Assembly (NCBI GenBank): GCA_018692315.1
Contig: JABHKC010000094.1
Coordinates: 1-35,791, forward strand
Length of the DNA: 35,791 nt
Source of the DNA: Bacteroidota bacterium
GTDB taxonomy: Bacteria; Bacteroidota; Bacteroidia; Bacteroidales; JABHKC01
Direction: 5' to 3'
The stretch's first letter is position 1, and every line of letters begins with the position of its first letter. Positions 1 to 35,791 of the stretch are shown here, in pieces. The notes under the pieces were generated by a model. The model was given only the letters and a program-made list of their open reading frames with translations, ran no database searches and was not told where the DNA came from. Made by a program: the position numbers and the translations under genes.

Positions 1-9
1 AATATCATC

Positions 10-32
10 TTATTTAGAACTATTCTAAATAA
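10..32. promoter_or_regulatory. Perfect 10-3-10 palindrome, probable operator
   Basis: The arms are TTATTTAGAA and TTCTAAATAA, exact reverse complements with a 3-base CTA spacer. The palindrome lies just upstream of TAACTTTG (41-48), which fits the Bacteroidota -7 element, and covers where the -33 element would lie, so a bound protein could block transcription. Size and A/T-rich symmetry suit a dimeric metal-type regulator (DtxR or Fur class), but that is inference. Confidence 0.5.
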
Positions 33-220
33 TATTTTGTTAACTTTGCAACTTGAAATTTAGTTCGTTGAAAATATTGAAATTACAAAATCCGTAGTAC
101 CCGAAAAACGAATCCTATGAACGTAATATGTTCATATGTAGGCAGATATAAAATATTGTTCTCAACTTGGGTTAAGAATTAATAAATATGATGCTGCGGA
201 ATTATACTGAACTTGCTGGC

Positions 221-249
221 TTGGGTATAGTTGGACAAAAATATATTTG
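221..249 (+). promoter_or_regulatory. Candidate Bacteroidota promoter for the acyltransferase gene
   Basis: TTG at 221-223 and TATATTTG at 242-249 are separated by 18 bases, matching the Bacteroidota form (TTTG/TTG at -33, TAnnTTTG at -7). The next start codon on this strand is at 376, giving a leader of about 120 bases. Confidence 0.4.
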
Positions 250-375
250 CATTTGACAATTAATGTAAAAAAAGATGATAACAATACACAGATACTTCAG
301 CATATTGAAAAATTGGAGCCCTGAAATGCTAAATGAAACATTTTTAAGCCATTGTATAAATCAATAGAATGAATT

Positions 376-1476
376 ATGTCTAAAAACAACAAAATATATT
401 GGTTAGATAATCTTCGAACTTTCATGGTTTTTTTAGTAGTAGTAACTCATGTTGCTGTTACATATGAAAGATATAGTATGGGCCAAGAGTGGTGGATAGT
501 TGTAGATCCATCAAATAATGATTTTGCCGGTATATTGTTTCTTATTATGAACATTTTTGTAATGGCTACGATATTTTTTATATCAGGTTTTTTCGTTCCA
601 TTATCACTGAAATCGAAGACGAATATAGAATTTGTTAAATCAAAATTTATTCGGCTAATGATCCCTTGGTCATTTGCTGTTCTGACATTAATACCTGCTT
701 ATAAATTTATATTTTTGTATTCGCGCAACATGCCCCAGGAAGATTGGACAAGCTATTTCCATTGGAATTCTATGTGGAGTCAAAATTGGTTATGGTTTTT
801 ACCTGTTTTGTTTTTGTTCAATATAATTTACCTGATATTTTCAAAAATAGACACAACAAAAATTAAACTTGGGAAATACATTTTGCTAACTATTATCTTA
901 GGCCTCATTTTTAGCTTTTTCATGGACTATTTCAGTCTGCATGGATGGACAAAATCTATAATATTAGATTTTCAAAATGAAAGAATACTTATCTATTTTC
1001 TAACATTCTTAACTGGAAGTCAATGTTATAATTTAAAAACATTTGAATCAAGTGAAAGAAATAAAAAGGTTGAGATCATTATCCATAGTCTTGGCTGGAT
1101 TCCTATGAACATATATATTGGTGGAGTAATATACTCTCTGGTAAGCCCTAATGATTATCTTATTTGCAAATCTATGGATATTTTTATTGTTAGGCTATGT
1201 TTTTTGCTCTCAGTTACATATTTGATTTATGCTATGGTTGTTAGCTTCAAAAATTACGTAAATAGAAAAAATAAATTCTGGATTGAACTTAATAGTAATT
1301 CCTACGGAGTATATATAATTCATGTAATAATAATGGGTATTATAGCAACATTTATGCTAAATAGCAATATGCCTTCAGTTTTAAATATTTTGATTTTGAC
1401 AATATCTACCTACCTTATTAGTAATCTTTTTGTCTATTCATATAAAAAATTGAGAAAGAAGATTAAACAATCATAA
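376..1476 (+). CDS. Acyltransferase 3 family membrane protein
   Basis: A 366-residue polytopic inner-membrane protein. It opens with the signature of acyltransferase family 3, WLDNLRTFMVFLVVVTHVAV at about residues 9-28, where the Arg and His of R-x10-H belong to the conserved active region of this family (OafA, NodX and MdoC relatives). About ten hydrophobic segments follow, and a late segment around 310-325 (SNSYGVYIIHVIIMG) is also typical. Such enzymes move acetyl, succinyl or similar groups onto surface sugars or lipids; the acceptor here cannot be read from the sequence. The gene stands alone, with 174 bases before the next gene. Family call is firm, substrate unknown. Confidence 0.85.
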   Translation: MSKNNKIYWLDNLRTFMVFLVVVTHVAVTYERYSMGQEWWIVVDPSNNDFAGILFLIMNIFVMATIFFISGFFVPLSLKSKTNIEFVKSKFIRLMIPWSFAVLTLIPAYKFIFLYSRNMPQEDWTSYFHWNSMWSQNWLWFLPVLFLFNIIYLIFSKIDTTKIKLGKYILLTIILGLIFSFFMDYFSLHGWTKSIILDFQNERILIYFLTFLTGSQCYNLKTFESSERNKKVEIIIHSLGWIPMNIYIGGVIYSLVSPNDYLICKSMDIFIVRLCFLLSVTYLIYAMVVSFKNYVNRKNKFWIELNSNSYGVYIIHVIIMGIIATFMLNSNMPSVLNILILTISTYLISNLFVYSYKKLRKKIKQS

Positions 1477-1650
1477 AACATTTTACATAAACGGGTGCTT
1501 TGAACTGTTTCCAAATCCAAAGAAATCATGAAAATGAGATAATCTCCAAAAAAAGATTAAATTTGAAATTTTGACATGTTACTAATGTATTTCAACAATT
1601 CATTTGGCTTATTATAGAAATATTTTCTTAATAATTTAAAATATAAAACA

Positions 1651-2283
1651 ATGAAAAAAGCAATTGGAGTTTTAACAGTTTTAACTTTGAGTTTAGCAAT
1701 TGTATTTACTTCTTGCAAAAAAGAAGGCGATTTGTTTGATGGATCAACTGAAAATATTATGCTTAAAAGCTTAGAACCTGATGTGAAAGTCAAGGGAAGC
1801 GGAAACATAAAAGATTACAAAAAAGTAATAGTACAGGAGTTAATTAAAAGTGCAAATTGCAAAGACGAAATTGTATCCGGTATTGTCAAATTTTATTACA
1901 AAAACGAAATGGTTTTCTCTGTTGATTTTGGAGATGGAAAATGTGACGGTCTTGCTACGGTAAGTTGGTTAGATGAAAATAACAGCCTGCAAACCAAAGT
2001 TGTAGATGTATGGAAACTTTTTAAAGACTATAATGGCAAAAAATGTTTTGAAATGGTATATCCGGTAAGCTATACCATGCCTGACAGTACTACACAAATT
2101 GTTTTCGAAAATGATGATGATTGGGATGAAATTAAAACTTGGTATGCGAACAATCCCGGATTTGAAAAGGCAGAAATAATTCTGAACTTTCCTGTTGAGA
2201 TTAAATATGAAGATGGCACTATTTTTACGATAGTTAGCTATGAAGAAATGTTGATAGCAAAAAAGAAATGCTACGACAAATAA
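1651..2283 (+). CDS. Exported lipoprotein of unknown function
   Basis: A 210-residue protein with a lipoprotein signal peptide: a Lys-Lys start, a hydrophobic core and the lipobox FTSC with the lipidated Cys at residue 22. The residues after the Cys (KKEGD) resemble the charged export signal that sends Bacteroidota lipoproteins to the cell surface. The mature part has two similar segments, one with CFEMVYPVSYTMPDST near 129-145 and one with ILNFPVEIKYEDGTIF near 177-192, suggesting a duplicated beta-rich unit. It lies 19 bases upstream of the fucosidase and may be co-transcribed with it. I recognise the general look of a Bacteroidota secreted family but not a function. Confidence 0.7.
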   Translation: MKKAIGVLTVLTLSLAIVFTSCKKEGDLFDGSTENIMLKSLEPDVKVKGSGNIKDYKKVIVQELIKSANCKDEIVSGIVKFYYKNEMVFSVDFGDGKCDGLATVSWLDENNSLQTKVVDVWKLFKDYNGKKCFEMVYPVSYTMPDSTTQIVFENDDDWDEIKTWYANNPGFEKAEIILNFPVEIKYEDGTIFTIVSYEEMLIAKKKCYDK

Positions 2284-2302
2284 ATACCAAAATTCTTTGA
2301 TA

Positions 2303-3727
2303 ATGAGATTAACTCTATTCACTTTTATTCTTTCAATACAAATATTCATGCTTAACGCACAAGAATATCAGAATTCATGGGAGTCGCTTGACACAAGAAT
2401 TATCCCAACATGGTTTGAAGATGCAAAATTTGGAATATTCATACATTGGGGAGTTTACTCGGTTCCTGCATGGCGAAAATTGGAACCGGGACTATATGCA
2501 TCTTATGCAGAATGGTATTATGCACGAGTTATGTACAATCAAAAAAATGGAGGAAAAACATTTCATGATAGTAATTATGGTAAAGATTTTGAATACAGGG
2601 ATTTTGCACCTCTTTTCAAAGCCGAGCTTTTTAATCCTAACGATTGGGCAGATTTGTTTAAAAAATCCGGAGCAAAATATGTTGTATTAACAAGCAAACA
2701 TCACGATGGTTTTTGCTTATGGCCCACCAAAAGTACGTATAAGAAAAATTGGAACTCTTCGGATATTGGCCCCAACAGAGATATAGTAGGAGAATTGACA
2801 ACGGCAGTAAAATCCGAAGGTCTAAGGATGGGATTATATTATTCGATTATCGAATGGGAAACCACTAAAACCAAAAGAACAGAATCAGGATATTTTTTGC
2901 CATTAGATATAATTAAAAAATACAAAATTCCTGAAGGTGAGTACGTTGATAAACATGTGATACCACAGTTAAAAGAACTAATAGAGAATTATAAACCTTC
3001 TCTAATTTTTTCAGATGGAGGAGAATGGGATGGTACTGATGATTATTGGAAAACTAAAGAATTTCTTTCTTGGTTGTATAGCTATTCTCCTGTGAAAGAC
3101 GATGTTGTGGTGAACGACCGTTTTGCAAAAGGTATGCCTGGTAATCATGGAGACTATTATTCAAGTGAATATAAAGATATGGACGATAGTAAGCTCAGCC
3201 ATCATCCTTGGGAAGAAAGCCGTGGAATTGGCGGATCATATGGTTTCAATAGAGCAGAAAGTATTGAAGATTACAACAGTTCAGAAGAACTTATTCATGA
3301 GTTGATAGACATTGTTAGCCGAGGAGGAAATTTGTTGCTAAATGTTGGTCCAACATCAGATGGAAGAATCCCTGTGATTATGCAGGAAAGATTGATGGAT
3401 ATAGGTCAATGGTTAGAAGTAAATTCTGAGGCTATCTACGAAACAAGAAAATCATCAGTTGACAGACAAGAAAGTACGAATCAAGAAGTATATTACACTA
3501 CTAAAGACAAAGCACTGTTTTGCATTTTCACCAAATGGACTGACATAATTGAAATCAATCTGGTTGATGGAGAATATGTAAAGAATATAAGTTTGTTGGC
3601 CTACAGTGGTAAAATACATTGGGAATTATCTGACGGAAACAAGTTGCGAATTCAAATCCCGAAACTCACAATTAATGAATTGCCTTGCTTTCATGCTTGG
3701 TCATTGAAAATTGAGCTTGACGAATGA
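2303..3727 (+). CDS. Secreted alpha-L-fucosidase, glycoside hydrolase family 29
   Basis: A retaining alpha-L-fucosidase that removes terminal L-fucose from glycans. The ATG at 2303 gives a clean signal peptide ending at LNAQ; an upstream in-frame TTG at 2297 adds only two residues. With the ATG numbering, the mature enzyme shows FGIFIHWGVYSVPAW near residue 43, the conserved SKHHDGF near 131 and the nucleophile Asp in FSDGGEWDG near 238, all family 29 landmarks. The C-terminal part (about 375-474) looks like the beta-sandwich domain usual for the family, and 474 residues is normal. It converges on ccoI with 46 bases between. Whether it is periplasmic or surface-exposed, and which glycan it acts on, are unknown. 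Confidence 0.93.
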   Translation: MRLTLFTFILSIQIFMLNAQEYQNSWESLDTRIIPTWFEDAKFGIFIHWGVYSVPAWRKLEPGLYASYAEWYYARVMYNQKNGGKTFHDSNYGKDFEYRDFAPLFKAELFNPNDWADLFKKSGAKYVVLTSKHHDGFCLWPTKSTYKKNWNSSDIGPNRDIVGELTTAVKSEGLRMGLYYSIIEWETTKTKRTESGYFLPLDIIKKYKIPEGEYVDKHVIPQLKELIENYKPSLIFSDGGEWDGTDDYWKTKEFLSWLYSYSPVKDDVVVNDRFAKGMPGNHGDYYSSEYKDMDDSKLSHHPWEESRGIGGSYGFNRAESIEDYNSSEELIHELIDIVSRGGNLLLNVGPTSDGRIPVIMQERLMDIGQWLEVNSEAIYETRKSSVDRQESTNQEVYYTTKDKALFCIFTKWTDIIEINLVDGEYVKNISLLAYSGKIHWELSDGNKLRIQIPKLTINELPCFHAWSLKIELDE

Positions 3728-3773
3728 GTTTAATTTATAAAGTAAGAAAAGGTATTTTTTAGCTACCCCTAAA

Positions 3774-6173
3774 TTATTTCAACCTCTTTCCAAAATATCG
3801 GGTAACAAAAGTGGCAAAAGCAACCACAGAAACTGAACTTACTGGCATTAGGATAGCAGCTACAACAGGCGAAAGATTTCCCGAAATTGCATAGCTAATT
3901 CCAATAATATTGTAAAAAAATGAAATAGCAAAACTCATTTTCACAATTTTCATTGCTGTTTTGGTGAAATTTATAAAATCGAAAAGTTTGTGAAACTTGC
4001 TTGCTTCAAGAATAGCATCGCCGGCTGGCGAAAAGTGATATACATTGTCGGCAATTGTCAGAGCTACATTGCTTTGCATCAATGCTCCGGCATCGTTTAA
4101 GCCATCACCGGTCATTAAAATTGTTTTGTTTTGGCTCTGAAGTTTTTTTATAAAATCTTTTTTGTCTTGAGGCTTTTGATTGAAATGCAAATGACTTTTT
4201 TTGAAATACTTAAGTAAATTGCTTTTTTCCGAATCGTTATCGCCCGACAATAAGAACAACTCAAATTTTTTAGTTAATGTATTTATAACATTCTGAAACC
4301 CAAAACGATATTTGTTATTGATTTGCCAAAAGCCTTTCATTTTTTCATTTATCGAAAGATAAACTGTAGTTGAGCTGTTAGCTTTGTTTTGTTCGGTATT
4401 TGCTACAAATTTTTCAGAACCTATCCTTATTTTAAGATTATCGAATTGGCAGAAAATCCCTTTTCCTGCCATCTCTACATATTGCTCAGGTTCTATATAG
4501 TCGCAATTTTCGTAGAACTTATATATCGCATTACTCAATGGATGGGTTGATTGTTTGCAAATCGACATTATTGCAGATTTCTCATTTTCAGATAATTCAC
4601 CACCTATAAATTTAATATTGTTTTCGTCAGGTTTTGTGATGGTTCCAGTTTTATCGAAAACTATCGTGTCAATTTTTGTGAGATTTTCGACAACCGATGT
4701 ATTTTTTAAATACATTCCGGCATTACCGAACAGCCGCATTGTATTTCCGAAAGTGAAAGGGATAGAAAGCGCTAAAGCACAAGGGCAAGCAACAATCAGC
4801 ACTGCCGTGAATGAAAATATGGCAGTTTTCACATCGCCCTGAAATAGCCAGAATGTTGAGCCAAGAATAGCTATAAACATTACTACAATTGTAAAATATT
4901 TACTTATTCTATCAATTAGATCCGATAAAGAAATCTTTTTCGAATCTTCGTTTTCGCTCTGATTCCATAGTTTTGTGAGGTGGCTTTGAACGACTTCTTT
5001 TTCTATTTTCACGGTGATAGAACTTCCGGTTTGCCTACCACCTGCATACACAAAATCGCCAACTTTTTTCAGTACTGGCTTCGATTCGCCCGATACAAAA
5101 CTGTAGTCGATAATTCCCGAACCACTCGATATTTTAGAATCTGCTGGTATTAGTTCTTTGTTTCTAATTAAAATTTCATCGCCTTTTTTTATTTCATTAA
5201 GTAATAAAACCTCCTCTTTTTCCTCAGAAATTTTTGTAACAGCTATTGGAAAATATGATTTGTAATCTCTGTCGAATGAAAGGGCATCGTAAGATTTTCC
5301 TTGATACCATTTTCCGAGTAGAAGAAAAAATATTAGTCCTGCCAGAGAGTCGGAATATCCTGTACCGGTGCCGGAAAAAATTTCGTAGGAAGTTTGCAGA
5401 AACAGCACTAAAATCCCGAGAGCAATAGGAATGTCGATGTTAATTACTTTTTTCTTCAGGCTTTTGTAAGCAGAAATTATATATCCGTTTCCACTAAAAA
5501 AAACTACTGGAAAAACCATTACATAACTCAAAATGCTTAAAAAAGAACCTAAATTTCCCTCTAATTGTTTTCCATTGAAATATTCGGGCAGAGCATAGAG
5601 CATCACATTTCCGAAAACGAAACCGGCTACGCCAATTTTGTAAAGCAGAATTTTGCTCGAATTCTTTTGAGAAGATTCATCTTTTGCGTTAAGAGAAATT
5701 TCCGGTTCGTAGTGTATTGATGCCAGTAGCTCGACAAGTTGCCGCAAACTTATTTTCGATTTGTCGAAAGTTACACTTACTTGTTTCTTAGAAAAATTTA
5801 CATAAGATATTTTTATGTCGGGATTCAAAAGTTTCAAATTTTCGAGTAGCCAAATGCAAGAGGCACAATGAATTGCCGGAATGTAGAGACTTACTTTTGC
5901 GATTTCTCCTTCGTCGAAATCAAATAATTTTTCATGAACTTCTTCGCGGTCGAGAAAATCGTATTTGCGGTTATACTTATTTTCGTTGGGCTTTATGCCC
6001 GGTGTTTTTTCAATTTCGTAATATTTGTAGAGCTTATTCTCATTCAACAATTGATAGACTGTAAGGCAGCCATTGCAGCAAAATTTCAAATCGTTCCAAA
6101 CTACTGGATATTTTCCGCAATCTGCCCCGCAATGAACGCATTTATGGTCTGTCTTCGAATTGCTTTTACTCAC
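3774..6173 (-). CDS. ccoI: CcoI copper-transporting P1B-type ATPase for cbb3 oxidase assembly
   Basis: A 799-residue heavy-metal P-type ATPase that moves copper across the membrane for the CuB site of cbb3 oxidase. In order: an N-terminal Cys-rich domain (CVHCGADC and FCCNGC, residues 12-35), a heavy-metal-associated domain with CASC near 103, transmembrane helices, the ion-path motif CPC in VACPCALALS, the phosphorylation motif DKTGT and the hinge motif GDGLND. The Cys-rich extension marks the FixI/CcoI subgroup. The start is GTG at 6173, which overlaps the last 8 bases of the upstream gene and suggests translational coupling. It is the last gene of the cco locus. The function is well known for the family. 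Confidence 0.93.
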   Translation of the reverse strand: MSKSNSKTDHKCVHCGADCGKYPVVWNDLKFCCNGCLTVYQLLNENKLYKYYEIEKTPGIKPNENKYNRKYDFLDREEVHEKLFDFDEGEIAKVSLYIPAIHCASCIWLLENLKLLNPDIKISYVNFSKKQVSVTFDKSKISLRQLVELLASIHYEPEISLNAKDESSQKNSSKILLYKIGVAGFVFGNVMLYALPEYFNGKQLEGNLGSFLSILSYVMVFPVVFFSGNGYIISAYKSLKKKVINIDIPIALGILVLFLQTSYEIFSGTGTGYSDSLAGLIFFLLLGKWYQGKSYDALSFDRDYKSYFPIAVTKISEEKEEVLLLNEIKKGDEILIRNKELIPADSKISSGSGIIDYSFVSGESKPVLKKVGDFVYAGGRQTGSSITVKIEKEVVQSHLTKLWNQSENEDSKKISLSDLIDRISKYFTIVVMFIAILGSTFWLFQGDVKTAIFSFTAVLIVACPCALALSIPFTFGNTMRLFGNAGMYLKNTSVVENLTKIDTIVFDKTGTITKPDENNIKFIGGELSENEKSAIMSICKQSTHPLSNAIYKFYENCDYIEPEQYVEMAGKGIFCQFDNLKIRIGSEKFVANTEQNKANSSTTVYLSINEKMKGFWQINNKYRFGFQNVINTLTKKFELFLLSGDNDSEKSNLLKYFKKSHLHFNQKPQDKKDFIKKLQSQNKTILMTGDGLNDAGALMQSNVALTIADNVYHFSPAGDAILEASKFHKLFDFINFTKTAMKIVKMSFAISFFYNIIGISYAISGNLSPVVAAILMPVSSVSVVAFATFVTRYFGKRLK

Positions 6174-6930
6174 TACAGCAAGGTTTTATTTTTGCAGCTT
6201 CTTTATACGAAATTGCTTTATTTTTTTTGAGTTCTTTATCGAATTTCATTTTGATTTTTTCTTCAGGAGGGCTGAGGAATGGAATGCCAAGATTTAAGCC
6301 GCGAAGAATAAAAACTATTCCGACAAAAACTATTACATAAGGAATAAGCTTATTGATTTTGTTTCTTAACGAAATACTGATCAGATTTCCAAGAATGGAA
6401 ACTACCAGTAGCATTGGGATTGTTCCAAGCCCGAACAAAACCATAAAAAGTATTCCTTGAACAAGCGATTGAGTGCCAATGGCTCCGGCAATTGCAATGT
6501 AAACCAATCCACAAGGCAAAAAGCCGTTCAATATTCCTATCCAAAACAATGCGCCAAAAGACCTTACAGTGAAAAGTCGCTGAAGTGCATTTTTTAGTTT
6601 TGTGAAAATTGAAAAGGCACTTTTATTTAAGTCGTATTGTTTTTTGAAAAGTGATGGGAACAGAACAGAAAGAACCATTATGGAACCCATAATTATTGAA
6701 ACCCATCTTTGAAATCCTATCATTTCGAGGCCTTGCCCAATCATTCCGAAAAATGCTCCTAAAACTCCATAAGTTATTGTTCGTCCTAAATTGTAAAGAA
6801 CAGCGCCGAAAACTTTTTGAAAATAGTTGTTGCCCTGCAAAGGAAGTGCAATTGCGATAGGCCCGCACATTCCAACACAATGAAAACTACCCATCAATCC
6901 GAGAATTAAACCTGGTATAAGAATTTCCAT
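6166..6930 (-). CDS. TauE/SafE-like (DsbD_2) membrane protein of the cco locus
   Basis: A 254-residue polytopic protein with about six to seven membrane helices. The N-terminus carries GSFHCVGMCGP (about 15-25), the hallmark of the family labelled sulfite exporter TauE/SafE or DsbD_2 that recurs beside ccoGHI in Bacteroidota. The paired Cys in that motif and the C-terminal CCSE hint at metal or thiol chemistry, and genetic neighbourhood suggests a role in copper delivery or cytochrome assembly rather than sulfite export. It overlaps ccoI by 8 bases and follows ccoH after 34 bases. Family call is firm; exact role is inference. Confidence 0.8.
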   Translation of the reverse strand: MEILIPGLILGLMGSFHCVGMCGPIAIALPLQGNNYFQKVFGAVLYNLGRTITYGVLGAFFGMIGQGLEMIGFQRWVSIIMGSIMVLSVLFPSLFKKQYDLNKSAFSIFTKLKNALQRLFTVRSFGALFWIGILNGFLPCGLVYIAIAGAIGTQSLVQGILFMVLFGLGTIPMLLVVSILGNLISISLRNKINKLIPYVIVFVGIVFILRGLNLGIPFLSPPEEKIKMKFDKELKKNKAISYKEAAKIKPCCSE

Positions 6931-6964
6931 GATTTACTATAAAAACAGTTAATAACTCTAAGTT

Positions 6965-7411
6965 TTATTTTATGCTATATTCTTTTTCGACAAGATATTG
7001 CTGATTGTCCATTTCCCAAGAAATTTTGATAATATACCTGCCTAAAGATAATTTATCTTTAGCAATTAAAATTTCATCGAAACTTTTATTAGGCTTTGCC
7101 TTAAAATCTTTTTTCTTATCGGAATGTCGAAAAAAATGAATCAAACAGTTTTCGATTTTTCTCGTTTTAAAATTTTCAAAGGATACAATTATATAATCTT
7201 GGTTCTCACTGATTTTTATGTTATTGAAATATTCAGCCGAGCGTTTTTTAATTTCAATCTGATTTGAATAATTTACTCCTTTTTCGTAATAATCGTCATG
7301 AACTAAGTTTGCATCGAATTGTAAAGAAAAAATGATGAAGCTTATTGCTAAAGTAAGGAAAATCATAATAAAAATGAAAATTCCTGTTCCCCAATTAAAT
7401 TTTATTTTCAT
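6965..7411 (-). CDS. ccoH: CcoH/FixH-like cbb3 oxidase assembly protein
   Basis: A 148-residue protein with one N-terminal membrane helix (about 9-30) and a periplasmic beta-rich domain. The segment after the helix, with DDYYEKGVNYSNQI at about 39-52, is the usual FixH/CcoH pattern (a D-x-Y-Y-x-x-G run). CcoH stabilises the oxidase during assembly and stays bound to CcoNO in studied bacteria. It lies between ccoG, 40 bases upstream, and the TauE/SafE-like gene. The sequence is weakly conserved in general, so position supports the call as much as sequence does. Confidence 0.85.
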   Translation of the reverse strand: MKIKFNWGTGIFIFIMIFLTLAISFIIFSLQFDANLVHDDYYEKGVNYSNQIEIKKRSAEYFNNIKISENQDYIIVSFENFKTRKIENCLIHFFRHSDKKKDFKAKPNKSFDEILIAKDKLSLGRYIIKISWEMDNQQYLVEKEYSIK

Positions 7412-7451
7412 ATTGTATTTGATTCAATAATATAAATTATCGTTTTTTTAA

Positions 7452-8831
7452 TTATTTGTATTTACTATCTAAGGGTCCTACGAAACTTATTTCATAGTTT
7501 TCTATCAACTCGTTTTCGGCATAAATGCCAAATTCAACTTTAGTATTTTCGCCCGAAAGTTGGTTTTTATCAAGAGTAAGAACAAAAACCGATTCATACA
7601 ATCCATGTTTTTTAACTACTATTTCGCCACCTGCCAATTCAACTTTTCCTTGGTGCGATTCTAATTTCATTGTTAATGGAATATCGTCGTAGGTTTTATT
7701 TATTATTTTAATATTATAAATATTTGATAGTTTATTTTCACCCCGTTCTTGGAAAAGAGTTCCGGGTGTCCGCAATATTGTAGTTTCTATAATTGGCCTC
7801 GTAAAAAGCGTAACTATAAAGAAGGCAATTAAAACCAATAAAACAAAAGAATACGCTTTATTTCTGGTGTTCCATATAGTTTTATGTCCTTTTTCAATTC
7901 CTTCAATCGAATCGAATCGAATTAAATTTTGGGGTTTTTTCACTTTTTCCATTACAATGTTGCACTCGTCTATGCAGGCAGTGCAATTTATGCATTCAAG
8001 TTGAGTTCCATTTCTAATATCGATTCCTGTGGGGCAAACTGCTATACATTGCTTACAATCAATGCAATCACCCTGATTTTTGGCACCTCTCAGCTCACCT
8101 CTTTTATAATCGTATGCAACAATAATTGATTTTGAATCTAAAAGAACTCCTTGCATTCTGCCATATGGACAAATCATTGTGCAAATCTGTTCTCTAAAAA
8201 AGGAGTATATCCAATAGAATATACCTGAAATGATAAGCATAGCACTGAAGCCTGTGGTATGTTGATTTATAGGGTCTGACAGTAATTTTAGCAATTCTTC
8301 AAAACCTATAAACCACACTAAAAATACATTGGTTATTGTTATTGAAATGGCAATGAAAATGAAATGTTTTAAAATGAATTTGACTGTATTCCAAACGCTT
8401 ATAGAGTCATTTTTTGAAGATTTAGATTTTCTGTAAGATCCATCAAAAATGTATTCTATTTTTCTAAATATCATTTCCAGGAAAATGGTTTGAGGACAAG
8501 CCCAACCACACCATATTCGTCCGTATGTAACCGTAAAAAGAACTATAAATAGCACAAACGACAGCATCAGAAGTGCTAAAATTACCGTGTCTTGAGCCCA
8601 AAATATTATTCCAAAAATTATGAATTTTCTGTTTATAATATCTAAAAGCATGAATGGATGCCCATTTATTTTAATAATGGGCGCAAGAACAAAAAATATG
8701 AGCCAAAACCAACTAACAAATGTTCGCCATTTGTACCATTTGCCTATAGGTTTTTTTGCATAAATCCATTTTCTTCCGCCATCTTTGTCCATGTTTATAG
8801 GGCGGTCTCTATAAGTGTTTTTGTCTTTCAT
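7452..8831 (-). CDS. ccoG: CcoG/FixG ferredoxin-type cbb3 oxidase accessory protein
   Basis: A 459-residue membrane iron-sulfur protein that takes part in copper handling for cbb3 oxidase; in Rhodobacter it reduces Cu(II). Visible motifs are CGWACPQT on the loop after the second helix, CTMICPYGRMQG, and two 4Fe-4S ferredoxin motifs, CIDCKQCIAVCP and CINCTACIDEC, at about residues 255-290. About five membrane helices precede and follow these. The C-terminal 120 residues form an immunoglobulin-like domain as in other FixG proteins. A hairpin (8912-8945) separates it from ccoP, so it may start a second transcript unit or be read at lower level. Confidence 0.95.
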   Translation of the reverse strand: MKDKNTYRDRPINMDKDGGRKWIYAKKPIGKWYKWRTFVSWFWLIFFVLAPIIKINGHPFMLLDIINRKFIIFGIIFWAQDTVILALLMLSFVLFIVLFTVTYGRIWCGWACPQTIFLEMIFRKIEYIFDGSYRKSKSSKNDSISVWNTVKFILKHFIFIAISITITNVFLVWFIGFEELLKLLSDPINQHTTGFSAMLIISGIFYWIYSFFREQICTMICPYGRMQGVLLDSKSIIVAYDYKRGELRGAKNQGDCIDCKQCIAVCPTGIDIRNGTQLECINCTACIDECNIVMEKVKKPQNLIRFDSIEGIEKGHKTIWNTRNKAYSFVLLVLIAFFIVTLFTRPIIETTILRTPGTLFQERGENKLSNIYNIKIINKTYDDIPLTMKLESHQGKVELAGGEIVVKKHGLYESVFVLTLDKNQLSGENTKVEFGIYAENELIENYEISFVGPLDSKYK

Positions 8832-8911
8832 GATTTATATTTTCAATATAAAATATGTAAAAACTACAGAGTTAAATCATTAATTTTATTTTTATAAAAA
8901 CAAAAAATGCC

Positions 8912-8945
8912 ATAACCAATCATCAATAAAATTTTGATTAGTTAT
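8912..8945 (-). terminator. Hairpin between ccoP and ccoG, possible terminator or attenuator
   Basis: Arms ATAACCAATCA (8912-8922) and TGATTAGTTAT (8935-8945) pair over 11 positions with one mismatch. On the minus strand the hairpin is followed after a few bases by a T-run (from the A-run at 8902-8907), the look of an intrinsic terminator downstream of ccoP. Confidence 0.5.
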
Positions 8946-9013
8946 AGCGATTTTTCTGTCGGATATTGGAAAGTTCAGAAAATTCTTCGATTTATTGAAG
9001 CCTCCAAATTTTT

Positions 9014-9607
9014 TTATTCGCAAATTTCACCTTGTGGCTCTTTTGCATTTTCAGGATTGCTATCTTTTAAGCTTACTAAGATGTAGCTTGCCGCTTGCTG
9101 AATTTTTTTTTCGTTCATTTGTGCTTTAAACGGAGTCATTCCTTTTGTAGGATTTCCGTTTTTGATAATATTAAAGACGCTTTCAAAATCGCAACCCGAC
9201 AACCAATGCTTATCTGTTAGATTTGGACCTATTGCATTTCCTTCTCCATTGGCACCATGGCATACGATACATGTCATGGTACTAAATAATTCTTTACCGG
9301 CTTTCAGAGATGCTTCATCAGTGAGGGTAGTCAATTTAGTGTCTTGTGCCTTATTTTTCGAATAAAGTAATGAGGCTTCTGCAACTTCTTTTTCGTATTC
9401 AGCATCCTGTAGATCGCCTTGTGTGAAAATGAAATAATGCTCGACATAAATCAATGAAAAAACTATAGTTATTATAAATATGGCAGATATCCATTTTGGA
9501 ACAGGATTGTTTAGTTCCTTAATGCCATCATAGTCATGCTCCATCAGTTTTTCATCATATTTTTCATTATAAGTATAATCTGGATTGTTTTTTTCTTCTT
9601 TCATCAT
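9014..9607 (-). CDS. ccoP: CcoP, cbb3 oxidase subunit III with a single cytochrome c domain
   Basis: A 197-residue membrane-anchored cytochrome c subunit. It has an N-terminal cytoplasmic stretch, one membrane helix at about 39-58 and one haem c site, CIVCH (Cys113, Cys116, His117), with a likely Met ligand in KGMTPF near 156. The usual CcoP of proteobacteria has two haem domains; this one has one, and a very similar domain sits at the C-terminus of the fused CcoNO. Two adjacent ATG codons (9607 and 9604) are possible starts. It follows ccoQ by 17 bases. Confidence 0.92.
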   Translation of the reverse strand: MMKEEKNNPDYTYNEKYDEKLMEHDYDGIKELNNPVPKWISAIFIITIVFSLIYVEHYFIFTQGDLQDAEYEKEVAEASLLYSKNKAQDTKLTTLTDEASLKAGKELFSTMTCIVCHGANGEGNAIGPNLTDKHWLSGCDFESVFNIIKNGNPTKGMTPFKAQMNEKKIQQAASYILVSLKDSNPENAKEPQGEICE

Positions 9608-9624
9608 TATTGAATTTTATATAA

Positions 9625-9819
9625 TTATTTGTCATTTTTAATGTCTAAAAGTTCTTTTTCGTCGAAAATAGCATTTTTTCTATTTGACATTTCAGAATTT
9701 GGTGTGCTATAGGTTCTAACTACTATTACGATAAATAAAAATAGAAAAATCAGCATTCCTACTATGTAATATGTCTGAATTCCAGCTATATTTTCTAAAA
9801 CATCGCTAACAATTTTCAT
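9625..9819 (-). CDS. ccoQ: CcoQ-like small cbb3 oxidase subunit
   Basis: A 64-residue protein with one membrane helix (about 18-38) and a charged cytoplasmic tail. Size, topology and position between ccoNO and ccoP, with only 2 bases after the ccoNO stop, match CcoQ/FixQ. Such subunits are poorly conserved, so the call rests mainly on context. Confidence 0.75.
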   Translation of the reverse strand: MKIVSDVLENIAGIQTYYIVGMLIFLFLFIVIVVRTYSTPNSEMSNRKNAIFDEKELLDIKNDK

Positions 9820-9821
9820 GC

Positions 9822-12254
9822 TTAATTTTTATTTAGTTCAAGTAGTACAAATGCTGTCAATTGAGTAATTTCTTCTTCAGAAAGTACGCCTTTAAAAGGT
9901 GTCATCCCTTTTTCAATCTTTCCATTAGAAATATTCTCATATACTCCTTCCGGAGATTTTTCAATAATCCATTCATTGTCGGTAAGGTCTGGCCCAATTA
10001 CATTTCCTTTCCCATCTGGTCCATGGCATATGATGCAATTTTTTTGAAAACTTGCTTTTCCGGCCGGAATCATTTCTTCAGTAATATTAACAGAAGTAGT
10101 TTTTACCGGTTCTGGTTTGGTTTCGACTACGGGTGTTATATCTCTACCGAGTTTGTGCAAGTATGCAATCATTGCAATCATTTGCTTTGTTGGTTCAATT
10201 TCAATTCCTGATTGTTTCAAATCGTCAGCTATTATTTGTGCCTGAGCTTTTAAATCGTCGATTGCTCTTTCGTCGAATCCTTCTTCGTAAGGAACTCCAA
10301 GAGTTTGCATAGCTCTAATTTTTGCCGGAATCATATCTAAATCAATGTCTTTTATTGCAAACCAATCGTATTTTGGCATAATCGATTGTTCGTTCATTCT
10401 TTGTGGATCCATAAAGTGATTATAGTGCCAAGAAGCTGTTTTGTACATATTGCCGGTTATGACTCCTGTTCTGGCCAAATCTGGTCCTGTTCTTCGTGAG
10501 CCCCATTGGAATGGATGATCGTAAACAAATTCGCCAATTTTTGAGTATTCTCCGTATCTGTCTGTTTCCCACCTGAATGGTCTAACCATTTGCGAATGAC
10601 AAGTATAACATCCTTCGCTAATATATATGTCTCTACCTTCTAATTCTAAAGGAGTATATGGTTTCACAGATTCGATAGTTGGTACATTAGATTTAACAAA
10701 AATCATTGGAATTATTTCTACAGCACCACCTATTGCCAATAAAACGAATGCCACAATAGCAAAACGTACGGGTTTTCTCTCTAACCAACGATGAATAGTT
10801 TCTCTTGCTGAGCTTCTTGATTCTTTATTTTCTAATGGGTAAGCTTCAGCAGCCTCGTTTGCTTCCATTGAACCTGCTGCCATTGTTTTAACTAAGTTCC
10901 AAACTAATAGTAAAAAGCCAACTAAATATAAAGTTCCACCAATAATTCTGAATGTATATAATGGAACAATTTGAGTAACTGTTTCTAAGAAATTAGGATA
11001 AGCCAAAAATCCTTCAGGAGTATATTCTCTCCACATTAACCATTGTGTGATAGCTGCCCAGTATAAAGGAATTGCATAAATTAACATACCGAGAGTTGCA
11101 ATCCAAAAATGTGTGTTTGCAATTTTTTCTGAGAAAAGTTTAGTTCGGAAAAGTTTTGGAACTAACCAATATAACATTCCAAATACTAATCCTCCGTTCC
11201 AGCCCATTCCGCCAATATGAACGTGAGCAATAGTCCAGTCGGTAAAGTGGCTGATAGCATTTACGTTTTTCAATGACATCATTGGTCCTTCGAATGTTGA
11301 CATTCCGTATGCTGTAACTGCTACTACCATAAATTTTAGAGCTGCACTATCTCGTACTTTATCCCAGGCACCTCTCAATGTTAGCAATCCATTTATCATG
11401 CCTCCCCAGGATGGTGCTATGAGCATAATTGAAAAAGTTACTCCAAGTGCCTGTGCCCAATCTGGCAATGCCTGATATAATAAATGGTGAGGGCCTGCCC
11501 ACATATAAATAAAAATCAATGCCCAGAAGTGAACAATTGATAATTTATAAGAATATATCGGTCGTCCGGCTGCTTTCGGAAGATAATAGTACATTAAACC
11601 AAGGAATGGTGTTGTTAAGAAAAAGGCTACTGCATTATGGCCATACCACCATTGTACAACTGCATCTTGAGCACCTGCATATATTGGGTAACTTTTAAAT
11701 AATGAAACAGGTAATTCAAATGAGTTTACTACATGGAGCATAGCTACTCCAAGGAAGGAGGCAAGATACCACCAAATGGCTGCATAAATGTGTTTTTCTC
11801 TTCTGATGATAATTGTTCCTATCATATTCCAGCCAAAAACCACCCATACTACAGTAATCATAATATCAATCGGCCACTCTAATTCTGCATATTCTTTTCC
11901 GGTGGTAATTCCGGCAAAAAATGTCAAGGCTGCACAAAGTATAATAAACTGCCAGCCCCAAAAATTTATTTTGCTTAGAACATCATTGAACATTCTGGTT
12001 TTCAGCAACTTTTGCATTGAATAATAAACTCCTGCGTAAATTGCATTTCCAACAAAAGCAAAAATTACAGCATTCGTATGAATTGGTCTTATTCGTCCGA
12101 AAGTTGTAAATTCTAAACCAAAATTGAAAAACGGGAACGATAGCTGAAGTGCAGCTAAAAGCCCAACCAGGATTGCAACCACTCCCCAAATTATGGTTGC
12201 TAAAATGAATAGCTTGACAATTTTGTTGTCATAATTAAATTTTTGAATCTCCAT
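9822..12254 (-). CDS. ccoNO: Fused CcoN-CcoO cbb3 oxidase subunit with extra C-terminal cytochrome c domain
   Basis: An 810-residue fusion forming the catalytic core of cbb3 oxidase, which reduces oxygen to water at low oxygen. Residues 1-460 are CcoN: twelve helices and haem/copper His ligands in RPIHTNA (His59), WWYGHNAV (His206), GPHHLLY (256, 257) and IAHVHIGG (344, 346). A short linker leads to CcoO, anchored by a helix at about 498-518, with haem site CYTCH (Cys549, Cys552, His553) and SIMPKYDW. CcoN-O fusions are common in Bacteroidota. A further soluble cytochrome c domain lies at 725-810, with CIICH (Cys740, Cys743, His744) and KGMTPF, close in sequence to the CcoP domain. The ATG at 12254 lies 11 bases after ccoS. 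Confidence 0.97.
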   Translation of the reverse strand: MEIQKFNYDNKIVKLFILATIIWGVVAILVGLLAALQLSFPFFNFGLEFTTFGRIRPIHTNAVIFAFVGNAIYAGVYYSMQKLLKTRMFNDVLSKINFWGWQFIILCAALTFFAGITTGKEYAELEWPIDIMITVVWVVFGWNMIGTIIIRREKHIYAAIWWYLASFLGVAMLHVVNSFELPVSLFKSYPIYAGAQDAVVQWWYGHNAVAFFLTTPFLGLMYYYLPKAAGRPIYSYKLSIVHFWALIFIYMWAGPHHLLYQALPDWAQALGVTFSIMLIAPSWGGMINGLLTLRGAWDKVRDSAALKFMVVAVTAYGMSTFEGPMMSLKNVNAISHFTDWTIAHVHIGGMGWNGGLVFGMLYWLVPKLFRTKLFSEKIANTHFWIATLGMLIYAIPLYWAAITQWLMWREYTPEGFLAYPNFLETVTQIVPLYTFRIIGGTLYLVGFLLLVWNLVKTMAAGSMEANEAAEAYPLENKESRSSARETIHRWLERKPVRFAIVAFVLLAIGGAVEIIPMIFVKSNVPTIESVKPYTPLELEGRDIYISEGCYTCHSQMVRPFRWETDRYGEYSKIGEFVYDHPFQWGSRRTGPDLARTGVITGNMYKTASWHYNHFMDPQRMNEQSIMPKYDWFAIKDIDLDMIPAKIRAMQTLGVPYEEGFDERAIDDLKAQAQIIADDLKQSGIEIEPTKQMIAMIAYLHKLGRDITPVVETKPEPVKTTSVNITEEMIPAGKASFQKNCIICHGPDGKGNVIGPDLTDNEWIIEKSPEGVYENISNGKIEKGMTPFKGVLSEEEITQLTAFVLLELNKN

Positions 12255-12265
12255 AGTTAAATGAT

Positions 12266-12427
12266 TTAGTTAGTATCTTTTTTTATTTCTTCATCGTCAA
12301 ATAAAATTCGGACAGAGGGAGTAAAGTCATCATCGAATTGCCCATTTTTTACAGCCCAAATGAATATTGCTAAAAAAATTAGTGCTATTATGAGACTTGC
12401 TCCTATTAAGAGGTAAAATATATTCAT
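12266..12427 (-). CDS. ccoS: CcoS cbb3 oxidase maturation protein
   Basis: A 53-residue protein found by direct translation of the minus strand: it begins MNIFYLLIGASLIIALIFLA, has one membrane helix and then the CcoS signature FIWAVKNGQFDDDFTPSVRI with a further acidic stretch FDDEE. CcoS is needed for putting haem b and CuB into CcoN. It starts the cco locus, 11 bases upstream of ccoNO. Length and motif are normal for the family. Confidence 0.93.
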   Translation of the reverse strand: MNIFYLLIGASLIIALIFLAIFIWAVKNGQFDDDFTPSVRILFDDEEIKKDTN

Positions 12428-12820
12428 TAAATTTAATTTCAAATTATTATGATAAATGTTTTTGGTTTCAATTGGTTCTAAAATTACTTTTAGTTTTTAC
12501 TTAAAGCAGAAACCCAATTATAATTATCATATTTTTTAACAAAATTTCAAAATAAAATCGTGGCAATATATTAAAAAATTATAAAAGTTTTAACAAATAT
12601 TTCAAAATATGTCAATTTTATAAATATGAAATTATTATAAATTTGTAAGCAAATCATGTTGGAACTCCTTGATTAATGCTTAGTTATTGATATTTAGCAA
12701 TTTGCATATATAGATATGTCTATATGTAATTTCAAATAAAAATATAAATAGCTTCTAAATATTTGTTAATTTTTTTTTAATTCATGGGTGTTGTTATTAT
12801 ACCAGACAAAATTTCAAAAA
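12428..12820. other. Intergenic region upstream of the cco locus
   Basis: This stretch holds no gene I can support. On the minus strand it must contain the promoter of ccoS, but I found no TAnnTTTG element. It has an FNR-like site (12687-12700) and, beside it, a perfect 7-4-7 inverted repeat with arms ATATAGA (12708-12714) and TCTATAT (12719-12725). Confidence 0.5.
12687..12700. promoter_or_regulatory. Candidate FNR/CRP-type site upstream of cco
   Basis: The sequence TTGATATTTAGCAA matches TTGAT-N4-ATCAA at nine of ten positions. FNR control of cbb3 oxidase is well known in other phyla. The site is about 260 bases from ccoS and no -7 element was found at a suitable distance, so this is tentative. 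Confidence 0.3.
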
Positions 12821-12852
12821 AATAGCCCCTAATTCATAAATAAGGGGCTATT
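12821..12852 (-). terminator. Intrinsic terminator of the rubrerythrin-like gene
   Basis: Perfect 10-base arms AATAGCCCCT (12821-12830) and AGGGGCTATT (12843-12852) with a 12-base loop. The A-run at 12816-12822 becomes a T-run on the minus strand, just after the hairpin. It lies 24 bases downstream of the stop codon at 12877 and insulates that gene from ccoS. Confidence 0.9.
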
Positions 12853-12876
12853 ATAAAATTACAGAAATCAGGTATC

Positions 12877-13332
12877 TTAATTTTCAAACATAACCATATC
12901 GTCGTATTCGATTTCAAATCTCAGTTTATGTTTCGCTTCTTCTTGAGCCAATGCTTGAAATGTTTTTTTCAGTTCGTTGTTTGGGGCAATTTGAGAAAGG
13001 TGAGTATAAAGTTTGTAGGCTGCTTTCTCTCGTTTCATAGCAAGCACCAGTACATCTTGATAGCTCATATCATCACTTGGTTTAACAGGAATTTGATAAT
13101 CAGCAATTTTTAGGTCGCTTATTTTTTCGGGTTCAAATTCGTAGGCACGTTCCGTCTTTATTTTTGTAAGTCGGGTTTTATGACTAATTTCTTCTTTCGC
13201 AAATTGCAAGAAAGATTCCTTAATTTCCTCATTTCGTGCAGTTTTGGCTAACTTAGTATAGAAATCAACTGCCGATTGTTCAGCAGTAATTGCAAAATCT
13301 AATATTTCTTCTATAGTTTCAAATTCTTTCAT
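12877..13332 (-). CDS. Rubrerythrin-like ferritin-superfamily diiron protein
   Basis: A 151-residue four-helix protein of the rubrerythrin superfamily. Two repeats each hold a Glu helix followed by an ExxH motif: AEQSAVDFY then EEISH in the first half, REKAAYKLY then EEAKH in the second, so all diiron ligands expected for this fold appear present. There is no C-terminal rubredoxin domain, unlike classic rubrerythrin; a separate rubredoxin is encoded at 16233-16397. Such proteins usually reduce peroxide or handle iron in anaerobes. It ends in a strong terminator and starts 155 bases after the FNR-like gene, with a TACTTTTG-like element on the minus strand at 13398-13405. Confidence 0.82.
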   Translation of the reverse strand: MKEFETIEEILDFAITAEQSAVDFYTKLAKTARNEEIKESFLQFAKEEISHKTRLTKIKTERAYEFEPEKISDLKIADYQIPVKPSDDMSYQDVLVLAMKREKAAYKLYTHLSQIAPNNELKKTFQALAQEEAKHKLRFEIEYDDMVMFEN

Positions 13333-13397
13333 AATATTATTTTAATAAAGAGTTCATATATTGTACTTATAAATAAAATTTTCAGAAAGTAAATTTT

Positions 13398-13405
13398 CAA
13401 AAGTA
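13398..13405 (-). promoter_or_regulatory. Candidate -7 element for the rubrerythrin-like gene
   Basis: On the minus strand this reads TACTTTTG, fitting TAnnTTTG, 65 bases upstream of the start codon. No clear -33 element was seen. Confidence 0.3.
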
Positions 13406-13486
13406 ATTATTCCATTAATAAATTGGTGAAAAAATATTTCTTCTTAACTTAGATATTTATTTTAATAATGCAAATATGCGGTATTA

Positions 13487-14290
13487 TTAGAATTTCTCGC
13501 AATGAATTTGTCCGGGAGATCTCTTAGAGTGCTCTCTCAAACCTCTTGACTCAAGAATTTCGGTTACAGCATCTATCATATTTGGATTTCCGCAAATGAA
13601 AACATGTGAGTTGTCGGCAGTTGGACGCTCTCCCCATGTTTTTTCAATAATTCTGTCGGCAAGCATATCCTGAATAAATCTTGTTTCGCCTTTCCAGCCT
13701 GCCGGTTCTTTTTCGGGCATTGTGATTGTTGGGATGTAATGGAAATTTTTAGACATGCTCTCAATCAGCCTTAATTCTGAAGAGTAGCCCAAATCCCAAG
13801 AATTAGCAGCACCATGAATTACGCATATTTTTCTATCAATATTTAGTGCATCTGAACGAAGCATACTCATATATGGTGCAACTCCAGTGCCTGTTGCTAT
13901 CAAAACTACGTTTTTATCAATTGGAACTTGGTTGAGTGTAAACATCCCAACAATTTTTTTTCCTACACCAATTCTGTCTCCAATTTTTAAATTAAAAATT
14001 CTTGGCGTGAGAGTACCCGAATGTACAAGTGTAATGTAAAATTCGAGATAATCTATCTCTTTTGCTGAAGAGGATATTGAATAAGCTCTTTTTATCATTT
14101 TGTCGGGAGCTGTTTTTTCGAGCTCTTCTGTGGCTTCAGGGCATCGTTCAGCTGAGCCTGGCAAAAATAGTGCTACAAATTGACCTGATTCAAATTTTGG
14201 TAATTCCCAACCGTCTGGTACAATTCTAATAATCTTCATTATTGGTGAAACTTGCTGCACCATGATTACAATTCCGTTTAATTCATTCAT
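13487..14290 (-). CDS. Ferredoxin-NADP reductase-like flavoprotein
   Basis: A 267-residue FAD- and NAD(P)-binding oxidoreductase. The FAD-binding motif RAYSIS(S) lies at about residues 64-70, the nucleotide-binding GTGVAPYMSML at about 135-145 and CGNPNMIDAV near the C-terminus, the order of the FNR family. I take the ATG at 14290, 7 bases after the upstream stop; a longer in-frame reading needs a TTG at 14320 overlapping the previous gene. As the last gene of a redox operon it may reduce ferredoxin, flavodoxin or the rubredoxin encoded upstream; the partner is inference. Confidence 0.88.
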   Translation of the reverse strand: MNELNGIVIMVQQVSPIMKIIRIVPDGWELPKFESGQFVALFLPGSAERCPEATEELEKTAPDKMIKRAYSISSSAKEIDYLEFYITLVHSGTLTPRIFNLKIGDRIGVGKKIVGMFTLNQVPIDKNVVLIATGTGVAPYMSMLRSDALNIDRKICVIHGAANSWDLGYSSELRLIESMSKNFHYIPTITMPEKEPAGWKGETRFIQDMLADRIIEKTWGERPTADNSHVFICGNPNMIDAVTEILESRGLREHSKRSPGQIHCEKF

Positions 14291-14297
14291 TGTTTTA

Positions 14298-15707
14298 TTA
14301 TTTAGTGTTATAGTATTCAAACATTCTTCTAGATTTTATTGTTTTTGCAACAAATTGAGGAACCATTGTCTCCCATTCATTATTTCCTTCTTTTATAAGC
14401 TCAATTACTTTTCGTGGAAATATATGTAACAAACTTTTATCAAAGTTATGAATATTTATTATTTTTCCGGAGTCTATCAGATACTGATGGATATTTTTTG
14501 TATTATTGTTTAGAGTAATATTTTCTGAGCAGATTAATTCTTTTTTGTTTTCAACTTGTGTAGGATAAACATACATTTTTACATTATTCTTGAACAATCT
14601 GCCAAAACCTTGCAGAATCCCTCCACTTAGATTTGTATAATATTCACGATGAAACAGATTTTGATAAGTTGTTGAACCAATGATGATGCCGATTTGGTAT
14701 ATTTTATAAATATCGAAATACGAAACAAATTCGTGATGTTGTTTCATGTCAGAAATAATAACATTTATACCTAATCCATTGAGTAAATCTACACGATCTA
14801 AGAAGTCCTTTTCATCGAAATCGCCTTCCATGAGCAGATTTTCTAAGCTAATTTCGCAAAAAAGTAATGTATTTTCTTCATTGCAATTGTTTTCGGTTTT
14901 GAACAGTTCGAAGCCTTTTTTCAGCATATCGACACCAACCAGTGTAATTGGGCGAAAGCTTCCTCTAAGAACCATGATGTTTTTTTTGTAAAAAATATCT
15001 GAAGGAGGTCTTACATTGTGGTCGTTGTCGAAAACTGTAGCATTTGTCATTTTGTTTTTAACAAGCTGTACGCTAATCAACCTATTGTCTATGTAGTCAA
15101 GATCTGGACCAGTCATTCTAATCATATCAATTTCTAACTGGTCTCTAGAAAGAAAATCCATTAAAGATCGCAGAAAGCTACTGGGATATTTATTGAAATA
15201 GAAAGCTGCATAAATTAGATTAACTCCAAGAATTCCGATAGTTCTCTGTTGCAGAAGATTGTCTTTTTCGTACATTTTTACATGAAGCAAAATTTCGTTT
15301 GCTTCATAACCAGGGTGTAGTTGAAATTTTATCCCAATCCAACCATGACTTTCGTTAGTTTTCTGAAAATTTATTGCTGAAACTGTATTTGCAAAAGCAA
15401 AAAAGCATGTGTTTCCTTGTTTTATGTTTTGTAGCGAGCTTACGATTTGTTTGTACTCAATTTCGAGCATTTTTTTCAATCTTTCTTCGCTTACATATCT
15501 TTTACTATGAGTTTCGCCATAGAGATTGTTGCTTAAAGCCATGTCGTATGCAGAAATGGTTTTGGCAACTGTTCCCGAAGAACCCCCGGCAGTGAAGAAT
15601 CGCCGGGCAACTTCTTGTCCTGCACCAATTTCAGCAATTGTCCCAAAAAAACGATTGTCAAGATTTATTCTTAGTGCTTTTTGTCTGGGACTATTTATTG
15701 TTTCCAT
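14298..15707 (-). CDS. Conserved protein of unknown function
   Basis: A 469-residue soluble protein with no signal peptide or clear membrane helix. It opens with a striking conserved-looking block at about residues 10-60: ALRINLDNRFFGTIAEIGAG, then QEVARRFFTAGGSSGTVAKT and SAYDMALSNNLYG. I recognise this as a widespread bacterial family sometimes labelled nicotinate-nucleotide adenylyltransferase in databases, but I see no HxGH nucleotidyltransferase motif, so I do not adopt that name. The later part (about 220-470) is alpha/beta in character. The ATG at 15707 is preferred over a TTG one codon upstream. It sits 34 bases after bcp and 7 bases before the FNR-like reductase, so the two are probably co-translated partners. 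Confidence 0.75.
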   Translation of the reverse strand: METINSPRQKALRINLDNRFFGTIAEIGAGQEVARRFFTAGGSSGTVAKTISAYDMALSNNLYGETHSKRYVSEERLKKMLEIEYKQIVSSLQNIKQGNTCFFAFANTVSAINFQKTNESHGWIGIKFQLHPGYEANEILLHVKMYEKDNLLQQRTIGILGVNLIYAAFYFNKYPSSFLRSLMDFLSRDQLEIDMIRMTGPDLDYIDNRLISVQLVKNKMTNATVFDNDHNVRPPSDIFYKKNIMVLRGSFRPITLVGVDMLKKGFELFKTENNCNEENTLLFCEISLENLLMEGDFDEKDFLDRVDLLNGLGINVIISDMKQHHEFVSYFDIYKIYQIGIIIGSTTYQNLFHREYYTNLSGGILQGFGRLFKNNVKMYVYPTQVENKKELICSENITLNNNTKNIHQYLIDSGKIINIHNFDKSLLHIFPRKVIELIKEGNNEWETMVPQFVAKTIKSRRMFEYYNTK

Positions 15708-15744
15708 CAATTGATTGTTTAGCTTGTTAGTTTCGTATTATGGC

Positions 15745-16218
15745 TTATTCTTCCATTAATAATATGTCTGGATATATTTGTGCAGCATGATATTTAGTTT
15801 TCACTTTATCAATAACTTCACTGATTATTCCATCCTTATTTATAATGAAAGTGGTTCGAAATACGCCTTCTTTAATTTTTCCAAACATTTTTTTCTCGCC
15901 CCAAACTCCATAACTTTTTATTATTTCTTTTTCTGTATCGGCTAATAAATCGAATGGTAAATTGTGTTTTTTGATAAACTTCTGATGAGATACTTCACTG
16001 TCAGGGCTAACACCAAGTATTTCGAAGCCCGATTTTTTTAGGGCTTCGAAATTATCTCGTAAGTCGCATGCTTCTGCTGTACAACCAGGCGTATTATCCT
16101 TTGGATAGAAATATAGTACTAAAGTTTTTCCTTTAAAATCAGCTAAGGAGATTTTTTCGCTGTTCTGATTGTTTGCAGTAAAATTTGGTGCAGTGTCTCC
16201 ACTTTTTAAACTTATCAT
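15745..16218 (-). CDS. bcp: Bcp-type thiol peroxidase (peroxiredoxin Q)
   Basis: A 157-residue thioredoxin-fold peroxidase that reduces hydrogen peroxide and organic peroxides using thioredoxin. The signature NTPGCTAEACDLRD gives peroxidatic Cys46 and resolving Cys51, the Cys-x4-Cys arrangement of the Bcp group. YFYPKDNTPGC and GVSPDS are also typical. Length is normal. It follows the rubredoxin gene by 14 bases, so co-transcription is likely. Confidence 0.95.
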   Translation of the reverse strand: MISLKSGDTAPNFTANNQNSEKISLADFKGKTLVLYFYPKDNTPGCTAEACDLRDNFEALKKSGFEILGVSPDSEVSHQKFIKKHNLPFDLLADTEKEIIKSYGVWGEKKMFGKIKEGVFRTTFIINKDGIISEVIDKVKTKYHAAQIYPDILLMEE

Positions 16219-16232
16219 CTACTTTTACTTTT

Positions 16233-16397
16233 CTATTCCTCAATAAGTTCAAAATCTTCTTTGCCAACTCCACAAATTGGGCAAACCCAATCGTCTGGAA
16301 TATCTTCAAAGGCTGTTCCTACGGCAATCCCACCATCGGGGTCGCCTATTGCTGGATCATAAACCCAATCACATGGGATACATACATATTTTTTCAT
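16233..16397 (-). CDS. Rubredoxin
   Basis: A 54-residue rubredoxin found by direct translation. It holds the two metal-binding pairs CIPC (Cys6, Cys9) and CPIC (Cys39, Cys42) around [20 protein letters not shown] and IPDDW, the complete canonical pattern for one Fe(Cys)4 site. It is a small electron carrier. In anaerobes it supplies superoxide reductase, rubrerythrin and flavodiiron proteins; superoxide reductase and a rubrerythrin-like protein without its own rubredoxin domain are both encoded nearby. It lies 58 bases after the AEC gene and 14 bases before bcp. Confidence 0.97.
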
Positions 16398-16455
16398 TAT
16401 ATTTAATTTTAATTTATTAATACTTTATTGTTTATATAAATTTGGGATAGTTTAT

Positions 16456-17409
16456 TTAGTTGAATTCAAAAAAAATTTGGAATGCCGAAAATGCTAATGG
16501 TATTGAAATAATGGATGCTATAAAACTTGAAATTACAAATTGGTTTGATTGTGATGTATTTCCTCCTTCTTTGTTCACCAAAATCGGAACTGCTGTAATT
16601 GGAGGTACGCAACTTATAAGAAATATTAAAAATGCAATTGAAAATGGGGGCTTTATTAATATCAATAAAAGCAAAATTATAAAAGGAAATAAGAAGTTTT
16701 TTAATGCTACAAATGTTAGAATTGGCTTTAATTTCATTTTGCCTTTTCTTTTAAAATCGACATACACATTGCCACCTATCAAAAGCAGGATTAGTGGAAG
16801 TGCTGTGTTTCCCAAAATTTTTGCTATTGAATAGAATGCCTCAGGTACATTTTGGTTTAGTCCGCTCAATCTCAAAGTAATTGCTAAAAATGTAGCTATC
16901 AGAATTGGATTTAAGAAATTTCCTAAAGTGAATTTGTCCTTTTTTGTTTTTTTCGATCTGTAGAATAGAAAATAGGTATTAAACAGAAAGGCAGGGAAAA
17001 ACAATGAAAACAAGAATAGTTCAACTAAAATTTCTGAGTCGCTTCCGAATAATTTCTGAATTATTACCATTGGCACAAAAATTATGTTTGGATAAAGTAA
17101 ACTCATTCCAATTTCTGCTTTGTACTCTTTTTTGGCTAATTTCATTCCCAAAAATGAAAGAACTACTGTAATAACAGTAAATGCTGCCCACCAAAGGGGT
17201 AGCATCCACCAGTTTGGAAATTTCGATGGATCGAATCTGAAAATAATATTTGTGAAAATTAAACAAGGTAAAGCAATGTCAAGAATCAATGGGGAAATTA
17301 CTTCGAGTATTTTTATTGGCACAATTTTTCTGGCAATTATTGCAAAACCAATAATTCCTATTCCCAGTAAAACTACTATTGCTTCGAACACATCCCAAAA
17401 AATGGTCAT
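16456..17409 (-). CDS. AEC-family (auxin efflux carrier-like) transporter
   Basis: A 317-residue polytopic inner-membrane protein with about ten helices in a 5+5 arrangement, typical of the AEC family. The N-terminal half holds PLILDIALPCLIFTNI and the C-terminal half ILGNTALPLILLLIGG, the paired discontinuous-helix regions with a Pro each. Bacterial members carry small carboxylates such as malate, but the substrate here is unknown. It is odd inside a redox-defence operon: 38 bases follow the flavoprotein gene upstream and 58 bases precede rubredoxin. Confidence 0.82.
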   Translation of the reverse strand: MTIFWDVFEAIVVLLGIGIIGFAIIARKIVPIKILEVISPLILDIALPCLIFTNIIFRFDPSKFPNWWMLPLWWAAFTVITVVLSFLGMKLAKKEYKAEIGMSLLYPNIIFVPMVIIQKLFGSDSEILVELFLFSLFFPAFLFNTYFLFYRSKKTKKDKFTLGNFLNPILIATFLAITLRLSGLNQNVPEAFYSIAKILGNTALPLILLLIGGNVYVDFKRKGKMKLKPILTFVALKNFLFPFIILLLLILIKPPFSIAFLIFLISCVPPITAVPILVNKEGGNTSQSNQFVISSFIASIISIPLAFSAFQIFFEFN

Positions 17410-17447
17410 TTTATTCTAAAAAAATGATTGTTTAGTCTTTCAATTTT

Positions 17448-18422
17448 TTATTCTATTCCGCCAAAATATTTCATATATTGAATTCTTTCGAAGGATGCTG
17501 TATTTTCTTTTCCGCTTAGTTTTCCTCTAAAATCGTCAATGCTGTTGAAATTTTTCTTTTCCATCCAAGTTGTCAAGTCGTTTAGAATTGTTGAAATATA
17601 CTCTGGTCCGTATTTGTAAATAACCGAAACAATTTGGACTGCAGTAGCTCCTGCAAGCAATTGCTTAATTACTCCTTCGCCAGAATGAACGCCTGTTGAA
17701 GCAGCTAAATTGCAGTGTACTTTATCTGAAAGTAGGGCAATCCAGCGCAGCGAAATTGAAATATCTTCGGGTGTGCTAAATACTCCTGAAGAGGTGATTT
17801 TGAAGTTGTTAATATCAATATCAGGATTAAAGTAGCGATTGAAAAGAACAATACTATCAATCATTTTAGTCCAACTTAATTTTCTTACCAGATTTGAAAG
17901 TCCGGCAGAAAAGTGGCTCATTTTCAAAGACAAGGGTATAGATATTTGAGGTTTTATCTTCTCAATAATCTCAAAATATATTTGTTCGTTTTCTTTACTG
18001 GTTCTGTTTTCTTCTGAAGGAAGCATAGACACATTCAATTCTAAAGCATCTGCACCTGCACTTTCAATGTTTTTCGCAAAATTTGTCCATTCTTTTGTAG
18101 AAATGCAATTGATGCTTGCTATTATTGGAATTTCAACCTTTTTTTTTGCTTCTTCAATTAAAGTTAGATATTCAGTAAGATTATTTTCCTTAGTATAGGC
18201 ACTGATATAATCGAAGGCATCTGGAAAATATGCCAGGTTTTCTTCAATATTTTTTGAAGTTTCTGACAATATTTGCTCTTCAAATAATGATTTTAAAACT
18301 ATTGCTCCTGCACCATTTTCGGCAAGTTTAACAATTTTTTCAACTGAATTTGATTGCCCTGAACTACCAATTATTATAGGATTTTTCAAATTTAATCCCA
18401 TATACTTTGTAGATAAATCCAT
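17448..18422 (-). CDS. Dihydroorotate dehydrogenase-like flavoprotein
   Basis: A 324-residue TIM-barrel flavoprotein of the class I dihydroorotate dehydrogenase superfamily. The opening MDLSTKYMGLNLKNPIIIGS and the FMN phosphate-binding end (CNLAASTGVHSGEGVIKQLL, then GATAVQIVSVIYKYG) match the family. However the loop that holds the catalytic base in true PyrD (NxSC) reads ALELNVSMLPSEE here, with Met133 in place of Cys. It is therefore unlikely to make orotate, and belongs with the DHOD-like proteins of unknown substrate that occur in many anaerobes. Neighbours are ferritin (41 bases upstream) and the AEC gene, not pyrimidine genes. Confidence 0.82.
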   Translation of the reverse strand: MDLSTKYMGLNLKNPIIIGSSGQSNSVEKIVKLAENGAGAIVLKSLFEEQILSETSKNIEENLAYFPDAFDYISAYTKENNLTEYLTLIEEAKKKVEIPIIASINCISTKEWTNFAKNIESAGADALELNVSMLPSEENRTSKENEQIYFEIIEKIKPQISIPLSLKMSHFSAGLSNLVRKLSWTKMIDSIVLFNRYFNPDIDINNFKITSSGVFSTPEDISISLRWIALLSDKVHCNLAASTGVHSGEGVIKQLLAGATAVQIVSVIYKYGPEYISTILNDLTTWMEKKNFNSIDDFRGKLSGKENTASFERIQYMKYFGGIE

Positions 18423-18463
18423 TTTGTCTTTTTTAATTATGATTGTTTGAAAAAAAATAAAAT

Positions 18464-18967
18464 TTAAGCAATTGGCACAAAAACTCGTTGCTTCATTTCT
18501 CTATCGAGCATAAAAAGACCTGCGCCTTTTCCTTCAATAAGGTTCAATTGTTCGAGAATATCAGAAACAGTTGCCTCTTCTTCTACTTGCTCGGAAATAT
18601 ACCATTGAAGCAAATTGACGGTCGCATGATCTTTTTCTTCCATTGAGAGATTTACAAGTTCATTTATCATTGATGTAATTTTTTGTTCGTGTTTAAAAAT
18701 ATCTTCAAAAACGTCTATTACATCTGTCCATTCATTTTTCGGACTTTCAATTTGTTGAAGAAGGACTCTGCCTCCTCGGTCTATTATGTATTTATACAGT
18801 TTTAGAGCATGAGCTTGTTCTTCTTCGAATTGAACTTTCATCCAATTTGAAAAGCCCGAAAGATTTTTTGTTGCTAAAAATGATGACATTGATAGGTACA
18901 AATATGCCGAAAATAATTCTGCATTAAGTTGTTTATTTAATTCTATTTCCAATTTTGTGCTTAACAT
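18464..18967 (-). CDS. ftnA: Ferritin (iron storage, non-haem)
   Basis: A 167-residue ferritin that oxidises Fe(II) and stores it as mineral in a 24-subunit cage. Ferroxidase ligands are visible: Glu17 in LNAELFSAY, FEEEQAHALK with Glu50 and His53, and HEQKITSMI plus EQVEEEATV in the second helix pair. Length is normal for the FtnA type and no haem-binding Met typical of bacterioferritin is evident. It starts 16 bases after the winged-helix gene, suggesting shared control. Confidence 0.95.
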   Translation of the reverse strand: MLSTKLEIELNKQLNAELFSAYLYLSMSSFLATKNLSGFSNWMKVQFEEEQAHALKLYKYIIDRGGRVLLQQIESPKNEWTDVIDVFEDIFKHEQKITSMINELVNLSMEEKDHATVNLLQWYISEQVEEEATVSDILEQLNLIEGKGAGLFMLDREMKQRVFVPIA

Positions 18968-18983
18968 GGCAAGTGTTTATTAA

Positions 18984-19163
18984 TTATTTGTTAATATCGT
19001 AAAAACATCTTTTAGGAGAACAGATTTTGTCTTCGCTTTTCAGAGCTTTTATTGCTTTATCGATGTCCTTTTTTTCTATACCGGATAGTTCTGAAATTTC
19101 TCCAGCTTTCAATGGTTTATTTGCATTAGATATAGTTTCAAGTACTTTTTCTTTGTTATCCAT
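18984..19163 (-). CDS. Small winged-helix DNA-binding protein with two cysteines
   Basis: A 59-residue protein found by direct translation. It begins MDNKEKVLETISNANKPLKA and reads as one helix-turn-helix unit: helix 1 (2-13), PLKAGEISELSGI as helix 2 and turn, KKDIDKAIKALKSEDKI as recognition helix, then a short wing ending CSPKRCFYDINK. The pattern matches minimal MarR/ArsR-like wings. Cys48 and Cys53 in the wing could bind metal or form a disulfide; that is inference. It is first in an eight-gene run and lies 16 bases before ferritin, so it is a candidate regulator of it. Confidence 0.8.
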   Translation of the reverse strand: MDNKEKVLETISNANKPLKAGEISELSGIEKKDIDKAIKALKSEDKICSPKRCFYDINK

Positions 19164-19193
19164 TTTTTACTTTTTTTCACATTTAAAATTTAA

Positions 19194-19201
19194 CAAAATT
19201 A
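19194..19201 (-). promoter_or_regulatory. Candidate -7 element for the winged-helix/ferritin operon
   Basis: On the minus strand this reads TAATTTTG, fitting TAnnTTTG, 30 bases upstream of the ATG at 19163. No clear -33 motif was found. It lies between that start and the terminator of the upstream superoxide reductase gene. Confidence 0.4.
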
Positions 19202-19218
19202 GTATTTTAATAAAAGAA

Positions 19219-19259
19219 AGGCACAGAAATTAAAAAATAATAGTAAAATTTCTATGCCT
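19219..19259 (-). terminator. Intrinsic terminator after superoxide reductase
   Basis: Arms AGGCACAGAAATT (19219-19231) and AATTTCTATGCCT (19247-19259) pair at 12 of 13 positions. On the minus strand the hairpin is followed by a T-rich tract (TTTCTTTTATT). It lies 20 bases after the stop codon at 19280 and separates the perR unit from the winged-helix operon. Confidence 0.8.
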
Positions 19260-19279
19260 GAAAAAAAGAACAGTAATTT

Positions 19280-19654
19280 TTATACTTCAACTACAACTTC
19301 TTCGCTTTGCCATAAACCATGTTTAGTACAAAATGCTTGAGCAGTCAATTTTAATTCTTTAGTAGGAACAATATAAAAATCTACTTCAAGATTGTTTGGT
19401 GCATTACCTAAAGCTCCTTCAACAAAATTTGCCTGTGCTAACATTTTTTCTCCATTCCATAGTTGAACCCATGCAATGTAGTGGTCTGTATCATCGGGGT
19501 GCATATATTCATCGCCGACTTTTATTTTTACTTTGAATTTTTCTCCAACTTTTGCACTTTTTTCACAATGAACAAATGCTGAATGTCTGTCAATATAATC
19601 TTTTTTTGCTTCTCTATCTAATGTTGAAATATCAACGTACTTATTAATTTTCAT
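19280..19654 (-). CDS. Superoxide reductase (neelaredoxin type, class II)
   Basis: A 124-residue protein that reduces superoxide to hydrogen peroxide without making oxygen. The Fe(His4)(Cys) centre is readable: His24 (DRHSAF), His52 (YMHPDD), His58 (TDHYIAWV), Cys109 and His112 (CTKHGLW). There is no N-terminal desulforedoxin domain, so it is the one-iron class. The usual Glu-Lys-His triad that helps proton transfer reads Asp22-Arg23-His24 here. It lies 105 bases after ahpC; electrons probably come from rubredoxin. Confidence 0.92.
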   Translation of the reverse strand: MKINKYVDISTLDREAKKDYIDRHSAFVHCEKSAKVGEKFKVKIKVGDEYMHPDDTDHYIAWVQLWNGEKMLAQANFVEGALGNAPNNLEVDFYIVPTKELKLTAQAFCTKHGLWQSEEVVVEV

Positions 19655-19702
19655 ACTTCTTATTTTAATATTTATAATTTATTTAAGTTTTTTTGAATAA
19701 TT

Positions 19703-19748
19703 GATACTTGATTTATAATTTACAATATCAAATTATAAATCAAGTATC
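19703..19748. repeat. Perfect 19-base inverted repeat between ahpC and superoxide reductase
   Basis: Arms GATACTTGATTTATAATTT (19703-19721) and its exact reverse complement (19730-19748) flank an 8-base loop. It ends 11 bases before the ahpC stop. Neither side has a clear T-run, so it is not a standard terminator; it may be a stability hairpin at the end of the ahpC message or a small repeat element. Confidence 0.85.
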
Positions 19749-19759
19749 CTAAATCTAAA

Positions 19760-20392
19760 TTAGTGCGTGCTTAAATAATCAGCAACGCCATCTTGTGTAG
19801 CTTTCATTGCATCTTCGCCTTCTTTCCAGTTTGCTGGACAAACTTCTCCGTACTTTTCAAAATGTTGTAGTGCATCAACCATTCTCAATGCTTCACCAAC
19901 ACTTCTGCCAAGAGGAAGATCGTTTATTACAGAATGTTTTACTATTCCTTCTTTGTCAATCAAAAATAATCCACGATAAGCAACTGGAGCTCCGTTGAAA
20001 GTTGCTTCACCTTCGTCATTATAATCCCATTCGCCTGCTAATACGCCATAATTTTCGGCAATTGTTTTCGATAAGTCAGCAACTACAGGATATTTTACAC
20101 CTTTTATTCCACCTTTGTTAAGATCGGTTTGTAGCCAAGCTAAATGTGAAAATTCAGAATCAACTGAACAACCAACAACTGCTACATCTCTTTTTTCAAA
20201 TTCTTCAATTTGTTTTTGAAAGGCTACTAATTCTGTAGGACAAACAAATGTGAAATCAAGTGGGTAGAAGAAAAAGACTACATGTTTTTTCCCAAGATAT
20301 TGATCCAAAGAAAATCCTTGTACTATTTCGTTACCATTTACTACTGCATTTGCCTTAAATTCAGGCGCTTTTTTACCTATTAAAGATACCAT
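19760..20392 (-). CDS. AhpC-type 2-Cys peroxiredoxin
   Basis: A 210-residue typical 2-Cys peroxiredoxin that reduces hydrogen peroxide and alkyl hydroperoxides. Peroxidatic Cys51 lies in DFTFVCPTEL and resolving Cys185 in GEVCPANWKEG; the GGxG-like and YF-tail regions tied to over-oxidation sensitivity are not obvious. No AhpF partner is present in the window, so the reductant is probably thioredoxin. It follows perR by 46 bases with no promoter motif seen between them, so the two are probably one transcript under PerR. Confidence 0.95.
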   Translation of the reverse strand: MVSLIGKKAPEFKANAVVNGNEIVQGFSLDQYLGKKHVVFFFYPLDFTFVCPTELVAFQKQIEEFEKRDVAVVGCSVDSEFSHLAWLQTDLNKGGIKGVKYPVVADLSKTIAENYGVLAGEWDYNDEGEATFNGAPVAYRGLFLIDKEGIVKHSVINDLPLGRSVGEALRMVDALQHFEKYGEVCPANWKEGEDAMKATQDGVADYLSTH

Positions 20393-20438
20393 AATTTTTA
20401 ATTTTTAATTTAAAGTTAATATTAAAGGTTAATTTAAT

Positions 20439-20837
20439 TTATTTGCATTTATCGCACATACCTTTTATATATAGGTGTGTTTCATCAATTTTATATTTTT
20501 CTATGTTTTTTGTATTTATTTCGGAAAGATCTATATCAAAATCTAATATATTCCCACATTTTGTACATTTGAAATGTCCATGATCTGTAGTATCCGCATC
20601 GAATCTTAATTCGTTTTCTTCAATATTTATTAATAATATAATATTCTTTCCTGAAAAAAGTTTTAAGGTGTTATAAACTGTTGTTTTAGACAATGTTGGA
20701 ATTTCATTCACAAGCTCTTTATATATCATGTCAACAGTTGGGTGATTTTTGTTTCGATATAAATATTCAAAGATTTTTATTCTTTGATAGGAAGGTTTAA
20801 CTCCTTTATCCTTTAAATATTCTCCAAAATTATCCAT
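20439..20837 (-). CDS. perR: PerR, peroxide-sensing Fur-family repressor
   Basis: A 132-residue Fur-family regulator. The winged helix (about 10-75) includes TLSKTTVYNTLKLF as recognition helix. Sensing-site ligands align with Bacillus PerR: His32, Asp80, His86, His88 and Asp99, the last being Asp as in PerR rather than Glu as in Fur. The structural zinc site is complete: Cys91, Cys94, Cys128, Cys131. Such proteins sense peroxide by metal-catalysed oxidation of His ligands and then release DNA. A candidate operator lies over its own promoter (20873-20887), and the genes downstream encode peroxide and superoxide defence. Confidence 0.92.
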   Translation of the reverse strand: MDNFGEYLKDKGVKPSYQRIKIFEYLYRNKNHPTVDMIYKELVNEIPTLSKTTVYNTLKLFSGKNIILLINIEENELRFDADTTDHGHFKCTKCGNILDFDIDLSEINTKNIEKYKIDETHLYIKGMCDKCK

Positions 20838-20872
20838 AAATACTCTTCATTATTTAACAAGAAATTACATTA

Positions 20873-20887
20873 TTGTAATCATTGCAA
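20873..20887. promoter_or_regulatory. Candidate PerR box upstream of perR
   Basis: TTGTAATCATTGCAA is a 7-1-7 inverted repeat with one mismatched pair and matches 11 of 14 positions of the Bacillus PerR box TTATAATNATTATAA. It lies 36 bases upstream of the perR ATG and overlaps the end of the -7 element, a position suited to repression. Confidence 0.55.
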
Positions 20888-20916
20888 ATCTATATCAATT
20901 ATAAATATGAACCAAA
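20885..20916 (-). promoter_or_regulatory. Probable perR promoter
   Basis: On the minus strand TTTG (20913-20916) is followed after 20 bases by TAGATTTG (20885-20892), fitting the Bacteroidota -33/-7 pattern. The start codon is about 48 bases downstream. Confidence 0.55.
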
Positions 20917-21126
20917 TTTATTTTAGATTTTTTTCATTTATTTTTTAATATTGTAATTGGCTGTATGCCTGGCATATAGGCTGTACTTGTTTGTTGTTTT
21001 TGTAAACGAAGGAAATAATCTAAGCTTTTTTTATGATTATTTTATTCTTAGAAAGTAAAATTTTGGTAAATATTTATAAAAATTGGATTCCAAGTTTTTT
21101 TTATTTCTATATATTTATGAAATGAT

Positions 21127-21245
21127 AAATGATAAATGATTAAATCTTATAACTATGATAATATTGTTTAGAAAAGAATTTAAGCAATAGAAATATTATA
21201 ATGTTAGAATTGAATAAGCACAAATTATACAATCATTTATCATTT
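21127..21245. repeat. 15-base inverted repeat with 89-base spacer
   Basis: AAATGATAAATGATT (21127-21141) and its exact reverse complement AATCATTTATCATTT (21231-21245). The left arm is part of a tandem 7-base repeat. No gene lies between the arms. Confidence 0.75.
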
Positions 21246-21369
21246 AGTCATCATTTTTTTGTTGTTGTATCTTCTGTCATGAAATATGTAGTTGCAAATG
21301 AGGTAAATAATGATTTAAAAAAAATTAAAAAAAATTAACAATTATTAACAATTATAAAAAAATATGTTT

Positions 21370-21377
21370 TATATTTG
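21370..21377 (+). promoter_or_regulatory. Candidate -7 element for nrfHA
   Basis: TATATTTG fits TAnnTTTG, about 214 bases upstream of nrfH, with a palindrome (21390-21405) just downstream. No -33 motif at suitable spacing. Confidence 0.3.
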
Positions 21378-21389
21378 TTGAGATTATGA

Positions 21390-21405
21390 ATTTAAGAACT
21401 TAAAT
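21390..21405. promoter_or_regulatory. 16-base palindrome upstream of nrfH
   Basis: Arms ATTTAAG and CTTAAAT with an AA centre, 13 bases after a TATATTTG element, so it may be an operator for the nrf operon. No known regulator motif is matched. Confidence 0.35.
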
Positions 21406-21590
21406 ACCGAAATGTTTTATTATTTAAATACTTAGGTAATATTTAATGAACAAATTATGACAAATTGCATAAAATTTTGGTACACATTTAGATTTTTTGA
21501 ATTTGAGTTCAATTGTAGTTGAGTATGACAAATTTTATATTAAAAAATATATACCTTATATAATAATAGAAATTTTATAAAGAATAGAAT

Positions 21591-22157
21591 ATGAAAAAGA
21601 ACTCCAACTCCTCATCATGGCGAATAATATTTTCGATTTTATTAGGTGCAATTTTCGGAATTTTGATATTCACATTGTATATTTCAAAAGCATCATCATA
21701 TCTTTCCGATGAGCCTGAGACTTGCGTAAATTGCCATATCATGGCCCCACAATATGCCACATGGAATCATAGTTCCCATCGCGAGGTTGCAAATTGCAAC
21801 GATTGCCATGTGCCGCACGACAATGTTTTAAATAAATATTTTTTTAAAGCAAAAGACGGTATTAATCATGCCTATGTTTTTTCAATGAGAAACGAACCTC
21901 AAGTTATTACTATAAAGGAAGAAAGCAAAGAGGTAGTTCATCAAAATTGTATTAGATGCCATACTGAAAGATTAAATGATCCGAAATTAGCACTCATGGT
22001 TGATAATCACAAAGAGAAAATGGAGGCGAGAGTTTGTTGGGAGTGTCATCAAGAAGTCCCTCATGGAAGAGTAAAAAGCTTGGCAAGTACTCCAAATGCA
22101 AGAATCCCTTTACTGAAAAGTCCAGTGCCAAATTGGCTCAACAATATAATGAATTAA
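21591..22157 (+). CDS. nrfH: NrfH, membrane tetrahaem cytochrome c quinol dehydrogenase
   Basis: A 188-residue NapC/NirT-family cytochrome that takes electrons from menaquinol and passes them to NrfA. One N-terminal anchor helix (about 11-33) is followed by four CxxCH haem sites: CVNCH (45-49), CNDCH (69-73), CIRCH (120-124) and CWECH (149-153). The Met after the first site (CHIMAP) is the unusual haem 1 ligand of NrfH. It lies 20 bases upstream of nrfA, as expected. Confidence 0.96.
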   Translation: MKKNSNSSSWRIIFSILLGAIFGILIFTLYISKASSYLSDEPETCVNCHIMAPQYATWNHSSHREVANCNDCHVPHDNVLNKYFFKAKDGINHAYVFSMRNEPQVITIKEESKEVVHQNCIRCHTERLNDPKLALMVDNHKEKMEARVCWECHQEVPHGRVKSLASTPNARIPLLKSPVPNWLNNIMN

Positions 22158-22177
22158 TTTAACTAAAATGTATTATT

Positions 22178-23665
22178 ATGACAAAGAAAAGAGGAACTAT
22201 TAATTGGATACCATTTATCATCTCCTTGGTAGTGGTATTTATTTTAGGATTATTTGCATCGTCGATTTTGGAAAGGCGGGCAGAAGCAGTTTTTGCATAT
22301 GCTCCGCAAACTAAGATTGCTGATTTCGAACCGAGAAACGAAGTTTGGGGGAAAAATTTTCCAAGGCAATACGAATCTTACTACGAAACTGCAGATACTA
22401 CTTTTTATAGCAAGTATAATGGTGGTGGAATGATTGATATGTTAGAGGTTGATCCTCGCTTAGTGGTGATGTGGGCAGGATACGGTTTTGCAAAAGACTA
22501 CAATCAAGGAAGAGGCCATGTTTATGCTGTGGAAGATCTTAGGAAATCATTAAGAACAGGAGGACCGACTAATAGTAGCGACGGACCAATGCCAGCAACA
22601 TGTTGGACATGTAAAAGTCCTGATGTTCCAAGAGTTATGAACAGAGATGGTGTTGCAGAATTTTACTCCGGAAAATGGTCGAGAATAGGTTCGGAAATTG
22701 TTAATCCAATAGGTTGTGGTGATTGCCACGATCCTGAAACTCAGGATTTAACAATAACAAGACCTGCATTGATTGAAGGATTTGAAAAAATGGGGAAGGA
22801 TATTAACAAAGCTACTCATCAGGAGATGAGGTCTTTGGTATGTGCACAATGTCACGTCGAATACTATTTCGATAAAAATAAAGTAAAAGGAAGTGCATAT
22901 TTAACCTTACCTTGGGACAATGGTTTGAAATGTGAAGATGTTGAAAAATATTACGATGATTTAAATTTCAAAGATTGGACACATAAAGTAAGTAAAGCTC
23001 CAATGTTAAAAACTCAACATCCGGGATACGAGATTTATCTAACTGGTGTACATGCAGATAGAGGTGTTTCTTGTGCCGATTGTCATATGCCTTATAAAAG
23101 CGAAGGCGGTGTAAAATTCACAGATCATAAAATTCAAAGTCCATTAAATAATGTTGCTAATTCTTGTCAGGTATGCCACCGCGAAGAAACTGACAGATTA
23201 TTAGAAGATGTTTATGACAGGCAAGACAAAATTATCGAGAACAGAGACAAATTGGAAGAATTGATAGTACGTGCACATGTTGAAGCAAAATTTGCCTGGG
23301 ATAAAGGAGCTACAGAAGAGCAAATGAAAGATATTTTAATGGATATCAGACATGCTCAATGGAGATGGGATTATGCAGCAGCCAGCCATGGTGGATCATT
23401 TCACTCACCTGTTGAAGTTGGTCGAATTATTTCTACCGGAATTACTATCGCTCAAGAGGGCAGAATAAAATTAGCCAGATTGTTTGCCGATTTAGGATTT
23501 AACCAAGAAATTCCATATCCAGATATTACAACAAAAGCAAAAGCTCAGGAATTTATCGGACTCGACAAAGAAAAAATGGATGCTACTAAAGCAAAATTCT
23601 TGAGAGAATTAGCTCCTAAATGGGACGAATTAGCTAAAGAAAGAGAAAGTAAAATGAATATTTAA
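22178..23665 (+). CDS. nrfA: NrfA, pentahaem cytochrome c nitrite reductase
   Basis: A 495-residue enzyme that reduces nitrite to ammonium with six electrons. The active-site haem has the Lys-ligated motif CWTCK (142-146); four ordinary sites follow: CGDCH (180-184), CAQCH (222-226), CADCH (299-303) and CQVCH (330-334). Active-site Tyr229 (CHVEYYF) and His281 (TQHPGYE) are present. An N-terminal hydrophobic segment (10-30) without a clear cleavage site may stay as an anchor. Its partner NrfH is upstream and a porin lies 17 bases downstream. Confidence 0.97.
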   Translation: MTKKRGTINWIPFIISLVVVFILGLFASSILERRAEAVFAYAPQTKIADFEPRNEVWGKNFPRQYESYYETADTTFYSKYNGGGMIDMLEVDPRLVVMWAGYGFAKDYNQGRGHVYAVEDLRKSLRTGGPTNSSDGPMPATCWTCKSPDVPRVMNRDGVAEFYSGKWSRIGSEIVNPIGCGDCHDPETQDLTITRPALIEGFEKMGKDINKATHQEMRSLVCAQCHVEYYFDKNKVKGSAYLTLPWDNGLKCEDVEKYYDDLNFKDWTHKVSKAPMLKTQHPGYEIYLTGVHADRGVSCADCHMPYKSEGGVKFTDHKIQSPLNNVANSCQVCHREETDRLLEDVYDRQDKIIENRDKLEELIVRAHVEAKFAWDKGATEEQMKDILMDIRHAQWRWDYAAASHGGSFHSPVEVGRIISTGITIAQEGRIKLARLFADLGFNQEIPYPDITTKAKAQEFIGLDKEKMDATKAKFLRELAPKWDELAKERESKMNI

Positions 23666-23682
23666 AATTAAAAAACAACAAA

Positions 23683-24936
23683 ATGAAATTATTATTAAAA
23701 ACACAAATTTTTATACTATTAGCACTTTTCAGTATTAACTCGTTCGGACAATTTTCTTTAAGTGGAGAATTCAGACCACGTACCGAATTTAGCCATGGAT
23801 ATAAATCATTAGCCTCTCCTGACCAGGAAGCCTCATTATTCACAGCTCAGCGAACAAGATTAAATTTTGATTATAAAAATGACCTTTATAAAGTGAAATT
23901 GACACTTCAAGACGTTCGTGCCTGGGGAAGTCAAAAGCAATTAGTATCAAACGAAGATTTTGCTACTTCTGTACACGAAGCTTGGGCTGAGGTGTTTTTT
24001 ACAGAGAAAATATCTTTAAAAGCAGGTCGTCAGGAATTGGTTTACGATGATCACAGAATTTTTGGAAGTGTTGGTTGGGCAAATCAAGCACGTTCGCATG
24101 ATGTTGCTTTATTGAAATTTAAATTGGACTGTGATGTTCATATTGGGTTTGCTTACAATGAGAATACAAACAGAACCAATAATTTTTATGATGGACCAGA
24201 TGCCTACAAAGCAATGCAATTTTTCCACTGGAATCGTAAATTTGAAAAACTTTCAGCAAGCATTTTGTTTTTAAATAATGGAAAAGCCTTTGCCGATGAA
24301 GTAGATAGCTTAGGAAATGTTACAGCGCAAGGAGTTCAATATAGCCAAACAATTGGGGCAAGACTTGCTTATAAAGCAGGGAAATTAGGAGTAGCTGGAT
24401 ATTTCTACTATCAGATGGGTAAAGACGGAACAGATACAGAATTAAGTGCATACGATGCTGCTCTAGATCTTTCTTATGGAGTTAGTGATAATCTTTCTTT
24501 TAATGCAGGATTTGAACTTCTTTCCGGAGACGATGGTACAGATGATAAAAACAATTCATTTACTCCTTTCTATGGAACAAATCATAAATTTAATGGATTT
24601 ATGGATTATTTCTATGTTGGACAGCCAGGTGGATTTGGTTTACAAGATATTTATCTGAAAGGAAAATATAAGCATGGAAAAATGTTCTTTGCACTTCATG
24701 CACATCTTCTTTCAACTGCAGTAGATATTAGTGAAGATTTTGATAAAGGACTTGGTACAGAAATAGACTTTTTCTGTGGATATAACCTTTCGAAACAAGC
24801 AAATATCAAACTCGGATATTCCCAAATGCTTGGAACAGAATCTATGGAAGCAATCAGAGGTGGAAGTATGGATGAAACAAGCAACTGGGCTTGGTTGATG
24901 CTTACTGTTAAACCAACATTTTTCAAATCTGAATAA
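23683..24936 (+). CDS. Outer-membrane porin, alginate-export-like beta barrel
   Basis: A 417-residue protein with a signal peptide ending at SFGQ (about 23). The rest is made of alternating amphipathic strands such as FSLSGEFRPRTEFSHGYKSL and ending with a Trp-rich strand NWAWLMLTVKPTFF, typical of the alginate_export/porin superfamily. It begins 17 bases after nrfA, so it is probably co-transcribed and may admit nitrite, nitrate or other anions; that role is inference. No terminator was clear between it and the resB promoter. Confidence 0.8.
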   Translation: MKLLLKTQIFILLALFSINSFGQFSLSGEFRPRTEFSHGYKSLASPDQEASLFTAQRTRLNFDYKNDLYKVKLTLQDVRAWGSQKQLVSNEDFATSVHEAWAEVFFTEKISLKAGRQELVYDDHRIFGSVGWANQARSHDVALLKFKLDCDVHIGFAYNENTNRTNNFYDGPDAYKAMQFFHWNRKFEKLSASILFLNNGKAFADEVDSLGNVTAQGVQYSQTIGARLAYKAGKLGVAGYFYYQMGKDGTDTELSAYDAALDLSYGVSDNLSFNAGFELLSGDDGTDDKNNSFTPFYGTNHKFNGFMDYFYVGQPGGFGLQDIYLKGKYKHGKMFFALHAHLLSTAVDISEDFDKGLGTEIDFFCGYNLSKQANIKLGYSQMLGTESMEAIRGGSMDETSNWAWLMLTVKPTFFKSE

Positions 24937-24970
24937 ATTTGAACTTGAGACAGCTTAGCTTAACAAATTA

Positions 24971-24998
24971 TTGATTGTTAATTTTTATTCTATATTTG
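24971..24998 (+). promoter_or_regulatory. Probable promoter for resB-ccsA
   Basis: TTG (24971-24973) and TATATTTG (24991-24998) with a 17-base spacer fit the Bacteroidota promoter. The resB ATG is about 60 bases downstream. Confidence 0.5.
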
Positions 24999-25058
24999 CG
25001 ATCTGAATTTGAAAAAGACTATCATAAAGATAGGCGAACCTTGAGTTAATTGAAATTT

Positions 25059-26342
25059 ATGGATAAAGATATAAAACAAAATAAAGTTTTATGGAAATTC
25101 CCTTGGGGCTACCCCGAGGGTTTTTTTATAGCTTTCATACTATTAATAGTTGGTTTCGGAATTGAATACTTTTCCGGAGGCAAAGGAATCGCTACACTTT
25201 CATGGAATGTGAATGCCATTATAGGAATATTGTTTATAAACGTTTTAATAACAGTAAATTATTATTTCAGAGAATCTAATATTGTCAAATTTCTATCGGG
25301 TATCCCTGCCTCTATAAGTGCTATAAGTGTATTTACTTTTGTTGTATTACTGATGGGTTTGACCCCTCAATTCGACGATCAAGTTGGTGAATTCGCAAGA
25401 AAATTAGGATTGTCGCATATTACTTCAAGTTGGCAATATTTATTGATTCAAACATATTTTCTAATTACACTTGGCTTTGTTACTCTAAAAAAAGCAATTC
25501 CGTTTGAATGGAAAAATTTTGGATTCATTCTCAATCATGCAGGAGTTTGGATAACAATCGTAACTGCATCTTTGGGTACAGGCGATTTGAAACGGCTTCA
25601 TTTGAAACTTGATGAAACACAAGCCGTTTGGCATGCTTTCGATGGAGAAAATAATAGTTATAAGCTACCATTTGCTATGAAATTGTTGGATTTTAATATT
25701 GAAGAATATAATCCAAAAATTGCCTTGGTTGATAATTATTTAGGCTCAATTGTAGTTGATGATAGAGTTAGTGCATTTACAATAGAAAAAGGTATTACCC
25801 AAAAACTGTTAGATTTTGAAATTAGCATAGAAGAATATTTACCACTATCTGCGACTTTAGGTCAAGAATTCAGAATTTTTACGGAAAAAGGAGCAGCACC
25901 TTCTTCCTTTATTAAAGTGAAAAATATTGTTTCCAATGATACAATATCAGGTTGGATTTCATGCGGAAATTTTGCGATAAAAAGGCGTTCCTTAAAAATC
26001 AGCGATAAATATTCTTTATATATGTTATCTCCTGTAGCAAAAAAATATAGTTCAGAAATTGCTCTATATTATCATGAGTTTTCGGAAACAGATACTACAA
26101 ACATTAGCGATACAATTTTAATAGAAGTCAATAAACCATTCAAATTTGGTGGTTGGAAAATGTATCAGCAAAGCTATGATGAATATCTTGGAAGATGGTC
26201 GGAAACAAGTGTAATTGAGATTGTTAGAGACCCATGGTTGCCTTTGGTATATTTTGGCATTTTTCTTATGATTGCCGGTGCAATTTATATTTTCTGGACT
26301 GGGCAAAAAATTTCACTCAAAGAAGATAAAAATGAAAGTTGA
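25059..26342 (+). CDS. resB: ResB-like cytochrome c biogenesis protein
   Basis: A 427-residue membrane protein of the System II (ResB/CcsB) cytochrome c maturation pathway, working with CcsA to attach haem to CxxCH sites outside the membrane. It has four helices, three near the N-terminus and one at about 393-413, around a large periplasmic domain. ATG at 25059 is preferred; an upstream in-frame TTG at 25050 adds three residues. It lies downstream of nrfHA, whose nine haems need such machinery, but has its own promoter-like element. Confidence 0.85.
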   Translation: MDKDIKQNKVLWKFPWGYPEGFFIAFILLIVGFGIEYFSGGKGIATLSWNVNAIIGILFINVLITVNYYFRESNIVKFLSGIPASISAISVFTFVVLLMGLTPQFDDQVGEFARKLGLSHITSSWQYLLIQTYFLITLGFVTLKKAIPFEWKNFGFILNHAGVWITIVTASLGTGDLKRLHLKLDETQAVWHAFDGENNSYKLPFAMKLLDFNIEEYNPKIALVDNYLGSIVVDDRVSAFTIEKGITQKLLDFEISIEEYLPLSATLGQEFRIFTEKGAAPSSFIKVKNIVSNDTISGWISCGNFAIKRRSLKISDKYSLYMLSPVAKKYSSEIALYYHEFSETDTTNISDTILIEVNKPFKFGGWKMYQQSYDEYLGRWSETSVIEIVRDPWLPLVYFGIFLMIAGAIYIFWTGQKISLKEDKNES

Positions 26343-26353
26343 GATTAAAAAAC

Positions 26354-26384
26354 AACTTTCAACTTTTAGAACTTTCAACTTTTA
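26354..26384. repeat. Two direct copies of a 15-base repeat before ccsA
   Basis: AACTTTCAACTTTTA occurs at 26354-26368 and 26370-26384, one base apart. An inverted copy occurs at the end of ccsA (27194-27208). Confidence 0.8.
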
Positions 26385-26395
26385 ACTAATTAAAA

Positions 26396-27196
26396 ATGGT
26401 TTGGATAAATTTTCCCGTATATGCTACAATTACAATTGTCCTCTGGGCAATTAGTATTATATTTTACACACTCTCAGCTAAAATAAAAATATTGCATGTA
26501 TTTGCTAATATTTTTGTTTTACTCGGGATAGCTGTCTTCATAACTTTCGTAACAATTTTGTGGATGAAACTTGAGCGGCCACCTTTTAGGACATTAGGCG
26601 AAACAAGACTTTGGTATGCCTTATTTTTACCCGTAATCGGAATTGTAACTTACATTCGTTGGAAATACAAATGGTTCATAAGTTATAGTCTTGGAATGGC
26701 AATTTTGTTTTTGATTTTGAATATTGCACACCCCGAAAATTATGATAAAGCTCTGATGCCTGCACTGCAAAGTCCATGGTTTGTGCCACATGTAGTGGTG
26801 TATATTTTCGCTTATGCACTTCTTGCTGCATCTTCTTTAGTTGCACTGAAAGGCTTGTATTTATTATATTTCAAAGAATTTCAGACTTCGCTATTGAAAC
26901 TTGCTGACAATCTGGTTTATATTGGTTTTGCATTTCTTACTCTCGGATTGATATTCGGAGCATTGTGGGCAAAAGAAGCCTGGGGACATTATTGGACTTG
27001 GGATCCTAAAGAAACATGGGCTTTCCTAACCTGGATGGGATACATGATTTATATGCACTATAGATATCATCGTCCCGCAAATATCAACGGACCATTGTGG
27101 ACATTAACTTTGGCTTTTGTAATTTTATTGATTGCCTGGTTTGGAGTTAACTATTTACCATCGGCACAGTCGAGTGTGCATGTTTATAGTTCATAA
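26396..27196 (+). CDS. ccsA: CcsA/ResC haem-handling cytochrome c biogenesis protein
   Basis: A 266-residue membrane protein with about eight helices. The WWD-type haem-binding motif reads WGHYWTWDPKETWAFLTW at about 196-213, and the flanking His residues that ligate haem (His near 120 and His near 261) are in place. With ResB it forms the cytochrome c synthase of System II. It follows resB after 53 bases that carry a repeated 15-base sequence. Function is well established for the family. Confidence 0.93.
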   Translation: MVWINFPVYATITIVLWAISIIFYTLSAKIKILHVFANIFVLLGIAVFITFVTILWMKLERPPFRTLGETRLWYALFLPVIGIVTYIRWKYKWFISYSLGMAILFLILNIAHPENYDKALMPALQSPWFVPHVVVYIFAYALLAASSLVALKGLYLLYFKEFQTSLLKLADNLVYIGFAFLTLGLIFGALWAKEAWGHYWTWDPKETWAFLTWMGYMIYMHYRYHRPANINGPLWTLTLAFVILLIAWFGVNYLPSAQSSVHVYSS

Positions 27197-27208
27197 AAGT
27201 TGAAAGTT
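27194..27208. repeat. Inverted copy of the ccsA-flanking 15-base repeat
   Basis: TAAAAGTTGAAAGTT is the exact reverse complement of the two copies at 26354-26384 and overlaps the ccsA stop codon. Confidence 0.8.
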
Positions 27209-27228
27209 AATGAAGTATAAAGTTTGTG

Positions 27229-27252
27229 AAGTTAGCTATTATCCTCTAACTT
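27229..27252. terminator. Weak hairpin between convergent ccsA and nitroreductase genes
   Basis: Arms AAGTTAG and CTAACTT pair exactly around a 10-base loop. No T-run adjoins, so it is at best a weak terminator. Confidence 0.25.
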
Positions 27253-27301
27253 AATAAACATTCTACTTTCTATTTTCCATTTTCTAATTTCAAACCTCCA
27301 A

Positions 27302-27856
27302 CTAATAACTATTGTAGCTAACAATTTCATCAAAATCTTTTCGGATTTTATTTCTAATATCTTCAGTTTTTTTATAACCAACTGTAATTATCAATTCTGC
27401 TCGTTTCCTTTCGGGGATATTAAGTAGCTTCTTCACCTTTTTTTCGTTGAACCATCCTAAAATGCAAGTTCCGAGTCCTTCAGAAACTGCTTGCAAGCAA
27501 AAGTGTTCAGTAGCAATTCCTATATCAATCAAAGTATAAGGCTTTTTCTTTACAATTGTTCCGAATTTTGAAGTGAAATTTGCACCTTCTCGTACTACCA
27601 CAACCAAAACCGGGGCTTGAATTGTAAAATGATTTAATGGCAAAATCTTATCGGAAGTAGCTTTTGCAACTTCATTTTTCAGTTCGGGATTGTCAACTAC
27701 AATAAATTTCCAAGGTTGAGAATTACAAGCAGAAGGAGCCAATCTTGCAGCTTCAAGGCATCGCTTAATTTTCTCTACCTCAACTGCTTTGTCTATATAT
27801 CCTCTATCGCTCTGGCGAATTGATGCTAATTCTAAAAAATTAATTTGTTTCGTCAT
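27302..27856 (-). CDS. Nitroreductase-family FMN oxidoreductase
   Basis: A 184-residue FMN-dependent NAD(P)H oxidoreductase. The N-terminal RQSDRGY and APSACNSQPWKFIVV (about 14-20 and 36-50) are the FMN-binding signatures, and GLGTCILGWFNEKKVKKLL near 128-146 is typical of the family. Substrates are often quinones, flavins or nitro compounds; the true one is unknown. It converges on ccsA and has a TACTTTTG element at 27878-27885 on its strand. Confidence 0.88.
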   Translation of the reverse strand: MTKQINFLELASIRQSDRGYIDKAVEVEKIKRCLEAARLAPSACNSQPWKFIVVDNPELKNEVAKATSDKILPLNHFTIQAPVLVVVVREGANFTSKFGTIVKKKPYTLIDIGIATEHFCLQAVSEGLGTCILGWFNEKKVKKLLNIPERKRAELIITVGYKKTEDIRNKIRKDFDEIVSYNSY

Positions 27857-27877
27857 GTTTTATTAAATATTTGGATA

Positions 27878-27885
27878 CAAAAGTA
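27878..27885 (-). promoter_or_regulatory. Candidate -7 element for the nitroreductase gene
   Basis: Minus strand TACTTTTG fits TAnnTTTG, 21 bases upstream of the ATG; no clear -33 element. Confidence 0.3.
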
Positions 27886-28079
27886 GTTTTATACTTTTAA
27901 AATTAGATATTCTGAAAAACAGATTCAGTTAATATTTTTAAGACTTATTAAAACAAAACAATTTTGCAGTTGCAATAAATTTGCAAACATGCTGAAAAAC
28001 AGGAAAATAGCTATGTCTGCAATGACAAGTTTTCTTACTTTTGATTTTTTTATATAGTCGCTACTGTACAATATTTTTA

Positions 28080-28087
28080 TACTTTTG
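28080..28087 (+). promoter_or_regulatory. Candidate -7 element for the susCDE operon
   Basis: TACTTTTG fits TAnnTTTG, 54 bases upstream of the susC ATG. A second TACTTTTG occurs at 28036-28043. Neither has a clear -33 partner. Confidence 0.35.
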
Positions 28088-28141
28088 TACTCTAATTTAT
28101 TAATTTGAGAAAAATAATTAATGTTAACTAATACTTATTAA

Positions 28142-31105
28142 ATGAAACAAATTTACATTTTTAGAAAGATGTTGTTGTTCGTTTGTCTGATTTTGATGGG
28201 ACAAATTGTGTTTGGCCAGGCAAGAACGGTTAGTGGAGTTGTAACAGATGCCGATGATGGTACTACATTGCCGGGCGTAACAATTTCCATAAAAGGGACA
28301 ACTCAGGGAACTATTACTGATATTGATGGAAATTATCAGATAAAAGTCGATAAGGCTGAAACTCTTGTTTTTTCATATGTTGGTTATTCAACACAAGAAA
28401 TTGCTGCTGCGAAAGATGTTATAAACGTATCTCTTGAAGCAGAATCGAAAGGAATTAATGAAATAGTAGTGATTGGTTATGGTGTGCAAAGGAAAAAAGA
28501 TGCAACCGGTGCTGTTACAGCAATCGGCTACGAAGATTTTAATAAGGGAGCAGTTACAGCACCAACGGATCTTCTTGTAGGAAGAGTTGCCGGTGTACAA
28601 ATTACAACAGGTGGCGGTGCTCCCGGAAGCGAGGCACAAATTCGTATTCGTGGAGGTTCGTCCTTATCTGCCAGCAACGACCCTTTAATTGTGATTGATG
28701 GAGTTCCAATTGACAACGAATCAGTTTCAGGAATGAGAAATCCATTAAATATTGTTCATCCGAGCGATATTGAAACTTTCACCGTTTTAAAAGACGCATC
28801 TGCAACTGCTATTTATGGTTCTCGTGCATCAAATGGTGTGATTATTATTACAACAAAAAAAGGAAGATTTGGCTCTCCTTTGAAAATTAACTATTCAGGA
28901 AAAGTTTCGTTTTACACTGTTCCAAACAGAATTGATGTTTTGTCGGGAGATGAATTTAGAACATTGATTAATGAAGAAGAAGCAAATAATCCAAATGCTT
29001 TAGCCTTGTTAGGTACAGCAAATACTGACTGGCAGAAAGAAATAATTAGTCCTTCCGTTGGCTTCGACCATAATATAAGTGCATCAGGAGCTATTCAAAA
29101 TACACCCTATAGAGTTTCAGTAGGATATTCTGATGAAAGCGGTATCCTTGAAACTTCAAAATTAGAAAGAATCACAGGTTCTATTGGAATAAATCCAAAG
29201 TTTTTAAACAACCACTTGTCCATTAATGCAAATGCAAAAGGGATGAATATTCAGAACCAATTTCCTGATATGGGAGCAGTTGGTTCAGCTTTAGCTTTCG
29301 ACCCAAGCCAAGCAACAACAAATGACAGCCCATTTGGAGGATACACAACATGGTTGAATGCTGAAGGAAATCCTATTGACATTGCTGTTAAAAATCCTAT
29401 TGCTATGATTCAAATGCGTGAAGATTTGGCTACTGTTAATCGTTTTATTGGTAATGCTCAAGCCGATTATAAATTTCATTTTTTGCCTGATTTGCGTGCC
29501 AATCTTAACATTGGATATGACCATTCGAAAAGCGAAGGTTCAATCTATGTTCCACAAAATGCACCTATGAATTATAATGCTTTAAGAGGTGGTGGTGTTG
29601 ATAGAGTTTACGAGCAGGAAAAGAAAAACGAACTACTTGATTTTTATTTCAATTATAAAAAAGAAATTAAATCAATCAAAAGTAAAGTTGATGTAATGGC
29701 AGGATATTCCTGGCAACATTTCTGGAGAAAAGGCTCTGCATTTCAAACAAATATACCTCTTGAACCATCATTGTTAGATACAAGTGAAAATACAGATTAT
29801 GCAACAGAGAGTTATCTCGTTTCATTTTTCACCAGAGTAAATTACACTTTTTTAGATCAGTTTTTATTGACTTATACTTTACGTAGAGATGGTTCCTCTC
29901 GTTTTTCGCCTGACACTCGATGGGGGCTGTTTTCATCATATGCTTTTGCATGGAAAATCAAAAACGGACTATTGAAAGATGTTGAGGCAGTTTCTGACTT
30001 AAAACTGCGCGTAGGATACGGAACAACCGGACAGCAAAATATTGGACAGGGAGATTATCCTTATCTTCCAACATATACCTATAGCGAACCCACAGCACAA
30101 TATCAGTTCGGAAATAATTTCTATACTGTTCTTAGACCAAACGGTTATGATTTATTTTTAAAATGGGAAGAAACAACCACTTTTAATATTGGATTAGATT
30201 TTGGTATTCTAAAAGATAGAATCATAGGTTCTGTCGATATTTATCAGAGAGAAACTATAGATTTATTAAATGAAATTGATGTAACTGTTGGTACAAACCT
30301 CACTAATAGAGTTTTAACAAATGTAGGAAATCTTGAAAACAAAGGAATTGAATTAGTGCTTTTAGGTCGCCCTATTGTAAAAGAAAATATGTTTTGGGAA
30401 CTTGGTTTCAATTTAACATATAATGAAAACAAAATTACAAAACTTACTGCTCGCGATGATCCAAATTATCCAGGAGTCGAAACTGGCGGAATTTCAGGTA
30501 TAGGAACTAACATTCAGATACATTCTGTAGATTATTCTTCTAATTCATTCTACGTTTATCATCAGGTTTACGATATTGATGGGAATCCAATTGAAGGAGC
30601 TTATGTTGATATTAACGCCGATGGTCAAATTACCGATGCCGACAAATATCATTTCCAAAAACCGGCTCCTGACTTTTTCATGGGTTTCAGTTCTATGTTT
30701 GAATATAATAATTTCAGTTTTGCATTTTCCGGACGTATAAATCTCGGTAATTACGTATATAATAATGTTCTAAGCGGTAGCACATACAGCGGACTTTATC
30801 ATCCTTCAGGCTATTTGAACAATATTACTTCAGATGCTGCAAATCTTGGTTTTCAGAACAGACAATCTTATTCTGACTATTTTGTAACAAATGCATCATT
30901 CATGAGAATGGACAATATTACTTTAGGATATGATTTTGAAAAGGTATTTAAAGGTAAAGGTTCATTCAAATTAAGTGCTACAGTCCAAAATGCTTTTGTG
31001 ATAACTAACTATGAAGGATTAGATCCTGAGGTGCAAAACGGAATTGATAATAACATCTTCCCTCGCCCCAGAACTTATGTATTAGGTGTTAACATTAGTT
31101 TTTAA
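28142..31105 (+). CDS. susC: SusC/RagA-type TonB-dependent outer-membrane transporter
   Basis: A 987-residue TonB-dependent transporter that carries glycans or peptides across the outer membrane with SusD as lid. In order: signal peptide ending FGQA (about 27), a carboxypeptidase-regulatory-like domain (VSGVVTDADDGTTLPGVTIS, 30-105), the TonB-box/plug start NEIVVIGYGVQRKKDATGAV near 106, the plug with SNGVIIITTKKG, and a 22-strand barrel ending in an aromatic residue (VLGVNISF). No N-terminal FecR/sigma-interaction (secretin) domain is present, so control is probably not by an anti-sigma system. It lies 21 bases upstream of susD. Confidence 0.96.
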   Translation: MKQIYIFRKMLLFVCLILMGQIVFGQARTVSGVVTDADDGTTLPGVTISIKGTTQGTITDIDGNYQIKVDKAETLVFSYVGYSTQEIAAAKDVINVSLEAESKGINEIVVIGYGVQRKKDATGAVTAIGYEDFNKGAVTAPTDLLVGRVAGVQITTGGGAPGSEAQIRIRGGSSLSASNDPLIVIDGVPIDNESVSGMRNPLNIVHPSDIETFTVLKDASATAIYGSRASNGVIIITTKKGRFGSPLKINYSGKVSFYTVPNRIDVLSGDEFRTLINEEEANNPNALALLGTANTDWQKEIISPSVGFDHNISASGAIQNTPYRVSVGYSDESGILETSKLERITGSIGINPKFLNNHLSINANAKGMNIQNQFPDMGAVGSALAFDPSQATTNDSPFGGYTTWLNAEGNPIDIAVKNPIAMIQMREDLATVNRFIGNAQADYKFHFLPDLRANLNIGYDHSKSEGSIYVPQNAPMNYNALRGGGVDRVYEQEKKNELLDFYFNYKKEIKSIKSKVDVMAGYSWQHFWRKGSAFQTNIPLEPSLLDTSENTDYATESYLVSFFTRVNYTFLDQFLLTYTLRRDGSSRFSPDTRWGLFSSYAFAWKIKNGLLKDVEAVSDLKLRVGYGTTGQQNIGQGDYPYLPTYTYSEPTAQYQFGNNFYTVLRPNGYDLFLKWEETTTFNIGLDFGILKDRIIGSVDIYQRETIDLLNEIDVTVGTNLTNRVLTNVGNLENKGIELVLLGRPIVKENMFWELGFNLTYNENKITKLTARDDPNYPGVETGGISGIGTNIQIHSVDYSSNSFYVYHQVYDIDGNPIEGAYVDINADGQITDADKYHFQKPAPDFFMGFSSMFEYNNFSFAFSGRINLGNYVYNNVLSGSTYSGLYHPSGYLNNITSDAANLGFQNRQSYSDYFVTNASFMRMDNITLGYDFEKVFKGKGSFKLSATVQNAFVITNYEGLDPEVQNGIDNNIFPRPRTYVLGVNISF

Positions 31106-31126
31106 TAATTTATAAAATTTGATATT

Positions 31127-32728
31127 ATGAAATATATAAAAATATTATTTTCAGTTGTAATCATGTCAATATTTGTTTTTACAGCTTGTGTTAAAGATTT
31201 AGATACAATACCTATTGATAAAGATGATTTTAGCTCTGCTACTGTTTATAAAGATTCGGAATCGTATGTACATGTATTGGCAAAAATCTATGGAGGATTT
31301 GTTCTTACAGGACAACAAGGACCAGCAGGAAATGCTGATTTAAGAGGAGTTGACGAAGGTTTTTCAGAGTATTTTAGAAACTATTGGTACATTCAGGAAT
31401 TTTCTACCGATGAAGCCATAAGTGGTTGGGAAAACGATGAAGGATTGTTCGATATTAATTTCCAAACATGGGATGCTACAAATCCTTTTGTTCAAGGAAT
31501 TTATACAAGAATATTTTATGAAATAGTTTTAATAAACGAATTCCTAAGAGAAACCACCGATGCAAAACTCGAAGAAAGAGGACATGGCGATCTTAAAGAA
31601 GTAATTAAAACATACAGAGCCGAAGCACGATTTATTAGAGCTATGAGCTATTGGCATGCTTTAGATTTATTTGCTAATGTTCCTTTTGTTACCGAGGATG
31701 ACGGCATAGGCTCATTTTTTCCGGTTCAAACAAATTCTACAGACTTATTTAATTTTGTTGAATCAGAATTAATTGAAATTTTACCAAATCTCGTCGATGC
31801 CCGACAAAATGAATATACCAGAGCCGATAAAGCTGCCGCATGGATGGTACTTGCAAAATTGTATTTAAATGCAGAAGTTTATATCAGCCATCCGAAATAT
31901 TCTGAATGTTTGACTTATTGCAACAAAATAATTGAGGCAGGCTATAGTATTGAAGAAAGATATCAAGACCTTTTTTGTATAAATAATGAAGGATCTGATG
32001 AAGCAATTTTCCTAATTGCATTTGATGGAGAGAGAACTCAATCGTGGGGCGGAATGACATTTCTGATAAACGGGAGTATTGGTGGCTCAATGAACCCTTC
32101 AGAATATGGTGTTGAAGGAAGCTGGGCTGGTTCAAGAGCAACCAAAGCTTTATTCGATAAATTCGATGTAAATGATGGCAGAGGTTTATTCTATACAACA
32201 GGCCAAACTCTTGAAATTGACAATGTTGTTGAATTTACACAAGGAGTTGCTGTAACAAAATATCGTAATTTGAAATATGTGTACGATAATGATGGAAATG
32301 TGATAGAAACAATTCCTGGTTCAAATTCTACACATCCCGATGCCGATTTTCCCATGTTTCGTTTAGGCGATGTTTACCTGATGTATGCTGAAATTGTGGC
32401 TCGCGGTGCCGGTGGCGATGCAAGCACAGCTGCTGGATATGTCAATCAACTTAGAGAAAGAGCTTTCGGAAATTCAGATGAAAATATTACTGCTGCCGAT
32501 TTAACCGAAGAATTCATTCTTGACGAAAGAGCAAGAGAATTGTTCTGGGAAGCTCAACGTAGAACTGACTTAATAAGATTTGGCAAATATTCCGGTGGCG
32601 GTTATTTATGGCCCTGGAAAGGAAACGTAAAAGATGGGACAGCAACAGATGCAAAGTATAATTTATTACCAATCCCTGCTACTGATATTGCTTCAAATCC
32701 TAATCTTATTCAAAATTCAGGTTATTAG
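31127..32728 (+). CDS. susD: SusD/RagB-family surface nutrient-binding lipoprotein
   Basis: A 533-residue lipoprotein: signal peptide with FTAC lipobox at about residues 18-21, then the TPR-rich helical fold. TYRAEARFIRAMSYWHALDLFANVPFV (about 164-190) is the clearest SusD signature, and the C-terminal WEAQRRTDLIRFGKYSGG and NPNLIQNSGY are also typical. It caps the SusC barrel and binds the substrate. It sits in the middle of the susCDE operon. Confidence 0.96.
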   Translation: MKYIKILFSVVIMSIFVFTACVKDLDTIPIDKDDFSSATVYKDSESYVHVLAKIYGGFVLTGQQGPAGNADLRGVDEGFSEYFRNYWYIQEFSTDEAISGWENDEGLFDINFQTWDATNPFVQGIYTRIFYEIVLINEFLRETTDAKLEERGHGDLKEVIKTYRAEARFIRAMSYWHALDLFANVPFVTEDDGIGSFFPVQTNSTDLFNFVESELIEILPNLVDARQNEYTRADKAAAWMVLAKLYLNAEVYISHPKYSECLTYCNKIIEAGYSIEERYQDLFCINNEGSDEAIFLIAFDGERTQSWGGMTFLINGSIGGSMNPSEYGVEGSWAGSRATKALFDKFDVNDGRGLFYTTGQTLEIDNVVEFTQGVAVTKYRNLKYVYDNDGNVIETIPGSNSTHPDADFPMFRLGDVYLMYAEIVARGAGGDASTAAGYVNQLRERAFGNSDENITAADLTEEFILDERARELFWEAQRRTDLIRFGKYSGGGYLWPWKGNVKDGTATDAKYNLLPIPATDIASNPNLIQNSGY

Positions 32729-32754
32729 AATTTATAAATAAAAAAATTAATGTT

Positions 32755-33783
32755 ATGAGAAAAATAATTTCAATAAGTATAATTTTAGTTGGATTTGTTT
32801 TATTGTTTTCTTGCGAAGACGATAAAGAAATTACAATTTTTGATCCCATAAATGCTACTGCACCGCAGTTAATTACACCAACAGTGGATAGTAGTTATGT
32901 TCTTGATCAAGCTTTTTCTGAAGACACTATATTCTTTTTTGAATGGACAGAAGTAAATTTTGGTTTTGAATCGCCTGCAACATATTTGATTCAAATGGAT
33001 GTTGCCGGAAACAATTTTGCAAATGCAGTTGACGTATTAACAAGTTTCGAATTAAGTGCAAGCGTAACAGTTGGAGCTATGAATGCTCTTTTAGCTCAAT
33101 TTGATTTATTAATTGGAGATATTAATTCCATAGAATTTAGAGTTCGGGCTCTTTTTTCAGATACTGAAGGGATAAATTCTGATCCGATAGCAGTTGATAT
33201 TACCCCTTATAAACCATTTTCAGTAAACTTATATATTGCAACATCAATAGACGATATTAACGATGATACACCAATAATTGTAACTGAAGCTCTCGATGGT
33301 ATTTATTTAGGTTATGCGCATTTTGATGCAGGAACCGAAGTATTTATTATAGACCAAATCTACGATGAATTATTTGGAGACGATGGTGCTGGAGCAATTG
33401 TTCTAAATGGTGCAGCAATCGTTATAGCCGATACCGGTATTTATCGTATTTCTCTAAACTTGAACGACAATTCTTACGAATTTCTACATCAGGCTTGGGG
33501 TTTAATAGGCTCGGCAACGCCAGATGGCTGGAACTCTGATCAGGATATGGCATACGACCCGACAACAAATCTTATTACAATAACAATTGATTTGGTTGCA
33601 GGAGATTTTAAATTCAGACCGAACGATGAATGGGAACCCTATAATTATGGAGACGATGGAACAGATGGCACTATGGAAGATCACGGTGCCGACATTCCTT
33701 TATCCGGTGGAGACGGAAATTACACAATATCAATGGATTTATTCGATCCGCCGGTTTTCACATATAGTGTTGTGAAAAACTAA
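32755..33783 (+). CDS. susE: SusE/SusF-like surface glycan-binding lipoprotein
   Basis: A 342-residue lipoprotein with lipobox LFSC (Cys20) and acidic export signal EDDKE. An N-terminal immunoglobulin-like SusE domain (about 35-140, with FFEWTEVNFG) is followed by a linker domain and a C-terminal carbohydrate-binding module (about 245-342): WGLIGSATPDGWNSDQDM, then GDFKFRPNDEWEPYNYGDDG. That module resembles the starch-binding modules of SusE/SusF, so an alpha-glucan ligand is possible but unproven. It lies 26 bases after susD and ends the operon at a strong terminator. Confidence 0.88.
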   Translation: MRKIISISIILVGFVLLFSCEDDKEITIFDPINATAPQLITPTVDSSYVLDQAFSEDTIFFFEWTEVNFGFESPATYLIQMDVAGNNFANAVDVLTSFELSASVTVGAMNALLAQFDLLIGDINSIEFRVRALFSDTEGINSDPIAVDITPYKPFSVNLYIATSIDDINDDTPIIVTEALDGIYLGYAHFDAGTEVFIIDQIYDELFGDDGAGAIVLNGAAIVIADTGIYRISLNLNDNSYEFLHQAWGLIGSATPDGWNSDQDMAYDPTTNLITITIDLVAGDFKFRPNDEWEPYNYGDDGTDGTMEDHGADIPLSGGDGNYTISMDLFDPPVFTYSVVKN

Positions 33784-33788
33784 TTTTT

Positions 33789-33799
33789 AGAAGTCCCCT
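33789..33799. repeat. Copy of the 11-base repeat AGAAGTCCCCT
   Basis: The same 11 bases recur at 34961-34971, and a one-mismatch inverted copy lies at 34670-34680. Both forward copies stand just before a terminator hairpin. Confidence 0.7.
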
Positions 33800-33816
33800 T
33801 TATCTTGAAAAAAAAG

Positions 33817-33848
33817 AAAAAGCGTAGTTTAAATTCTACGCTTTTTTT
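33817..33848 (+). terminator. Intrinsic terminator of the susCDE operon
   Basis: Arms AAAAAGCGTAG (33817-33827) and CTACGCTTTTT (33836-33846) pair exactly around an 8-base loop and run into a T-tract. Confidence 0.9.
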
Positions 33849-33912
33849 GTTTTCAAACTTCCGATTTGTTTTGTTATACTTCTAACCTATTTTTACTGCT
33901 AAAATTTTGCAT

Positions 33913-34638
33913 ATGAAATTTGCCTCAATTATTTTTACTCTTTTTATAAGTCTGCAAGCATTTGCACAAAAAGAAAAGATTCAAAAACATATTCTTGCAA
34001 ATCCAATTGAGAATAAGGCTGAATTTGATTCTCTGTTTCAAATTACTGAAATTGATAGATTTGCAAGAAGTGAAGCTGAAAAAAGTGTTATTCTTGAAAA
34101 CGGATATGCAAAATGGCAAATCAAGAACCGCAACCATTGGAAAGCAAATGTAGCAAACCGGCAAGTCAGACAAATTGATATTGTTTTCACAAAATATCCA
34201 AAACATAAAAAGGACTGGATAACAAACTATTATGAGTTGTTAGCCAATCGTTTATTAGAATTATTTAGCATTGATTCTGCTTTAAACGACAAACAAATAA
34301 AATGGAATCTGGTTTTGCAAACAGCTTGCCAGACAGCATCGAAAGCAAAAAATATGTTTCATGGAATAGTTGTTTTTTACGATTTGACTGAAATTGAAAA
34401 GGAAGCTGAACCAAAAAGAAAAATATCAAGTTCTCAGATTTATAAAAAACCGCTTGAAGATACAATCAGCAATGCAGAGTTTTTGCGACAATACGAAATT
34501 GAATTTAAAAAGCAAATTGAGGAAGATGAGAATTTCAGAAAATCTAAATTAAAAAAGAAAAATAAGGAACGAAAAATAGAGTCAAAATGTCCTGATTTTA
34601 AACAAAGAAGGAGAATTTTTAGATGGAGGAAAAAATAG
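33913..34638 (+). CDS. Secreted protein of unknown function with very basic C-terminus
   Basis: A 241-residue protein. The ATG at 33913 gives a signal peptide ending QAFAQ (about 19); an in-frame TTG at 33907 would add two residues. The middle (about 25-155) is a mixed domain with ENKAEFDSLFQITEIDRFA, ITNYYELLANRLLELFSID and IKWNLVLQTACQTASKAKNM, ending FHGIVVFYDL. The last 35 residues are mostly Lys and Arg, ending RRRIFRWRKK, which could bind nucleic acid, polyanion or lipopolysaccharide. I do not recognise the family. It lies between inverted copies of a short repeat and after the sus terminator. Confidence 0.6.
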   Translation: MKFASIIFTLFISLQAFAQKEKIQKHILANPIENKAEFDSLFQITEIDRFARSEAEKSVILENGYAKWQIKNRNHWKANVANRQVRQIDIVFTKYPKHKKDWITNYYELLANRLLELFSIDSALNDKQIKWNLVLQTACQTASKAKNMFHGIVVFYDLTEIEKEAEPKRKISSSQIYKKPLEDTISNAEFLRQYEIEFKKQIEEDENFRKSKLKKKNKERKIESKCPDFKQRRRIFRWRKK

Positions 34639-34669
34639 GATAACAGGGATTTATTTCGATAGAATGTAA

Positions 34670-34971
34670 AGGGGGCTTCTAACCTGAATAATTCATAAAT
34701 ATTTCTACTACAAGCCCAAACTGCACATCATCTTTGACCGTCCTCAATTTTTATTCCATCAAAATAGCTCGCTATTACTCAAAAATAAAAATCTGTGGTA
34801 GTTCAAATCTGACACTCATTTTGAACTTTCGAGACGAAAATTTATGAATTATTCAGGCTAAAAATATCAAATTTCAAGGCGTAAGAAATTTCAAAACCGC
34901 AGTTTACTATTGTAAATGAGAATTTTGAAATTTTGAAACAACGAAGAAATTTGCATTTATAGAAGTCCCCT
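34670..34971. mobile_element. Short nested inverted-repeat element, MITE-like
   Basis: Outer ends AGGGGGCTTCT (34670-34680) and AGAAGTCCCCT (34961-34971) are inverted with one mismatch. Inside lies a core of 175 bases (34683-34857) with perfect 18-base terminal inverted repeats CCTGAATAATTCATAAAT and its complement. No transposase gene is present. Mobility is inferred from structure only, and the two boundaries may belong to separate elements. Confidence 0.5.
34683..34857. repeat. 175-base core with 18-base terminal inverted repeats
   Basis: Left end CCTGAATAATTCATAAAT (34683-34700), right end its exact complement (34840-34857). The interior has no reading frame of note. Genome-wide copy number cannot be judged here. 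Confidence 0.8.
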
Positions 34972-34973
34972 AA

Positions 34974-35010
34974 AAAAAAGGAGTAACACAATTAGTATTA
35001 CTCCTTTTTT
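34974..35010. terminator. Bidirectional intrinsic terminator
   Basis: Arms AAAAAAGGAGTAA (34974-34986) and TTACTCCTTTTTT (34998-35010) pair exactly with an 11-base loop. A-run and T-run on opposite sides serve either strand; it most likely ends the minus-strand T9SS cargo gene, 20 bases after its stop. Confidence 0.9.
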
Positions 35011-35029
35011 ATAAGATTTGAATTATCTA

Positions 35030-35791
35030 TTATTTAGAAAATGTTACAGGTCTGACTATTATACCATCGTTTTGAGTATTTATCCTCACAAAATAAACTC
35101 CAGTAGGATATTTCGAAACGTCTAATTCTATGTTTTTCGATTTATTTATTTCGGTATAGATTAGTTTTCCAATCGAATTGTAAATGTCAATTTTTTCAAT
35201 TTCAGCAATTTCTGAATTTATGAATAGCTTTTCTTTCACTGGATTTGGGAAAATAGAAATTGAGTTTTCAATTGAGTTTTCTCCAATTGAGTTTGGTCCA
35301 ACTTTCAGATAGGCTTCGTCGTAGGCAGAGCAGCCAAATTCGTTAGTTACAATTACTGAATATAATCCTTCATCTGAGATTTCGATAGATTGAGTGGTTT
35401 CGCCATTCGACCATAAATATGAGCTGTATCCGCTACCGGCATCGAAAATTCCGGTTTTCCCGAACTCAACTTCTAAAGTATCGAAACCAAGTTCAACTGT
35501 TGGTACAGGATCAACACTTACAATTATATTTCCAATAGCATCGCCGCAAATTGGGTCAGAAGCTGTAACTGAATACATTCCTGCTTCGGTAACTTCAATT
35601 GCTTGAATCGTTTCAGATGTTGACCAAATATAAGTCAGTCCGGGAACTCCAACATCTAAAAGAAGTGTGCTTCCATCGCAAATGCTGGTGTCTGCACCCA
35701 ATTCTATGCTTGTAGATAAAACATAAACCATAGCCGAATCAGTATCAATTGCTCCACAATGATTTTCAATTGTAACAGCATAAAGTCCTGC
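35030..35791 (-). CDS. T9SS cargo protein, C-terminal part (runs off the window)
   Basis: The last 253 residues of a larger secreted protein. The frame stays open to the window edge at 35791, reading AGLYAVTIENHCGAIDTDSA before the first internal Met, so that Met is not the start. Visible are the end of one repeat and two further repeats of about 65-75 residues, each ELGxDT...YLWSxxETxQxIExxxxGxYSV, an immunoglobulin/PKD-like unit. Then comes a type IX secretion sorting domain: SISIFPNPVKEKLFINS, a KIDIYNSIGKLIYTE strand and YPTGVYFVRI. It is thus exported by T9SS and attached to the surface or released. The missing N-terminal part sets its function. Confidence 0.9.
   Translation of the reverse strand, partial: AGLYAVTIENHCGAIDTDSAMVYVLSTSIELGADTSICDGSTLLLDVGVPGLTYIWSTSETIQAIEVTEAGMYSVTASDPICGDAIGNIIVSVDPVPTVELGFDTLEVEFGKTGIFDAGSGYSSYLWSNGETTQSIEISDEGLYSVIVTNEFGCSAYDEAYLKVGPNSIGENSIENSISIFPNPVKEKLFINSEIAEIEKIDIYNSIGKLIYTEINKSKNIELDVSKYPTGVYFVRINTQNDGIIVRPVTFSK

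Follow-up and report, generated by a model that had tools for sequence, protein, structure and literature searches.

The window that we analysed is a stretch of 35,791 nucleotides from a Bacteroidota bacterium (contig JABHKC010000094.1). Its minus strand carries an operon with the gene order ccoS, ccoNO, a ccoQ-like gene, ccoP, ccoG, ccoH, a gene of the DsbD_2 family and a ccoI-type ATPase gene. The features are as follows.

12266 to 12442, minus strand: ccoS, 58 aa (PF03597 FixS, E 2e-20).
9822 to 12254, minus strand: ccoNO-c, a fused CcoN-CcoO with an extra C-terminal cytochrome c domain, 810 aa (NF011053, bifunctional cbb3 subunit I/II).
10929 to 12224, minus strand: CcoN (COX1) part of the fusion, residues 11-442 (Pfam COX1, E 1e-113; TIGR00780 ccoN, 624 bits, cut-off 583).
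10137 to 10793, minus strand: CcoO (FixO) part, residues 488-706, with the haem site CYTCH at 549-553 (Pfam FixO, E 5e-90; TIGR00781).
10071 to 10136, minus strand: linker, residues 707-728, variable among relatives (AlphaFold pLDDT below 50 at residues 704-719).
9843 to 10070, minus strand: extra cytochrome c domain, residues 729-804, with CIICH at 740-744 and a likely axial Met 784 (Pfam, PDB matches, alignment and fold).
9625 to 9819, minus strand: ccoQ-like small protein, 64 aa, with a hydrophobic stretch (sequence, and position between ccoNO and ccoP).
9014 to 9607, minus strand: ccoP, 197 aa, FixP_N and one cytochrome c domain, CIVCH at 113 (Pfam and CxxCH count).
7452 to 8831, minus strand: ccoG (TIGR02745 above cut-off).
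6965 to 7411, minus strand: ccoH (PF05751 FixH, E 1e-15).
6166 to 6930, minus strand: DsbD_2-family membrane protein of the same gene cluster (PF13386, E 2e-48).
3774 to 6173, minus strand: P-type ATPase, ccoI by position and family (PF12156, PF00122 and PF00702 above cut-off, PF00403 slightly below).

Assembly genes of the CcoGHIS type are present according to Pfam and NCBIfam, with ccoI assigned by family and position only, and the 64-aa ccoQ-like protein gave no match in either collection. Matches to an FNR-like box with one mismatch number seven in the window, where 5.9 are expected by chance. Elsewhere in the window, a NrfA-type cytochrome c552 nitrite reductase (PF02335) is encoded at 22178-23665, in a region (22178-26342) that also encodes an Alginate_exp-like and a ResB-like protein; a 470-aa reading frame without a Pfam match (14298-15710) adjoins a gene for a NAD-binding oxidoreductase.

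The initial annotation had described a third cytochrome domain at the end of a CcoN-CcoO fusion, and the 810-aa reading frame at 9822-12254 (-) does contain it. Pfam places COX1 at residues 11-442, FixO at 488-706 and Cytochrome_CBB3 at 730-803 (E 4e-14), and the CxxCH motifs of the fusion are CYTCH at 549 and CIICH at 740. The protein scores 1194.2 bits against NF011053, above the cut-off of 1080. Its CcoN part is assigned as the catalytic subunit by TIGR00780 (624 bits over 583) and by COX1 (E 1e-113), and its CcoO part as the mono-haem subunit by TIGR00781 (232.6 bits, cut-off 200.65) and the CYTCH at 549. Histidines 206, 256, 257, 344 and 346, which we take to be residues of the oxygen-reducing haem b3-CuB site, are invariant among 48 aligned sequences. 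The operon is that of a cbb3-type (C-family) oxygen reductase; reduction of O2 itself is predicted.

The extra domain closely resembles CcoP, as had been claimed: both of the motifs quoted for it, NVIGPDLTDNEW and KGMTPF, occur in the sequence, and residues 714-808 of the fusion are 43% identical to CcoP (E 2e-18), which is far beyond chance. The domain is modelled with a cytochrome c fold (pLDDT 83.5). The AlphaFold model of the full-length fusion as a single chain has a mean pLDDT of 74, falls below 50 in the linker (704-719), and gives no haem-haem geometry or docking site. The cysteines, the histidine and the distal methionine (C, C, H, M) are aligned in 48 of 48 extensions, and a narrower motif around the methionine fits 37 of the 48. 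By its CxxCH and distal Met the extension classifies as a c-type cytochrome, with predicted haem attachment. The dN/dS of the extension was 0.02-0.17 in the 10 of 14 close pairs for which it could be computed, and in 13 of the 14 its dN was higher than the core's. Such comparisons show the extension to be under purifying selection at the codon level, with its predicted haem ligands kept. It is also dispensable, as close relatives do without it.

The CcoP of the window was thought to hold one haem, and the frame at 9014-9607 indeed comprises FixP_N and a single cytochrome domain with a single CxxCH (CIVCH at 113). With one CxxCH, and 88.9 bits against TIGR00782 where the cut-off is 179.95, it does not classify as a di-haem CcoP. 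We surveyed 165 distinct loci (50 of them extended), most of them from the window's order or among its best matches and 29 (L032-L060) from the class and phylum sample. A CcoP sequence was available at 159 of the 165 loci; the stretches examined at the other 6 contained none. One CxxCH was found in 158 of the 159 CcoPs, that is, at 48/48 extended and 110/111 short loci, a count that is a minimum for four frames running past the end of their stretch. The sole CcoP with two CxxCH motifs, at L039, is 409 aa long. A one-haem CcoP is the background state in the surveyed loci, with or without the extension. The classical cbb3 complex has three haems c. The initial annotation's total of three for this locus holds by CxxCH count, but its classical yardstick misleads, because the usual surveyed complex is one of two haems c by the same count, and the extended form would have three.

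Several lines of evidence bear on where the extra domain came from. Its six best rows in the PDB are CcoP chains, with the first haem domain matched in 5 of the 6, and the CcoP of the window likewise matches CcoP chains best. In the sample of the window's order, the stronger matches to the extension outside CcoNO were mostly reading frames adjoining ccoNO, i.e., CcoP. The mark of a CcoP origin that we regard as strongest is a C-terminal tail typical of CcoP (GTNPxNAKxPQGE), which in its loose form ends 21 of 49 complete extensions and 126 of 154 CcoPs, and none of 99 other CxxCH reading frames; the extended locus L097, cut by a contig end, was left out of this count. The strict form of the tail occurs in 14 extensions, in 47 CcoPs and in no other CxxCH reading frame at these loci. 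The tail is absent from the extension in the window and from those of the window's nearest relatives. The domain trees do not place the extra domain far from CcoP; extensions and CcoP domains intermingle in trees that held only these two kinds of sequence and no unrelated cytochromes. Foldseek listed 50 matches of the domain model, which are cytochromes c of several other families with no CcoP chain among them. The sequences suggest that the extra domain most likely arose by copying of the cytochrome domain of CcoP, in agreement with the duplication that the initial annotation had considered.

The extended form is not the rule in Bacteroidota. Among 393 genomes of the order to which the window belongs, the fusion was matched in 75 at E up to 1e-50. 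A full-length CcoNO was matched in 68 of these, of which 20 are extended and 48 short; the other 7, which gave no more than a fragment or a distant match, were left out. In the class-wide sample, a query spanning the junction matched 139 of 295 genomes, and among the 138 besides the window's own, which belong to the same class outside the order, one (G902) is extended. The other matching genomes of the class showed no match running from CcoO into the domain and no reading frame of 780 aa or more; a few of the matches are fragments, and G236 matched at CcoP only. In the phylum sample 271 of 395 genomes matched, and among the matches listed the window's own is the only extended form. Repeats (16 sets), reading frames below 650 aa and the partial L002 were dropped before CcoNO rows were counted. 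Extended forms occur in Maribellus and Draconibacterium, including the complete genome of D. orientale, and short forms in Marinifilum, Labilibaculum and Ancylomarina. Five extended metagenome-assembled genomes (L102, L124, L133, L134 and L141) are titled Chlorobi or Chlorobiota; their CcoNO sequences fall among those of the Bacteroidales type, so their titles may be wrong. The extended form is real, selected and largely restricted to a clade.

In the phylogeny of the CcoN-CcoO core, a branch with a support of 97 has the 49 extended forms on one side, along with 37 short ones. Presence and absence of the extension require 11 changes on this tree, 12 after three loci including G902 are added, and 11 in a reduced set with G902, of which at least 8 are forced by starred branches. 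The hypothesis that the extended forms make up one clade of the core tree is rejected (p 4e-38, reduced set with G902). By itself, the core tree does not separate gains from losses. The domain trees, from which long-branched, near-identical and thinned rows were left out, speak to this distinction. Tests of four trees under one model, on 110 columns, reject copying within each named lineage, with every extension joined to its own CcoP (p-AU 5.5e-6); they do not reject a single clade of extensions (p 0.32) or a duplication on the stem (0.22). One extension clade, the stem duplication, and a grouping of the f21 extensions with their own CcoP were none of them rejected singly. The window's own extension is long-branched; it was left out of one domain tree and restored for the p-AU test. 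With about 11 changes on the core tree, copying by lineage rejected and a single origin tolerated by the tests, the best fit is one gain and many losses. A single gain by copying of the CcoP domain, followed by repeated losses, would thus be the history best supported by the tests. The short form L123, which groups with the extended L106 and L109, has a linker-like end similar to theirs, followed by a stop, and this end looks like the scar of a loss of the extension. Inspection by eye of the sequence past the stop codon in 10 short forms revealed no remnant of the domain, except for the linker of L123.

An alternative explanation is that a CcoP domain was added to the end of CcoO two or more times, instead of being gained once and lost often. 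The free domain trees, in which the extensions form several groups and not one clade, and their bootstraps, with 4-6 changes, are consistent with this, and given about 110 alignment columns two or three gains may have occurred. However, besides the contrast between the rejected copying by lineage and the tolerated single clade, the best CcoP match of an extension is its own CcoP in just 1 of 46 loci, and the class sample yielded only one extended genome outside the order. We therefore regard repeated gain as somewhat unlikely. Far less credit is due to the other origin raised by the initial annotation, in which a second haem domain of CcoP was moved onto CcoO. In its favour, the three haems c counted here match the classical complement; yet short fusions that lack the domain have a one-haem CcoP as well (110/111), which argues that in this lineage no second CcoP haem was relocated to CcoO, and we reject the relocation on this ground. 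In addition, the tails kept by the extensions are those of the present one-haem CcoP, and 5 of the 6 CcoP matches fall on the first haem domain. That the domain was relocated is highly improbable. A fuller version of the single gain may be offered tentatively, although we would not rely on it: one lineage of the Bacteroidales type would have fused a CcoP domain to CcoO once, obtaining a built-in cytochrome c able to receive electrons without a soluble carrier, and some ten descendant lineages would have lost it as their donors changed.

Both halves of this architecture are of known kinds, as NCBIfam holds models for CcoNO and for CcoO joined to a cytochrome c. NF011053, the putative bifunctional cbb3-type subunit I/II of Bacteroidota, describes the same protein over residues 2-708 of the fusion; the model ends at the CcoO part, whereas the protein in the window continues for about 100 residues with another cytochrome c. 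NF011054 (PRK14486, putative bifunctional cbb3-type subunit II / cytochrome c) describes CcoO followed by a cytochrome c, so that a fusion of these two is itself of a known kind; residues 491-803 align with it, but at 244.4 bits, where the cut-off is 447, the protein is not a member, and NF011054 proteins are not fused to CcoN. In the caa3-type oxidases the donor cytochrome c is covalently tethered, as we propose for the extension; caa3 is an A-family enzyme and carries its cytochrome c on CoxB. In the solved cbb3 oxidases (3mk7, 6xkw, 8smr, 8snh, 9g6b and 9g83) CcoN and CcoO are homologous to the fusion but are separate chains. CcoP is homologous in the five with a CcoP match and has two matching haem domains where alignments are available; in the window it has one, and a third haem site lies on CcoO. 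Fusion of subunits I and II has been published, for example for Melioribacter roseus and for enzymes of Bacteroidetes/Chlorobi (PMC3534657 and PMC5492636). The tri-haem CcoP of Neisseria resembles the protein described here in that a subunit of the cbb3 oxidase has gained an extra C-terminal cytochrome c, preceded by a low-complexity linker; this extra domain sits on CcoP, stems from cytochrome c5 and affects nitrite reduction, whereas in the window it sits on CcoO and probably stems from CcoP, and in one Neisseria species the domain was cut off again (PMC2924362). The engineered supercomplex of CcoP and cytochrome cy likewise has a tethered donor, but this Rhodobacter construct is man-made and the tether is on CcoP (PMC7876108). 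Judged by title and the opening of the abstract, none of the papers listed by our literature searches describes the CcoN-CcoO-cytochrome c form, which appears to be a hitherto undescribed version of a familiar enzyme and not a system of a new kind.

Taking structure and history together, we consider it probable that the locus encodes a cbb3 reductase with a copy of the CcoP domain tethered to CcoO, gained once and lost repeatedly, whose haem is an outer, electron-accepting one. In solved cbb3 oxidases, electrons from cytochrome c are taken to enter at the CcoP haems and to reach the active site by way of the CcoO haem and then haem b (PMC7876108). The extension would bind its haem in the periplasm and, on a flexible linker, would take electrons from a donor, possibly ActE of an alternative complex III (ACIII) or a small cytochrome c, and pass them via CcoP and/or the haem of CcoO to haem b and the b3-CuB site. 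In this way the extension would supply the outer, electron-accepting haem that is missing from the one-haem CcoP, or act as a tethered shuttle. A tethered electron-entry haem, like that of the caa3 oxidases, is the most likely role, with transfer of electrons through it presumed. The covalent tie to the core claimed by the initial annotation is real in the sense that the cytochrome domain is continuous with CcoN-CcoO in one 810-aa protein; that it fixes the path of the electrons to the core is plausible.

In the genome of the window, just one protein matches COX1 at E up to 1e-20. The genome also contains, beside nar-like genes, an ACIII cluster in which ActA to ActF were assigned from gene order and family (ActE with one haem), and further small cytochromes c that are candidate donors. 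At L166 (4080-19581), ACIII-type genes are followed on the same strand by genes for a cytochrome c and for NarG-, NarH-, NarJ- and NarI-like proteins, the last three named from sequence without a profile scan, suggesting a quinol-cytochrome-nitrate reductase gene cluster. A second cluster of NrfD type, at L168 (2651-6977), encodes a 296-aa protein without a Pfam match, a 141-aa cytochrome c, and a putative multi-haem cytochrome and cytochrome b-like protein that were not profile-scanned. ACIII may be the donor in the window's genome. It is not a general one, as its marker ActB was found in just 4 of 20 extended genomes; among short genomes, those that share the extended side of the core tree have it in 5 of 24 cases and those on the other side in 20 of 24. 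For NosZ the corresponding counts are 0/20, 6/24 and 9/24. No link of either gene with the extension could be shown beyond kinship, the independent pairs being too few for significance despite the differing raw counts (two genomes were left out of the pair comparison as duplicates).

The extra haem might instead be a branch point that hands electrons to another periplasmic reductase or cytochrome, in place of accepting them or besides doing so. The tri-haem CcoP of Neisseria provides a precedent (PMC2924362 and PMC8552683), and the NrfA gene in the window (22178-23665) and the nar-like genes beside ACIII could encode recipients of such electrons. The raw NosZ counts, 0/20 in extended against 15/48 in short genomes, run opposite to a link with that enzyme, although there are too few independent pairs for a test, and among the genes scanned no reductase was recognised adjoining the oxidase operon. 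We deem a branch point unlikely. Still less probable, and indeed improbable, is that the extension is a remnant, decaying or structural, that contributes little to redox chemistry. Its higher dN than the core's, seen in 13 of 14 pairs, and its repeated absence would agree with decay; on the other side stand the ligands C, C, H and M aligned in all 48 extensions and a dN/dS well under 1. An electron-entry haem remains the reading that we prefer.

Many Bacteroidota use alternative complex III rather than bc1, and the delivery of electrons to their cbb3 oxidases is poorly known. Near relatives with and without the tethered haem, with a one-haem CcoP in both, constitute a natural experiment on whether donor use changes with an additional outer haem or a tethered carrier. 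This experiment extends over named genera, with Draconibacterium and Maribellus on the extended side and Marinifilum and Labilibaculum on the short side. The haem counts of the classical cbb3 complex should not be assumed for Bacteroidota.
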